A stretch of 57,411 nt of DNA from Defluviitaleaceae bacterium (GTDB lineage: Bacteria > Bacillota > Clostridia > Lachnospirales > WRAX01): positions 1 through 57,411 of the forward strand of contig WRAC01000012.1 of NCBI GenBank assembly GCA_009780415.1. Reading direction: 5' to 3'. Below are positions 1 through 57,411 of this stretch, piece by piece. The number at the start of each line of letters is the position of its first letter. Positions within the stretch are counted from its first letter, which is position 1. The notes beneath the pieces are model-generated. The model saw only the letters and a program-made list of their open reading frames with translations, was not told the DNA's origin and ran no database searches. Position numbers and translations under genes: made by a program.

Positions 1-106
1 ACGCCAATAACATTTTCATATTAAACACCCCTGATGCTATAATACACGCGTACGGGGTGTTTTGTGTTTGTTATCCGTCATGGAGGTTTTGCTGGGAATC
101 CAATTA

Positions 107-346
107 TTAATAAAAATCATGCCTGTTACCGCCGCCGCTTCCAATTCTTTCAAACACACAGACAATTTCTTCAATACATTCAAAATCCGAAAAGCCGTCA
201 TTCTCGATGATGTTCTTTATTTTTTGCAATGTTTTATACGCTTTCATCTCTACTATATCTGTCATATTATATTTCAAATTAGGAAATATAATATTGATAT
301 TCTCTTTCATTAAAATTTCAACCAGGATTTCCTTGAATAAATCCAT
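107..346 (-). CDS. Small hypothetical protein, 79 aa, divergent from Xre regulator
   Basis: The 79-residue product is acidic and probably mostly helical, with no membrane segment or recognisable catalytic motif; it ends in a glycine-rich tail (GSGGGNRHDFY). A good ribosome-binding site (AAAGGAG) lies a few bases before the ATG, so I take it as a real gene rather than a shadow. It is transcribed divergently from the neighbouring Xre-family regulator, and its promoter (TTGATA-17-TATAAT) carries a palindrome between the -35 and -10 boxes. This suggests the regulator controls it. I recall similar short proteins beside Xre regulators in Clostridia, but no function is known to me. Confidence 0.6.
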   Translation of the reverse strand: MDLFKEILVEILMKENINIIFPNLKYNMTDIVEMKAYKTLQKIKNIIENDGFSDFECIEEIVCVFERIGSGGGNRHDFY

Positions 347-363
347 TTGTATTCTCCTTTATT

Positions 364-377
364 ACACCATACGGTGT
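364..377. promoter_or_regulatory. Palindromic operator 1 of the Xre regulator
   Basis: ACACCATACGGTGT is an inverted repeat with ACACC/GGTGT arms. It lies downstream of the minus-strand -10 box, inside the 5' untranslated region of the 79-aa gene. The half-site resembles the ACACC of the second palindrome 15 bp away. Assignment to the adjacent Xre protein is inference. Confidence 0.5.
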
Positions 378-388
378 TTTTTAGAATA

Positions 389-417
389 ATTATACACCAT
401 TTGATGTATTTTATCAA
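389..417 (-). promoter_or_regulatory. Promoter of the 79-aa gene with embedded operator 2
   Basis: On the minus strand a -35 box TTGATA (412-417) and a perfect -10 box TATAAT (389-394) are separated by exactly 17 bp. An imperfect palindrome with ATACA/TGTAT ends (392-409) fills the spacer and overlaps the -10 box. Binding there would block RNA polymerase, which is a simple repression layout. Confidence 0.6.
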
Positions 418-446
418 TAAGTAAAATACATTAGAAGGAATAATTT

Positions 447-662
447 ATGTCTTACCCAAGAATAAGAGATTTAAGAGAAGATGCTGACTTAACGCAAATA
501 GACGTAGCTAAGGTATTGCATATGCATAAAACCACATATGTCAGGTACGAATCTGGGCAAAGGGAAATACCCTTAAATATCGCAATACTGCTTGCGAAAT
601 ATTACAGGGTAAGTTTAGACTATATTGCAGGATTAGTATCTGAAAAAAATGTTATCAACTAA
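447..662 (+). CDS. Xre-family helix-turn-helix transcriptional regulator, 71 aa
   Basis: A single HTH_3/Cro-CI domain fills the protein. The recognition-helix region reads TQIDVAKVLHMHKTTYVRYE at residues 16-35, followed by the usual IPLNIAILLAKYYRVSLDYIAGL tail, of which the YYxVSLDYIAGL part is typical of Clostridial SinR-like small regulators. The ribosome-binding site is AGAAGGA, 7-8 bases upstream of the ATG. It has no other domain. The divergent small gene and the paired palindromes between them suggest it regulates that promoter and possibly its own. Its 3' end overlaps the 3' end of convergent glmM by 8 bp. Confidence 0.85.
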   Translation: MSYPRIRDLREDADLTQIDVAKVLHMHKTTYVRYESGQREIPLNIAILLAKYYRVSLDYIAGLVSEKNVIN

Positions 663-2013
663 GAACATCCTCTATCAAAGCCGCCAACGCTTCCGCTTCC
701 CGCGTAATCTCAGGCATATCGCGCCCTTCCAGCATTACGCGTATCAACGGCTCTGTGCCGGACGGGCGGACAAGCACGCGCCCGCGCCCTTCCAGACGTT
801 TCTCCAACGCCCCGATAGCGTCCATTATTTCGGAGCTTGTAAGATACCCGGATTTCCGTTCATTCGACACACGGACGTTCCGTAAAACCTGCGGATACCT
901 CTCCATCGCCGACGCCAGCTCCGATAGCTTTTTACCGGTTTCCTTCATCACAACAACAAGCTGCAGCGCCGTACAAAGCCCATCGCCCGTTGTGCTGTAA
1001 TTCAGGTTAATAACATGCCCGCTCTGTTCACCGCCCAGCATATATCCGTTTTCCAGCATACACTTGAACACATGCTTGTCTCCGACAGCTGTTTTTTCAA
1101 TGTTCAAGCCGTTTTCGCCGCACATAACCTCAAACCCGATATTGCTCATAACAGTCGAAACTACAGTATTTTTTTTCAAAACGCCTTTGTTTTTATAAAA
1201 AAGCGCAAGTACGCTTAAAATCTGATCCCCGTCAACAACCTTCCCGTTCTCATCAACGGCAAGGCACCTATCCCCGTCCCCGTCAAAAGCGAACCCCGCG
1301 CCGGAGCCGCTCTCAAGCGTGCGCTTCGCCAAAACCTCAATGTGCGTTGAACCGCAGCGCAGGTTAATATTCTCCCCGCTGGGTTTATCCGCCATAACGA
1401 AAGCTTCGGCCCCCAGCTCCGTAAAAAGCGCGGGCGCGGCTTGGTACATAGAGCCGTTCGCACAGTCCAGCGCCACCTTAACGCCGCCAAAATCCAATTC
1501 CCCCACCACTGATTTCATGTGTACAATATAATCACGCAACGCGTAGCCCGCGTCGTGCCTGATGCCAATACCGCCCCCAACGGGCCTTCCGCTCATGCCC
1601 TTCCCGTTCCGCACCTCATTCGCCGCGTCCTCTATATCCCGTTCCGCCTCGTCGCTCATCTTATACCCGTTACTGTCAAAGATCTTTATCCCGTTATCCA
1701 AGAAGGGGTTATGCGACGCGGATATAACAACCCCGGCGCCCAGCCCGTATTTCTTCGTCAAATACGCCACAGCCGGCGTAGGTACCACCCCCGCGGCATA
1801 AACGTCTCCGCCCGCCGACAGTATCCCCGCCGTCAGCGCCGCCTCAAGCATATGCCCGCTGCGCCTTGTGTCCATCCCGATAAGTATCCCGACGCGCTTC
1901 TGACCCTGCGATATACACCGCGCCAGACCGCATCCCAAAGAAAAAGCCAACTCCGGCGTAAGCTCCGTGTTCGCCACACCTCTTACCCCGTCTGTACCGA
2001 ATAATCTTGTCAT
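655..2013 (-). CDS. glmM: Phosphoglucosamine mutase GlmM
   Basis: GlmM converts glucosamine-6-phosphate to glucosamine-1-phosphate on the route to UDP-GlcNAc and peptidoglycan. The 452-residue length is typical. Visible signatures are the N-terminal MTRLFGTDGVRGVAN, the active-site phosphoserine loop SASHNP near residue 100, the metal-binding loop DGDGDR near residue 240, and the C-terminal phosphate-binding RPSGTEPLIRV. It is the last gene of the cdaA-cdaR-glmM cluster, an arrangement conserved across Bacillota in which GlmM binds and dampens the c-di-AMP cyclase CdaA. The 93-bp gap before it holds a copy of a GC-rich palindrome, so its spacing from cdaR is larger than within cdaA-cdaR. Confidence 0.97.
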   Translation of the reverse strand: MTRLFGTDGVRGVANTELTPELAFSLGCGLARCISQGQKRVGILIGMDTRRSGHMLEAALTAGILSAGGDVYAAGVVPTPAVAYLTKKYGLGAGVVISASHNPFLDNGIKIFDSNGYKMSDEAERDIEDAANEVRNGKGMSGRPVGGGIGIRHDAGYALRDYIVHMKSVVGELDFGGVKVALDCANGSMYQAAPALFTELGAEAFVMADKPSGENINLRCGSTHIEVLAKRTLESGSGAGFAFDGDGDRCLAVDENGKVVDGDQILSVLALFYKNKGVLKKNTVVSTVMSNIGFEVMCGENGLNIEKTAVGDKHVFKCMLENGYMLGGEQSGHVINLNYSTTGDGLCTALQLVVVMKETGKKLSELASAMERYPQVLRNVRVSNERKSGYLTSSEIMDAIGALEKRLEGRGRVLVRPSGTEPLIRVMLEGRDMPEITREAEALAALIEDVLS

Positions 2014-2040
2014 GTTGTACCTCCAAAAAGAAAGAACCTT

Positions 2041-2064
2041 GGGAGCGCGGGCGTCTCGCCCGCA
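2041..2064. repeat. GC-rich dispersed palindrome, family B copy 1
   Basis: GGGAGCGCGGGCG followed by TCTC and GCCCGCA forms a short stem. Nearly identical copies occur at 7860-7885 and 48597-48621, all intergenic. This copy lies between cdaR and glmM. Confidence 0.75.
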
Positions 2065-2106
2065 ATATTGATAATATTCCGCTTTGCAAGAAGATATTAC
2101 TAAGGA

Positions 2107-3447
2107 TTATGGATTATCGTTCTCGGGAGTTGTTAACAAAAGGCGTACGGTTGGAGCGGGGCCTGTTAAAACCGTATCCGGCGGAGCTGTTATGCCTACC
2201 TCCAAGATATGTTCGCCGTCCTCCATATCGATCAGGGATACCGCGTCCACCATGCAGACAATGTCCTCGGCCTGGGTATTGGCCAGAATAGATGCCACGC
2301 CGCTTAATATTACCGTTATATTTTCAGTCAAAAGCTCCCTGCGTCTGTTACCCAGGGATGCCTCGCCGGACAGGGCTATCCTGTCAACCGGTATTATGAA
2401 TTCCCTTGTTTCCACTGGCTCGGTAATGTACGTGACGCTGACGGCATTCTCGTCGGGATTGCGGAGCATTACGGTTATTTCGTTATCGGCGTTGATGCTT
2501 TCCAGATATTCGTTTATATCGTATGTGAAGGTTGCGTTTTCAACTATGCCCGAGATATCCGCCGGGCTAAGAACGATGTATTGGACGTGCTCAACCTCGT
2601 CAACATGACCCATCAGCTCTACGGCTTTGGGCTCCCATTCAACCCCGGTAATGATTACGTCGGGAGCCGGGGTGCCTGTATAAGACGGTTCGTCCATTTG
2701 AATCTGCGCCGTTCCGATTTTATATACCGGTATTTTGAATTTGACCGTGTCGATTTCCAAGTTAAACCCGGTTACGATTTCCCCGTCAATATCGTAAGCG
2801 ACGATAGGACGCTCATCCTCCACATCCGTTCTCACATCGGTCATATCGACCCACACGGCAATTTCAAAAATCCGCGAAACAACGGAGGCCGCCCCGCTTA
2901 CCTGCACGGTACGCGGCTCACGCTCCGCTTCCATCGCCACATATCCGGCGGGCAAACCCTCGGTTTCGTACCTGATGTGAACGGTTCGCAGACGCTGGTC
3001 AAAGCGGTCCATTTCGAGCTCAATCATCGGCGGATGGATAGAGGTTATCTGGATGCTTGAATTCTGCGCCCCGGTAAAATCCACGCCGATACGCACGGGT
3101 ATAGGCTCGCTCATCCCCGTGACGGGTACGTTTACGATTTCGCTGCTGTGAAGGTCAACATAGGCGGCGATGGTGACATCACGGACAAGATTGTCCAGCT
3201 CGCTTTTTAAGCCTGTGACATGGACGTTTACGGTGATATTATCCAGCATACGCCGGTTTGTGATAAGCCGGCGGTTTTCCGTCAAGACATTTTCGTTGCG
3301 GAGCTGTAAAGTCAGCGTGAAATTCTCGTATGTTACGGGGTCGTTGTAATTAAGGCATATAAACCACAACGCGCACGCCAAAAGCACCGCGACTGCCATA
3401 AACCCCGGATGAGTCCTGATCATGAAGTTTCTTATCGCCGTTTTCAT
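2107..3447 (-). CDS. cdaR: YbbR-domain protein CdaR, regulator of diadenylate cyclase
   Basis: This 446-residue protein has one N-terminal membrane anchor (about residues 15-31, FMAVAVLLACALWFICL) followed by a long extracytoplasmic region built from repeated beta-rich YbbR modules. I see about four repeats with the recurrent pattern PxxVxVxG. CdaR binds the membrane diadenylate cyclase CdaA and modulates c-di-AMP output. Its start lies 11 bp after the cdaA stop, so the two are co-transcribed. Family and context agree well; the exact number of YbbR repeats is estimated by eye. Confidence 0.9.
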   Translation of the reverse strand: MKTAIRNFMIRTHPGFMAVAVLLACALWFICLNYNDPVTYENFTLTLQLRNENVLTENRRLITNRRMLDNITVNVHVTGLKSELDNLVRDVTIAAYVDLHSSEIVNVPVTGMSEPIPVRIGVDFTGAQNSSIQITSIHPPMIELEMDRFDQRLRTVHIRYETEGLPAGYVAMEAEREPRTVQVSGAASVVSRIFEIAVWVDMTDVRTDVEDERPIVAYDIDGEIVTGFNLEIDTVKFKIPVYKIGTAQIQMDEPSYTGTPAPDVIITGVEWEPKAVELMGHVDEVEHVQYIVLSPADISGIVENATFTYDINEYLESINADNEITVMLRNPDENAVSVTYITEPVETREFIIPVDRIALSGEASLGNRRRELLTENITVILSGVASILANTQAEDIVCMVDAVSLIDMEDGEHILEVGITAPPDTVLTGPAPTVRLLLTTPENDNP

Positions 3448-3458
3448 ACTGTTGTCAC

Positions 3459-4301
3459 CTATCGGGTTTTAAAGAAGGATACAAGCTTGCGTTTCGGCGG
3501 CTTTCTCATGCCGTAGAGCATACTGCGGATTTCGTCCTCGCTCAGATTTTTATACAGCCTGCCGCCCGTGGCAATGGAAATATGGCCTGTTTCGTTGGAC
3601 ACTATAATAACGTGCGCGTCGGATTCCTCGCTTATACCGACAGCCGCGCGGTGTCTGGTGCCGTGTTCCGCGCCGATTTCTTTTTCCGTAAGGGGAAGCA
3701 GGCATCCGGCGGAGGCCAGGCGTCCCTTGCTTATAACGACGGCCCCGTCGTGCAGGGGCATTTTATCCTCAAAGATACTTACAAGCAGTTGGTTTGTGAC
3801 CCTTGCGTCCAGTTTAGTGCCGGTAGATTCGATATCGCCTAATGGAACCTCGTTTTCGATGACGATCAACGCGCCCGTGCGTACGGCGCTCATTTTTTTA
3901 CACGCGTCGATAATTTCGTCAAGAACGTTTTGCTTGTCTTCCTCCGTGTTCTCGTCAACCCCTGTTATCACCAGCTTTGTGCCTTTGCCAATTTGTTCCA
4001 GGGCCTTTCTGACCTCGGGTTGGAATATGATTATTATGGCTATAAGTCCGACGTTGAATGTATTGGATATAAGCCAGCGTATCGTATGCAGCTTGAATAT
4101 ATCGGACAGCATATATACCACGGCAAGCAAAGATATACCCTTTATCAATGTCCACGCCCTTGTGCGCGCGGCAAAAACCAGCACCTTGTAAATAAGGTAC
4201 GCCACAATAAGGATATCCGCTATTGAGCTGATTTCGATACCGGGCATTCGCAGATCCGTAAAATTGAGCGTTCCGGCGACCCAGTTGAAAAAGTCGGTCA
4301 T
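3459..4301 (-). CDS. cdaA: Membrane diadenylate cyclase CdaA (DacA)
   Basis: CdaA condenses two ATP into cyclic di-AMP, the second messenger for potassium and osmotic balance and wall homeostasis. The N-terminal 100 residues hold three hydrophobic segments. The DAC domain follows, with the diagnostic DGAVVI (DGA motif) and GTRHRAAVGI (RHR motif) at roughly residues 185-225. Length (280 aa) matches the family. It is first in the cdaA-cdaR-glmM order. Two large hairpins occupy the 250 bp upstream, so its leader may be structured. Confidence 0.97.
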   Translation of the reverse strand: MTDFFNWVAGTLNFTDLRMPGIEISSIADILIVAYLIYKVLVFAARTRAWTLIKGISLLAVVYMLSDIFKLHTIRWLISNTFNVGLIAIIIIFQPEVRKALEQIGKGTKLVITGVDENTEEDKQNVLDEIIDACKKMSAVRTGALIVIENEVPLGDIESTGTKLDARVTNQLLVSIFEDKMPLHDGAVVISKGRLASAGCLLPLTEKEIGAEHGTRHRAAVGISEESDAHVIIVSNETGHISIATGGRLYKNLSEDEIRSMLYGMRKPPKRKLVSFFKTR

Positions 4302-4339
4302 GATATCACCATGAAATTAACTAAAAACCAATGGGTTAA

Positions 4340-4451
4340 ATACCAAGCTGCAATCTAAATCACACTAACTCCGGGCGGATGATCCAGTACGCTCACGCTC
4401 AGGCCGGCTCATCCGCCCAGAGTAAGTGTTGCTTTGATTGCAACTTGGTAT
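4340..4451 (-). repeat. 112-nt long imperfect hairpin upstream of cdaA
   Basis: Arms of about 46 nt pair imperfectly. Outer arms ATACCAAG/CTTGGTAT are perfect, followed by GCAATC/GATTGC, CACT/AGTG and a GC-rich apical part GGGCGGATGA/TCATCCGCCC. At least two mismatches are C-A on the plus strand and therefore G-U wobbles in minus-strand RNA, which favours a minus-strand transcript and hence the cdaA leader. It could equally be a MITE-like insertion. No riboswitch class was recognised. Confidence 0.6.
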
Positions 4452-4482
4452 AAATGCATCCCATTTAATAATAGCCTACCTT

Positions 4483-4533
4483 AGAGGGGGCGAAAAGTCA
4501 AGATATACTTGTCTTATCACCCCCTCTTTTTTT
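4483..4533 (+). terminator. Terminator-like hairpin with T-tract, plus orientation
   Basis: AGAGGGGG (4483-4490) pairs with CCCCCTCT (4520-4527), with an inner AAGTCAAG/CTTGTCTT stem, and seven T residues follow on the plus strand. It has the form of an intrinsic terminator for plus-strand transcription, although both flanking genes are on the minus strand. On the minus strand the A-tract precedes the stem and no U-tract follows. Confidence 0.5.
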
Positions 4534-4554
4534 ACGGTTTAATTGTTAGTATAA

Positions 4555-5691
4555 TCATTCCCCGCCCGCATACAAAACCTCCATATAACTCATCAGAAAC
4601 GGCGCGACGCCCTTCGCGTCGTTTTCAACTATAGGCTCTGATATATAATATTCAAAGCTGCCGTCGCGTATGGGATTATTTACCGGGCCGAGGCCGGCGG
4701 ACAGGCAAATACCGCCAAGATTAAGCTGACCTTTTTTCTCGGTCAGGAATTTTCGGCATACGCCGTTGAATGTTTTCAGGCCTTTCTGCCTCATATCTCT
4801 GTCCGCAAAACCGTAACGCGCCGCCTTCATCATGGTATAGGCTATCATGGAGGAACCGCTTGATTCCGGGTAATTGCCATCCCTGCCGATTTGGTCCGTC
4901 ACCTGATAATACAGGCCCGTATCGGGATCGGCATACCGCGCGATGCCGCCCAGCAGCTCATTCAGTAGCTCTATCAGCCTGCCCTTATGCGTCCCGTTAT
5001 CTAAGTACGAGGCGGTATCAGCCATTGACATAACGAACCAGCCCAGTGACCTAAGCCAGACATTCGGGCTCATCCCAGTATTTTTATCCGCCCAGAATAC
5101 GCTCTTTTCCGCGTCGTATCCATGCCTGTACAATCCCGTGCTTTCGTCATACATGCGGTGGCGCACGATGTTGAACTGGTTAATCATATCGTCCAGGAGC
5201 TCCGGACGGTTCTTGGCTTGGGCGTAACGCGCGCGGAAAACCTGAGCCATGTACAGGCCATCCAGCCACACCTGATGAGGATATATGGCCTTGTGCCAGA
5301 AGCTGCCTTCATAAGTACGCGGCTGTTTGTCCAGCTGTGAAGCCAGCAGTTCTATGGCTTTTGCGTACTTTTCACGCCCCGAATACGCGTATAAATCAAA
5401 CAGAACACGCCCCGGGCAGATGTTATCGAGATTATAGGTCTCTATAGTGTAGCCCAGCGGAATACCGTCATCGTTTATATAGAAATCCATGAACCTGTCG
5501 CAGAAATCCGCGTATTGCTTATCGCCGGTTTTCTTATGCAGCTCCCACACGGCCAATAAAAAACAACCGTCAATATAGTTCCAATGGGGAGGTTTGCCGC
5601 TTATTTCCCGCTCTATGTTCCACAGAGGTTTTTCCGGCGTACCCTCGGTAACGAGGCGGTTTATGTATTGTTCGATTATCGTATGGTCCAT
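4555..5691 (-). CDS. GH105 (YteR-like) unsaturated glucuronyl/rhamnogalacturonyl hydrolase
   Basis: The product of 378 residues matches glycoside hydrolase family 88/105, cytoplasmic enzymes that remove the 4,5-unsaturated uronic acid left by pectin or other polysaccharide lyases. The (alpha/alpha)6-barrel signature HQVWLDGLYMAQ (near residue 135) contains the catalytic aspartate expected in YteR. Other family features are NYIDGCFLLAVWEL, the aromatic SLGWFVMSMAD and PESSGSSMIAYTM segments. There is no signal peptide, so the substrate must be imported, which fits the ABC transporter genes upstream in the same operon. It starts right after the stop of the preceding gene (TAA then ATG) with AAGGGG as the ribosome-binding site. 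Exact substrate is inferred. Confidence 0.88.
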   Translation of the reverse strand: MDHTIIEQYINRLVTEGTPEKPLWNIEREISGKPPHWNYIDGCFLLAVWELHKKTGDKQYADFCDRFMDFYINDDGIPLGYTIETYNLDNICPGRVLFDLYAYSGREKYAKAIELLASQLDKQPRTYEGSFWHKAIYPHQVWLDGLYMAQVFRARYAQAKNRPELLDDMINQFNIVRHRMYDESTGLYRHGYDAEKSVFWADKNTGMSPNVWLRSLGWFVMSMADTASYLDNGTHKGRLIELLNELLGGIARYADPDTGLYYQVTDQIGRDGNYPESSGSSMIAYTMMKAARYGFADRDMRQKGLKTFNGVCRKFLTEKKGQLNLGGICLSAGLGPVNNPIRDGSFEYYISEPIVENDAKGVAPFLMSYMEVLYAGGE

Positions 5692-6198
5692 TTACAATCC
5701 CCTTGCCCTGCTATATATTTTGACCAGCGTATTCTTCATAACAACAAAAACCGTCTCGTACGCCAGATACAGCAGCCCGTACATAATGGGTTCCGCTCCG
5801 AAAGTCATATATCCCGAGGGCCTATTATTTATTTCAATAGCCAAGACGTTGGCGATATTATACGTATAGGCCACGAGAAAGGCGCAGATTATGCCAAACA
5901 GCAGGTTTATCAGTATCGACAGGAACCTGCGCGAATAGCAAAGCACATACTTTTTTGAAGGCTGAGCCTCGGTCTCTATAAAAATCAAAATCTTGTTAAC
6001 AACTATATCCGTAACAAGCCCGTGAACCAATCCCAGAACCAGTATCAGGTCAAGGTTGTCCCTTGATTGAAAAAAAAAGCCCCAACCGATAAAATAGAAC
6101 ACCGCGCCCGCGAACCATGCCTTGATAAACAACGCCTTCAGCCACATGGGCAATCGTGAAAGAAACCCCTTCCTAACGTAGGGGTTTTGTTTGCTCAT
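5692..6198 (-). CDS. Small membrane protein of unknown function, 168 aa
   Basis: Four probable transmembrane segments (about residues 25-45, 49-70, 92-115 and 136-155) with a basic N-terminus (MSKQNPYVRKGFLSRLP) and no catalytic motif that I recognise. Its ATG overlaps the stop of the gene before it (ATGA at 6195-6198) and its stop touches the GH105 start, so it is translationally coupled on both sides. It forms a pair with the 184-aa membrane protein. A comparable pair lies at 7891-8908, on the other side of the ATPase gene. A helper role for the sugar transporter is only a guess from position. Confidence 0.8.
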   Translation of the reverse strand: MSKQNPYVRKGFLSRLPMWLKALFIKAWFAGAVFYFIGWGFFFQSRDNLDLILVLGLVHGLVTDIVVNKILIFIETEAQPSKKYVLCYSRRFLSILINLLFGIICAFLVAYTYNIANVLAIEINNRPSGYMTFGAEPIMYGLLYLAYETVFVVMKNTLVKIYSRARGL

Positions 6199-6749
6199 AA
6201 AATCTCCCCGTCGTCCCAGGCCAGTTTTTCGTCGGTGTCCAGTACGTAATCGGCTTCATCGTCTTGTATGCTGGTTTTGATTTTTTGCAAAAGCTTCCTG
6301 TAAACCGGCAGCGTTATTATAGCCAGCACGGAGAGGGCCAGCATAATAAAGTGGGTTCTTGTCCCGGCGGTTGAGGCGGCTATGTCGTCTATTACGGGCA
6401 CGGGGTTATCACGTAAAACCGTTTCATAATGTATAATGTTCAGGTATACGGCGTCTAAAAAAAGCTGTAATCCGGCAAGAAGATAAACTACCGCCAGCAT
6501 CAGCGGTTTATGCTTGCCGCGCTTGGCGTAGGCGTTGACAAAGGAAAATATAATGAGTATGGAGCAAAGCGTTATGATGAAAACATACAGGGCAATCTCC
6601 CTGTTGCTGACATACATGGACGCGTTGGAATGCGCCGTTAGCTGGAAGGTATAAATCATACAGCATATGATGAGCATAACAAGGGGAATATTATGAGGGT
6701 GGCGCTTTAAAGCTACTATCCATTTTGTCACATAGTCTTTAAACATCAA
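6195..6749 (-). CDS. Small membrane protein of unknown function, 184 aa
   Basis: Four probable transmembrane segments (about residues 20-38, 49-72, 78-99 and 130-150), a roughly 30-residue loop between segments 3 and 4, and an acidic cytoplasmic tail (DDEADYVLDTDEKLAWDDGE). The gene overlaps the end of the MsmX-type ATPase gene by 11 bp and the next membrane-protein gene by 4 bp, so the three are tightly coupled. Topology resembles the 191-aa product at 8333-8908. I do not recognise the family. Confidence 0.8.
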   Translation of the reverse strand: MMFKDYVTKWIVALKRHPHNIPLVMLIICCMIYTFQLTAHSNASMYVSNREIALYVFIITLCSILIIFSFVNAYAKRGKHKPLMLAVVYLLAGLQLFLDAVYLNIIHYETVLRDNPVPVIDDIAASTAGTRTHFIMLALSVLAIITLPVYRKLLQKIKTSIQDDEADYVLDTDEKLAWDDGEIL

Positions 6750-7839
6750 GCGCCCTCCTTAAACCGACGACAGGAACAGCCATCCCCGTCTCCTTATCAA
6801 AAACATGGGTCTTTTCCTGATCGAAGCTTACGTTCACCACATCGCCCTGTTTATAATCGCACCAGCGGCGGAACTTTGCCGTTACCCTTTTCCCGGCGAG
6901 AAACCCGTGTACCAACGTATTCTGCCCCAGGTTTTCGTTTATGACAACCTTTAACGGCACACCATCCGGGTTCGGTAAAATATCCTCCGGCCTAACGCCC
7001 ACAATAACGTTCTTACCTTTGAGCCCTATTTTCACCATATTTCCCGGGAAAGGCAGCCTGACCCCGCCGAAATCAAAATCCCCGCCATCCGTACGCGCTT
7101 CCAGAAAATTCATCGGGGGCAGCCCGATAAAGCTGGCGACGAACAGATTAGCCGGGTTATCGTAAAGCTGCGCCGGTTTTCCGATCTGCTGCACACGCCC
7201 CTCGTTCATTACAACAATCCTGTCGGCTAAAGTCAGCGCTTCTATCTGGTCATGGGTAACATATATAGTGGTGGCCTTTAATTTATTATGTAAAAGTTTA
7301 AGCTCCCGGCGCATAGAGCCCCTTAACTGAGCGTCCAGATTAGACAGCGGCTCGTCAAATAAAAAAACCTTAGGGTTTCTGACCATTGCCCGCCCTACGG
7401 CTACGCGCTGCCGCTGGCCGCCGGAGAGCTGTTTGGGCTTCTTACCAAGCTGATCGACAAGCCCCAGTATTTCCGCCGCCTCCATAACCTTTTCGTGTAT
7501 TATGTCCTGATCCTCTTTCCGCAGCATCAGCGAAAAAGCCATGTTCTCATATACCGTCATATGAGCGTATAAGGCATAGTTTTGGAACACCATGGCGATG
7601 TCCCGGTTTTTTGCCGCCGCCTCGGTCACATCGTTTCCGTCTATCACCAGTGTCCCGGCGGTGATTTCCTCAAGACCCGCTATCATCCGAAGCGTTGTGG
7701 ATTTCCCGCAGCCCGACGGCCCCACAAGGACGACAAACTCCCCGTCCTCTATGTCCAGGTTAAAATCAAAAACAGCTTGCACTTTATTGTCGTATATCTT
7801 GTTCAAACCTTTTAAGCTTAGGCTTGCCATTTGTTCCAC
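6739..7839 (-). CDS. MsmX/UgpC-type sugar ABC transporter ATPase (copy 1)
   Basis: This 366-residue ATPase energises CUT1-type carbohydrate importers. Walker A is [10 protein letters not shown] (about residue 38), the signature is [14 protein letters not shown] (about 135), Walker B is [12 protein letters not shown], and the switch histidine lies in YVTHDQIEAL. A C-terminal MalK-like OB/TOBE regulatory region (about residues 235-366, IVGVRPEDI) is present. A second, distinct copy lies at 13927-14964 in the same operon. Such proteins often serve several permease pairs, and the downstream GH127 operon lacks its own ATPase. Confidence 0.93.
   Translation of the reverse strand: MEQMASLSLKGLNKIYDNKVQAVFDFNLDIEDGEFVVLVGPSGCGKSTTLRMIAGLEEITAGTLVIDGNDVTEAAAKNRDIAMVFQNYALYAHMTVYENMAFSLMLRKEDQDIIHEKVMEAAEILGLVDQLGKKPKQLSGGQRQRVAVGRAMVRNPKVFLFDEPLSNLDAQLRGSMRRELKLLHNKLKATTIYVTHDQIEALTLADRIVVMNEGRVQQIGKPAQLYDNPANLFVASFIGLPPMNFLEARTDGGDFDFGGVRLPFPGNMVKIGLKGKNVIVGVRPEDILPNPDGVPLKVVINENLGQNTLVHGFLAGKRVTAKFRRWCDYKQGDVVNVSFDQEKTHVFDKETGMAVPVVGLRRALDV
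7038..7053. other. Noc-binding-site-like palindrome inside ATPase gene
   Basis: TATTTCCCGGGAAAGG agrees at 14 of 16 positions with the Bacillus Noc box TATTTCCCGGGAAATA and contains the full 12-bp palindrome TTTCCCGGGAAA. A perfect 12-mer of this kind is expected about 0.003 times by chance in a window this size. It lies in coding sequence, as many Noc sites do. The window encodes a Noc-type protein at 44467-45315. Function is inference. Confidence 0.45.
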
Positions 7840-7859
7840 CCTTTGCGGTGTTTGATTGG

Positions 7860-7885
7860 TGCGGGCGGGACGCCCGCGCTCCCAG
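7860..7885. repeat. GC-rich dispersed palindrome, family B copy 2
   Basis: TGCGGGCGGGACG followed by CCCGCGCTCCCA is the reverse-oriented version of the element at 2041-2064. It lies between the ATPase gene and a membrane-protein gene. Confidence 0.75.
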
Positions 7886-7890
7886 TATAT

Positions 7891-8331
7891 TTACATGGAT
7901 TGACTATCCAGATATTTCTTCAGCAATGTTGAGTTAGAAAAGCTTAACGCCGCCGCCAGCAGTAGGAAAACGCCGGATGCCGCAAGCGTTGCGCATACAA
8001 AAACGTAGCTGCCGTCAACAAGCTGCTCCAGCTCGTTGTAATGTACGGGGAGCCAGAATACGCGCCCTATCTGTACGAGGCCGAAGCCCGCCAGAGCAAC
8101 GGACCACTTCCGATTATATACCTTCACCATTTCGCTGGCCCAAAATATAGCCAGCATAAATACGATGTTCGCCACGACATCTACGCCCATCCTAACGTCG
8201 GGCGCAATGGTGTTACTTGAGTAAACAGCGATAAAGTACGCGATACAGCACAAAATACTAAAGTAACACAGCCAGGCCGACCGGGAATCCGCCGTATATC
8301 TCATGCGCGCCGGATTACGCTTTTTCATCAT
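7891..8331 (-). CDS. Small membrane protein of unknown function, 146 aa
   Basis: Start chosen at the ATGATG that directly follows the TAA of the upstream gene (ribosome-binding GAGGTG just before); a longer reading frame to 8370 would overlap that gene needlessly. The product has a basic N-terminus (MMKKRNPARMRY) and about four hydrophobic segments (residues 20-40, 48-68, 75-92, 108-130), ending in a short soluble tail. No known domain was recognised. It is the second half of a two-gene membrane module lying between the solute-binding protein and the ATPase. Confidence 0.75.
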   Translation of the reverse strand: MMKKRNPARMRYTADSRSAWLCYFSILCCIAYFIAVYSSNTIAPDVRMGVDVVANIVFMLAIFWASEMVKVYNRKWSVALAGFGLVQIGRVFWLPVHYNELEQLVDGSYVFVCATLAASGVFLLLAAALSFSNSTLLKKYLDSQSM

Positions 8332-8332
8332 G

Positions 8333-8908
8333 TTACCGCACCTCCGCCGGCTCGTCCAGCCATTTCTCACGCGACATCCATATTGTCTTTAGAACCAGAT
8401 TAACAACCAATAAACCCGCGAAAACCATCAGCAGAACGGACATAACCATTCCGGTGTCCAACATAAACGTGGAATCCGAGTAATTCATCCGAAAACGCTC
8501 GGTAACCGCCAAGAGCCTTTCAAAATCAACTTCCAGATATCGCCCCTTGTATTCCGCCGCCTTACCCAGCATCATATTTCCCACATACACCGCATACCCC
8601 GCGAAAGCCAGGCTAGTTATATAATTGGATATGTAGTACAGCCTGCGCCGGTGCGTTAAAGTTACGAACATCGTAATACACACCGCGAACAGCGCCAGGG
8701 CGTGGCTAAACAACAACCGGTTGAACGGCTGCGCCTCCAAATAAAGCTCCGCGCCCGGCACATAGAACAATCTGCTGTCGGGATCGCTGTGGTACATCAG
8801 ATTGAAAATATTCGTCGAAAACCCCAGCGCGTACACTATCATCAGCGATGCCAGTACGATGGAGCCAAATACAGTAATTTTCTGCAATGTTAACTGCGTT
8901 TTTTGCAC
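8333..8908 (-). CDS. Small membrane protein of unknown function, 191 aa (GTG start)
   Basis: The reading frame is open further upstream, but that part runs through an intergenic palindromic repeat (8930-8990), so I place the start at GTG 8908, ten bases after a GGAG. The protein has four likely membrane segments (about residues 10-30, 66-86, 92-112 and 152-175) and two exposed loops, one after segment 1 and a charged one (GKAAEYKGRYLEVDFERLL) between segments 3 and 4. The topology resembles the 184-aa protein at 6195-6749. Function unknown; operon position suggests a link to the sugar transporter. Confidence 0.7.
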   Translation of the reverse strand: MQKTQLTLQKITVFGSIVLASLMIVYALGFSTNIFNLMYHSDPDSRLFYVPGAELYLEAQPFNRLLFSHALALFAVCITMFVTLTHRRRLYYISNYITSLAFAGYAVYVGNMMLGKAAEYKGRYLEVDFERLLAVTERFRMNYSDSTFMLDTGMVMSVLLMVFAGLLVVNLVLKTIWMSREKWLDEPAEVR

Positions 8909-8929
8909 AATACACCATCTCCAAAACGA

Positions 8930-8990
8930 AGGGGTCAAGGGGCGAACGCCCCTTGTGGGGACTTGGGGGCAAAGCCCCCAAGATTCTCCC
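8930..8990 (+). repeat. Two-stem intergenic repeat, family A copy 1
   Basis: GGGGTCAAGGGGCG-AA-CGCCCCTTG forms the first stem and CTTGGGGGC-AAAG-CCCCCAAG the second. The same design (GGGTCAAGGG stem, GGGG spacer, TTGGGG/CCCCAAG stem, then nTCTT) recurs at 12081-12133, 12176-12233 and 35519-35599, with a degenerate copy at 38318-38447. Confidence 0.75.
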
Positions 8991-9008
8991 ACATGGTATA
9001 GCATTCAA

Positions 9009-11099
9009 TTAATTCATCATTCTGTCATAAGCCTCGCGGTAGACCTCCAGCCACAGTTCGCCGTTCATGTCTACAATCAGGAATTCCCTAAGCCCTTCTT
9101 TATCAAGGAGAACATCGCCCGCGGGAGTGGTTCCGCCGAAACCGTAGAGGATATAATCGACAAAGATGATGCGGTCGGCGTTGTTGTTACCGTCACGGAA
9201 CGCTAAGTCAAAATCAGCGGTGAAGTCATTGAGGAAACGTTCCTCAACGGCGTTGAAGGCGAAGTGCGTCGGGACCGTCAGGTAACTGGGGTCTTTGGCG
9301 TCTTCCGAGCTTAATACAAGGTGGCCCATAGCGCCCAGCTCAACAGCGCGGAGGATATAATGCAGGCCGATCTTACCCTTTTCGTGCACGCACTGGTACT
9401 CCATACCCTGTTCCTTGATGTAGCCGATAGGCATGGTGCCGCCCAGCCACATACGGTAGTAGTTGGTGTAGTTACCGGCGGCAAGACCCCAGAGTTCTTC
9501 AAGGGCAGCTTCGGAAAGCCTCGGAACCATTCTGCCGAAATACTCGATTTCGCCGTCGATCCAGGCCTCAGGCCCATAACCCATCAGGCGGCTGCCCTCG
9601 GGGGACCACTGGTAGTCAAAGAGCCTTAAAGCAGCGTCCAGCTTTGCCGGGTCGTCGGCTACATGGGACAGAATGCCCCAACCGTCGGCCTTAACGGAAC
9701 GCCAGCTCTCTGTATACATGAAGTATGTGCCGTCCTGGTACCAGTCGGCTACGGGAGGCAGGAGAGGTGTGAAGGTAAACCCTTCAATCGTGGCTTCCAG
9801 TGTGTTGAAAACGGTTGTTGTCTGGTTGTAGTCAAAGGTCATGAAGCCCAGGTTGGAATTGAGCAGACTGGCGCGGTGGTCGCTGCCGGGCAGGCCTTCA
9901 GTGGCTTCGGACTTGTCGAAATCCCTAAGGATGAGGCCTTCGTTGTAAAGCTGATTCAAGCGCTCAACGGCGTCCATCATCTCAACGTCAAGGCGGCCGG
10001 TTTGAAGTACGCCGTCCCTGTCAACATAAACCATGCCAAGGTCACTTGCGCGGGATTCAGGTCCGCGTACGCCCCAAATGGAGGTAAACTTGATAAGGTC
10101 TCTAACGCGGCCCATCTGATGCCCGCGAGGGAACAGCGGCACCGCGTCGTGTTCGCTCTGACCGGTTAAGAATGTGGTGTTCGCCAATACGCAGCGCATC
10201 AGAGCCACCAGCTCGTCGGCGTCATATGCCGCGTCCTGTCCGATAAAGAGGGCGGAACGGTTTTCGTACGCATCGCCGTAAACCGCGTCGATATGGTCTC
10301 TAAGAACCTGTACCAGGCTTGCGCCGTCCATTACGGGAAGCTCGTTCTGCGCGGTGATGACGTTCTTGTCCCACGCCTTTACGATTTCCTGCAGACCGGA
10401 GCCGTCGGCGGTAACGGCGACGACTGTGGTGTTAAGCACTTCGGGCATATAAGGCACGTAGTGGGGCTCGACCACGCGGTCAGTGTCGAAGGGGCCGTCC
10501 GAGTCAAGGAGCTTCTCTATCCAGTCCGTACGGGCCATGATCATCAGCTCGATGTCGTCATAACCGTCGAAGTACGGGGCGAAATAGATATTTCCGTCGC
10601 CGGCGGTGATGGCCTTCCTGATAATGTCGTTCTCAAACAGGAATTCGTTCAGGTACGGCAAACGGTCGTAATAGTCGTTCAGAGCAATGAATGTCCCGTT
10701 TACAACACCCGCGGTGTTAATAAGGACGGCGGGGGAGTTTAAAATGTCAACGCCGGCAAAGTTTTCCGCCTGCCACAGTTCAAAAACAGCGCGCGCATGG
10801 GAAACGCCGGGAGGGGTTACGTCGTTGATGGTGAAGTTAAGTCTATCCTGTAAAGTCGCCCAAACCGGCTTGAAATCGCCGGGGCGGTAGGTGTTGCCGT
10901 CTGCGGCGTGATACTCGCTCTGCGGTCTGCCGTTCCCTTCCAGAGCCATGTAGCGCATTTGAACGTCCTGATTAAACATTATGGACATGTTCAGCGTCAC
11001 GTCGGAAGCTTCGGCTGTTACGGGCCTAAACGCCAGCGCGCCGAACATCAGCGCGAATGCCATAAAACCCGCGGCAATCTTCTTCCAGTTACCTTTCAT
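9009..11099 (-). CDS. Extracellular sugar-binding protein of ABC transporter, 696 aa
   Basis: Start placed at the ATG preceded by AAGGAGGAG; a longer frame would begin 14 codons earlier without a good site. A Sec signal peptide is visible (MKGNWKKIAAGFMAFALMF, cleavage likely near VTAEA-S). There is no lipobox cysteine, which is unusual for a Gram-positive binding protein. The mature part resembles the large YtcQ/LplA-type solute-binding proteins (family 1) that work with LplB/LplC-type permeases, as found directly upstream. At 696 residues it is longer than the usual 500-560. Ligand is inferred to be a plant cell-wall oligosaccharide because a GH105 hydrolase is in the operon. Confidence 0.85.
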   Translation of the reverse strand: MKGNWKKIAAGFMAFALMFGALAFRPVTAEASDVTLNMSIMFNQDVQMRYMALEGNGRPQSEYHAADGNTYRPGDFKPVWATLQDRLNFTINDVTPPGVSHARAVFELWQAENFAGVDILNSPAVLINTAGVVNGTFIALNDYYDRLPYLNEFLFENDIIRKAITAGDGNIYFAPYFDGYDDIELMIMARTDWIEKLLDSDGPFDTDRVVEPHYVPYMPEVLNTTVVAVTADGSGLQEIVKAWDKNVITAQNELPVMDGASLVQVLRDHIDAVYGDAYENRSALFIGQDAAYDADELVALMRCVLANTTFLTGQSEHDAVPLFPRGHQMGRVRDLIKFTSIWGVRGPESRASDLGMVYVDRDGVLQTGRLDVEMMDAVERLNQLYNEGLILRDFDKSEATEGLPGSDHRASLLNSNLGFMTFDYNQTTTVFNTLEATIEGFTFTPLLPPVADWYQDGTYFMYTESWRSVKADGWGILSHVADDPAKLDAALRLFDYQWSPEGSRLMGYGPEAWIDGEIEYFGRMVPRLSEAALEELWGLAAGNYTNYYRMWLGGTMPIGYIKEQGMEYQCVHEKGKIGLHYILRAVELGAMGHLVLSSEDAKDPSYLTVPTHFAFNAVEERFLNDFTADFDLAFRDGNNNADRIIFVDYILYGFGGTTPAGDVLLDKEGLREFLIVDMNGELWLEVYREAYDRMMN

Positions 11100-11163
11100 T
11101 GATTCTCCTCCTTGAAATATTTTAAATTTATTATTCCTCAAATAAAGAGGTAATAACCAACAA

Positions 11164-12048
11164 TTATTCTTTTACTCCGCCTACGTTCACGCCCTTGGCG
11201 AAGTATTTCTGGATGTAGGGATAAATAATGATTATCGGGATGATGGCGCACACTATCATGGCATAAATCAATGAATTCTGCGCGTACGTGGTATCAACCG
11301 GTATCTCGCGCTGCATAATGGCTTCCAGGGTGTCTCTTATATATACCTGTAAGGGCCATTCGTTGCGGTTGCGGATCATGGTGCGCGCCCAGAAGTAGCC
11401 GTTCCAGCGGCTTATGCCGAAGAACAGGCCCACTGTGGCTATGGCGGCTTTGGACATGGGTATGTACACGCGCGTCAATAATTGGAACTCCGTCGCTCCG
11501 TCCACTACGGCGGCTTCCTCAATTTCATAGGGCACAGCCTCGAAAGCGTTGCGCAACAGAATCACGTTAAACGCCGCCATACCCATGGCAAAGACCACCA
11601 GCCATTTATCATCGGTAATATTGAAAAAACTTTCAAAAATATTTTGCGTGGCCCGGTAATTCAGGAACTGCGGCACCAGTCCCGCGTTGAACCACAACGT
11701 AAACACCAGGAAAAAGTTAAAACCCCGCCTGAATACCAGCCGCTTTTTAGACAGCGCGTATGCGCCCAGCACAGACGTACCCAGCGCCCAAATTGTCCCG
11801 TAAAACGTAACGTGCAAGGTATTTGCGTAACTTATCCAGAACCTTTTTGTCAAAACAATCTCCCGGAACGCGTCGAACTGCACGTCCACCGGAAACAGAA
11901 CCACGTCCCCCGAATAATAAGCCACGCGCCCGCTTATCGCCGCCGATATGGCGTAAACAAAGGGATACAAACAAAACAGCGCGAATATAGTCAAAAGCGT
12001 ATACGCAAACGCCCTAAAGATTACCTCCGATGCATCCAACCGTTTCAT
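11164..12048 (-). CDS. Sugar ABC transporter permease, LplC/YtcP type
   Basis: A 294-residue inner-membrane permease with six predicted segments. The cytoplasmic EAA loop that contacts the ATPase reads EEAAVVDGATEFQLLTRVYIPMSKAA; within it EAA...DGA and the trailing P are typical. The C-terminal IIIYPYIQKYFAKGVNVGGVKE is highly characteristic of LplC-like proteins. It sits between its partner permease and the binding-protein gene. The upstream gap contains two oppositely oriented copies of repeat family A. Confidence 0.93.
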   Translation of the reverse strand: MKRLDASEVIFRAFAYTLLTIFALFCLYPFVYAISAAISGRVAYYSGDVVLFPVDVQFDAFREIVLTKRFWISYANTLHVTFYGTIWALGTSVLGAYALSKKRLVFRRGFNFFLVFTLWFNAGLVPQFLNYRATQNIFESFFNITDDKWLVVFAMGMAAFNVILLRNAFEAVPYEIEEAAVVDGATEFQLLTRVYIPMSKAAIATVGLFFGISRWNGYFWARTMIRNRNEWPLQVYIRDTLEAIMQREIPVDTTYAQNSLIYAMIVCAIIPIIIIYPYIQKYFAKGVNVGGVKE

Positions 12049-12080
12049 CGTACCGCCTCGCTTTCTGTCCGGGGTATAAA

Positions 12081-12133
12081 ACCTCGGGAGCTCTGCCCCC
12101 GAACCCCCGCAAGCTTTTGAAAAAGCTTGACCA
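12081..12133 (-). repeat. Two-stem intergenic repeat, family A copy 2
   Basis: Read on the minus strand it begins GGTCAAGCTTTTTCAAAAGC and continues with a GGGGG spacer and TTCGGGGGC/GCTCCCGAGG stem. It faces copy 3 in the same 191-bp permease intergenic gap, so the two form a convergent inverted pair. Confidence 0.65.
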
Positions 12134-12175
12134 AACCTTTAATTGTTAACATAAATTTAATACTTTATAAACAAA

Positions 12176-12233
12176 TGGGTCAAGGGTCGGATGACCCTTG
12201 CAGGGGTTTGGGGACAGCGTCCCCAAGGTCTTA
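12176..12233 (+). repeat. Two-stem intergenic repeat, family A copy 3
   Basis: ATGGGTCAAGGGTCGGATGA is followed by CCCTTG, then TTTGGGGACAGCGTCCCCAA and GGTCTT. Two adjacent stem-loops with the same order as copy 1. Confidence 0.75.
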
Positions 12234-12239
12234 TCCTTA

Positions 12240-13259
12240 TCAATACAACGACGTATCCGAAGCCCGCCTGCTTATCATATTCGCGCCGATAACCAGCAAC
12301 ATGGACGTCACGGCGTTGATCATATCGGCGGCGGAGGCCAGGGACTGGTTGGTCGCTGCTCCGGCCTGGATGCCCGCCCTCTGGAATACGTAAGTGGATA
12401 CGACGTTTGCGGTGGAGTATGTGTAGGAATTGTAAAGCAGAAGCACCTTTTCGTAGCCGATGGTCAGCAGGGTGCCGATGTTCAGGATAAGCATTATTGT
12501 GATGGTTGATAGTATACTGGGAAGAACGACATGCCGTATCTGCGCCATTTTAGACGCGCCGTCGATACGGGCGGCCTCGTAGCTGGAGGGGGATATGCCG
12601 ATGATGGCGGCAAAATAGATTATGGAACTGTAGCCCGCCGTTTCCCAAATGCCTGAAACGTTGAAAATGGCGCGGAAATATTGCGGCAGGTACAGCATGC
12701 CGGTGTAGGCGGCGTCCTCCGGAATCATGCCCAAACGGGCAAAAACCTGTGCCAGTATGCCCGGCTCGGCGAATGAGCTGCCGCCGGACAACAGCATTTG
12801 GCAAAGGGTTGTTATAACCACCGTGGAAACGAACCGCGGCAGGTACGTGGCTACCTGCAAGACAGAGCGGTAGCCGTTTGAGCGTATTTCGCTGAAAAAC
12901 AGGGCGATTATTATTGGTATAGGAAAGCCGAAGAGCAAACCGTAGAAGCTGAGCAGGAAGGTGTTGCGGAAAGCCTGCCAGAAACCGGCGGCATCCACGC
13001 CGAACATAAGGCTGTTGAAATGCTGGAAGCCCACGAAATCCCTGTTCAGGACGGTCCTTGTGGGGTCGTCAAGCTTAAAGGCCGCGATCAGCTCATACAA
13101 CGGAAAATAGCGCCAAAACAGGAATATCAATAAAAGAGGCAGGATCATCAAATACAGGCGCCAGTCCTTCAGCATCCTGCGCCAAACGTTTCGCCAGTAA
13201 TATTTTTCCAAATCGTCGCGCAGCCGCAGCTCCGCGGGTTTGGGAACAAGTCCGCCCAT
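12240..13259 (-). CDS. Sugar ABC transporter permease, LplB type
   Basis: A 339-residue permease of the LplB/YteP family. It has a hydrophilic N-terminus (about 35 residues, ending RRMLKDWRLYLM), then six membrane segments. The EAA loop is visible as YEAARIDGASKMAQIRHVVL, followed by the P-S-I-L-S-T-I sequence, and the C-terminus SRRASDTSLY resembles the ISKKLSDTSLW ending of the family. The ribosome-binding site is AAAGGAG. It is paired with the LplC-type gene downstream and expected to form a heterodimeric channel with an MsmX-type ATPase from the same operon. Confidence 0.93.
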   Translation of the reverse strand: MGGLVPKPAELRLRDDLEKYYWRNVWRRMLKDWRLYLMILPLLLIFLFWRYFPLYELIAAFKLDDPTRTVLNRDFVGFQHFNSLMFGVDAAGFWQAFRNTFLLSFYGLLFGFPIPIIIALFFSEIRSNGYRSVLQVATYLPRFVSTVVITTLCQMLLSGGSSFAEPGILAQVFARLGMIPEDAAYTGMLYLPQYFRAIFNVSGIWETAGYSSIIYFAAIIGISPSSYEAARIDGASKMAQIRHVVLPSILSTITIMLILNIGTLLTIGYEKVLLLYNSYTYSTANVVSTYVFQRAGIQAGAATNQSLASAADMINAVTSMLLVIGANMISRRASDTSLY

Positions 13260-13361
13260 ACTATGATTCTCCTTTGAAAATCATGTGCAACATATATTCG
13301 CAAAAATTGTTTAGTAATCTCTTATCAACTTCGGTTTCTGTATCCGTTACATAATAAAGGC

Positions 13362-13934
13362 TTAACGTCCATCATTCCGTTTTTCCCCTTCAAGCCTTAG
13401 CAAATACCGCCGCTGATCCTCAAAAACACCGTTCTGCCTGCGCGCTATCAGCAGTATGATAATCGCGGCTATAAAACTCAACGCTTCCGCACCGTAAAAA
13501 CGCCGGGTAATATCCAATAAAGCCCCGCCATCACGCGCAAACGCCGCCATTGCACGGCCCGTAACCATACCGAACCAGCCGGTTGAAACATATAAAACGG
13601 TCAGCGGTGCGGAACCGCGTACCTTTTCCTTGCCTATTTTAAGCAGTAACGGGACGCACACCGCGATACCGAGGTTACCAAGCGTATATATCAGCAAATG
13701 CCTGACCCCGCTGCCGTAAAGGGCGGCGTATGCCGCGCCCCCAATGGCGGCGTGAAGCAATCCCAACCATCCCCAACGCATGATAACGATCAGCGATACG
13801 GGTAAAACAACGGACAAAACGTATACCTCGCCGGGGAATATCCCCCGCCCGAAGGATATAAGCCCCTCCAGAAAACACATTATTAACGCTAAAACCGCAA
13901 GGTCAATGCATTTATAGCGCGCTAAGCTATTCAT
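13362..13934 (-). CDS. Membrane protein of unknown function, possibly ECF S-component-like, 190 aa
   Basis: The start is the ATG embedded in the last codons of the ATPase gene (overlap 13927-13934); a longer frame would overlap far more. The protein has about six hydrophobic segments ([92 protein letters not shown]) and a charged tail. The repeated small-residue runs recall ECF transporter S-components, but I cannot confirm it. Tight coupling to the MsmX-type ATPase gene is the main clue to its role. Confidence 0.7.
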
Positions 13935-14964
13935 AAAATGCCGTGCCGGTTTCGGTGTCAAAACGGTACAGGCATTCGGCGGGAACATGGAAAGAACGGG
14001 TTTCACCCATTTCCGGCACATTGTAAATGCCTGTTTTCGCTATGATATTATGCACCGTACCGTTTAATGATAGGTTCAGGTACAGGTTCACATGGTCGCC
14101 CAGCATCTCGGTCAGCTCTATTTCCGCGCCGAATGTGCAGCCGCCGGTTTTTTTATCCTCCGGTTTAAGCAAGACCGTATCCTCCGGCCTGAACCCCAGC
14201 ACCGCCGGTTTGCCCGCAATCTCCGCGCCGCCCTCGATAAAGTTCATGGGAGGTTCCCCCATAAACCCGGCGACAAAGCGGTTCGCGGGCTTGAAGTACA
14301 GGTCGTGAGGGGTGCCTGTCTGCTGGACATAACCGTTGTTCATGATAACGATCCTGTCGGCAAGGGTCATGGCCTCGGTTTGGTCATGTGTGACGTATAT
14401 CGTTGTGGCCCCTACGCGCCGGTGGATCTGCGCGATCTCGGCCCGCATGGTAACGCGCTGCTTAGCGTCCAGATTCGACAGCGGCTCATCCATTAAGAAC
14501 ACTTCAACCTTGCGGATAATCGCCCGCCCCACCGCCACACGCTGGCGCTGCCCGCCGGACAGTTCCCTGGGAAAGCGGTCAAGGTACGGCTCAAGGCCCA
14601 GGATCTTAGCCGTGCGTGTTACGCGGCTATCTATAATCTCCGCGTTCAGCCCTTTTAAGGTAAGGCCGAACGCCATGTTTTCGTAAACGGTCATATGAGG
14701 GTACAGCGCGTAACTTTGGAAAACCATGGCGACGCCGCGGTCTCTGGGAGATTTATTATTGCTCACCGCGCCGCCGATAAGCAGCTCGCCGCCGGAAATT
14801 TCCTCAAGCCCCGCAATCATGCGCAGGGTTGTTGATTTACCGCATCCCGACGGCCCCACAAGCACGATAAACTCACCCTTGCCAATCTCCATATCAAAAT
14901 CATGCACGGCGTGGAAACCGTTGTCGTAAATCTTATTTATACCTTTAAGTTTAATACTGGCCAT
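13927..14964 (-). CDS. MsmX/UgpC-type sugar ABC transporter ATPase (copy 2)
   Basis: A 345-residue ATPase close in design to the copy at 6739-7839. Walker [11 protein letters not shown], signature [15 protein letters not shown], Walker [13 protein letters not shown], and the switch histidine in [15 protein letters not shown] are all intact, and a shorter C-terminal regulatory domain carries VLGFRPEDT. Having two complete ATPases in one operon is more than one importer needs. It lies 12 bp downstream of the isomerase gene and overlaps the following membrane-protein gene by 8 bp. Confidence 0.93.
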
Positions 14965-14975
14965 GGAATCCCCCG

Positions 14976-15809
14976 TTAAACCGTTCCCCAGATGTCCCTT
15001 AAAAACGCCGCGGACCGGGCGGCATCCGTATCCGGCGTGCCTTCCAGAATCAAAACAGCGTCCTTGTCGTATTGCTTAATCAACGAAAGGATTTTTTTAA
15101 AATCCATATCTCCCTGCCCAACAGGCACCTGATTTAAGGAACCGTCCAAAACGCAGTCCTTTATGTGAAAGCAATGGATTTTTGGAAAAACGGACAGCCC
15201 TTCGTTCAGTATTTTTATATAATCCGTATGCTCGCCGTCCATAAAATTAAAATAATCGAACACCACGCGGATATTATCCGTGCCGATGCTGTCTACGACA
15301 TGCTTCAAAGCCCGAATATCATGGCACACATGCCCCGCAGCCCCTTCAATACCCACGCAAACACTGTGTTTTGACGCATACGCCGCTAAACCGCAGAATA
15401 TATCAATAACCGCGTTAAGGGCCTCCGGTGTGCGGTTCTTTGGGTGATAAACCCAAGGGTCGCCCTGGTAAGATCCTGTTTCAGAAGCCACAACGTCGCT
15501 GCCGATGGTTTTTGCATATTCAATATTATCCCTGAACACCGCAATCCCGGTTTCGACAATTTCTTTATTCGGGTGCACCGGGTTAAAATACGCTCCCAAC
15601 AGCGCGATATGCATGTTGTTTCCAAACGCGCGGCCTATAAACGCGGCTTTTTCGGCGTTCTGGCTCCCGGGGACGTACTCCGTGCCCTCTATGGATTTGT
15701 GGCACACCAGCTGCACGGTGTCCATCCCCGCCGATTTTAACGCGCCAACCAAGTTTTCCGGGTTTGTTTTCCCGTTTATTATATCGTGTCCTCTTACACC
15801 GATTTTCAT
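14976..15809 (-). CDS. Sugar phosphate isomerase/epimerase-like TIM-barrel protein
   Basis: A 277-residue AP-endonuclease-2/xylose-isomerase-like TIM barrel. Likely metal ligands can be seen in [37 protein letters not shown] and IHCFHIKDC, which correspond to the Glu/Asp/His set of this superfamily; VLILEGTPD provides the last glutamate. I chose the start [10 protein letters not shown] because its ATG overlaps the TGA stop of mscL (ATGA at 15806-15809) and a GGAG lies 8 bases upstream. Specific substrate cannot be deduced; the operon suggests a plant-derived sugar or sugar acid. Confidence 0.85.
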
Positions 15810-16252
15810 ATATTCAACTCCGATGTGCACGCCGGGCAGCGTGTGGCGTTAATGTTTATATCCGTATAGCAATGTAAGCACTTCTTCAGGCTGGGCGGCG
15901 GCGGTTCCGGTCTTTTCTCTATCTTTGACGACAGCGCGTTTATTGTCTTTATTAATACAAAAACCACGCAGGCCATCAGGAAAAAGTTGATTACCGCCGT
16001 TATAAACGCGCCGATGTTTATTGTTGAGGCCCCCGCCTCGGCGGCGCTGGCGATGGTGTCGTACCGCCGGCCGTCCAAAGCGATGAATATATTTTCAAAC
16101 TTGACCCTGTTCGTAAGCAGGGACAGCACGGGCGTAAATATGTCCCCCACAAGGGAGCTTACAATTTGTCCGAACGCCCCGCCGATGATAATACCGACCG
16201 CTAAATCAATAACATTGCCTCGCAGTATAAACTTCTTAAAATCTTTAAGCAT
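15806..16252 (-). CDS. mscL: Large-conductance mechanosensitive channel MscL with C-terminal zinc ribbon
   Basis: MscL opens under membrane tension to release solutes during hypo-osmotic shock. The N-terminal amphipathic helix and first pore helix are diagnostic (FKKFILRGNVIDLAVGIIIG, residues 5-24), and a second membrane helix follows (AVINFFLMACVVFVLIKTIN). After a proline linker (RPEPPPPS) the usual helical bundle is replaced or extended by a four-cysteine ribbon, CLHC...CPAC. Start is MLKDF; the promoter at 16296-16324 would begin transcription near 16289, which rules out the longer frame reaching 16372. It is the first gene of the large sugar operon and is translationally coupled to the next gene. 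Confidence 0.92.
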   Translation of the reverse strand: MLKDFKKFILRGNVIDLAVGIIIGGAFGQIVSSLVGDIFTPVLSLLTNRVKFENIFIALDGRRYDTIASAAEAGASTINIGAFITAVINFFLMACVVFVLIKTINALSSKIEKRPEPPPPSLKKCLHCYTDININATRCPACTSELNI

Positions 16253-16295
16253 GTATTTAAACACCCACGTTGATTTTTTACACTTTACGTGAGGT

Positions 16296-16324
16296 ATGAT
16301 ATCATAATCTTGTATAATTTGCAA
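16296..16324 (-). promoter_or_regulatory. Promoter of the mscL-sugar operon
   Basis: On the minus strand TTGCAA (16319-16324) and TATCAT (16296-16301) are separated by exactly 17 bp. Predicted transcription start is about 37 bp before the MscL ATG. Confidence 0.55.
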
Positions 16325-16387
16325 GGTTTTATTTGCAAATACTCTTTTAGTATTGTTTATATTAGCCTCCATTCCTTTGGAATATCA

Positions 16388-16416
16388 TTGTTTTTGCAAT
16401 ACTCATGTGATAAAAT
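16388..16416 (+). promoter_or_regulatory. Promoter of udk
   Basis: TTGTTT (16388-16393), a 17-bp spacer and TAAAAT (16411-16416) lie about 50 bp before the udk start, divergent from the mscL promoter. Confidence 0.5.
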
Positions 16417-16467
16417 TATGTTTGGCAGATATGGTTTTTTTACAACAGATGAAGGGGGATTTCGTAT

Positions 16468-17082
16468 ATGTCCGATATTATGGTAATTGGAATAGCCGGC
16501 GGGACAGGCTCCGGCAAAACAACGGTAACCAAGAAAATAAAGCAAGAGTTTGGAGATGATGTCACCGTTATCTGCCATGATTTTTATTATAAAAAGAATG
16601 ACCATCTGACGTTTGAGGAAAGGGTTAAAATGAATTATGACCACCCTCATTCGCTGGATACGGATATGCTGGTGTCGGACATAAAATCATTGAAGCAAGG
16701 AAAAACGGTAAATGTGCCTGTTTATTCGTTTGTGACATTTTCAAGAGAAGACAGGGCTTTGCCTGTAAAACCGACTAAGGTAATAATAATAGAAGGGATT
16801 CTGCTCTTTGAGAATAAAGAATTAAGGGATTTAATGGATATAAAGATTTTTGTTGACGCCGACGCGGACATCAGGATTATAAGGAGGATAACAAGAGACG
16901 TAAAGGAACGGCAAAGAGACCTGGACTCCGTTATAGCGCAATACTGCGGTACGGTAAAACCCATGCATGAGCAGTTTGTGGAGCCCAGTAAAAAGTATGC
17001 CGATATAATTATCCCCCACGGCGGGCATAACACGGTGGCTTTAAATATGATAATTGAGAAAATAAGAAGTATAAAGAAATGA
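16468..17082 (+). CDS. udk: Uridine kinase
   Basis: Udk phosphorylates uridine and cytidine in pyrimidine salvage. The 204-residue length is standard. The P-loop GGTGSGKTT is near residue 10, the nucleoside-binding HDFYYKKNDHLTFEER follows at about residues 32-47, then NYDHPHSLDTDML, the Walker-B-like IIIEGILLFEN, and the lid residues RRITRDVKERQRD. The ribosome-binding site is GAAGGGGG. It stands alone with its own promoter, divergent from mscL. Remains of a recombinase lie just downstream. Confidence 0.95.
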   Translation: MSDIMVIGIAGGTGSGKTTVTKKIKQEFGDDVTVICHDFYYKKNDHLTFEERVKMNYDHPHSLDTDMLVSDIKSLKQGKTVNVPVYSFVTFSREDRALPVKPTKVIIIEGILLFENKELRDLMDIKIFVDADADIRIIRRITRDVKERQRDLDSVIAQYCGTVKPMHEQFVEPSKKYADIIIPHGGHNTVALNMIIEKIRSIKK

Positions 17083-17367
17083 AAAGGGCCGTGAGTTTGG
17101 CTATCCATCGTCAGACAGATAACTCGGCAGCCGCTCAAATAGATGCTATAATTGGATTTGCAGCAATAAGTACCGTACTCGTACCTGTGAAGCCAAAAAT
17201 ATTAAATTACCTCCTTAATTCTGATTTTGAGGAAACAGCCGATAACGTAATGACCGTTTATAAACAGAGCAAAGGCGGCAAGGTAACCGAACTTAAAGAA
17301 CTAGATAAATTCAAAACGGAACTAAAATTGTTTAAAAGCCATCAGGAACGGTCTGGACATCCCTAAA

Positions 17368-17613
17368 ATGCACAATAAAGTCTTGCAAATCCGCACCCGT
17401 ATAGCTGAATTGGAAGAAGTTCCATCCTGGGCAGACCACATTATCGTAACAAAAAACATGATAATATCCCGGTTACAAAAAAACGTTAAACACCTCGATG
17501 ATAAGAGCGTCCAGCGCTTGATAAAAGCCTATATTACAAGAATATACGCCCACAATGATAAAATCAATATCACAGGGGGCGTAAACATGGTGGATTGCGG
17601 GGGCCGGATTTGA
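17368..17613 (+). pseudogene. C-terminal remnant of a serine site-specific recombinase
   Basis: The frame encodes a coiled piece (QIRTRIAELEEVP) followed by SRLQKNVKHLDDKSVQRLIK and a final beta-strand motif HNDKINITGGVN, which is how large serine recombinases of Clostridial elements end. No catalytic N-terminal domain is present upstream; the 17083-17366 stretch is in another frame and not recognisable, so the gene is truncated and shifted. Its last seven codons (CGGRI and stop) lie inside the 3' end of the initiator tRNA gene, which marks an old integration at that tRNA. Confidence 0.6.
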
Positions 17614-17668
17614 ACCGACGACCTACGGGTTATGAGCCCGTCGAGCTACCGAACTGCTCCACCCCGCG
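17595..17668 (-). tRNA. Initiator tRNA-fMet (anticodon CAT)
   Basis: The minus-strand sequence folds as a full cloverleaf of 74 nt: CGCGGGG acceptor paired with CCCCGCA leaving the C1-A72 mismatch of initiator tRNAs, an anticodon loop CTCATAA flanked by three G-C pairs (GGG/CCC), and the T arm with GGTTCAAATCC. Both initiator hallmarks are therefore present. CCA is not encoded immediately after the discriminator A. Its own promoter lies upstream. The 3' end overlaps the recombinase remnant. Confidence 0.95.
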
Positions 17669-17729
17669 ACGCTATCTGCAACGCTTGATTTTGGGGAATG
17701 TTACGTACTCAAGCAAGGCAACATAGGCT

Positions 17730-17758
17730 ATTGTAGCGTATGCGAAGGCGTTTGTCAA
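17730..17758 (-). promoter_or_regulatory. Promoter of tRNA-fMet
   Basis: Minus-strand TTGACA (17753-17758), 17-bp spacer and TACAAT (17730-17735), about 60 bp before the mature tRNA 5' end. The rest of the 17669-17943 gap shows nothing else that I recognise. Confidence 0.7.
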
Positions 17759-17943
17759 GGGTTTTTGAAAAATAATTTGTGGCGCGTTTGTAAAAGATCA
17801 CCGACACGATCACCGGACAGGGAATGCAGATGTTTAATGTCGTAGGGCTATGCAAGATTACCTGTTTACCAAAAATATTTGCATAATGAGCGAGAAAATC
17901 AGCAACCGAATTTAATATAGACCTGCGTCCAATAGGTTATTAT

Positions 17944-19005
17944 TCAAACGCTTGCTCGCGGAACATGCCGGCAGGGGATAAGTATAAATTTGTCGCCTGA
18001 TGCCTCGTTACCGTTTTCGGCCATTTTTATTACGCTGCCCGCGGCTTTCTCACCGATTTCATGAAGGGGCAGGGAGATTGTGGACAAAGGCGGGGAAAAA
18101 TAACGTGACGCAAGAAGATCATCGAAACCGTGGACGGATACGTCGTCAGGGACGCGAATGCCCATCCCCTTGAGTGAATCGATAACGCCAAATGCCATAA
18201 GGTCATTCATCACAAATACGGCGGTAGGCGGATTTGGCAGATTAAAGAGTTTTCCGGCCAGCTCATGCCCTGATTCATATGACCAGTTCCCGGAAAGGAT
18301 ATACTCCGGGTATAATGGCAGCGCATATTCCATGAGAGCCGTCTGATAACCCATCATTCGGCGGTGTGTGGCATAGGAATTGATTAATCCCCCTATGATA
18401 GCGATTTTAGTATGCCCTGCCCTGATAATATTTTTAACGGCCAGCTGCGCGCCCTGATAATCGTCGTAGCTTATATTCAGCGCTTTTGAGGAAGCGGGTT
18501 TTTCAGCGTAACAATATGCATAAACCACAGGGATGTTAAGCGGCGGAAGCAGGCCGCTTACGTCGCGGGGATGCGTCCCAAGATAGATCAGGCCGCATAT
18601 ACGGGCGGACAATAACGTTTTTAAAGCCTCCCGCACGCTTGTTTGAAAATCGCCCGATTTTGCCAACTGCCCGTATGTATCGTCAACATTATAATCCGCT
18701 CTTCTGTTAACTTGCAAGTTATCCACATTAACATGATATCCGTCGTTTTCGCATTGCTGGCATATCCCGTCGATAATGTACGGTGACGCAAAATTCCTTA
18801 TATCTTCCATTAAAACGCCTATGATTCTGGTGACGTTCGTTTTCAGGCCTTTCGCCGCAATGTTCGGTATGTAATTCAAATCATTAATTGCTTGCCTAAC
18901 CCGTTCAGCCGTTCCGGCGGATACCTTCGCGTTATTATTTATCACGTTGGAAACTGTAGCGATTGAGACGCCCGCGTGTTTAGCGACATCATGAATAGTG
19001 GTCAT
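17944..19005 (-). CDS. LacI-family transcriptional regulator
   Basis: A 353-residue repressor. The N-terminal helix-turn-helix and hinge read TIHDVAKHAGVSIATVSNVI (residues 2-21) and VRQAINDLNYIPNIAAKGLK, followed by a periplasmic-binding-protein-like sensor domain with AVFVMNDLMAFGVIDSLKGM and VHGFDD near the C-terminal half, both typical of sugar-responsive members. It is divergent from the GH127 operon, and an AAACGTTT palindrome lies next to each of the two promoters. It most likely represses that operon and itself until the sugar is present. Confidence 0.93.
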   Translation of the reverse strand: MTTIHDVAKHAGVSIATVSNVINNNAKVSAGTAERVRQAINDLNYIPNIAAKGLKTNVTRIIGVLMEDIRNFASPYIIDGICQQCENDGYHVNVDNLQVNRRADYNVDDTYGQLAKSGDFQTSVREALKTLLSARICGLIYLGTHPRDVSGLLPPLNIPVVYAYCYAEKPASSKALNISYDDYQGAQLAVKNIIRAGHTKIAIIGGLINSYATHRRMMGYQTALMEYALPLYPEYILSGNWSYESGHELAGKLFNLPNPPTAVFVMNDLMAFGVIDSLKGMGIRVPDDVSVHGFDDLLASRYFSPPLSTISLPLHEIGEKAAGSVIKMAENGNEASGDKFILIPCRHVPRASV

Positions 19006-19021
19006 TTAATACCCCGGTATG

Positions 19022-19029
19022 AAACGTTT
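19022..19029. promoter_or_regulatory. LacI-type operator at the regulator's own transcription start
   Basis: AAACGTTT, the central palindrome typical of LacI/CcpA-family boxes, lies directly downstream of the -10 box of the regulator's promoter, at about the transcription start. It matches the operator at 19109-19116. Confidence 0.6.
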
Positions 19030-19035
19030 TAATTG

Positions 19036-19064
19036 ATTATAACATTTATCATTTTAAAGAGCAA
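19036..19064 (-). promoter_or_regulatory. Promoter of the LacI-family gene
   Basis: Minus-strand TTGCTC (19059-19064), 17-bp spacer, perfect TATAAT (19036-19041), about 30 bp upstream of the gene. Confidence 0.65.
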
Positions 19065-19070
19065 TATATA

Positions 19071-19099
19071 TTGACAAAGCTAAATTTGCATGATATTAT
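19071..19099 (+). promoter_or_regulatory. Promoter of the GH127 sugar operon
   Basis: Perfect TTGACA (19071-19076), 17-bp spacer, TATTAT (19094-19099), 58 bp upstream of the GH127 start. It is back-to-back with the regulator promoter. Confidence 0.75.
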
Positions 19100-19108
19100 C
19101 AAAAATAT

Positions 19109-19116
19109 AAACGTTT
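19109..19116. promoter_or_regulatory. LacI-type operator downstream of the GH127 promoter
   Basis: AAACGTTT inside TAAACGTTTA, starting about 10 bp after the -10 box, a classical roadblock position for a LacI-family repressor. Confidence 0.65.
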
Positions 19117-19156
19117 AACATGGTTAAATCATACAAAGACTTGGAGGAAGTAAACT

Positions 19157-21427
19157 ATGGACGCGTCAACAATCCTTCGTGAAGATGCAAAATCCATTTA
19201 CATAGGGAATTTATATACGGTGGACGCGGATTTGACATTACCCGCCAAGGGTAAGAATGGATCGGACATCCTGTGGAAATCCAGCCGTCCTCATGTGGTT
19301 GACATCAACGGAAAAGTTACGCGTCCGCACGCCGGAACAGGCAACAGGGATGTGACCCTCACCGCGTGTCTTAGCTATAATGGCCAAACGTTTGAGAGTT
19401 CTTTTTTTCTCACGGTATTGGCCAGGGAATTGAGTTGGGCCGCCGTACGGCTGCTGCCGACGGAAATTTGGGCGGAAGCGGGCAAAACGAATGAGCTGTA
19501 TTTACCGGGCGTTGTAATCGCGGAAAAAGATAGCGGCGGGTTTGCGTCTCTTCCTGTAATTTGGGAGAAGCTGCCGGTGATGGGCGCTCCCGGTACGTAT
19601 CGCGTCAAAGGCGCGCCGCCTCTTGAAAAACAATTAGAGTTAATTCCGGAGGCTGTGATCCGTATAGCAGAGGCTAAACCGGAACAGCGGCCCGAATTGC
19701 GGCTAACGCCGTTCCCGTTAAATAAAGTACGCATTGAGGGAGGTATCTTTGCCGAAAACAAACGGCGGATACTGGAATTCCTGTTATCGGTTAATGACGA
19801 CAGCATGCTTTACAATTTCCGCCAGGCCGCCGGTCTTGATACAAAAGGTGCGCTCCCGCTTACCGGCTGGGATGACCCGGAATGCTTGCTAAAAGGGCAC
19901 ACCACCGGCCATTATCTTTCCGCGCTGGCTTTAGCTTTTTGCTGCGGGGAAAACGCAGAGGCTTACCGGAGGAAAATACACTATATGGTATCCGGCCTTG
20001 CGGAATGCCAAAGGGCTATGGGCGGGAACGGCCGTTGCCGCGAAGGTTTTTTAAGCGGTTATTCAGAAGACCAATTCGACCTTTTGGAGCAATTCGTGAC
20101 ATATCCCAAAATCTGGGCGCCCTATTATACGCTGCATAAGATTTTTTCCGGGCTTTTAGATTGCTATGAATTCGCCGGGGAATCCGAGGCCCTTTCCATT
20201 GCTGAAAAACTGGGTTTATGGGTCTACAACCGCCTGTCGGCCTGCGGAGCGGAGAAACGCTGTAAAATGTGGTCCATGTACATCGCGGGCGAATACGGCG
20301 GTATGAACGAAGCGTTAGCCAGATTATACAGGTTGTCCCCCAAACCGGAATACTTGCAGGCCGTGCGTTTTTTCGACAATGATTTATTATTTTATCCCAT
20401 GGAACGAAACATCGACATTTTACCGGGCATTCACGGCAACCAGCATATCCCGCAGATGGTCGGCGCGCTGGAAATGTACGCGCAAACGGCGGAAACGCGT
20501 TATTATAACGCGGCGTTGAATTTTTGGAATATTACCGTCCAAAGTCATATATACAGTATAGGCGGCGTTGGCGAAGGGGAAATGTTTAGGGAACCAAATC
20601 GAGCGGCGGCCTTTTTGACAGACCAAACCGCCGAAAGCTGCGCCAGCTATAATATGCTGAAGCTGACTTCCCGCCTATTCAACTATACCGCCGATTCCTC
20701 AATGGCTGATTATTATGAACGCGCATTGTATAACCACATCGCGGCCTCCCACGACCAAAGCGGGCCTACCGGCGGCAGCACATATTTTATGCCGCTTTCG
20801 CCCGGAGGAAGAAAGGGATATGATACGGACGAAAATACCTGCTGCCACGGCACGGGCCTGGAAAGTCACTTAAAATATCAGGAAATGATATATCGCCATA
20901 CGGACGATTCGTTATATATTAATCTCTTTACAGCATCCGCATTGGACTGGACGGAAAAGGGAATCCGGATAATCCAGCGGGATGGGTATCCGGAGGGGCA
21001 AGCTGCCGATATCGTGATTGAAGGCGATGCTCCTTTCCGGCTGCGGCTTAGAATACCCGGCTGGTTGAACGAAGCACCTAGATTGCTGGTAAACGGGTTG
21101 GAAACGGATTATCAGACGGAAAAAGGCTATGCCGTTTTGGACAGGGATTTTAAAAACGGCGATAATATACGCTGGGAAACTCCGTTTTCTTTCCGTTTTG
21201 AGCCTTCGCCGGACGATAAAGACATCGGTTCGATTATGTACGGCCCGCTGGTAATGGCCGCGGAAAGCGATGAAACGGATTTCCTCCCCATCGGGCTCAT
21301 CGAAACGGAAACCCCGGAAAAGACGCCGGAACCGCTGACGTTTGTATGCGGGGGTTATAAGCTTCGTCCCAATTATAAGCTCTGGGACCGTCCCTATCAC
21401 ATCTATGTTAGGGCAGGTTCAAAATAA
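19157..21427 (+). CDS. GH127-type beta-L-arabinofuranosidase (DUF1680) with N-terminal Ig-like domain
   Basis: The first 95 residues look like an atrophied bacterial Ig-like domain (ILWKSSRPHVVDINGKVTRP). The (alpha/alpha)6 catalytic domain follows with LKGHTTGHYLSALALAF (near residue 245), QTAESCASYNMLKLTSRLF and ENTCCHGTGLESH (near residue 560). In GH127 the Glu-x-Cys and Cys-Cys residues hold zinc and one cysteine is the nucleophile, and all are present here. A beta-sandwich tail closes the 756-residue protein. No signal peptide, so it acts in the cytoplasm on imported beta-linked L-arabinose oligosaccharides. GGAGGAA precedes the ATG. It heads an operon with an importer. Confidence 0.9.
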   Translation: MDASTILREDAKSIYIGNLYTVDADLTLPAKGKNGSDILWKSSRPHVVDINGKVTRPHAGTGNRDVTLTACLSYNGQTFESSFFLTVLARELSWAAVRLLPTEIWAEAGKTNELYLPGVVIAEKDSGGFASLPVIWEKLPVMGAPGTYRVKGAPPLEKQLELIPEAVIRIAEAKPEQRPELRLTPFPLNKVRIEGGIFAENKRRILEFLLSVNDDSMLYNFRQAAGLDTKGALPLTGWDDPECLLKGHTTGHYLSALALAFCCGENAEAYRRKIHYMVSGLAECQRAMGGNGRCREGFLSGYSEDQFDLLEQFVTYPKIWAPYYTLHKIFSGLLDCYEFAGESEALSIAEKLGLWVYNRLSACGAEKRCKMWSMYIAGEYGGMNEALARLYRLSPKPEYLQAVRFFDNDLLFYPMERNIDILPGIHGNQHIPQMVGALEMYAQTAETRYYNAALNFWNITVQSHIYSIGGVGEGEMFREPNRAAAFLTDQTAESCASYNMLKLTSRLFNYTADSSMADYYERALYNHIAASHDQSGPTGGSTYFMPLSPGGRKGYDTDENTCCHGTGLESHLKYQEMIYRHTDDSLYINLFTASALDWTEKGIRIIQRDGYPEGQAADIVIEGDAPFRLRLRIPGWLNEAPRLLVNGLETDYQTEKGYAVLDRDFKNGDNIRWETPFSFRFEPSPDDKDIGSIMYGPLVMAAESDETDFLPIGLIETETPEKTPEPLTFVCGGYKLRPNYKLWDRPYHIYVRAGSK

Positions 21428-21441
21428 AAGGAGGTATAGCA

Positions 21442-23214
21442 ATGAAAAAAAGGATTACGGCTTTGCTGCTTGCGGCATTGTTTGTTGCCGCTCTTGCATC
21501 CTGCAATACGCCGGGCACGCCAACCGAACAGACCCCATGGAACCCCGTCGGCGAGCCTAACGAGTTCGGATGGATCAGGCCCGAGGAAACATTGAGGATC
21601 ACCGTTTTCGGCGGCGAAAACGACCCGGTGAGGCGCGCGGAGGACTTAAAGGGCGGTCTGGCATATATGAACGCCTGGCTGCTTGAGCACATGAATGTAG
21701 TCATTGAGTGGGAAGTGTACGCTCAAAATGTAACTGAAAGGCTTAACCTTATGCTTGCCGACGGAAGCTATCCAGAGGTGCTGATCGCGGTTCCCGACGA
21801 CATGGCCAACAGGTTCGCGGCCCAGGGACGCGCGGTGGATCTTTCCCCCTACCTTGAATCGCATCTGCCTAATATGACCCGTCGCGTCGGCGATTACATG
21901 AACATGCTGAGAACCGATGACGGCAAGCTGTACAAGCTGCCCTCAGGCTGGGGCGACAACCCTAACGTGCCCGGCCACGACTTCGGCATCCGTTACGACT
22001 TATGGCTGGAGCTTGGCGTTGACGAGATTTATACAACGCCCGAGGAATACTATGAAACACTGAAAGCCATTTTGGCGAACCACCCCACCAACGCGGACGG
22101 CCAAAAAACATACGCCTTCACCGCCACCAACTGGTCCGGCGACCAGGGAACCTTCATGCTCAGGGCGTTTCTTGCCGCTTACGGCTTTAATCATGACGGG
22201 CCGGGCGCCGGCGTCCAATACCTGCATAACAAGGAAGACGGTTCGTTCCGGCACTGGCTGCGCACCGATGAAGGCAGGGAAATCAGCCTGCTGATGAACC
22301 GTATGTGGCGCGAGGGCATGATCGACCCCGACTACTTGAGCACCACGTATGACGACTACATCTCAAAGCTGGCCACACACAGGGTTATCGGCAACCTGGG
22401 CACCTGGTGGTACGCCTGGGTGGGCGGCCATGAGATTTGGTCGGTTGAAAATCCGGACTATCAGATTGAACAGCGTTTTATGAATGTCTCCATCACCGGC
22501 CCGGGCGTCCCTTATGAGGAAACCCGCCTCCTTACCCAAAACTTCCTTGGGAACAGGGGAGACCGCGTAATCATAACCGATAAATGCAACCAGATTGAGG
22601 CCGTCCTCGCTTTCATCGACTGGCAGGCCAGCGAATTGGGCAACATGATAACCGGCTGGGGGCCGCCGGTTGAAACAAATAACTGGTGGATAGACGAAAA
22701 CGGCATGTGGGTCGTGAGTGATGATATCATCGATAACGTATCCCAGAAGAATATTTACTTCCACGACACAAGGGAGCGCCACGGCGCGAACACGCATAAC
22801 ATCGGCGGCAACGTAAACTGGCTCCGCTGCGACGGGCGTTCGGTGTTCGACAGGATCGACCCGCGCGTAACCAGGGTATCCATTTTCGACTACTGGCCGG
22901 TTGATCCCGAAACAGGCGAATTCACGGATCCGGGCACCAGGATAAGCTGGGGTAATTACAAAGCGCCGGCCTTCGACACCATCCTGTATAATACATCCTT
23001 TGACCCGGAAGCCAGAGTGACCCAGATAAGGGCGACCATGATCGACATGCTCCCTGTATGGTGGGCCAATATAATGACGGCCGACAGTGAGGAAGCCTGC
23101 CTGAGGGCCATAGACGATTCCCTGGCGGCGGCGGAAAACCTCGGGCTTGCCGTGCTTGAACAATTCTATAAGGATAACTATGAGGCCAACTACGCGAAGA
23201 TGTTCGGAAATTAA
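21442..23214 (+). CDS. Sugar-binding lipoprotein of ABC transporter, LplA/YtcQ-like
   Basis: The 590-residue protein starts with a lipoprotein signal peptide, MKKRITALLLAALFVAALAS followed by the lipidated cysteine (lipobox LASC at residues 17-20 approximately) and a Thr/Pro-rich linker. The mature portion is an extracellular solute-binding protein family 1 domain of the size that pairs with LplB/LplC permeases, which are the next two genes. AAAGGAGG gives a strong ribosome-binding site. Ligand is probably an arabinose-containing oligosaccharide, inferred from the GH127 gene upstream. Confidence 0.92.
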   Translation: MKKRITALLLAALFVAALASCNTPGTPTEQTPWNPVGEPNEFGWIRPEETLRITVFGGENDPVRRAEDLKGGLAYMNAWLLEHMNVVIEWEVYAQNVTERLNLMLADGSYPEVLIAVPDDMANRFAAQGRAVDLSPYLESHLPNMTRRVGDYMNMLRTDDGKLYKLPSGWGDNPNVPGHDFGIRYDLWLELGVDEIYTTPEEYYETLKAILANHPTNADGQKTYAFTATNWSGDQGTFMLRAFLAAYGFNHDGPGAGVQYLHNKEDGSFRHWLRTDEGREISLLMNRMWREGMIDPDYLSTTYDDYISKLATHRVIGNLGTWWYAWVGGHEIWSVENPDYQIEQRFMNVSITGPGVPYEETRLLTQNFLGNRGDRVIITDKCNQIEAVLAFIDWQASELGNMITGWGPPVETNNWWIDENGMWVVSDDIIDNVSQKNIYFHDTRERHGANTHNIGGNVNWLRCDGRSVFDRIDPRVTRVSIFDYWPVDPETGEFTDPGTRISWGNYKAPAFDTILYNTSFDPEARVTQIRATMIDMLPVWWANIMTADSEEACLRAIDDSLAAAENLGLAVLEQFYKDNYEANYAKMFGN

Positions 23215-23222
23215 TTCGTATC

Positions 23223-23243
23223 GGGGGGAGCGGCTGCTCCCCC
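23223..23243 (+). terminator. GC-rich hairpin after the binding-protein gene
   Basis: GGGGGAGC-GGCT-GCTCCCCC follows the stop within 10 bp, without a proper T-tract. It probably protects the upstream message or partly terminates, giving more binding protein than permease. Confidence 0.55.
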
Positions 23244-23274
23244 TTAAATTCCTAACTGATTAAGGGGTGAACCC

Positions 23275-24225
23275 ATGCAAAGCACCGGAAGCATGATTGT
23301 ACCGAAGAAACTAAAATCAAGGAGGTTCATCAGACGGCTAAAGCGGGAAAAGACGCTTTGGCTGATAAGCGGTGTCGCTTTGGCATGGCTGTTTATCTTT
23401 GCGTATGTTCCTATGTTAGGTATAGTGACGGCCTTCTTTAACTACATACCCGGCAGGTCGTTCGCCGATTTGGATTTCGTCGGGCTCCGCTATTTCAGGG
23501 AATTCTTTTCGCTTCCCGACTTTATGCAGATTCTCAGGAATACGCTGGTCATAAGCGGCCTGAATCTGTCCGTAGGTTTCGCGGCCCCCATTATATTCGC
23601 GCTGCTGCTGAACGAAATTGTTATCAGGCCGTTCAAGCGTGTGGTGCAAACCGTTTCTTACCTGCCTTATTTCGTGTCGTGGGTGGTGGTGGCCAGTATT
23701 ATGTTCACGCTGCTGAGCGCCAACGGCACCATAAACGAGGTGTTGATAAGCCTGGGGCTGATTGACAGCGTCATCCCGTTCCTAAACAGGCCCAGCATGT
23801 TCTGGGGCATTATGATTATAGCAAATATATGGAAAAATGTGGGCTGGACGGCTATTATTTACCTTTCCGCAATCGCGGGCGTTGACCAGGAGCTGTACCA
23901 GGCGGGGGCGGTTGACGGGCTGGGCCGCTTAGGAAGGGTCTGGCACATCACGCTGCCTGGCATCAGGCCGACGATTATACTTTTGTTCATTCTGGGCATC
24001 GGTAACCTGTTAAACACGGGTTTTGAGTATCAATTGCTGGTGGGTACGCCCATGACAAGAGATGTTTACGAGGTTGTGGATACATATGTTTTCCGTTACG
24101 GCATCGGCTTGGGCCGTTACTCCTTCGCCGTGGCAGTCGGCCTGTTGAAATCGGTAATAGGATTTTCGCTTGTTATCGGCACAAATTACATTTCCAAAAA
24201 ACTAAGCGATATCTCAATAATATAA
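23275..24225 (+). CDS. Sugar ABC transporter permease, LplB type
   Basis: A 316-residue permease with six predicted membrane segments after a basic N-terminus. The EAA loop reads YQAGAVDGLGRLGRVWHITL followed by PGIRP, and the C-terminal NYISKKLSDISII is characteristic of LplB-like proteins. AAGGGGTGA precedes the ATG. Partner of the next gene; no ATPase gene follows, so an MsmX-type protein from elsewhere must energise it. Confidence 0.93.
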   Translation: MQSTGSMIVPKKLKSRRFIRRLKREKTLWLISGVALAWLFIFAYVPMLGIVTAFFNYIPGRSFADLDFVGLRYFREFFSLPDFMQILRNTLVISGLNLSVGFAAPIIFALLLNEIVIRPFKRVVQTVSYLPYFVSWVVVASIMFTLLSANGTINEVLISLGLIDSVIPFLNRPSMFWGIMIIANIWKNVGWTAIIYLSAIAGVDQELYQAGAVDGLGRLGRVWHITLPGIRPTIILLFILGIGNLLNTGFEYQLLVGTPMTRDVYEVVDTYVFRYGIGLGRYSFAVAVGLLKSVIGFSLVIGTNYISKKLSDISII

Positions 24226-24237
24226 GGAGGGGTCACA

Positions 24238-25149
24238 GTGAAGGCAAAACACGGCGTCGCGCCTTATATGAGAAACGGTACGGGCGGCAAGATATTCAAC
24301 GTTTTCCTGTATGTTTTTATGGCGGCGTTTATGTTCGTTATGATATATCCCTTCTGGAACCAGCTTATCATTTCGCTGAACGAAGGCACTGACACAATGA
24401 TGGGCGGGCTGTACTTCTGGCCCCGGAAATGGACGCTGCAAAATTACGAATACATGTTCACCCGCGGCAATTTGGCCAGAGGGGTGGTTAATACCTTCCT
24501 GCGCGTGGGCGTAGGCACGGCAACATGCGTTTTCTGCTCGGGGCTCCTGGCTTACGTAACGACGGTGCGGGGCTTTTCCGGGCGCAGGCTTATACGGGTG
24601 CTGTTCATTGCCACCATGTACTTCAGCGGCGGCATGATCCCGTATTATCTCCTGATAGTAAACCTGGGGCTGACGAATACCTTTACGGTGTATTGGCTGC
24701 CCAATTTGGTAGACGCCTTTTATATGCTGCTCATCGCCTCCTATATATACGGCCTGCCTGAATCACTTACGGAATCGGCCAGGATAGACGGCGCGGGTGA
24801 TTTCAGAATATATTTCAGGATCATACTGCCCCTCTGCAAACCCGTTATCGCGGCGGTGTGCATTATGGTTGCGGTTAAACACTGGAACAGCTGGTTTGAT
24901 GTTATAATTTATAATCCCCGCGGTAACTGGGATACGCTTCAGGTTATACTGCGCAGGATCCTGCTTGAAAGGGAAGCCGCGTCCCGGCTTGCGAACGACC
25001 AGCAGATTATGGAGGCGATGCGCAGGCTGACCACGAACTCTATCCGCGCGGCTACCACAATGATCGTAACCATTCCGATAATCTGCGTGTATCCGTTCTT
25101 TCAAAAATACTTTATCAGCGGCATAACAATCGGGGCGGTGAAAGAATAA
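24238..25149 (+). CDS. Sugar ABC transporter permease, LplC type (GTG start)
   Basis: A 303-residue permease that starts with GTG nine bases after AAGGAGGGG. Six membrane segments are predicted. The EAA loop is TESARIDGAGDFRIYFRIIL followed by PLCKP, and the C-terminus PFFQKYFISGITIGAVKE is the LplC hallmark. It overlaps nothing but is only 12 bp from its partner permease and 2 bp from the next gene. Confidence 0.93.
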   Translation: MKAKHGVAPYMRNGTGGKIFNVFLYVFMAAFMFVMIYPFWNQLIISLNEGTDTMMGGLYFWPRKWTLQNYEYMFTRGNLARGVVNTFLRVGVGTATCVFCSGLLAYVTTVRGFSGRRLIRVLFIATMYFSGGMIPYYLLIVNLGLTNTFTVYWLPNLVDAFYMLLIASYIYGLPESLTESARIDGAGDFRIYFRIILPLCKPVIAAVCIMVAVKHWNSWFDVIIYNPRGNWDTLQVILRRILLEREAASRLANDQQIMEAMRRLTTNSIRAATTMIVTIPIICVYPFFQKYFISGITIGAVKE

Positions 25150-25151
25150 AT

Positions 25152-27761
25152 ATGGAGCCGAATAAAACCTATCACTTTACAGGTAATTATTTCAATACAC
25201 GGGTACGCGGAGGCGCTTTGCTGTCCGTACAGCCGGGAGCGGCGCAAGCAGGGCCGCGCGAAACCCAGTTTGTTTTGCCGGGGCAATCCTTTGGAGCTAT
25301 CGATTTGGCTTGGGAGCAGGACGGGCAGCTGGCCCGCGCGTCCCTTGGCCCCGAAACCGATTGGGAAACCGAGCCGCCATGTTATTTATACCGCGCCGGA
25401 TGTTACAAGGTTTTTTGCGATATCGGCCCTTTACGGGTGGAGGCTTCGTTTACATTGAGCGGCGACGCCCTGATGCATAATGTGCGGATAAAAAACACGT
25501 CCGATAAAGGACTTTGCCTTATGGACGCAGGCTACCGGTTCTGCGGTAATACAGAGTTTAAGTTCGGCGTTCCGGCGTCCGACAAGGTTATAGGCCATCA
25601 TTTTATATCCGGTCATGGCTCCCGGTTGCTTTTTGTCCGTTGTGACGGTCAGGGGCCTTATTTATTGATTATGCCGCAAGACGGAACACTGTTGGAATAT
25701 TTGGAGCAAGTGAAAGATATGCCGAACGCCTGCATCGCGTACGCCTTATCGGCGGAAGCGGTTAAAAAAGCGGGAGAGAGCAGGATGCCGACACCGGGTT
25801 CATCATTAAATTTGGAACCGGGGGAAAGCGTCACGCATATATTCCGTTATCTGTGGGCGCGTGATAACGACGACGCGAAGAAGCTCCTTGCCGATAACGG
25901 ATTCATTGATATCGACGCGGCGCCAGGGCTTACTGTTCCCTCCGGAAGCTTGATTACATTATCGGCCAAAAGCCGTTGGGACGATATAGAGGCGGTATTT
26001 CCGGATAAAGCGGAGTTGATTTCCGGTTATAAAGGAATTTACCGATTCCGGTTAAGCCAACTCGGGGAAAACAAGCTGACATTCCGTTACGACAAAGGCC
26101 GCCGGTGGATGGAGGTAACATTCTTTGTGACCGAGGATATAAAGACTCTCATCCAAAAACGGGGGGCTTTCATCGCCGCCCGCCAGCACAGGGATCCGTC
26201 GCTGTGGTATTGCGGATTGTTAGCCGAATGGAACAACGAAACCGGCGTAATGCTTGGGCCTGATAATTACGATAAAATCGGCGGCTGGCGTATTTACGCG
26301 GTCAGCTGCGACGACCCGGGTTTGTCCAAACCGGCCTTCCTGTCCGGCAAGCTGGCCGAATATCCCGACAAGGCTCAAGTGGCGGCGCTGGATTTATATG
26401 TGGAAAAATTTGTATGGGGCGGGCTTCAATGCACAGAGAATGAAGCGTACCCATATGCCATATACGGGATACCCGACTGGAAAGAAAACCGGGACAGCGA
26501 TGACCGCGGCCTTGGCGGTAAACTACATATCTGGCGGATTTACGATTATCCGCATATCGCATTGATGTATTACAACTTATATCGTATTGCAAGGGATTAT
26601 CCCGGCATGCCCCTGACGCAAAACGCTGAAACCTATCTGTGCCGGGCAAGGGATACGGCTGTCGCAATGTTCGCGGTTCCCATGGATTTATCCCGCTGGG
26701 ACGCGCGGAATACAGGCTTATACAATGAGCTTTGCATAGAGGATATTATCGGCGCGTTAAAGGCGGAGGGCCTGCCGTTTGACCGTCTGGAACGCCATTG
26801 GGTGAGGAAGTGCCGTTATTTTGCAATGGAATGTACGGACTTGTATGGTTCGGAGTATCCTTTCGATACCACCGGCTTTGAATCAACGCACGCTTTAGCC
26901 AAACGCGCCATGCAAACGGCTGTTGCTGAAATTAATGAGAACCCGCGCCTTCAGCCCATAACCCGCGAACAGGCCGTTCGGTTTATGGAAACGCAAATGG
27001 CTTGCAACGTCGCGACTCGCGGGGTGCTTGAACCCGCCTATTACTGGTACGGAAGCGATTACCGCTCAAATAACACATCATATACGCTCAGTTATATGTC
27101 GCAAATGGGGGGTTGGGCAATCCTGGATTATGCGCTGTATTACGCTGACGATCCGTTTCGTTTACTGCGTCTGGGATATGGTTCCCTACTAAGTTCTTGG
27201 GCGCTGCTTAACACAGGATATTGGTTCCCCGGCTCCGAGCATGACGGCGCCGCCTGCGGCGGTTTTGAACCCTTGGCAACGGGTAAAACCTGGTTGGATC
27301 AGGAGCATCGCGGCGGCCCCTGGTATTATTCCTGCGAAATAGATCTGGGTTTTTGCGGGGCTCTTCGGGGAGCGTCTACCATTTTAGCGAAAGACCCGGA
27401 ACTCGGACTTATATGTTATGGCGGTTCAATAAAAGGTAATCATATATCCAGTGAGGACGGCATCCAGCGCCGTTTTCACATTGTAACGCCGGAAGGAAGG
27501 CTGCATATCCACATAGACAAGGGCCGTTTTGAAGGCGCTTTTGTCTTGGAAAAACGGCAACTCTCGTTTAATGTAGACCCATGCGGAGCTGCCGGCAGCG
27601 TTTCGCTCCGAATTATGTCAGAGGGTCTTGGCGGTATATGTACTGGAAAATCAACAATAGCCAACAGCGAGGAAATATTGCAAAATCTCCCTTGTGATAA
27701 CGGGCTTCACTTAATAACTCTTAGATGGCAAGTTCCGTTGAAGCTTCAGCTCAATGAGTAA
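25152..27761 (+). CDS. DUF5695-like protein, 869 aa, probable carbohydrate-active enzyme
   Basis: A large cytoplasmic protein with no signal peptide. The first 330 residues look beta-rich, as in the sugar-binding lobes of glycosidases; the remainder, from about residue 340, looks helical like an (alpha/alpha)6 barrel, with conserved-looking runs such as GFESTHALAKRAMQ, YTLSYMSQMGGWAILDYALY, ALLNTGYWFPGSEHDGAACG and GPWYYSCEIDLGFCGALRGA. I recall this pattern from DUF5695 proteins next to Lpl-type transporters, but no activity is known to me. The operon with GH127 and an importer suggests it degrades the same plant oligosaccharide. Start follows the permease stop by two bases, so translation is probably coupled. 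Confidence 0.7.
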   Translation: MEPNKTYHFTGNYFNTRVRGGALLSVQPGAAQAGPRETQFVLPGQSFGAIDLAWEQDGQLARASLGPETDWETEPPCYLYRAGCYKVFCDIGPLRVEASFTLSGDALMHNVRIKNTSDKGLCLMDAGYRFCGNTEFKFGVPASDKVIGHHFISGHGSRLLFVRCDGQGPYLLIMPQDGTLLEYLEQVKDMPNACIAYALSAEAVKKAGESRMPTPGSSLNLEPGESVTHIFRYLWARDNDDAKKLLADNGFIDIDAAPGLTVPSGSLITLSAKSRWDDIEAVFPDKAELISGYKGIYRFRLSQLGENKLTFRYDKGRRWMEVTFFVTEDIKTLIQKRGAFIAARQHRDPSLWYCGLLAEWNNETGVMLGPDNYDKIGGWRIYAVSCDDPGLSKPAFLSGKLAEYPDKAQVAALDLYVEKFVWGGLQCTENEAYPYAIYGIPDWKENRDSDDRGLGGKLHIWRIYDYPHIALMYYNLYRIARDYPGMPLTQNAETYLCRARDTAVAMFAVPMDLSRWDARNTGLYNELCIEDIIGALKAEGLPFDRLERHWVRKCRYFAMECTDLYGSEYPFDTTGFESTHALAKRAMQTAVAEINENPRLQPITREQAVRFMETQMACNVATRGVLEPAYYWYGSDYRSNNTSYTLSYMSQMGGWAILDYALYYADDPFRLLRLGYGSLLSSWALLNTGYWFPGSEHDGAACGGFEPLATGKTWLDQEHRGGPWYYSCEIDLGFCGALRGASTILAKDPELGLICYGGSIKGNHISSEDGIQRRFHIVTPEGRLHIHIDKGRFEGAFVLEKRQLSFNVDPCGAAGSVSLRIMSEGLGGICTGKSTIANSEEILQNLPCDNGLHLITLRWQVPLKLQLNE

Positions 27762-27988
27762 CTGTTGATTGGTCCAGCGGTAATCAAAAATACTTCGTTT
27801 TTTCTATCTCGATGTTCAAATCCGAACGCAGCCGCGGCAAGCGGCTGTACATCCCTTGGCTTGTGGTAATGGTCTATATGAAATGTCTTGAACTTAACGC
27901 CTTGCAGCCTATCCCCAAGCTCTTTTGCAAACGTAGACTTTCCCGATTGCGTACATCCGGCTATACCTACAGCATAGGGCCTTTTCAT
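27746..27988 (-). pseudogene. Truncated P-loop kinase (uridine kinase-like), coupled to gyrA
   Basis: The first 45 residues are clear: [20 protein letters not shown] carries a Walker A loop, followed by FKTFHIDHYHKPRDVQP like the acceptor region of uridine-kinase-type enzymes. Homology then stops and about 30 unrelated residues lead to a stop, instead of the expected 150-200 residues. The ATG overlaps the gyrA stop (ATGA at 27985-27988) and AGGAG precedes it, so the 5' end is intact and probably still translated. The break lies against the convergent DUF5695-like gene, whose 3' end it overlaps by 16 bp. Confidence 0.65.
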
Positions 27989-30441
27989 GTTTGCTCCTCT
28001 TCTTCGGCCGTCTCTTCCTCGCCCACAGCGGCGACTCCGGCGACGGTTACTCCTTCGTTCATGCTGATTAGCTTTACGCCCTGTGCGGCGCGCCCGTATG
28101 TGGAAATTCCGGCGATTTTTATACGGATGATAACGCCTTCCGAATTGATAATCATAATTTCGTCAGTGGGCTTGACGGCGCAGAGTCCGGCGACATTGCC
28201 GGTTTTTGCCGTTATTGTGCAGACCTTAACTCCCTTGCCGCCCCTGCCTGTTATGCGGAACTCGTCAAACTCTACGCATTTGCCGAACCCGTTCTCGCAG
28301 ATAAGGAGGAGCTTTTCGCCGTCCGTGTTGGTTTCGGCGGCTACTATGGCGCCGATAACGCTGTCGCCCGGGGCCAGGCGGATTGCCCTGACGCCGGAGC
28401 CGCTCACGGATTCGCGTACCTTATCGGACTGGAAACGGATGCCCATGCCTTTAACGGTGGCGATCAAAAGCTCCTGCCCCGCCGCCGTCCTCAGCGCTGA
28501 GCGCAGGCTGTCGCCCTCGTTTATGCTGATTATTATCCGCCCGTTGCTGCGGATGTTGGCGTAGCGTGACAGCGCGACTTTTTTAATCATGCCTTTTTGC
28601 GTTACCATGGTTATATGTCCGTCGTCATAATCCCGTACAGGTATGATCGCCGCCACTTTTTCCTCGCCCGCCAGATTAACGATGTTTACGGCGGGCGTAC
28701 CCTTGGCGCCGCGCCCCGACATGGGTATCTGATAAGCCTTAACGGTATAAACCTTGCCGAATGTTGTGAAGAACAGCAGATCGTCATGCGCGTTTACGGT
28801 AAATAAGGTCTTTACCATGTCCTCGTCACGGGTGCCCATGCCTATAACGCCCTTGCCGCCGCGGTTCTGCGCCTTGTACGCGGAAGCCGGCACACGCTTG
28901 ATATAATCCAGATGCGTCTGCGTTACAACGCATGTTTCGTCCTCTATCAAATCAAGCACATCAATCTCCGCCGCGTTCGGCACAAGCTCCGTCCGCCTGT
29001 CGTCCCCGTATTTATCCATAATCGCCTGAAGCTCGTCCCGGATAACCGTGTAAAGAACCTGCTCGTCGTCCAGAACCTCCCTCAGCGATTTTATCCGCTC
29101 CATAAGCTCCTTGTACTCATTCTCCAAACGCTCACGCTCAAGGCCGGAAAGAGAGCGCAGCCGCATTTCGGCAATAGCGTCCGCCTGTTCCTTCGTAAAC
29201 CCGAACCGCTCCATGATAATTCCTTTGGAAACGGCAATCTCCCTGTGCGCCCTGATAATCGCGATTATTTCGTCAATATGGTCAAGCGCCTTCAAAAACC
29301 CTTCCACCAAGTGCGCCCGCGCCAAAGCCTTGCTCAGGTCAAAGCGCGTCCGCCTTACCGTAACGTCCTTTTGATGCTCCAAATATATCAGCAGCGCCTC
29401 TTTAAGCGTCAGAACCTTTGGCTCCCCGTTAACAAGGGCAAGCATAATAACGCTGAATGTGTCTTGCAGCTGGCAGTGCTTGTACAGATTATTCAACACC
29501 ACGGTGGCATTTGCGTCCCTTTTAACCTCTATAACAATACGGATACCCAGCCTGTCCGACTCGTCCGTCAAATCGTGCAGCCCGTCTATTTTCTTATCCT
29601 TCACCAGCTCCGCGATCTTCTCAACAAGCCGCGTCTTGTTAACCATATAAGGCAGCTCCGTGACAATAATGGCCTGCCTTTGCCCAATCTGCTCAATCTC
29701 GGCCTTCGCCCTTACAATAATCTTGCCCCGGCCCGTGGCATACGCGCTCCTTATGCCCTCCATGCCCAGGATCGAGGCGCCCGTGGGAAAATCAGGCCCC
29801 TTGATAAAACTTGTTATTTCGCTTAACTCCGTGTCCTTGCCGTCGCGCCTGTTCTCGATAATCCTTATCAGCGCGGAAACAACCTCGCGCAGGTTATGCG
29901 GCGGGATATTCGTAGCCATACCGACGGCAATGCCGTTCGCCCCGTTGATAAGCAAGTTAGGCGCGCGCGCAGGCAGCACCACCGGCTCCGAAAACTCCCC
30001 GTCATAGTTCGGGACAAAGTCCACCGTGTCCTTCTCGATATCCTGGAGCATTTCCATCGACAGCTTCGACAGCCTTGCCTCCGTATACCTCGCCGCCGCC
30101 GCCGAGTACCCGTCTATCGAGCCAAAGTTCCCGTGCCCGTCCACAAGCATGTAACGCATAGAAAAATCCTGGGCCAGCCGCACCATCGTGTCATAAATAG
30201 CCGCGTCGCCGTGGGGATGGTACTTACCCATCGTGTCCCCCGTAATGCGCGCGCTCTTCTTATGCGGCTTCCCCGGATCCAGGTTCAGTTCGTTCATCGA
30301 GTGCAGAATACGCCGCTGCACCGGTTTCAGCCCGTCCCGCGCGTCCGGCAGCGCCCTCGAAGTAATAACGCTCATTGCGTAATGGATGTAGGCGTCCTTC
30401 ATTTCATGTTCAAGCTTGCTCTGCTTTATGTTTTCGCTCAT
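27985..30441 (-). CDS. gyrA: DNA gyrase subunit A
   Basis: GyrA forms the DNA cleavage and wrapping part of gyrase. The 818-residue protein has the winged-helix/tower domain with active-site Tyr119 ([11 protein letters not shown]), the quinolone region [17 protein letters not shown] at residues 75-91, a coiled-coil segment, and a six-bladed C-terminal propeller that starts with the GyrA box QNRGGKG. An acidic tail ([10 protein letters not shown]) ends it. Position 80, equivalent to E. coli Ser83, is alanine. Unusually, a kinase-like gene separates it from gyrB; that gene's TAA overlaps the gyrA ATG. Confidence 0.98.
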
Positions 30442-30992
30442 TATAATTTGAACCTGTCCTTTATCATTTTGGCAACCGTTTCGGGTGAGAACTCAGTGTT
30501 GTCGATTTTGATGTAATTTTCAAAAGGTATTTCACCGTCATAGCTTTCACAGCGGTATTTTATATCATCATCTATCAGCCTTTTGTTTGAGGTTTCTATA
30601 TCCCTTTTAGACGGCTTGTTATGCAGCCTGCGCTCCGTTGAGTTTCTCTCAAGCCGCGCCTCTTGGGGAGCTATTATTTCCGCATAATAAACCTCAGCGT
30701 TCTCACGTTTGAAAATATCGCTTACATGTTTAATATAATCCCAGTCATCTTGCCGGTCAAACGCCCACATAAACGTAAAAATCATACCGCAGTTATCAGA
30801 CTTGGCAAACTCCTCAAAAATTACATCCCGAAGCCTGGTTACAACTTTATAATCACGCGCGCCGAATATCTCAATTACCGGCTCAATCATCATATGGTTA
30901 TGAAACAACCGCAAATCCGTTATTTTCATCAATTCCTGCCCAACGGTCATTTTACCGACGGAAGAATTGCCGATTAAGACAACCAGTTTCAT
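30441..30992 (-). CDS. P-loop NTPase, shikimate/nucleotide-kinase-like, between gyrB and gyrA
   Basis: A 183-residue soluble protein with Walker [15 protein letters not shown] at residues 8-21 and the sequence [10 protein letters not shown] just after it. I recall the pair G-x-x-x-VGKxTVxxEL plus FHNH from a small AAA/kinase-like family found scattered in bacteria. A lid-like basic stretch ([20 protein letters not shown]) lies around residues 108-130. Phosphoryl acceptor unknown. It sits between gyrB (18 bp away) and gyrA (one-base stop/start overlap), where Bacillota normally have nothing, so it is an insertion that shares the gyrase transcript. Confidence 0.8.
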
Positions 30993-31010
30993 AACGGCAA
31001 CACCTCCAAA

Positions 31011-32951
<1,941 letters not shown>

Positions 32952-32983
32952 TCATCTTTAATCTTTTTTTGCCAATCTTTACA

Positions 32984-33012
32984 ATTATAACACAATTCGT
33001 CCCTTTTGATAA
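32984..33012 (-). promoter_or_regulatory. Promoter of the gyrB operon
   Basis: Minus-strand TTATCA (33007-33012), 17-bp spacer, perfect TATAAT (32984-32989). The surrounding 32925-33052 gap is very T-rich on the plus strand and holds no gene. Confidence 0.6.
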
Positions 33013-33052
33013 GCTTTTTATGTCTTTTTCTTTTTATGTGTTTTTTGTGTTT

Positions 33053-34171
33053 TTATTGCTGAATAAAAATCTTCCCGCCCTGCACCACATACTCCGCGGC
33101 CCCGTTAATATTTAAACTATCCTCAGCCGTAGTGCAGGCAATAAAAGTCTGAATACCGCCGATGCTTTCAAGAAGCTGTTCCTGCCTTTTACGGTCCAGC
33201 TCCGACATTACGTCGTCCAGCAGCAACACCGGGTTCTCGCCCTTTTCACGCCGTATAAGCTCAACCTCAGCCAGCTTCAGGGACAGGGCCGCCGTGCGCT
33301 GCTGCCCCTGTGAGCCGTATATACGGGAATCCAGACCGTCCAGTAAAAAAATTATGTCATCCTTGTGAATGCCGCATGTCGTAGTGCCGTTAATGATGTC
33401 CTTGTTCCGGTTTTTTTTAAACCGCTCCGGCAGCTCGTCCGGCAGAGCCGACGGTTTATACAAAGCTTGCAGCTCCTCGCCGCACAGTCCCATGTGTATT
33501 TTAGCCGCCAGTACGCTGATTTCGTCCACATAAGCCCTGCGGATAACGGATATGCGCGAACCGCTCCCTGTAAGCTGCGCGTCCCAAAGCTCAAGTGTTT
33601 CCATGAGTTGCCCGGACGTACCGCTTTTCTGTAAACTTTTCAGCAATGAATTACGTTGTTTCAGTATTCTATAATACTGCTTCAATTCATAATAATAAAC
33701 CCTGTTAACCTGGCACAGCTCCATATCCATAAAACGCCGCCGCTCCGACGGGCCGGCCTTTATAAGCCCCAGATCCTCCGGCGAAAAAATAACGCAATAA
33801 AGAACGCCCAGCAAATCCCCAAGCTTATCAATAGCAACGCCGTTCACAGCCGCCGATTTACCCGCCCGGTTCCTGCCGGCATTCTTTAATAAAACATTTA
33901 TCCTATTTTGATAAATATTTTTACCTGAACCCTTTGCCACGAAAACCTGAACCCGCGCCAAATCCTCCCCAAACCTGATCATTTCCTTTGTAACGTTAGT
34001 CCTATGGGAATGCGCCGTAGCGCAGAAATAAATAGCCTCTATCATATTAGTCTTGCCTTGGGCGTTCAGCCCGCGCAAAACGTTGACTCCGCCGCAAAAC
34101 TCAAGTTCCAGCTCCCCATCCGGCCCCGTCAGGTTCCTAAACCCGTTAACCTTAACGCTTTCAACCCACAC
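33053..34171 (-). CDS. recF: DNA replication and repair protein RecF (GTG start)
   Basis: RecF is an SMC-like ATPase that loads RecA at gaps and stalled forks. Near the N-terminus FRNLTGPDGELELEF is followed by the Walker A region LRGLNAQGKTNMIEA; the signature IYGSQGQQRTAALSLKLAE and Walker B PVLLLDDVMSELD are at the C-terminal part. The start is GTG at 34171, eight bases after AAGGAG; the frame continues upstream but through a foldback repeat. That ribosome-binding site is itself contributed by the terminal repeat of the foldback. 372 residues is normal for the family. Confidence 0.95.
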   Translation of the reverse strand: MWVESVKVNGFRNLTGPDGELELEFCGGVNVLRGLNAQGKTNMIEAIYFCATAHSHRTNVTKEMIRFGEDLARVQVFVAKGSGKNIYQNRINVLLKNAGRNRAGKSAAVNGVAIDKLGDLLGVLYCVIFSPEDLGLIKAGPSERRRFMDMELCQVNRVYYYELKQYYRILKQRNSLLKSLQKSGTSGQLMETLELWDAQLTGSGSRISVIRRAYVDEISVLAAKIHMGLCGEELQALYKPSALPDELPERFKKNRNKDIINGTTTCGIHKDDIIFLLDGLDSRIYGSQGQQRTAALSLKLAEVELIRREKGENPVLLLDDVMSELDRKRQEQLLESIGGIQTFIACTTAEDSLNINGAAEYVVQGGKIFIQQ

Positions 34172-34173
34172 CG

Positions 34174-34376
34174 CTAGTACTCCTTCCCGCCTAAGACACT
34201 TGAATATTTGCGAGGATTTTTGTTGCAAGGCTAGGAACGAAAAACCGCGCGTACCCCATGGCGCTTGCGCCGTCAGTTATTAGCGGAGCGGCAAAGGTAC
34301 GGAAGGTTTTTTGTGACGACGCATTGCGGCAAAAAGACCGCAAATATCAAGTGGATTGGGCGGGGGGGAGTACTAG
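34174..34376. repeat. 203-bp foldback element between dnaN and recF
   Basis: The whole segment is a long imperfect inverted repeat: perfect 10-bp ends CTAGTACTCC/GGAGTACTAG, then CCCGCC, CACTTGA, TATTTGCG and TTTTTG blocks on the left repeated in reverse complement on the right, and AAAAAACC/CGTACC blocks further in. It would form one hairpin of nearly 100 bp. The left end supplies the recF ribosome-binding site and the right end supplies the dnaN stop codon (TAG in CTAGTACTCC read on the minus strand). It holds no gene. The element lies where yaaA is usually found. Confidence 0.75.
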
Positions 34377-35488
34377 TTCTTAACTCTCAGAGGCAGCACC
34401 AAGTATTTATGGTTTTCACTGTCTATGCCCTTAACAATACAAGGGCTGAGCGGCGTGGTAAATAAAAGCCTTACCCGCTCCTCGTCAATCGCCTTCAACA
34501 CATCCGCCATGAACCTCGGGTTAAAAGAAATCTCCATATCCAGCCCGTCTATCTCCGCGGCAAGCTCTTCATAAAAAGTACCCGTCTCCGTATTGGATTC
34601 AACAACTAATTTCTCGTTCTCCCTATCCACCGTAAATTTAACCGGGTTCTTCTTCGTCTCCCTTGATATCAGCGAAGCCCTTTCAATACAATCCAGCAGC
34701 TCCTTAGACGTCACCGTCATAAATGTAGTGCCCTCCGTATTAAAAACGCTCTCAAAATCCAAAAACTTACCCTCAATCAGCCTGGAAACAACCCGGGCAT
34801 CGTCTGTCTCAAACAAAATATGCTTAGGCGCAAAATGCACCGAGGTTATCGACTTCTCCCCAGCGTCTAAAATCTTCACAATCTCACCCAGCGCCTTACC
34901 CGGCACAATAACCCCCGCATTCAGCTCCTTATTGTCAACCTCCGCATATCTAACCGATATCCTGAACCCATCGACAGACGCAACCCTAAGCTTCCCATCC
35001 TCCACGGTAAACAACTCGCCCGTCATAGCCGGTTTAGACTCGTCTGCCGAAACCGAAAAAATCGTCTGCCTAATCATATTCCTCAGCTCGCCCGAAAAAA
35101 TCTCAAACCCGCCCTCAGCCTCAACCTCCGGCAAAAGCGGAAATTCCTCCCCCGGGCTGCCCAATATCTTAAATTCCGCTACTCCGCCCCTAATCAGCGT
35201 TACATAATTACTCATGCTCTCCACATAAACCTCATCGCCCGGCAGCCTCCGCACAATATCCGCAAAAACCTTCGCGTCCAGCGCAATCATCCCCGCCTCG
35301 GCCACCTCCGCCTCTATCACCCTTGTCTCAATCCCTATTTCCAAATCATTCCCAACCAGCCTGAACCCGCCGTCCTCAGCCGCCAATAACACGCAATCCA
35401 ATATAGGCAGCGTCGATCTCCCCGATACCGCCTTCGATACAATATTTATTCCCTCCATCAACAATTCCTTCGCGCATTTCAGTTTCAT
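34373..35488 (-). CDS. dnaN: DNA polymerase III beta subunit (sliding clamp)
   Basis: DnaN forms the ring that tethers the replicative polymerase. The 371-residue length and three-fold repeated structure fit; recognisable runs are SGRSTLPILDCVLLAAEDGG, LVGNDLEIGIET, the middle-domain VASVDGFRISVRYAE, and the C-terminal LFTTPLSPCIVKGID. The start MKLKC has GGGAGG eight bases upstream; a longer frame begins six codons earlier without support. The TAG stop lies within the foldback element. A family A repeat and DnaA boxes occupy the 295 bp before it. Confidence 0.97.
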   Translation of the reverse strand: MKLKCAKELLMEGINIVSKAVSGRSTLPILDCVLLAAEDGGFRLVGNDLEIGIETRVIEAEVAEAGMIALDAKVFADIVRRLPGDEVYVESMSNYVTLIRGGVAEFKILGSPGEEFPLLPEVEAEGGFEIFSGELRNMIRQTIFSVSADESKPAMTGELFTVEDGKLRVASVDGFRISVRYAEVDNKELNAGVIVPGKALGEIVKILDAGEKSITSVHFAPKHILFETDDARVVSRLIEGKFLDFESVFNTEGTTFMTVTSKELLDCIERASLISRETKKNPVKFTVDRENEKLVVESNTETGTFYEELAAEIDGLDMEISFNPRFMADVLKAIDEERVRLLFTTPLSPCIVKGIDSENHKYLVLPLRVKN

Positions 35489-35518
35489 TTTATTAACCTC
35501 CCTCAAAAGATAAAAGAT

Positions 35519-35599
35519 TAAGGCCTTGGGTCACCGCCTCTGTACGCCCGCTTTTTGGGCGTACGGCCTCCGCAAGGGACATTCGTCCCTTGACCCTTC
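35519..35599 (-). repeat. Two-stem intergenic repeat, family A copy 4
   Basis: Read on the minus strand: GGGTCAAGGGACGAATGTCC-CTTG stem, GGAGGCC spacer, then CGTACGCCC/GGGCGTACAG stem and CCCAAGGCCTT. It lies in the dnaA-dnaN gap, close to the dnaN ribosome-binding site. Confidence 0.65.
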
Positions 35600-35612
35600 T
35601 GTTTTGATTATT

Positions 35613-35743
35613 TTATCAACAAAATAATGTTGATTGTTTATTATGTTGGTAAGTTTTGCGTTATCCTTTTGTTATCCGTGGGTTATCCTAATCATTAAAC
35701 GCGGGCGCGTACCGGCTTTAGCGGGTTTGTCCACATATCCACG
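35613..35743. other. DnaA-box cluster downstream of dnaA
   Basis: A TTATCAACA box (35613-35621) and near-consensus TTGTCCACA (35727-35735) and ATATCCACG boxes lie between dnaA and dnaN, with TTATCC repeats between them. This resembles the second box cluster of bipartite Bacillota origins. Confidence 0.55.
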
Positions 35744-35783
35744 GGGCATACTAATGTTACTTCTATAAAAATATTTATATATG

Positions 35784-37118
35784 TTACGCCTGAGCGCGGA
35801 TTTTTTGCTCAAGCTCCACCAGCTCGTTTTCAAATTCCATGTTCAGTTCGATTTCCTCGGTTATTTTGTCTATGGCGTGGACCACGGTGGAATGGTCGCG
35901 GCCCCCGAATTCCTTGCCTATGGACGTAAGTTGCAGGTTCATTATCTTACGCGTCAGAAACATGGCGACATGCCTTGCGTGGGAAAGGGAAGCCGTGCGT
36001 TTTTTGGATCTTATCTCGTCCGGCGTTACGCCATAACGGGAGGCAACGGATTCCAGTATAAGAGGTATGTCAAGCTCGCGTTTTTCGGCGGCTGACGTAA
36101 CATCGCGCGTGGCTTCAACGGCAAGTTCCAAAGTAATATCGGTCTTTGTAAGCTTTGCTTTTGCCACAACCTTGGTGAGCGCGCCCTCAAGCTCGCGTAT
36201 ATTAGATGAAATGTTTTTCGCTAAATGTTGCAAAACATCGGAAGGGATCGGATTTTTTTCGGTTTCGGCCTTTTTTTCCAGAATAGCCAGGCGCGTTTCG
36301 TAATCTGGCCGTGTTATGTCTACTACAAGGCCTGAACCGAAACGTGAGGTAAGGCGTTCTTCCAGCGTTTTTAACTCCGAAGGCGGTTTGTCGCTGGAGA
36401 GTACAATTTGCTTGTTGGCAAAGAACAGCGTGTTAAAGGTATGGAAAAATTCCTCCTGCGAACGTTCTTTATCAACAAGGAATTGAACGTCGTCAACCAT
36501 AAGGACGTCGACGAACCTGTACTTGTTGCGGAATTGTTCGGGGTCGCGGTTCCGTATGGAAGCGACGAAATCGTTTACAAGATTTTCGCTGGTTGTATAG
36601 ATTATATTCATATACGGGTCAAATTCCTGTATGTAATTGCCGATGGAGTGCATGAGATGGGTTTTGCCAAGGCCGACGCCGCCGTAAAGGAAAAGGGGGT
36701 TGTAGGTTTGCCCCGGGGATTCCGCGACGGCTTCGCTGGCGGCGAATGCCAGCTCATTACTTTTGCCTTTTACAAAGGTATTAAAGGTATAGCGCGGCAG
36801 AAGGGTGGTGTTGGCAACGGTTTTATCGCCGCGGAATGACCTTGGCTTGTTGTCTGAAAATGTTTGTGAACCGAGGGAAATCTCAACGTTTAACGTTTTG
36901 CCCGTGATTTTTTTAATCGCGGAAACGATTTTTGGAAGATAGCGGCCGTCGACCGTCTGTTTTACGACCCAGTCGGGGGAGATAAGGGTAAAAGTATTTT
37001 CGCTGAGGTCGTGGGGAACAAGCTTGCTGATCCATTCGCTGTAGGCGATGGGAGAACATTCTTTAATAAGGTCGTCAATTATTTGATTCCATAAACCCTG
37101 GCATGGAGACATAGACAT
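35784..37118 (-). CDS. dnaA: Chromosomal replication initiator DnaA
   Basis: DnaA binds TTATCCACA boxes and melts the origin. In this 444-residue protein domain I is residues 1-80 (YSEWISKLVPHDL), domain II is a short linker, the AAA+ domain has Walker A GGVGLGKTHLMHSIG, Walker B VLMVDDVQFLVDKERSQEEF and sensor TSRFGSGLVVDI, and the C-terminal domain IV has the box-binding KRTASLSHARHVAMFLTR and GGRDHSTVVHAI. ATG at 37118 has GGAG nine bases upstream. It is divergent from rpmH with oriC between. Confidence 0.98.
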   Translation of the reverse strand: MSMSPCQGLWNQIIDDLIKECSPIAYSEWISKLVPHDLSENTFTLISPDWVVKQTVDGRYLPKIVSAIKKITGKTLNVEISLGSQTFSDNKPRSFRGDKTVANTTLLPRYTFNTFVKGKSNELAFAASEAVAESPGQTYNPLFLYGGVGLGKTHLMHSIGNYIQEFDPYMNIIYTTSENLVNDFVASIRNRDPEQFRNKYRFVDVLMVDDVQFLVDKERSQEEFFHTFNTLFFANKQIVLSSDKPPSELKTLEERLTSRFGSGLVVDITRPDYETRLAILEKKAETEKNPIPSDVLQHLAKNISSNIRELEGALTKVVAKAKLTKTDITLELAVEATRDVTSAAEKRELDIPLILESVASRYGVTPDEIRSKKRTASLSHARHVAMFLTRKIMNLQLTSIGKEFGGRDHSTVVHAIDKITEEIELNMEFENELVELEQKIRAQA

Positions 37119-37179
37119 ACAAAATCACTCCGTCAAATTAATTAAAAAGTCTGTGGAAAGATTAAGCAGGATATAAAGC

Positions 37180-37368
37180 TTATCCGTACTTATCCACAAA
37201 AATGCTGTGGATAAGTGTTATTTATCCACAGCCAACTTCATGCAGAGCGGATAAAATCAAAGTTTTTTGACAATGTAACAATATATCCACAATATAAAGT
37301 CGGATTTTAAGGCGTTTAAAGGGGATATACAGATTTTATCAACAGACTTATCCACACAATGTTGATAA
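37180..37368. other. Origin of replication oriC (DnaA boxes upstream of dnaA)
   Basis: Perfect TTATCCACA boxes are at 37190-37198, 37206-37214 (reverse), 37222-37230 and 37348-37356. TTATCAACA variants are at 37336-37344 and 37360-37368 (reverse), and ATATCCACA at 37283-37291. The pairs at 37190-37230 and 37336-37368 are tightly packed. An AT-rich stretch (37375-37445) next to the right group is a plausible unwinding region. Gene direction switches here from minus to plus, as expected at an origin. The 416-bp gap holds no protein gene. Confidence 0.9.
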
Positions 37369-37441
37369 GTGAAATTCCATATTCCATATGAGTATACCAA
37401 ATTAACCGCCAAAATTCAATCTAATTTATGAAAATCTTTTC

Positions 37442-37470
37442 TTGACTGGAAGTGATTAATAATCTATAAT
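37442..37470 (+). promoter_or_regulatory. Promoter of rpmH-rnpA operon
   Basis: TTGACT (37442-37447), 17-bp spacer, perfect TATAAT (37465-37470), 65 bp upstream of rpmH. Confidence 0.8.
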
Positions 37471-37534
37471 GACTAAGTGATAACCGGACAATATGGAGCC
37501 GGTCTAATTTAAATGCGAGGGAGAAACAGAAGAA

Positions 37535-37669
37535 ATGAAAATGACGTTCCAGCCAAAGAACAAACAGAGGAAAAGGGAGCATGGCTTCAGAAAGCGCATG
37601 AGCACGTCCAACGGCAGAAGGGTACTTATGCGCCGCCGCAAAAAAGGCCGCCAGGTATTGAGCGCCTAA
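37535..37669 (+). CDS. rpmH: 50S ribosomal protein L34
   Basis: A 44-residue, very basic protein read directly from the sequence: [20 protein letters not shown] is followed by [20 protein letters not shown] and VLSA. This matches L34 in full, including the HGFRxRM and GRRVLxxRRxKGR core. GAGGGAGA lies about 11 bases upstream. First gene of the rpmH-rnpA-yidD set, adjacent to oriC as in most bacteria. Confidence 0.97.
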
Positions 37670-37690
37670 GAGCCGTTGCGCAAGAGCGGG

Positions 37691-38092
37691 ATGGCGGGCA
37701 AATCATTAGTCACGATTAAAAAGAACGCGGAGTTTAGGGCTGTTTGGGGCGGAGACAGGGCCATAACCAAAAGCGGTTCGGACGGTCTACTGGCGGTTCA
37801 TATAATGGAGAACGGGCTGAATACGAGCCGTGTGGGTATAACGGTAAGCCGTAAGGTAGGCAAAGCGGTTGTACGGAACAAGGTAAGGCGGAGAATACGT
37901 GAGATACTGCGTTCATTTCTTTTCGGCACGGACAACCCGTGTTGTAACAGACCGCCGTGTTTTGATATCGTAGTTATAGCCAGAGCGGGATCGCACGAGG
38001 CAAACTTCGCGGAACTGGACAGAAGCTTGCGGAAGCTTTTAAATCAATTAATCCGCAGGCATTTGAACAAACGGCAGGAGAAGGGATCATGA
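37691..38092 (+). CDS. rnpA: Ribonuclease P protein component
   Basis: RnpA is the protein subunit that helps the RNA enzyme process tRNA 5' ends. The RNR motif is clear ([19 protein letters not shown]), preceded by GITVSRKVG and the N-terminal [12 protein letters not shown] chose ATG 37691 (133 aa); a TTG at 37676 in the same frame is an alternative. There is an unusual cysteine-containing insertion ([19 protein letters not shown]) before the conserved DIVVIAR strand. The stop overlaps the yidD start (ATGA). Confidence 0.93.
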
Positions 38093-38298
38093 AGCATATC
38101 TTCGTAACGCTTATCCGCGGCTACCGAAGGTTTATATCGCCGTTTTTACCGAACGCGTGCCGCTTTTACCCCACATGCTCGGAATACGCCCTGGAAGCGA
38201 TCCAAAAACACGGAGCCTTGAAGGGCGTTCCCCTGAGCATCTGGCGCATTCTGCGCTGCAACCCCTACGGCAAAGGCGGCTACGACCCTGTCCCATGA
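38089..38298 (+). CDS. yidD: Membrane protein insertion efficiency factor YidD
   Basis: A 69-residue protein with the whole family signature: [20 protein letters not shown], then [14 protein letters not shown] and [16 protein letters not shown]. The conserved cysteines are present. It is a small membrane-associated helper thought to assist YidC-dependent insertion. It overlaps rnpA by four bases and is separated from yidC by 165 bp containing a repeat. Confidence 0.96.
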
Positions 38299-38317
38299 TT
38301 CTTAGAATCCAAAACGA

Positions 38318-38447
38318 TGGGGTCTAAGGACAGGTGTCCCCGTACGCGCGGTTCTGTGTACGGGGTATTGGGGAGCGCTGTGTGCCGGCGGTACACGTTT
38401 AGCGCGGGCGCGAATACGCACCGGACAAGCCCCCCAAGGTCTTAATC
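38318..38447 (+). repeat. Degenerate and expanded family A repeat between yidD and yidC
   Basis: It starts GGGGTCTAAGGAC and ends CCCCCCAAGGTCTTAAT like the other copies, but the interior is enlarged with further stems (CCCCGTAC/GTACGGGG and GTGTGCCGGCGGTACAC). No gene is seen in this gap. Confidence 0.5.
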
Positions 38448-38463
38448 TTTAGGAGGAACAATA

Positions 38464-39549
38464 TTGCTGCATTTCTTAACAATGCTGACGAATCCCTACA
38501 TTGAGAAGGATCCCAATGTAATAATGAACGCGTTGGTAAATGTATTAGCCGCCATTATGAACGTTATAATGAACGGCGTTTGGTGGATGACACAGAACAT
38601 GGACTGGAAGCATTCACTGGGCTTGACTATTATATTTACCACACTGGTGATAAGGGTACTGATGCTGCCGCAGGGCATACAGGCGATGAAAAGCTCGCAG
38701 AAGATGCGGCTGGTTCAGCCCGAGGTTGCCAAGATTAAAAAGAAGTACGGGAACAGTAAAGATCCCGAGATAATGAGGAAAGTGAACGCGGAAACGCAGG
38801 AGGTTTACAGGAAGAATAAGATAAACCCCCTTGGCGGGTGTTTGCCGCTTTTGATTACGATGCCCATATTTATCGCGTTTATTGATCTGATGCGCAGGCT
38901 TCCCCTGTATTTGCACAAGGTGAAAGATGTTTATATCGCGATACACGATAAGCTGAACGAGATACCGGAGATTTTTGAAAGCGGATCGGATATTTGGAAC
39001 ATAGCGGTGACAAAGGCGCCGGTGGACGTAATCAGGGCCTTTTTCGACAGGCATGGCAGAAATATTGATATCAGGATAGCGGAAGATTTTATAAGGTTCA
39101 TTGACAAGTTTACGGACGCTGAATGGGAATTGATAAAGGCGGGGGTTACGGACCCGAGGGTGCTGACGGAGCTTGAAATGCTCTTGCAGCAAAGGGAAAA
39201 CATCCAGACGTTTGTGGGCTTGAATTTAGTAAATGTAGCGGGTCTTGGATGGCCCGGTATTATGATACCGATATTGTCGGGCGGGACATCGTTTTTACTG
39301 AGCTATATAACGACTAAGATGCAGCCCATGACGGACCAGAGCGCGAAAATGAACCAGATGATAATGATGGTAGCCATGCCGGTGATGATGTTTGTGTTTA
39401 CGATAAACATATCCGGCGGCGTCGGCGTGTACTGGATAGCCGGTAACCTTATAGCCATCGCGCAGACGGCATTGCTGACGAAGTTCGTTATGAAGCGCAA
39501 AAACGCTGACGGTGCGGAAATAATCGGCACGGCGCGTGAAAAGAAATAG
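38464..39549 (+). CDS. yidC: Membrane protein insertase YidC (TTG start)
   Basis: YidC/Oxa1 inserts and folds membrane proteins. The 361-residue product has the first membrane helix region GVWWMTQNMDWKHSLGLTII, the conserved VLMLPQGIQAMKSSQKMRLV with cytoplasmic coiled coil (QPEVAKIKKKYGNSKDPEIM), then NPLGGCLPLLITMPIFIAF and the C-terminal helices ending NLIAIAQTALLTKF. TTG is used as start, seven bases after AGGAGG. No lipobox. It precedes khpB, as usual. Confidence 0.95.
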   Translation: MLHFLTMLTNPYIEKDPNVIMNALVNVLAAIMNVIMNGVWWMTQNMDWKHSLGLTIIFTTLVIRVLMLPQGIQAMKSSQKMRLVQPEVAKIKKKYGNSKDPEIMRKVNAETQEVYRKNKINPLGGCLPLLITMPIFIAFIDLMRRLPLYLHKVKDVYIAIHDKLNEIPEIFESGSDIWNIAVTKAPVDVIRAFFDRHGRNIDIRIAEDFIRFIDKFTDAEWELIKAGVTDPRVLTELEMLLQQRENIQTFVGLNLVNVAGLGWPGIMIPILSGGTSFLLSYITTKMQPMTDQSAKMNQMIMMVAMPVMMFVFTINISGGVGVYWIAGNLIAIAQTALLTKFVMKRKNADGAEIIGTAREKK

Positions 39550-39562
39550 GAGACGGGGATAG

Positions 39563-40366
39563 ATGGAATATATAGAAATGACGGGGAAGACGGCTGAAGA
39601 AGCGGTTGAAAAGGCGCTGAAACTTCTCAGCACAGGCATAAACGAGGTTAATGTTGAGATAATTGACAACGGCTCTAAAGGATTTTTGGGATTTGGTCAG
39701 AAGCCGGCGAAGGTTGTCGTAAGGATGAAAGATGACCCGGTACGCGTGGCTAAGCGGTTTATACGAGAGGTTTCGACAGCTATGGGGCTGGATATTACCA
39801 TCGAGGCCGAGGTTAGGGACAGGACGCTTGCGATTGACCTTAAAGGGCAGAATATCGGGGTGCTGATTGGAAAACACGGGCAGACGATGGATTCGCTGCA
39901 GTATTTGACTAATTTGGTTGTTAATAAGAATAAAGAGAATTATATCAGTGTTTTGATTGATACGGAGAATTACAGGGCCAAGAGGAAAGAGAACCTGGAA
40001 ACGCTGGCAAAGAACATGGCGAAAAAGGTTCGGCAGACGAAGCGTCCGGTTAGGCTGGAGCCGATGAGCCCGTCGGAGCGGCGCGTTATACATGCCGCTT
40101 TACAAGGGGAACGGCAGGTTTCAACCTTTAGCGAGGGAGTGGAGCCGTTCCGCAATGTGGTTATTTCATTTAAAAGGGACGCGGGAGCAGGGGAGAAAAG
40201 CGGCGAAAAGAGCGGTGAAGCCCGCGATAGCGCAAGGACGGGCGGCGGAAGGACAAGGACGTATAGCAAAAATACGAACAAGCCCGCGCAAAACCGCGAT
40301 AATTACAAGAAGTTTATCAATATAAATAACGGCGGGGAAGAGACCGCGGATGACGGAGACGAATAG
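39563..40366 (+). CDS. khpB: RNA-binding protein KhpB (Jag/EloR)
   Basis: 267 residues in the expected order: Jag-N domain (MEYIEMTGKTAEEAVEKALK ... SKGFLGFGQKPAKV, residues 1-55), a KH domain with GKHGQTMDSLQYLTNLVVNK (about 105-125), an R3H domain (RPVRLEPMSPSERRVIHAAL, about 160-180), then a low-complexity basic and glycine-rich tail of about 65 residues. The protein binds RNA together with KhpA and influences cell elongation. The last 17 bp overlap mnmE. Confidence 0.95.
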   Translation: MEYIEMTGKTAEEAVEKALKLLSTGINEVNVEIIDNGSKGFLGFGQKPAKVVVRMKDDPVRVAKRFIREVSTAMGLDITIEAEVRDRTLAIDLKGQNIGVLIGKHGQTMDSLQYLTNLVVNKNKENYISVLIDTENYRAKRKENLETLAKNMAKKVRQTKRPVRLEPMSPSERRVIHAALQGERQVSTFSEGVEPFRNVVISFKRDAGAGEKSGEKSGEARDSARTGGGRTRTYSKNTNKPAQNRDNYKKFININNGGEETADDGDE

Positions 40367-41762
40367 GATTTTTTATGACGGGGATACGATAGCCGGTATA
40401 TCTACCGCGGCGGGCGGAGCGGTTGGAATCGTTCGTATAAGCGGAGGAAACGCGGCGCGAATTGCCAGAGAGGTTTTTATCCCGGGAGGGCGTAAAACCA
40501 ATACATTTCAAAGTCACAGATTCTATTACGGGCATATTAAGGATAACATAGGCGCGGTCATAGATGAGGCACTCCTCGTTTTTATGGCGGCGCCTAAAAC
40601 ATATACCCGAGAGGATGTGGCAGAGCTTCACGTCCATGGCGGCAGGGAGAGCCTTCGCCGCTGTTTGGCAGCTATATTAAATGCCGGAGCGCGGGCCGCT
40701 GAGCCGGGTGAATTTACAAAGCGCGCGTTTTTAAACGGGCGTATAGACCTGGCAAGGGCGGAAGCCGTTATGGATATAATATCGGCTGTGTCGGGCAAAG
40801 CGCTGGCAACGGCGGAGCGGGCTCTGGAAGGGCGGCTGTCGGAAGCGGTGAATAGCGCTTACGATGGACTGATGTATGAGATAGCCGCGATAGAAACGTT
40901 TCTGGACAGCCCAGACCATGCCTTCGGAGTGGTTGATGGAGGCTACGATTTACCGGGGCTTAGCGGTAGGTTAGAGATAATTTTGGCAAACCTTGTGAAG
41001 CTTCATGGGACATTTCAATATGGGCGGGTTATTAAGGAAGGGATTAATACCGTTATCGCGGGGAAACCAAATGTTGGGAAATCGTCATTGCTTAACGCGC
41101 TGATAGGACAGGAACGCGCGATAGTTACGGATATACCGGGTACAACGCGTGATATTTTAACCGAGCATGTTTCGTTGGGGCATAATGGCCTTGTGCTGAA
41201 CCTGGCGGATACGGCGGGGGTGCGATTTGATGAGGGTTGTGATCCCGTGGAAAAGATCGGTATAAATAAGGCACGTAAAGCCATTTCGGAAGCCGAGCTG
41301 GTTTTGTTCGTGGTTGACGGCAGCGCTCCCGTCACGGTTGAGGATGCGGCTATAGCGGAATATTTGGCAGAGGCCAAAAAGCTTGTGATATGTGTAAGTA
41401 ATAAAACAGATTTACCTAAAGTTAAAAAAGGTATAATGTTCACAAACGTGCAGGCGGAAATTGAGATATCGGCAAAGCAAAAGACGGGTCTGGATTTATT
41501 AATAAAAAAGATTGAAGAAATGTTTTTGACTGAGCACAATGAAAACACCGTTATTGTAACCAATACACGCCATGCCGATTTGTTGCGGAAAGCCGCAAAC
41601 GCGGTAAAATCCGCGCTGGAAACAACAGAAAGAGGTTTGCCGGAGGATTTGGCGGCGGTAGAATTGATGGACGCCTGCGGGTTTCTGGGCGCAATTACGG
41701 GAAGGAATATCAACGAAGAAATAATTAACACCATTTTTTCTACATTTTGCATGGGGAAATAG
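40350..41762 (+). CDS. mnmE: tRNA uridine-5-carboxymethylaminomethyl GTPase MnmE
   Basis: MnmE works with MnmG to modify the wobble uridine of tRNAs. The N-terminal tetrahydrofolate-binding domain shows DTIAGISTAAGGAVGIVRIS, the G domain shows AGKPNVGKSSLLNALIG (G1), IPGTTRD (G2), DTAG (G3) and NKTD (G4), and the protein ends with the catalytic-cysteine motif FCMGK. 470 residues is slightly longer than typical. It overlaps khpB and is followed after two bases by mnmG. Confidence 0.96.
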   Translation: MTETNRIFYDGDTIAGISTAAGGAVGIVRISGGNAARIAREVFIPGGRKTNTFQSHRFYYGHIKDNIGAVIDEALLVFMAAPKTYTREDVAELHVHGGRESLRRCLAAILNAGARAAEPGEFTKRAFLNGRIDLARAEAVMDIISAVSGKALATAERALEGRLSEAVNSAYDGLMYEIAAIETFLDSPDHAFGVVDGGYDLPGLSGRLEIILANLVKLHGTFQYGRVIKEGINTVIAGKPNVGKSSLLNALIGQERAIVTDIPGTTRDILTEHVSLGHNGLVLNLADTAGVRFDEGCDPVEKIGINKARKAISEAELVLFVVDGSAPVTVEDAAIAEYLAEAKKLVICVSNKTDLPKVKKGIMFTNVQAEIEISAKQKTGLDLLIKKIEEMFLTEHNENTVIVTNTRHADLLRKAANAVKSALETTERGLPEDLAAVELMDACGFLGAITGRNINEEIINTIFSTFCMGK

Positions 41763-41764
41763 AT

Positions 41765-43633
41765 ATGTATGATATAGTTGTAATCGGCGGAGGGCATGCC
41801 GGATGCGAGGCGGCGCTGGCGGCGGCGCGGCTGGGTTCGCGGACGCTTATGCTTGCGATAAGTTTGGACAGTATTGCGATGATGCCTTGCAACCCTTCTA
41901 TCGGCGGCACTTCCAAGGGCCATTTGGTAAAGGAGATTGACGCCCTGGGCGGTGAAATGGGCAAGATTATCGACAAAACGTATATACAGTCAAAAATGCT
42001 TAACACGGGCAAGGGGCCGGCGGTTTATTCCCTGCGCGCCCAAGCGGATAAAACAAAGTACGCGGCTGAAATGAAGCGGGCGCTTGAGAATGCAAATGGT
42101 CTGGATATCAAGCAGGGCGAAGTGAAGGAAATAATTGTTGAGAACGGCAAGGTTAAAGGCGTAAAAACAACGGCAGGGATTATTGTTTACGCGAAGGCGG
42201 TTATTATTTGCGCGGGGACATATCTGAACGCCTTGTGCCTGACGGGGGAGCTGTCTGTCCCAACGGGACCGAATGGGATGAAACGTTCGGAGGAATTGGC
42301 GGGGTCGCTTGAAAAACTGGGATTGAAATTACTGCGGTTTAAAACAGGAACCCCGGCGCGGATAAATAGAAACAGCATAGATTTTACGAAAATGGGCGTA
42401 CAGGAAGGTGACGTGGATATCACTCCCTTTTCTTTCGCTAATTCAATTGAGGAGATTCGGCGGGAACAGATTCCCTGCCATATAACGTATACGACGCCGG
42501 AAACGCACCGCATTATCCGTGAAAATATCCACCGTTCGCCCATGTACAGCGGAAAGATTGAGGGCGCGCCGACGCGTTACTGCCCGTCGATTGAAGATAA
42601 GGTGGTGCGGTTTGCCGATAAAGACAGGCATCAGATTTTTATAGAGCCGGAGGGAGAAGGCACGGCTGAAATGTATGTGCAGGGAATGAGCTCGTCGCTG
42701 CCGGAAGATGTGCAGGAGTTGGTGTACCGCTCAATACCCGGCCTTGAAAATTGCGTGATAATGCGTCCTGCCTATGCTATAGAGTATAATGCCCTGGATG
42801 CCACTGTTTTAAAGCTTTCTTTGGAATTTAAGGATATTAAGGGGTTGTTTTCCGCGGGGCAGATAAACGGCTCAAGCGGATATGAGGAAGCCGCGGCGCA
42901 GGGGCTTATCGCGGGCATAAACGCGCATAGGGAGATTAACGGCATGGAGCCGCTGACGATTAGGCGGGATGAGGGATACATCGGTGTTTTAATAGATGAC
43001 TTGGTGACGAAGGGGACGCGAGAGCCGTATAGGATGATGACTTCGCGGGCGGAATATAGGCTGCTTCTGCGGCAGGACAACGCTGATTTGAGGTTGCGTG
43101 AAAAAGGGTACGAGGCGGGGCTTGTTCCACGTGGAACATTTTTAAAATTGAAGGAAAAGGAAGAATCCATTTCAAAAGAAATAGAAAGATTAAACGGGGT
43201 AATCGTGCTGCCGAATGATGAAACAAACAATTGTCTGGCGGAGCTTGGAAGCGCGGTTATTCAAACGGGGATTAGGCTTGGTGAGTTGATAAAGCGGCCG
43301 GAGCTTAGTTATGCGGCCCTTGCCGGACTTGACCCCGGACGAAGCAAACTGCCAGCCGATGTAACGGCGCAGGTTGAGATAATGCTGAAATATGAGGGGT
43401 ATATCAAAAGGCAGGAGAGAAGCGCGGAGCAGTTTCGGAAAGCGGAAGGATTAAGGCTGCCCGCGGATGTGGATTATAACGGCATTGGCGGGTTGCGTAA
43501 CGAGGCCAAGCAAAAGCTATCGAGCCACAGGCCGGAGAATTTAGGAGCGGCGTCCCGTATTACGGGGGTTTCGCCTGCGGATATAAGCGTGCTTATGGTT
43601 TATATGGAAAAACGGAGAAGAGATGGGAATTGA
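41765..43633 (+). CDS. mnmG: tRNA uridine-5-carboxymethylaminomethyl modification protein MnmG
   Basis: FAD-dependent partner of MnmE. The dinucleotide-binding loop VVIGGGHAGCEAALAAARLG starts at residue 5; other signatures are PCNPSIGGTSKGHLVKEIDA, KTGTPARI, and SAGQINGSSGYEEAAAQGL. I begin at MYDIV (622 aa); a further ATG six codons upstream lies in the mnmE tail. A perfect parS-like palindrome sits in its coding sequence at 43123-43138. The 3' end overlaps rsmG by 11 bp. Confidence 0.96.
   Translation: MYDIVVIGGGHAGCEAALAAARLGSRTLMLAISLDSIAMMPCNPSIGGTSKGHLVKEIDALGGEMGKIIDKTYIQSKMLNTGKGPAVYSLRAQADKTKYAAEMKRALENANGLDIKQGEVKEIIVENGKVKGVKTTAGIIVYAKAVIICAGTYLNALCLTGELSVPTGPNGMKRSEELAGSLEKLGLKLLRFKTGTPARINRNSIDFTKMGVQEGDVDITPFSFANSIEEIRREQIPCHITYTTPETHRIIRENIHRSPMYSGKIEGAPTRYCPSIEDKVVRFADKDRHQIFIEPEGEGTAEMYVQGMSSSLPEDVQELVYRSIPGLENCVIMRPAYAIEYNALDATVLKLSLEFKDIKGLFSAGQINGSSGYEEAAAQGLIAGINAHREINGMEPLTIRRDEGYIGVLIDDLVTKGTREPYRMMTSRAEYRLLLRQDNADLRLREKGYEAGLVPRGTFLKLKEKEESISKEIERLNGVIVLPNDETNNCLAELGSAVIQTGIRLGELIKRPELSYAALAGLDPGRSKLPADVTAQVEIMLKYEGYIKRQERSAEQFRKAEGLRLPADVDYNGIGGLRNEAKQKLSSHRPENLGAASRITGVSPADISVLMVYMEKRRRDGN
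43123..43138. other. parS-like ParB-binding site inside mnmG
   Basis: TGTTCCACGTGGAACA is a perfect 16-bp palindrome that fits the parS consensus TGTTNCACGTGNAACA. An identical copy is at 48625-48640. The identical 16-mer would not be expected twice by chance in this window. Confidence 0.85.
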
Positions 43634-44363
43634 TTTTGCGGGTTTGTTAAAAGAGGGCGCGAGGGAGTTGGGCGTTGAGCTTAACGGCGGGCAGGTTGGG
43701 CAATTCAGTGCCTTTAAAGATATTTTACTCGAGTGGAATGAAAAGATGAATTTGACCGCCGTTACGGACGAGGCGGGTTTTTTGGTTAAGCATTTTTTTG
43801 ACAGCCTGAGCATAGAGCGGCATATCCCCGTAGGGGCGGCGGTTGCGGATGTCGGTACGGGGGCGGGCTTTCCGGGCGTGCCGCTGTTGATTGCGCGGCC
43901 TGATTGCCGGGTTACGTTGATGGATTCGTTGAAAAAGCGGCTGACATTTTTGGGAGACGCATTGGGCAGGCTTGGAATTGAATATGCGGGCCTTGTGCAT
44001 TCCAGGGCGGAGGATGCCGGGAGAGAGGATATCCACAGGGAGAAATACGGTGTAACGGTTTCGCGGGCGGTTGCGGATTTGGCTTTGCTGTCGGAACTGT
44101 CGCTGCCGTTGGTAAAAGCAGGCGGACTGTTCATCGCGATGAAGGGGCCGAACGCCGCCGATGAGATTTCCCGCGCAATGGATACTATTATAAAATTGGG
44201 TGGTGAGCTGTCCCTTGTTGACCGGCTTGTGCTGCCCGGCGCGGAAATAATGGGAGAGGAAATAGAGAGGACAATATTAATTATAAGAAAAATCCGTCAA
44301 ACCCCGATAAAATACCCGCGAACATCTGCGGAGCTGTCAAGAATCTACAAGAAAAAAGGCTGA
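43623..44363 (+). CDS. rsmG: 16S rRNA (guanine527-N7)-methyltransferase RsmG
   Basis: RsmG (GidB) methylates G527 of 16S rRNA with S-adenosylmethionine. Seen here: LEWNEKMNLTAVTDEAGFLV, the methyl-donor loop VADVGTGAGFPGVPLLIARP, and SLKKRLTFLGDALGRLGI. The 246-residue size is typical. It overlaps mnmG and is followed by a 103-bp gap before noc, in the standard Bacillota order. Confidence 0.96.
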   Translation: MGIDFAGLLKEGARELGVELNGGQVGQFSAFKDILLEWNEKMNLTAVTDEAGFLVKHFFDSLSIERHIPVGAAVADVGTGAGFPGVPLLIARPDCRVTLMDSLKKRLTFLGDALGRLGIEYAGLVHSRAEDAGREDIHREKYGVTVSRAVADLALLSELSLPLVKAGGLFIAMKGPNAADEISRAMDTIIKLGGELSLVDRLVLPGAEIMGEEIERTILIIRKIRQTPIKYPRTSAELSRIYKKKG

Positions 44364-44466
44364 TGCTGTCGGAATACGCGATAAATAAATATCCTCCGAT
44401 ATGGTATAAAATGGAAATTAGTGTTAAAATATTTCCTGAACAATACTTACGAAGGAGGAGCATAAA

Positions 44467-45315
44467 ATGATGAATGTTATGGAGGAACGTAAGCTGCATG
44501 AAGGCAGCGAGGTTGTTTATCTGCCGGTTGACAGGATCGCGCCCAGCCCGTATCAGCCGAGGACCATTTTTACGCGGGAGAGCATTGAGGAGCTGGCGAA
44601 TTCGATACGGGTTTACGGCGTGATGCAGCCGGTGACGGTGAGGGTCATAAACGGTTCGTTTTATGAGCTGGTTGCGGGGGAAAGGCGGCTTAGGGCGTCT
44701 AAAATGGCGGGTATTAAAGAGATTCCCGCGATTGTGGTGCATATAAACGATAAAGACAGCGCGCTGCTTGCCTTGATTGAAAATATTCAGCGGGAAAATT
44801 TGAACTTTTTCGATGAAGCGGAAGGGTTGAAGAGTTTAATTACCGATTATGGGTTTACGCAGGAAGAGATTGCGCGTAAAATAGGAAAAAACCAAAGCAC
44901 GGTTGCGAATAAGCTGCGCATTCTGAGACTGCCGCGTGATATTAGGCGGATTATTCTGGACAATGATTTGACGGAGCGGCACGCGCGGGCGCTGCTGCGC
45001 ATACCGCAGTATGATCTTGAGTTGATACATAAGGTGTTGAAAAAGACGGTTGAAGGGGCTTATACGGTAAAGGAAACGGAAAGGCTGATAGAAAGGGCCC
45101 TCGGTGGCGGCGTTAAAGGCAAGGGAGACGATACCGGCGGGATTGATGAAGGGCCAAAGCAAAAGGTTAAGAGTTATTTTAAGGATATAAGGATTTTCAA
45201 GAATACTATTGAGCAGGCGGTTGGGATTATGGCTAACGCCGGGCTGTCAGCGGAGTATGATATTGAGGAAAGGGAAGATGGCTGTATTATCAGCATCTTG
45301 GTAAGTTATACGTAA
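44467..45315 (+). CDS. noc: ParB-family nucleoid occlusion-type protein (Noc)
   Basis: A 282-residue ParB-fold protein. The N-terminal CTP-binding domain has YQPRTIF, GERRLRA (71-77) and ENIQREN (105-111). The helix-turn-helix is TQEEIARKIGKNQSTVANKL (131-150). The four positions that separate Noc from ParB are Gln143, Lys149, Arg154 and Arg171 (TERHARAL), matching Noc rather than ParB. The C-terminal dimer domain also resembles Noc. The amphipathic membrane-targeting helix of Bacillus Noc is not visible; the N-terminus is MMNVMEERKLHEGSEVV. GGAGGAG lies before the start. No parA/soj gene adjoins it. Confidence 0.82.
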   Translation: MMNVMEERKLHEGSEVVYLPVDRIAPSPYQPRTIFTRESIEELANSIRVYGVMQPVTVRVINGSFYELVAGERRLRASKMAGIKEIPAIVVHINDKDSALLALIENIQRENLNFFDEAEGLKSLITDYGFTQEEIARKIGKNQSTVANKLRILRLPRDIRRIILDNDLTERHARALLRIPQYDLELIHKVLKKTVEGAYTVKETERLIERALGGGVKGKGDDTGGIDEGPKQKVKSYFKDIRIFKNTIEQAVGIMANAGLSAEYDIEEREDGCIISILVSYT

Positions 45316-45725
45316 TGGTGGAGGCGAAGTGGGTTAGGTACGCGGATTTGGGCGGGGAAACAGAAATTTTAAAGTTGCTTGATGGGTTGGGCGGGGAGCC
45401 TATTCATGCGGATGCTTTGATTGTTGTGGCATATGAGGATGACAGCGCGGCGGCGGTTGGGGTTTTGGACGCTTACGCCCGTGAGGGTGATTTTTTACGG
45501 CTTGGGCCGGTGACGGTGCTGGAAGGGTATAGGAGACGCGGCCATGGCGGGCTTGTAATGCGCATGATGATACGGCGGGCTGTGGAGTTGGGTCTTAATA
45601 AACATTTTGTTATGGTTCCCGTTAAGTCAAAGGGGTTTTTTGAGTCGCTGGGGTTTAAAAGCATAAATGATTTTGATGCCCGAATGGAGAGGGAGGGCGA
45701 TATCGGCGGAGGATGCTTGAATTAA
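45315..45725 (+). CDS. GNAT-family acetyltransferase
   Basis: A 136-residue single-domain N-acetyltransferase. The acetyl-CoA loop is seen in VLEGYRRRGHGGLVMRMMI (R/Q-x-x-G-x-G), preceded by the strand GDFLRLGPVTV and followed by HFVMVPVKSKGFFESLGF. Substrate unknown. It overlaps the noc stop by one base (TAATG), so the two are translationally coupled. Confidence 0.85.
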   Translation: MVEAKWVRYADLGGETEILKLLDGLGGEPIHADALIVVAYEDDSAAAVGVLDAYAREGDFLRLGPVTVLEGYRRRGHGGLVMRMMIRRAVELGLNKHFVMVPVKSKGFFESLGFKSINDFDARMEREGDIGGGCLN

Positions 45726-45778
45726 TAGTTAGTTGTCCTCATATATATATGACAAACCATATATGGGGAGTTATTTAG

Positions 45779-45988
45779 ATGAGCGAATTTACCACGCTTA
45801 TTGGGCAAATCCTTTTAATTACCTGTGTGCAGATGTTTCTGGAGATGTTTATAGACGCGGACAAGAGGCCGTATTTGTCAAAGGTGGCGAATATTGCGTG
45901 TTATGCCGTCGGCGTCTATTTCTTAGTGCAGTTTTTGTTTGATACCTTGATGCGTGAGGTTCTGGAGATTGTCAGCAATGTTTTTTAG
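45779..45988 (+). CDS. Small membrane protein, 69 aa
   Basis: Two hydrophobic segments (TLIGQILLITCVQMFLEMF at residues 6-24 and ANIACYAVGVYFLVQFLF at 37-54) separated by a charged turn (IDADKRPYL). GGGGAG lies upstream of the ATG. I prefer it to an overlapping frame at 45733-45942, which has no good ribosome-binding site. No known family; it lies between the acetyltransferase gene and argS. Confidence 0.6.
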   Translation: MSEFTTLIGQILLITCVQMFLEMFIDADKRPYLSKVANIACYAVGVYFLVQFLFDTLMREVLEIVSNVF

Positions 45989-46076
45989 GCTTAATAAAAG
46001 CCTTGCGAAAACCGTGCGGCAGTGATATAATTCAACCACAAAAAACACAAAACACGCAAAAGAAAAGGTGGAACAA

Positions 46077-47777
46077 GTGGATTATAAATCGGAAATAGCT
46101 AAAATGCTGTCGGGCTTGGCGGGTATGAGTGAGGATGAGGTTTGTTTAAGCGTTGAAATCCCGGCAAATACGGCGCTTGGGGATTTTGCGTTCCCTTGCC
46201 ACAGGCTGGCAAAGTCTTTGAAAAAAGCGCCCAATGTAATCGCCGCCGACATGGCCGCCGGAATAAAACTCAGCCCGGTTTTTGACAGGGCGGAAGCGGC
46301 GGGTCCGTATTTGAATTTTTTTGTTAACAAAGAAACATTTGCGGAAAACATAATCAGCAAGGTTTTGGAGAAGGGGCTTAATTATGGCGGCGGTGATGAC
46401 GGCGCCGGGAAAACGGTTGTGATAGATTATTCATCTCCAAACGTAACGCATGAATTTCATATAGGTCATCTGTTCTCCACAACAATTGGAGCGGCGTTAT
46501 ACCGTTTTTATAAGTTTCTGGGATACAGGACAATCGGCGTAAATTACCTTGGCGATTGGGGCACGCAATTCGGAAAGCTGTTATACGGGTATAACTCCTG
46601 GAGTTCAGCGGAACAGCTTGAAAAAGGCGGGGCGGACGAGCTTACGCGGGTTTATGTGAAATATCATGACGAAGCGGTGAGAGACCCGGGACTGGAAAAG
46701 GCCGCGCGTGAGTGGCTGTTGAAAATTGAGGCCGGGGATGCCTGTGCAAGGGAATTGTGGTGGAAATTCCGTAATATCTATCTTGATAAAATGGAAGAAA
46801 CGTATAAGAGAATGGATATCTCATTCGATTCATACCGCGGGGAAAGTTATTATAATGATAAAATGGATGCGGTTGCGGATGAGCTGCGCGAAAAAAACCT
46901 GTTAGTTGAAAGCGACGGCGCACAGATCGTTGAGCTTGAACAGTATAAAATGCCGGTTTGCCTGATACTTAGAAGCGACGGCGGAACCCTGTACCCCACC
47001 CGGGATATCGCGGCGGCTTTGGACAGAATGCGCGAATATGGATTTTACAAGTCTTTATATGTAACGGACATGCGCCAAAACTTGCACTTTGCCCAGTTTT
47101 TTAAGGTTTTGGAACTTATGGGATATGAGTGGGCAAAAGACCTTGTCCATATTCCTTATGGACTGCTTTCCCTTGAATCAGGCGCCCTTTCGGCGCGTAA
47201 GGGGAATGTGGTGCTGCTGGAGGATTTGTTTGACGAGAGCGCAAAGCGTATTTTAGATATTATTAATGAGAAAAACGCCGATCTGCCCGATAAGGAAAGC
47301 GTTGCCGAAGATGTGGGCGTTGGGGCGATTGTGTTCGGGGTTTTATATACGTCACGCATTAAAGACCTTGTGTTTTCATGGGAAAAGGCGCTTAATTTTG
47401 ACGGGGAGACAGGGCCTTACGTACAATACACTCATGCCCGGGCTTCGAGTGTCTTGGTAAAGAGCGAAATGTTGGAAGATGGATTGGAAAAGGCGGACTA
47501 TGGCTCGCTTACGGATGACGAGAGCTTTGAGCTTATTAAAGCCATAGGGGCGTTTCCGGATAAACTGCGCGAAGCGGCGGACAAATATGAGCCGTTTATT
47601 TTGTCGCGTTCGCTGGTTTCCGTTGCGCAGGCTTTTAATAAATTTTATCATGAGAACCCGATTTTGCATAGCAAGGGTACTGTGCGGGCCGCGAGGCTTG
47701 AGCTGGTGAAATGTACGCGGGACGTGCTTAAAACGGGGCTGGGCCTTCTTGGAATAAAAGCTCCGGAAAAAATGTAA
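46077..47777 (+). CDS. argS: Arginyl-tRNA synthetase
   Basis: Class I aminoacyl-tRNA synthetase charging tRNA-Arg. The catalytic core shows SSPNVTHEFHIGHLFSTTIG (HIGH motif near residue 120) and GVNYLGDWGTQFGKL; as in many ArgRS the KMSK motif is degenerate (SARKGNVVLLEDLFDE). The C-terminal anticodon-binding helices include FNKFYHENPIL. GTG 46077 follows AAGGTGG; GTG 46068 in frame is an alternative. It has no T-box leader in the 90-bp gap. 566 residues is normal. Confidence 0.95.
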   Translation: MDYKSEIAKMLSGLAGMSEDEVCLSVEIPANTALGDFAFPCHRLAKSLKKAPNVIAADMAAGIKLSPVFDRAEAAGPYLNFFVNKETFAENIISKVLEKGLNYGGGDDGAGKTVVIDYSSPNVTHEFHIGHLFSTTIGAALYRFYKFLGYRTIGVNYLGDWGTQFGKLLYGYNSWSSAEQLEKGGADELTRVYVKYHDEAVRDPGLEKAAREWLLKIEAGDACARELWWKFRNIYLDKMEETYKRMDISFDSYRGESYYNDKMDAVADELREKNLLVESDGAQIVELEQYKMPVCLILRSDGGTLYPTRDIAAALDRMREYGFYKSLYVTDMRQNLHFAQFFKVLELMGYEWAKDLVHIPYGLLSLESGALSARKGNVVLLEDLFDESAKRILDIINEKNADLPDKESVAEDVGVGAIVFGVLYTSRIKDLVFSWEKALNFDGETGPYVQYTHARASSVLVKSEMLEDGLEKADYGSLTDDESFELIKAIGAFPDKLREAADKYEPFILSRSLVSVAQAFNKFYHENPILHSKGTVRAARLELVKCTRDVLKTGLGLLGIKAPEKM

Positions 47778-47876
47778 TAAAAAACCGATTAATTAAACTT
47801 TTTATAAACTTTATAAAAACACTCCCGTATGTATGTGTAAGTAACTTAAACACTAAACCATAAGGGAGCGTTTTTT

Positions 47877-48584
47877 ATGAGATGTATGATCCACAGTGAA
47901 AGGGAAGCGTTGCAGAATTGTCCGCAATGCGGAAGGGATTTTTGCGCGGAATGCCTGGTTGATTTAAACGGCAGCCGCTTGTGCAAGACGTGCGTGGCGC
48001 AGCTTGCGGAGCGCGGCAGGCATTATGAACATGACCACCGTTATCACTACAAACCGCATAAATATGCGCGCAAGGAACGCAGCAGCAAGTTTTTGCTGTT
48101 TATCCTGAGCGCGCTGCCCGGGTTGGGGTATATGTACCTGGGGCTGATAAAGCGCGGAATATTCGCGATGATGATGTTCTTCCTCACTATTTACCTTTCC
48201 ACTATGTTCGGAATGATGGGCTTCCTGATACCGGTTGTTTTTTTCGCTACATTCTTCGACGGATTCAGAATCCTTCGCCAGCAAAGGGAAGGCGAGCATG
48301 TTGTTGATGGGATTGAGGATATCACGGCCTTTTTTAGGGGCAGAAAAGTTGGAGTTATAGTAATCGGCAGCGTTGCGGCTATTTTACTGATTAATGTGCT
48401 GAGCAGCGCGATGAGATATAGCGAATATAGGTTTTACTCAGGGGCCAGGAACCTTGTCCCGCTGGTGCTGATTGGGCTTGGCGCATACTTCCTGTTTTTC
48501 AGGAGAGAAAAACGCCGCGGCAGTCCGTATGACTACAACAGGGAAGAACCCCGCGATTACAGGGATGACGGCAGAAATCAATAG
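47877..48584 (+). CDS. B-box-type zinc-finger membrane protein, 235 aa
   Basis: The N-terminus has a cysteine-rich finger: CMIHSE, CPQCGRDFCAECLV and CKTC (residues 3-40), a B-box-type zinc domain common in Clostridial membrane proteins. A histidine- and lysine-rich linker (HYEHDHRYHYKPHKYARK) leads to a TM2-like pair of segments (LPGLGYMYLGLIKRGIFAMM) and two more membrane segments, then an acidic/basic tail. It stands alone, after argS, and converges on the racemase gene. Function unknown. Confidence 0.8.
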   Translation: MRCMIHSEREALQNCPQCGRDFCAECLVDLNGSRLCKTCVAQLAERGRHYEHDHRYHYKPHKYARKERSSKFLLFILSALPGLGYMYLGLIKRGIFAMMMFFLTIYLSTMFGMMGFLIPVVFFATFFDGFRILRQQREGEHVVDGIEDITAFFRGRKVGVIVIGSVAAILLINVLSSAMRYSEYRFYSGARNLVPLVLIGLGAYFLFFRREKRRGSPYDYNREEPRDYRDDGRNQ

Positions 48585-48596
48585 GATAGCGGATAG

Positions 48597-48621
48597 TGCG
48601 GGCGTCCCGCCCGCGCTCCCA
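48597..48621. repeat. GC-rich dispersed palindrome, family B copy 3
   Basis: TGCGGGCGTCCCG followed by CCCGCGCTCCCA, between two convergent genes and directly beside a parS-like site. Same core as copies at 2041-2064 and 7860-7885. Confidence 0.75.
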
Positions 48622-48624
48622 TAT

Positions 48625-48640
48625 TGTTCCACGTGGAACA
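48625..48640. other. parS-like ParB-binding site, intergenic
   Basis: TGTTCCACGTGGAACA, identical to the palindrome in mnmG at 43123-43138. The two sites flank rsmG-noc-argS, 5.5 kb apart and within 12 kb of oriC. Confidence 0.85.
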
Positions 48641-48642
48641 AG

Positions 48643-49344
48643 CTATAATGGATAAACATAGCCGCAGGATTTTATAGCTGCTTTTGCCAGTTCGGTTGTA
48701 CAATCAATATAAGGATGTGGAAAGTCGTAGGCTTGTACAATTAGCGGCACTTCGGTGCAGGCAAGCAAAAAATATTCTGCTCCCCACCCGGCTAATTCGT
48801 TCGTGATAACGTCGAATTGCCGCGTTATTTCTTTTAAATCCGCTCTGGATTTTATATCCATTATCAATTTCCCAAGCAGGTTTAAATCGCCCTCATTCGG
48901 GTGGATAAACGCTGTGCCGGATTTTTCCAGAGCGGATGAGATAATCCCGCTTTTAGCGGTTCCCGTTGTGCATAGGACACCTGCTTTTTTACCGGCGAAT
49001 TGGGCGGAACAGGCCGCCGCAACTATTTCCGGAAGATTGAGAAAGGTTATCGTTGGCGGCACCAAAAGCTCGGGCAGAAAAAAATGCGCGGACACGCAGG
49101 GCATTGCAATGCGCTGTGCCCCGCAGCTAATGAGTTTGTTCAAGGATTTTTGCATGGCATGGACCGGGCTGACCCCTTTGCCTGTAATAGCGGATACGCG
49201 GTCTGGTATTTGCGGGTGATTGTCCGTGATAATGCGGATATGGTCCTGATCACGCGCGGCGATTGTAAGGTTGAAGATTTTCAATTGGAAATCAATTGTG
49301 GCTTGTGGACCCATGCCGCCCAGAATGCCTAAATTTTTTTTCAT
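48643..49344 (-). CDS. Aspartate/glutamate racemase family protein
   Basis: A 233-residue cofactor-independent racemase. MKKNLGILGGMGPQATIDFQ is the classic start. The two catalytic cysteines are in MPCVSAHFF (usual form PCNTAH) and LLACTEVPLI. Reaction is probably interconversion of L- and D-aspartate or a related amino acid. It is last in a minus-strand group with DUF4438, a D-cysteine desulfhydrase-like gene and a YeiH-type exporter, separated from them by a structured 175-bp element. Confidence 0.9.
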   Translation of the reverse strand: MKKNLGILGGMGPQATIDFQLKIFNLTIAARDQDHIRIITDNHPQIPDRVSAITGKGVSPVHAMQKSLNKLISCGAQRIAMPCVSAHFFLPELLVPPTITFLNLPEIVAAACSAQFAGKKAGVLCTTGTAKSGIISSALEKSGTAFIHPNEGDLNLLGKLIMDIKSRADLKEITRQFDVITNELAGWGAEYFLLACTEVPLIVQAYDFPHPYIDCTTELAKAAIKSCGYVYPL

Positions 49345-49364
49345 AACATTATCACGCTCGCTTA

Positions 49365-49539
49365 TAAATTAACGTGAGTTTGATGAAAAAATGAAAACCA
49401 ATTTTTTCATCAAACTTTTGATTATATTCGCACAATTTTGAGCAAAAACCGCTCAAAATTATGCTCATAACGTGAAAATTCCTTCGGAATTTCAACCGCT
49501 TCGCGGTTGGTTCGACTCCGTCGAACTCACGTTAAATTA
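49365..49539. repeat. 175-bp structured element with terminal inverted repeats and five hairpins
   Basis: Ends TAAATTAACGTGAGTTTGA and TCGAACTCACGTTAAATTA are inverted repeats of each other with two mismatches. Inside are a 16-bp perfect stem (AGTTTGATGAAAAAAT, 49377-49416), a 10-bp stem (AATTTTGAGC, 49434-49460), AAATTCC-TTC-GGAATTT (49476-49492), AACCGC-TTC-GCGGTT (49494-49508) and TTCGAC-TCC-GTCGAA (49511-49525). The right end provides the stop codon of the YeiH-type gene. No protein is encoded. Confidence 0.8.
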
Positions 49540-50495
49540 ACTATTAACAACGTAACCGCCGCGACGGATACCCAGCAGCAAAGTCCCAGAAGTATGGGCT
49601 TTTTTCCGTGGCGTGCCAGTGATTTCAGATTTGTGCCAAGGCCGATTGCGGTCATGGCTATAACGATCATGAATTTGCTTATACTGCCTAAAGCTGAAGT
49701 TATATGGCCGCTGATAAGACCGGAAGCATTAATCACGCAGGCGATGACAAAGAAGGCTATAAACAGGGGGAAGGCTTTACGCGGATTGAAACGGCTGCCG
49801 GAGCCTTTTTTTGACCGTATCAGTGCCAGACCTAATGTTACGGGGATGATAAACAGCGTACGAGTCAGTTTGATTATGGTTGCCGTGTCTCCGGCGGTGC
49901 CGCTGTATGAATAGGAGGCGGCTACAACGGACGAGGTGTCGTTTATGGCGGCCCCCGCCCACGCCCCGAAAACTCCGTCATCCATGCCAATTAACCGTCC
50001 CAGTGCGGGGAAAATAACGACGGCTATTATATTAAACAGAAAAATTACCGAAACGGCGCTTGCAACTTCACTGTCCTTGGCTTCGATAACAGGGGAGACG
50101 GCGGCAATGGCGGAACCGCCGCAGATGGCGGTACCCACGCCGATGAGTATTGTTTCATTTGCCGCCGTACCTAGAATTTTGCCTATTATAAAGGAAATTA
50201 AAAGTGCGGTTGTTATTGCCGAGAAAATCAAGAACAAGGATTTGCCGCCCTGCTGCGCCACGGTTCCGAGATTCATCTGGAACCCGAGCAATATTATGGC
50301 GGCTTGTAAAATGCGCTTGGACGCTATTCTTATACCGGGTATAAAAATGGCGGGGTAACGCCAGAAACCAGCCAGAAGCATACCCAATAAAAGCCCTGTC
50401 ACCGCGCCGCCTGTAATCGGCAGCAGCTGCCCTAAAAACCACGCGGGTACAGCAATCAACAGGCAAAGGAGTATGCCGGGAAAGGTTTTATACAA
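49527..50495 (-). CDS. YeiH/UPF0324 family putative sulfate/sulfite exporter
   Basis: A 322-residue polytopic membrane protein with about ten segments. Family-typical runs are ITGGAVTGLLLGMLLAGFW, RILQAAIILLGFQMNLG, LIGVGTAICGGSAIAAVSPV and AWAGAAINDTSSVVAASYSY. YeiH proteins are described as putative sulfate exporters, with sulfite or sulfonate export proposed; the evidence is thin. The gene overlaps the D-cysteine desulfhydrase-like gene by 8 bp, which fits a sulfur-related role. Confidence 0.88.
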   Translation of the reverse strand: MYKTFPGILLCLLIAVPAWFLGQLLPITGGAVTGLLLGMLLAGFWRYPAIFIPGIRIASKRILQAAIILLGFQMNLGTVAQQGGKSLFLIFSAITTALLISFIIGKILGTAANETILIGVGTAICGGSAIAAVSPVIEAKDSEVASAVSVIFLFNIIAVVIFPALGRLIGMDDGVFGAWAGAAINDTSSVVAASYSYSGTAGDTATIIKLTRTLFIIPVTLGLALIRSKKGSGSRFNPRKAFPLFIAFFVIACVINASGLISGHITSALGSISKFMIVIAMTAIGLGTNLKSLARHGKKPILLGLCCWVSVAAVTLLIVNLT

Positions 50496-51483
50496 AGTCG
50501 TTCATATACGCATAAAGCGCGGGGGAGCCGCCCGTGTGCAGGAAAAGGATGTTCCTTGCCTCCGCGAAATAGTTTTTTCTGACGAGATCCATCAGCCCGT
50601 CCATGGTTTTGCCCGTATAAACGGGGTCGAGTAAAACGGCTTCGGTTGTTGCCAGCAAGCGCACGGCGGACACCATGCCCTCCGTGGGACGTGAGTATCC
50701 CGGCCCGACGTATTCGTCAAAAACGATTACGTCGTCGATTGACGGGGGTATTTTTAACCCAAGCAAATCGGACGTCTTGCGGCAGAGGTTATAAACCAAT
50801 TCGCGCTGGGGTTCTGCTTTGCGGCTGATGCTTATGCCGATTACGGGAATGCCGGCGTTTTCACCCATCAATCCGGTCACCAGCCCGGCGTGTGTCCCGG
50901 CGCTTCCGCTTGTGCAGACGATATAATCAATGTCCAGCCCCATATCGTGGAGCTGCCACATCAACTCCTTCGCACAGCTTACATAACCCAGCGCGCCGAT
51001 TTCGTTGGAACCGCCGCCGGGGATAATATAAGGTTTGCGCCCCTGCGCCTTCAATTCATCGGCAAGGCTTGTCATTTCGCCCATCATATTGCTGCCGCCG
51101 TCCACAACGCGTACGTTCTCGGCGTCCATCAGATTATATAGGAAGTTGTTCCCGCTTGCCCGGCGGTCATAGCTTCCCGGTACACGCTGTTCTAAAACCA
51201 GATGGCATTTTAGATTTTCTTTTACGGAAGCCGCAAGCGTCAGGCGGCAGTGGTTGGACTGCACCGCGCCGCATGTAATAATGGTGTCCGCTCCTTTGGC
51301 AAGGGCATCAGCCATTAAAAACTCGAGTTTTCTGGTTTTGTTGCCGCCGGCAGCAAGGCCCAGCAGATCGTCACGCTTGATATAGACATCCGGCCCGCCC
51401 AGCGTCTCGCTCAGACGTTCCAATTTTTCAATCGGCGTAATGCCCGCCGTATACCGCCTTCGCGGGAATTTGCTTAGGTTCAT
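50488..51483 (-). CDS. D-cysteine desulfhydrase / ACC deaminase family PLP enzyme
   Basis: A 331-residue fold-type II pyridoxal-phosphate enzyme. The PLP lysine is in LAAGGNKTRKLEFL near residue 50, the substrate-binding CGAVQSNHCRLTLAAS follows, and the phosphate-binding CTSGSAGTHAGLVTGL is at about 190. These fit D-cysteine desulfhydrase (D-Cys to pyruvate, sulfide and ammonia) and its ACC-deaminase relatives; sequence alone does not decide which. It overlaps the YeiH-type exporter gene and lies 32 bp after the DUF4438 gene. Confidence 0.85.
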   Translation of the reverse strand: MNLSKFPRRRYTAGITPIEKLERLSETLGGPDVYIKRDDLLGLAAGGNKTRKLEFLMADALAKGADTIITCGAVQSNHCRLTLAASVKENLKCHLVLEQRVPGSYDRRASGNNFLYNLMDAENVRVVDGGSNMMGEMTSLADELKAQGRKPYIIPGGGSNEIGALGYVSCAKELMWQLHDMGLDIDYIVCTSGSAGTHAGLVTGLMGENAGIPVIGISISRKAEPQRELVYNLCRKTSDLLGLKIPPSIDDVIVFDEYVGPGYSRPTEGMVSAVRLLATTEAVLLDPVYTGKTMDGLMDLVRKNYFAEARNILFLHTGGSPALYAYMNDFV

Positions 51484-51515
51484 GATATTCTCCTAATGGT
51501 TTTGTGCTTGCGTCC

Positions 51516-52373
51516 CTACACTATGAAATAGGAAGCTAAGTTAGCGCTTGGGTCAATGAACGGTTCTATTAAAGGGGTTTTACAAGACATCAGCGTCGTG
51601 ACCCCGGGGCCGTGGCCCGCGGTGAAGCTGTCGCCGTGGGTAACTACGCCGACGGTTACGGCGCCCGTGCGGTAAGAACGCCCAAAACGCGAATCCGCGT
51701 TAATAATGCCGACAAGATCCCCGAAACGCAGATCTCCGAGGTTGTATTCCTTTTTTATTTCCTCATCAAATAACGTAATATCGTAATCCCCGGTTGAGGC
51801 TCCGACTGCCCCCAGGCCGGAACCCATTATTGCGGCGGGTACGATCTTTGCCACGCCAACTTTTATCCTGCTGCCGTCCGGGGTGATATTCATTTTCTCA
51901 ATCAACGCGGGGCTAAGATTTCTGAGGAGGACATCGGGATAATCCGGCAGCGTCATGCCGAGGCCTGTGGCCTTTACGCCGATTTTATCCTCCGTCGCCA
52001 GTTTTTCAAGCGTCTCCTGCGGGAACCATATCATCAAATGCTCGCAGCCGCCGTGTTTGCCGGTTACTATGCCCTTGTCGCCCTTCGCGTCGCCGCTCAG
52101 CACCGTCGCTTCGTTGCCGATGCAGGAACGGAGCTGGTACGCGATGTTGTGCTCGTCGTTAGGATGGCGGGTTGACACGCCGGGTTCAAGATGGTCAGCC
52201 GCCCAGCCCAGGCAGGGGTCCCCGATTTGCGCGTTGTATGTAATGCCGCCGACGCCGGTAAGCCACAACGCTTCGCCGTCAACGGAACAACCGGGCCCGG
52301 AGCGGCCCTTCGGGTGCCAAACCACACCCTGCACGGAAACGATTGGCAAGCGGTCTTTGTTAGTCCTTATCAT
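51516..52373 (-). CDS. DUF4438 protein, 285 aa
   Basis: Start MIRTNKDRLP has GGAAGG upstream; a longer frame to 52466 would cross the promoter. The protein is soluble and beta-rich with glycine-rich turns: VVWHPKGRSGPGCSVDG, LEPGVSTRHPNDEHN, VTGKHGGCEHLMIWF, and the C-terminal GVVTHGDSFTAGHGPGVTTL. I recognise this as DUF4438, a family with structures but no assigned activity to my knowledge. The repeated His/Asp/Gly motifs could form a metal or substrate site. First gene of the minus-strand group, with its own promoter. Confidence 0.75.
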   Translation of the reverse strand: MIRTNKDRLPIVSVQGVVWHPKGRSGPGCSVDGEALWLTGVGGITYNAQIGDPCLGWAADHLEPGVSTRHPNDEHNIAYQLRSCIGNEATVLSGDAKGDKGIVTGKHGGCEHLMIWFPQETLEKLATEDKIGVKATGLGMTLPDYPDVLLRNLSPALIEKMNITPDGSRIKVGVAKIVPAAIMGSGLGAVGASTGDYDITLFDEEIKKEYNLGDLRFGDLVGIINADSRFGRSYRTGAVTVGVVTHGDSFTAGHGPGVTTLMSCKTPLIEPFIDPSANLASYFIV

Positions 52374-52406
52374 TATGTATATCTTCCTTCCAATTATAAT
52401 ATATGT

Positions 52407-52435
52407 ATTATATAATGTTTTCCAAAAAACTACAA
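52407..52435 (-). promoter_or_regulatory. Promoter of the DUF4438-dcyD-yeiH group
   Basis: Minus-strand TTGTAG (52430-52435), 17-bp spacer, perfect TATAAT (52407-52412), 34 bp upstream of the DUF4438 start. Confidence 0.65.
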
Positions 52436-52474
52436 TGATTACATTAATTTTCATATATTTAAGCAAAACAAAGC

Positions 52475-52503
52475 TTGCTTTTTAATTTGGTTTGTGATAT
52501 CTT
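52475..52503 (+). promoter_or_regulatory. Promoter of the dipeptide transporter operon
   Basis: TTGCTT (52475-52480), 17-bp spacer, TATCTT (52498-52503), 42 bp upstream of dppA and divergent from the DUF4438 promoter. Confidence 0.45.
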
Positions 52504-52544
52504 CTTATCTACGAACATACTATCAAAAAGCTAGGAGGAAAAAA

Positions 52545-54065
52545 ATGAAGAAGTTCGTTGCAAGTTTGATTGCTGTAGTCCTTGTGTTTGGCGCTTTTAG
52601 CGTAAACGTATTGGCGTATGAAGGCAAAACAGAGCTGGTCGTGGCTTCCGGCTCGCTCGGCCCTTCGCTGGATCCCGTGGGCACCAATGACATGCCCTCC
52701 TCGAGGCATCAGAGGCAGATTTTTGACACTCTTATTATGATGAGGTATATTGACGGACAGATCGTCCTTGAACCCGGCCTTGCTGTGTCCTGGGAATTCC
52801 TTGACCCGTCAACCCTCAAGCTTCAGCTTCGCGAAGGCGTGCTGTTCCATAACGGCGAGCTGTTTACGGCTAACGACGTAAAATTCTCCCTTGAGCGCGC
52901 CATTGAATCCTCTTTTTCGAGGCCCATTGTTGAGATGATCGACGAAATCATTGTGGACGGCGACTATGAAGTAACCATTAAGACGCTTTTCCCCTTCGCC
53001 CCGCTCCTTAACCACCTGACACACACGTCAACCTCCATCGTAAGCGCGGCAGCCGTTGAAGAGTTCGGCGACTCCTTCGGCGAGAACCCCGTCGGAACCG
53101 GCCCCTTCAAGTACGTTTCCCGCGTTGTGCAGTCCGAGCTTGTGTTTGAACGCTTTGACGATTACTGGGGAGAGCTTCCGGTTCTTGAGAAGCTCAGAAT
53201 CCTTGAAATTCCGATCCAGGCCACCAGGCTTATCCTTGTCGAAACCGGCGGCGCGGACATCGCCGTTGACATCGCCCCCGCCGACGTGCGCAGGGCCGAA
53301 GCCAATCCGAACCTTACGCTGGAAAGGGGCTTCACCTTCTCCCTTAGCCCGTATATCGGGTTCAACACGCTGAAAGAGCCCTTCGACAACCACCTTGTAC
53401 GTCAGGCCATCAACTACGCTACGGACACACAGGCTCTTGTCGACGTCGTGTTCAGAGGCGTAGGCGCGCCCGCACACGGCCCCCTGTCTGAAATGGTTTG
53501 GGGATTCGCTGAACTGGAAGCCTTTGATTACGACGTAGCGAAAGCAAAAGAGCTTATGATTGAAGCCGGATACCCCGATGGCTTTGAAACAACCATCTGG
53601 TGGAACTCCAACAACCCGCAAAGGGGCCAGGTTGCCGAAATGCTTCAGTTCATGCTGGCGGATATCGGCATTACCATGGAAGTTATAGGCGTTGAGTGGG
53701 GTCAGTATCTGCTTGACACCGCCGACGGCCTGCACGATATGTTCCTGCTTGGATGGGTAACGGCTACGGGCGACCCCGACTATGGCCTGTTCAACGTGTT
53801 CCACTCCAACAACCACGGCACACCGGGCAACCGCACGTTCTATACGAACGCCAGGGTTGACGAGCTTCTTGAAGCGGGCAGAGTCGAAACGGATCCCGAC
53901 GCGCGTTTGGTCATCTACGCCGAACTGCAGCAGATCCTTCGCGACGACGCCCCCTGGATCCCGGTACTGCAAGGTGAAGAGCTTGTCGTTTTATCGAACA
54001 GCGTACGCGGCTTTGAATTAACACCCACCACTAACTACTGGTTCTGGTTAGTCCACTTTGAATAG
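52545..54065 (+). CDS. dppA: Dipeptide/oligopeptide ABC transporter substrate-binding protein
   Basis: A 506-residue family 5 binding protein. Start at MKKFVASLIAVVLVFGAFSV, nine bases after AGGAGG; the upstream extension is in the leader. The signal peptide probably ends at VLA-YEG and has no lipobox cysteine. The body shows LQLREGVLFHNGELFTANDV near residue 95, VGTGPFKYVS, and the C-terminal LQQILRDDAPWIPVLQGEEL, all typical of DppA/OppA-like proteins. Ligand may be a peptide, nickel or another small solute; the permease and ATPase genes follow. Confidence 0.92.
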   Translation: MKKFVASLIAVVLVFGAFSVNVLAYEGKTELVVASGSLGPSLDPVGTNDMPSSRHQRQIFDTLIMMRYIDGQIVLEPGLAVSWEFLDPSTLKLQLREGVLFHNGELFTANDVKFSLERAIESSFSRPIVEMIDEIIVDGDYEVTIKTLFPFAPLLNHLTHTSTSIVSAAAVEEFGDSFGENPVGTGPFKYVSRVVQSELVFERFDDYWGELPVLEKLRILEIPIQATRLILVETGGADIAVDIAPADVRRAEANPNLTLERGFTFSLSPYIGFNTLKEPFDNHLVRQAINYATDTQALVDVVFRGVGAPAHGPLSEMVWGFAELEAFDYDVAKAKELMIEAGYPDGFETTIWWNSNNPQRGQVAEMLQFMLADIGITMEVIGVEWGQYLLDTADGLHDMFLLGWVTATGDPDYGLFNVFHSNNHGTPGNRTFYTNARVDELLEAGRVETDPDARLVIYAELQQILRDDAPWIPVLQGEELVVLSNSVRGFELTPTTNYWFWLVHFE

Positions 54066-54095
54066 AATCAGGGGATTCAACAGTCATAATTAATT

Positions 54096-54126
54096 AAAGC
54101 GGCGCAGCACATGCTGCGTCGCTTTT
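54096..54126 (+). terminator. Intrinsic terminator/attenuator after dppA
   Basis: AAGCGGCGCAGCA and TGCTGCGTCGCTT form a 13-bp stem with one mismatch and a 2-nt loop, followed by TTTTT. It lies between dppA and dppB and would lower permease expression relative to the binding protein. Confidence 0.85.
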
Positions 54127-54176
54127 TAGTAAACAAATAGGATAACAATTAGGATCGGAACGAGGTGAACTTTTGC

Positions 54177-55106
54177 TTGTATAAATATATCTTTAAGCGC
54201 CTTGGAATGATGGTACCCGTACTGCTGGGCGTTATGCTGATCATATTCTTTATCAACCATATAACGCCGGGGGATCCCGCGGTCATACTGCTTGGTGACA
54301 GGGCCGACATACAGGACGTGGAAAACCTCAGAAGGGAAATGGGCTTAAACGATCCGTTCTTTGTCCAGTTTTTCCGTTATGTCGGGAACGTAATAAGGCT
54401 GGATTTCGGTACGTCCTTTGTGCCGCCGCACAGAACCGTGTGGGAGGAAATCTCCATGCGTTTTCCGACGACGATGCAGCTTGCCGCGCTAAGCGTTGTT
54501 TTCGCCATTTTAATGGGCATACCCCTCGGCATAATCAGCGCGACAAAGCAATATTCCATATTTGACAATATTGCCACCGTTATTGGGTTGTTAGGGGTTT
54601 CGATACCTAACTTCTGGCAGGGTATGCTGTTTATCATGCTCTTCTCGGTAACGCTTGGCTGGCTTCCGGCCGCGGGATGGAGCGGGCCGCAGACATGGAT
54701 TTTGCCCGCTATTACCATCGGCACGTCCTCCGCCGCCGTTATCATGCGTATGACGCGTTCAACAATGCTGGAAGTTGTGCGTCAGGACTACATACGCACC
54801 GCCAGGGCGAAAGGACAGAAAGAATCTACGGTTATTTACAAGCACGCGTTGAAAAACGCGCTTATTCCCGTTGTCACGGTTGTGGGCTTGCAATTTGGCG
54901 GCCTTTTGGGTGGCGCGGTTTTGACGGAAACTATTTTCTCCATACCGGGCCTTGGACGATATGTGGTTCAGGCCGTTAACCAAAGGGACTATCCGACTGT
55001 ACTGGGCGGTGTTTTGCTGATGGCGCTGGCGTTTAGCTTCGTAAACCTGCTGGTTGATATTCTGTATGCTTTTATTGACCCGCGGATCAGGTCCCAGTAT
55101 AAGTGA
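54177..55106 (+). CDS. dppB: Dipeptide ABC transporter permease DppB (TTG start)
   Basis: A 309-residue permease with six membrane segments. N-terminal MYKYIFKRLGMMVPVLLGVM (TTG as start) and HITPGDPAVILLGD are typical of DppB; the EAA loop is DYIRTARAKGQKESTVIYKH followed by ALKNALIP. TTG 54177 lies nine bases after GAGGTG; a GTG at 54165 would overlap the ribosome-binding site. Confidence 0.93.
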   Translation: MYKYIFKRLGMMVPVLLGVMLIIFFINHITPGDPAVILLGDRADIQDVENLRREMGLNDPFFVQFFRYVGNVIRLDFGTSFVPPHRTVWEEISMRFPTTMQLAALSVVFAILMGIPLGIISATKQYSIFDNIATVIGLLGVSIPNFWQGMLFIMLFSVTLGWLPAAGWSGPQTWILPAITIGTSSAAVIMRMTRSTMLEVVRQDYIRTARAKGQKESTVIYKHALKNALIPVVTVVGLQFGGLLGGAVLTETIFSIPGLGRYVVQAVNQRDYPTVLGGVLLMALAFSFVNLLVDILYAFIDPRIRSQYK

Positions 55107-55115
55107 GGTGATTAG

Positions 55116-56015
55116 ATGAGTGAAAATAACATAACAGTTGCGGCTAAGCCAAAAAAGAAACGCAGTCAAGCAAGGGATGTTTGGCGCCGGTTCAGAAGGA
55201 ATAAAACGGCTATGGTCGGAATGGTCATAATTATTATACTTATTTTAACGGCTATTTTTGCCGATGTTCTCGCGCCGGGTACTGAAACCCATCCCGGCTA
55301 TAACCTGATGAACTGGAGAAATACATTTGAGCTGCCAAGCCGTGACCATCCATTGGGAACCGACTGGGCTGGGCGCGATATATTATCCCGTATAATCCAC
55401 GGATCCCGCATCTCCTTGCAAGTCGGCTTTGTCGTGGTTGGGATTGCCATGATATTGGGCATTATACTGGGCGCAGTCTCCGGGTTTTACGGCGGTATTG
55501 CGGATAACATCATCATGCGAATTGTTGATATAATACTTGCCATACCTAATATATTACTTGCTATATCACTGGCGGCGGCATTGGGGCCGGGATTGGTAAA
55601 CGTTATGATTGCCGTGGGCGTCGGCACCGTGCCGGCCTTTGCACGTGTTGTGCGGGCATCGGTGCTGACGCTGAGAGAGCAGGAGTTTGTTGAAGCCGCG
55701 AGGGCTGTGGGCGCGAACGACATCCGTATCATTTTCCGGCACATACTGCCCAATTGCTTGGCTCCCATCATTGTACAAGCTACCTTAGCCATGGCGGGCG
55801 CGATCCTTTCGGCAGCAGGCCTCAGCTTCCTAGGCCTTGGCATAGAACGCCCGAAACCCGAATGGGGTACCATGCTTAACGAAGCGCAGGCGGACTTTCT
55901 TAACTACTGGCACATCTCCGTGTTCCCGGGGCTTGCCATCGTCATTGTGGTTTTGGCCCTGAACATGATGGGCGACGGTTTACGTGACGCTTTTGATCCC
56001 AGGCTGAAGAAGTAA
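55116..56015 (+). CDS. dppC: Dipeptide ABC transporter permease DppC
   Basis: A 299-residue permease. A basic N-terminus (KPKKKRSQARDVWRRFRRNK) is followed by the first membrane segment, an extracytoplasmic part with HPLGTDWAGRDILSRIIHGS, and five more segments. The EAA loop reads EFVEAARAVGANDIRIIFRH followed by ILPN, and the C-terminal DGLRDAFDPRLKK is the DppC hallmark. GAGGTGA precedes the ATG; it lies 9 bp after dppB. Confidence 0.95.
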   Translation: MSENNITVAAKPKKKRSQARDVWRRFRRNKTAMVGMVIIIILILTAIFADVLAPGTETHPGYNLMNWRNTFELPSRDHPLGTDWAGRDILSRIIHGSRISLQVGFVVVGIAMILGIILGAVSGFYGGIADNIIMRIVDIILAIPNILLAISLAAALGPGLVNVMIAVGVGTVPAFARVVRASVLTLREQEFVEAARAVGANDIRIIFRHILPNCLAPIIVQATLAMAGAILSAAGLSFLGLGIERPKPEWGTMLNEAQADFLNYWHISVFPGLAIVIVVLALNMMGDGLRDAFDPRLKK

Positions 56016-56028
56016 AAGAGGTGAAACT

Positions 56029-57024
56029 ATGGCAGAAAATATAAAATCAGGCGGAAAGGAAACACTGCTTGACATAAAGGGTCTATCGATTCATTATAAA
56101 ACGGAGGACGGCACGGTCCGCGCGGTGAACGATTTGAATTTCAAGCTTAACAAGGGCGAGACTATCGGTCTTGTTGGCGAAACCGGCGCTGGGAAAACCA
56201 CGACGGCGCTGGGGATACTGCGCCTTGTGCCGGATCCGCCGGGTAAGATTGTCGGCGGTGAAATACTCCTTGACGGCGAAGATCTGGTGAAAAAGACCGA
56301 GGCGGAAATGAGGACGATACGCGGGCAGAAAATCTCCATGATTTTCCAGGATCCGATGACGAGCCTTAACCCCGTTATGCCTGTCCGGGATCAGATTGCG
56401 GAGGTCATACTGCTGCACGAGAAGGTTACGGCGGCGGAGGCCTTGAAAAAGGCCGAGGAAATGCTTGACCTGGTCGGCATACGCGCCGAGCGCGCCAAGG
56501 AATACCCGCACCAGTTTTCCGGCGGTATGCGCCAGAGGGTGGTTATCGCTATCGCTCTGGCATGTAACCCGGGGCTGCTGATTGCCGACGAGCCGACCAC
56601 GGCGCTGGACGTTACCATACAGGCGCAGGTTCTGGAGCTTATGAAGAATTTAAAGCAGGAGTTTAACACCGCCATGATTATGATTACCCATGATCTGGGC
56701 ATTGTAGCCGAAATTTGCGACAAGGTAGCAATCATGTACGCCGGGAGCGTTGTTGAGTTCGCGGACAAGTACGAATTGTTCAAAAACCCCAAACACCCGT
56801 ATACCATCGGGCTGTTTAACTCCATACCGGATATAGATACGGATGTGGACAACCTGAAACCCATAAAGGGGCTTATGCCGGACCCAACCGATCTGCCCCC
56901 GGGCTGCCCGTTCCATCCGCGCTGTGACAACGTGAAGCCGGAATGCTCGCAGAAGATGCCGCAGAACTTGGAAGTAAGCGAAAACCATTTCGTTAAATGC
57001 CTGCTATTTGACGACAGGAGGTGA
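56029..57024 (+). CDS. dppD: Dipeptide ABC transporter ATPase DppD
   Basis: A 331-residue ATPase. Walker A GETGAGKTTTALGI, Q-loop FQDPMTSLNPV, signature FSGGMRQRVVIAIALA, Walker B LLIADEPTTALDVT, and switch histidine MITHDLGIVAE are intact. The C-terminal oligopeptide-transporter extension has the cysteine cluster CPFHPRCDNVKPEC, which in relatives binds an iron-sulfur cluster. Its stop lies in the ribosome-binding site of the next gene (AGGAGGTGA). Confidence 0.96.
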   Translation: MAENIKSGGKETLLDIKGLSIHYKTEDGTVRAVNDLNFKLNKGETIGLVGETGAGKTTTALGILRLVPDPPGKIVGGEILLDGEDLVKKTEAEMRTIRGQKISMIFQDPMTSLNPVMPVRDQIAEVILLHEKVTAAEALKKAEEMLDLVGIRAERAKEYPHQFSGGMRQRVVIAIALACNPGLLIADEPTTALDVTIQAQVLELMKNLKQEFNTAMIMITHDLGIVAEICDKVAIMYAGSVVEFADKYELFKNPKHPYTIGLFNSIPDIDTDVDNLKPIKGLMPDPTDLPPGCPFHPRCDNVKPECSQKMPQNLEVSENHFVKCLLFDDRR

Positions 57025-57029
57025 AAGAT

Positions 57030-57411
57030 TTGCCGCAAACATTAATAGAAGTAAAGAACCTGAAAAAATATTTTAAGACAAAGAGGGGCCCGCTCCACGC
57101 CGTTGACGATATTAATTTTGCTATCAATAAAGGCGAGACCCTGGGGCTTGTCGGGGAGTCCGGCTGCGGGAAATCCACAACCGGCAGGGTCGTTTTAAGG
57201 CTTCTTGAAGCGACGGGCGGCGAGGTTCTCATTAACGGCGAGGATATCCTTAAATACGACAAACAGCAGATACGCCGTTTGCGCGAAAACGCGCAGATCG
57301 TATTCCAGGACCCCTTCGCGTCGCTTAACCCGCGTATGAGCGTATCACAAATCATTTCCGAACCGCTGATAATCAACAAGAAAGCGGCGGATAAAACCGC
57401 TCTCCATAAAC
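57030..57411 (+). CDS. dppF: Dipeptide ABC transporter ATPase DppF (partial, cut by window end; TTG start)
   Basis: The first 127 codons are visible. Start is TTG, five bases after AGGAGGTGA. The encoded sequence includes LIEVKNLKKYFKTKRGPLHA, Walker [13 protein letters not shown] and the Q-loop FQDPFASLNPRMSV, typical of DppF/OppF. It is the fifth gene of the operon and continues beyond the window. Confidence 0.93.
   Translation, partial: MPQTLIEVKNLKKYFKTKRGPLHAVDDINFAINKGETLGLVGESGCGKSTTGRVVLRLLEATGGEVLINGEDILKYDKQQIRRLRENAQIVFQDPFASLNPRMSVSQIISEPLIINKKAADKTALHK

Follow-up and report, generated by a model that had tools for sequence, protein, structure and literature searches.

Several families of short bacterial repeats, among them ERIC, RUP, BOX, Correia, and Nezha, are intergenic, 100-200 bp long, and self-complementary with multiple palindromes, and some of them have duplications; their movers are other ones or unknown. 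The element described here is likened to these families by description. Among IS982 insertion sequences, most members have ends that begin with AC, and the direct repeats measure 2-10 bp (PMC7335449). An IS982-derived MITE of about 240 bp, MITECca01, has been described in Cardinium cOegib (PMC9769881). Our element, found in a window of 57,411 nucleotides (the whole stretch of DNA that was analysed) of a Defluviitaleaceae bacterium, resembles MITECca01 in that it is short, non-coding, probably of IS982 parentage, endowed with the terminal repeats of that parent, and present in many copies. The two differ in that MITECca01 was reported from one Cardinium strain only, a host of another phylum, and no covarying hairpin array was reported for it. 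With IS982 insertion sequences (L062:160-1254; PMC7335449) our element has in common the AC-starting ACGTGAGTTCGA repeats, a 7-bp AT-rich duplication, and a GAT/GAC asymmetry, whereas the insertion sequence at L062 has a transposase gene and lacks the hairpin array. The open literature yielded no description of a covarying multi-hairpin IS982 MITE, a weak negative, as most subscription papers fall outside it. IS982 MITEs are thus already known, and a covarying multi-hairpin one that is common to several families appears to be new.

We propose, with a probability of roughly 0.92, that the 161 bp at 49372..49532 (plus strand) are an IS982-derived MITE, i.e., a non-autonomous transposable element, because an intact IS982 insertion sequence has the same ends and likewise a 7-bp duplication. 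The element contains no coding gene, and its length is under about 300 bp, as for a MITE. Its boundaries were set by the target-site duplication and by the alignment of about 35 copies. A perfect 7-bp duplication, TAAATTA, stands on both sides (49365..49371 and 49533..49539), and matching 7-mers lie beside many other copies. The original prediction of a 175-bp element must accordingly be trimmed: its outermost 7 nt on each side are the target-site duplication, which lies outside the element. The left terminal inverted repeat, ACGTGAGTTTGA (49372..49383, plus strand), matches the left end of the L062 IS982 (ACGTGAGTTCGAT) at 11/12 positions, and the right one, TCGAACTCACGT (49521..49532, plus strand), agrees at every position with the right end of this intact insertion sequence. 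Both ends of the window element begin with ACGTGAG when read inward, and thus with 5'-AC, as in most IS982 members.

The element sits between two minus-strand genes, one for a YeiH-like protein (Cons_hypoth698, Pfam PF03601; 49527..50495) and, downstream, one for an Asp/Glu/hydantoin racemase (Pfam PF01177; 48643..49344), whose start codon is ~20 bp from the left duplication. The original remark that the element ends in the stop codon of the upstream gene is right in substance: the TGA of the YeiH-like frame (49527-49529) lies within the terminal repeat. When the element and one duplication are removed in silico, the frame ends in ...IVNL*, at a TAA one codon earlier, instead of the ...IVNLT* read with the insert. 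The window copy landed at the YeiH-like stop codon, in the gap before the co-oriented racemase gene, which it could possibly affect.

The duplications were analysed in 35 near-complete copies. The left and right 7-mers are the same in 15/35, when 2.0 matches are expected by random re-pairing, and in 3 more of the 35 copies exactly 6 nt are common to both flanks (0.3 expected). The 15 matched copies include L039 and L069, which apparently represent one inherited insertion, given their matching flanks. The copies of genomes G037 and G050 are the most telling for duplication, because those of G058 favour few 7-mers (TAAATTA and TATATTA) and theirs vary among the copies: TACTTTA, TAAAAAA, TACAAAA, TATATTA, TACAATA, TATAAAA, TAATTCA, and TATATCA. 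Several copies have an imperfect duplication or none (e.g., L004, L006), and some diverged ones start with AT, not AC. For one copy of G058, a search for an empty site met no second genome of the same genus. Small extragenic palindromes in multiple copies could also be repeats of the REP/BIME type, moved by a REP-associated (Y1/RAYT) transposase. We regard this as extremely unlikely, since the copies have target-site duplications of 7 bp, as well as long terminal repeats that also occur in a DDE insertion sequence; Y1 transposases of the REP-associated kind are not known to make a target-site duplication.

The copies are dispersed over several families. In the element's own genome, of 2.53 Mb and 85 contigs, there are three, including that of the window; the other two, on contigs C26 and C25, are without hairpin H1 (described below) and the left terminal repeat. 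A covariance model of hairpins H2 to H6 (R1) matched 3 sites in this genome, 18 in G037, 27 in G050, and a single one in both G006 and G014; the other 53 relatives had no match. With strict filters, it found no genome beyond the element's own in a sample of 391 genomes from the class. G037 and G050 are two MAGs of another family than the window's genome, and there were 12 matches each, several of them partial, in G058 and G072, which belong to two further families. The order to which the window's genome belongs has copies in at least four of its families. The named records that have the right-hand end are all Bacillota MAGs, and the samples Lab288 and Cu122 among them are from the termites Labiotermes labralis and Cubitermes ugandensis (PMC7024585). 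Collections of phages and plasmids gave no match to the element, nor did an exact-pattern search of IMG/VR. A lack of copies and a degenerate sequence in close relatives had been named as the outcome that would speak against the element, and this did not occur.

Other repeats and diverged forms were encountered during these searches. The short matches in G028 and G035 were rejected as copies (an unrelated repeat and, probably, chance). The G028 loci (L007, L012, L015, L018, L021, L024, and L027) belong to a different dispersed repeat (GATAGTGTCAAAAGTTTTATGAAAAAATGAAAACCTCAAATTTGTCATTG...), which has only a short H1-like stretch in common with the query. In G072, L073 and its neighbours L075, L077, L079, L083, and L085 are ~58-bp pieces that match H1 plus little more; AAAATTA stands on both sides of L073, and from these flanks H1 alone may be a mini-MITE. 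Near position 1503 of L055 (own genome, C1:142543), a ~43-bp palindrome whose terminal repeats, ACGCGAGTTCGATG...CATCGGACTTACAT, are degenerate and whose flanks nearly match is possibly a decayed mini-element. Two elements lie side by side, with a shared flank between them, in L014/L051 (1-192) and L053 (170-349), from G050 and G037. The copy in G014 (L009) is a diverged relative in which both arms of the closing stem, AAAGCGAG/CTCGCTTT, have changed, which points to a sister subfamily whose terminal repeats differ.

When 392 genomes of the order were searched at the protein level, an intact IS982 relative came up in G295. This insertion sequence (L062:160-1254) starts with ACGTGAGTTCGAT, ends with GTCGAACTCACGT, is flanked on both sides by the 7-bp duplication TATTATA, and encodes an intact protein of 295 aa that scores 253.6 bits with the NCBIfam model transpos_IS982 (cut-off 130). 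It has the same ends as the MITE, ACGTGAGTTCGA...TCGAACTCACGT, and the same length of duplication. Even the difference between the two ends is shared: in the MITE, as in L062 and a second IS982 (L063), ACGTGAGTTC (or a variant of it) is followed by GAT on the left and by GAC on the right. In the element's own genome, the search for terminal repeats identified AACGTGAGTTCGACGGA on contig C5, ~100 bp before the frame of a damaged IS982 transposase, which NCBIfam recognises as IS982 in two pieces; the frame is frameshifted and cut at the contig end, so that the right end is unseen, and the left end reads GAC where that of the MITE reads GAT. Towards the end of C5 (L056, 2376-2499), the damaged IS982 gives way to other sequence in which a second frame begins (MRTSKNIHTEAEMELAKLL...); this may be another mobile element. 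The search of G037, G050, G058, and G072, of which G058 is one contig, turned up no IS982 transposase; in these copy-rich genomes the parent may have been lost, may have been missed in draft assemblies, or may have a more diverged transposase.

The copies, the duplications, and the identity of the ends with those of an intact IS982 are established, and we infer that an IS982 transposase is the mover of the element. An IS982-type DDE transposase, supplied in trans, would act through recognition of the terminal repeats ACGTGAGTTCGA...TCGAACTCACGT and place the element in AT-rich sites, mostly beginning with TA, where repair would leave a 7-bp (sometimes 6-bp) duplication. Among the natures originally considered, that of a multi-stem mobile repeat is the one borne out by the dispersed copies, the duplications, and the ends shared with an IS982 insertion sequence. 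That of a recombination substrate holds in the sense of a substrate for transposition, and not in other senses.

The interior of the element is extensively folded. When folded as RNA, the stretch 49365-49539 reaches -68 kcal/mol, against -27.7 +/- 3.2 for shuffled sequences (z = -12.8, with 0/200 as good), and its minus strand gives z = -10.2. The element itself (49372-49532), folded as DNA, gives z of about -10 to -11 on both strands, and the DNA fold consists of H1, H2, and then a cloverleaf in which the stem of H3 surrounds H4, H5, and H6. The dense five-hairpin array of the original prediction is therefore real. All positions that follow are on the plus strand, and all hairpins are supported by the fold and by covariation, except H6, which is supported by the fold and whose sequence is mostly constant. 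H1 (49377..49416) has a 16-bp stem and an 8-nt loop, and its 5' arm includes part of the left terminal repeat. H2 (49430..49464) has 13 pairs with one internal mismatch. H3 is a 6-bp stem between ACGTGA (49470..49475), an internal copy of the terminal repeat, and the terminal TCACGT (49527-49532), the last 6 nt of the right terminal repeat, and it closes the three-hairpin cloverleaf. Within it are H4 (AAATTCC-TTC-GGAATTT; 49476..49492), H5 (CAACCGC-TTC-GCGGTTG; 49493..49509), and H6 (GTTCGAC-TCC-GTCGAAC; 49510..49526), whose 3' arm belongs to the right terminal repeat. The three 3-nt loops predicted earlier, TTC, TTC, and TCC, are seen in this fold. Read on the minus strand, most loops of the small hairpins are GNA triloops with a C-G closing pair (10/15 distinct C-closed triloops). 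Loops of this type are known from DNA minihairpins of very high stability (Yoshizawa 1997, as cited in PMC6479982), and their presence on the minus strand is suggestive of DNA hairpins.

Hairpins placed between co-oriented genes might have been recruited by these genes as terminators or mRNA stabilisers, in place of mobility or as its by-product, and H1 indeed scores as terminator-like on the plus strand. For the two flanking genes, which are on the minus strand, H1 has the wrong orientation, and copies at many unrelated sites retain the structure; such a recruitment is therefore improbable. Transcription termination as the main role was rejected, because H1 is the only hairpin of this kind and lies on the strand opposite to the genes.

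The pairing is conserved through changes of sequence. RNAalifold, run unaided on 15 diverse copies, recovered the same six helices, with both sides changed and pairing kept in 22/49 pairs. In this alignment, paired cells make up 95.4%, compared with 82.2% for shuffles, and the signal is gone when partners are slid by one base. In 50 matches, 30/37 modelled pairs show two-sided (compensatory) change, in an alignment that was fitted to the model and so leans to structure, and in which copies from the same genome are not independent. Two-sided changes affect 8/12 pairs of H2. In H3, a switch from G-C to C-G that keeps the pairing is common to six sequences of one genus, and there are further paired changes in the 50-match set. 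The covariation of the interior, which the earlier analysis had proposed to look for in homologous copies, is thus established for six helices. The claim that a terminal stem encloses all the hairpins fares less well: 12-nt terminal repeats exist, but covariation supports the inner ACGTGA/TCACGT stem, which encloses three hairpins. The terminal repeat as a stem with itself shows no covariation and pairs no better than when shuffled, and was rejected as a structural stem in favour of the inner one.

Such very strong covariation of six helices, at an intercistronic place between two co-oriented genes of the window, is what one could expect of a conserved structured RNA (a small RNA, a riboregulator, or an mRNA-processing element) that was dispersed by chance. 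We consider this very unlikely, for three reasons. First, a search of the window with Rfam found only a tRNA elsewhere and nothing at the element. Second, mismatches in the stems are as often G.T as A.C (47 vs 38, p = 0.39; 21/20 in a smaller set). For an RNA, whichever its strand, one of the two types should be better tolerated, and their equal frequency gives no pointer to selection on RNA and no sign of wobble tolerance on either strand; it argues for a structure or self-complementarity at the level of DNA. Third, the IS982 ends and the target-site duplications account for the copies. The non-coding RNA of the original prediction is therefore not supported. A cause at the DNA level, whether DNA hairpins or arm-to-arm palindrome correction, fits better than selection on RNA.

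Within the reading as an IS982-derived MITE, we infer that it is as DNA that the hairpins are maintained: either the element benefits from extruded or single-stranded hairpins, or the arms of palindromes correct each other during replication. In the latter case, the stems would have no function, and template switching from arm to arm (quasi-palindrome correction) would make them perfect again; this has a little less than an even chance. It agrees with the equal numbers of G.T and A.C mismatches, with stems whose sequence is largely replaced yet still paired, and with the whole extra hairpins inserted in L029, L037, L082, and L036. It does not readily account for the inner stem H3, which covaries although ~50 nt of other hairpins lie between its arms, nor for the order of the hairpins, which is constant across families. 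Alternatively, and more tentatively, the covarying cloverleaf could be a selected DNA structure, folded as single strand or cruciform and used in transposition or in transposase binding. The internal copy of the terminal repeat would then pair with the true end of the element, an arrangement kept through sequence turnover in at least four families.

MITEs are usually viewed as eroded insertion sequences with an unimportant interior. In this IS982-derived MITE, the interior is instead the best-kept feature, since its pairing survives two-sided changes in several families. These copies provide a natural data set on whether DNA secondary structure aids DDE transposition or whether palindromes maintain themselves. 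They also carry a warning: strong covariation alone is no proof of RNA.
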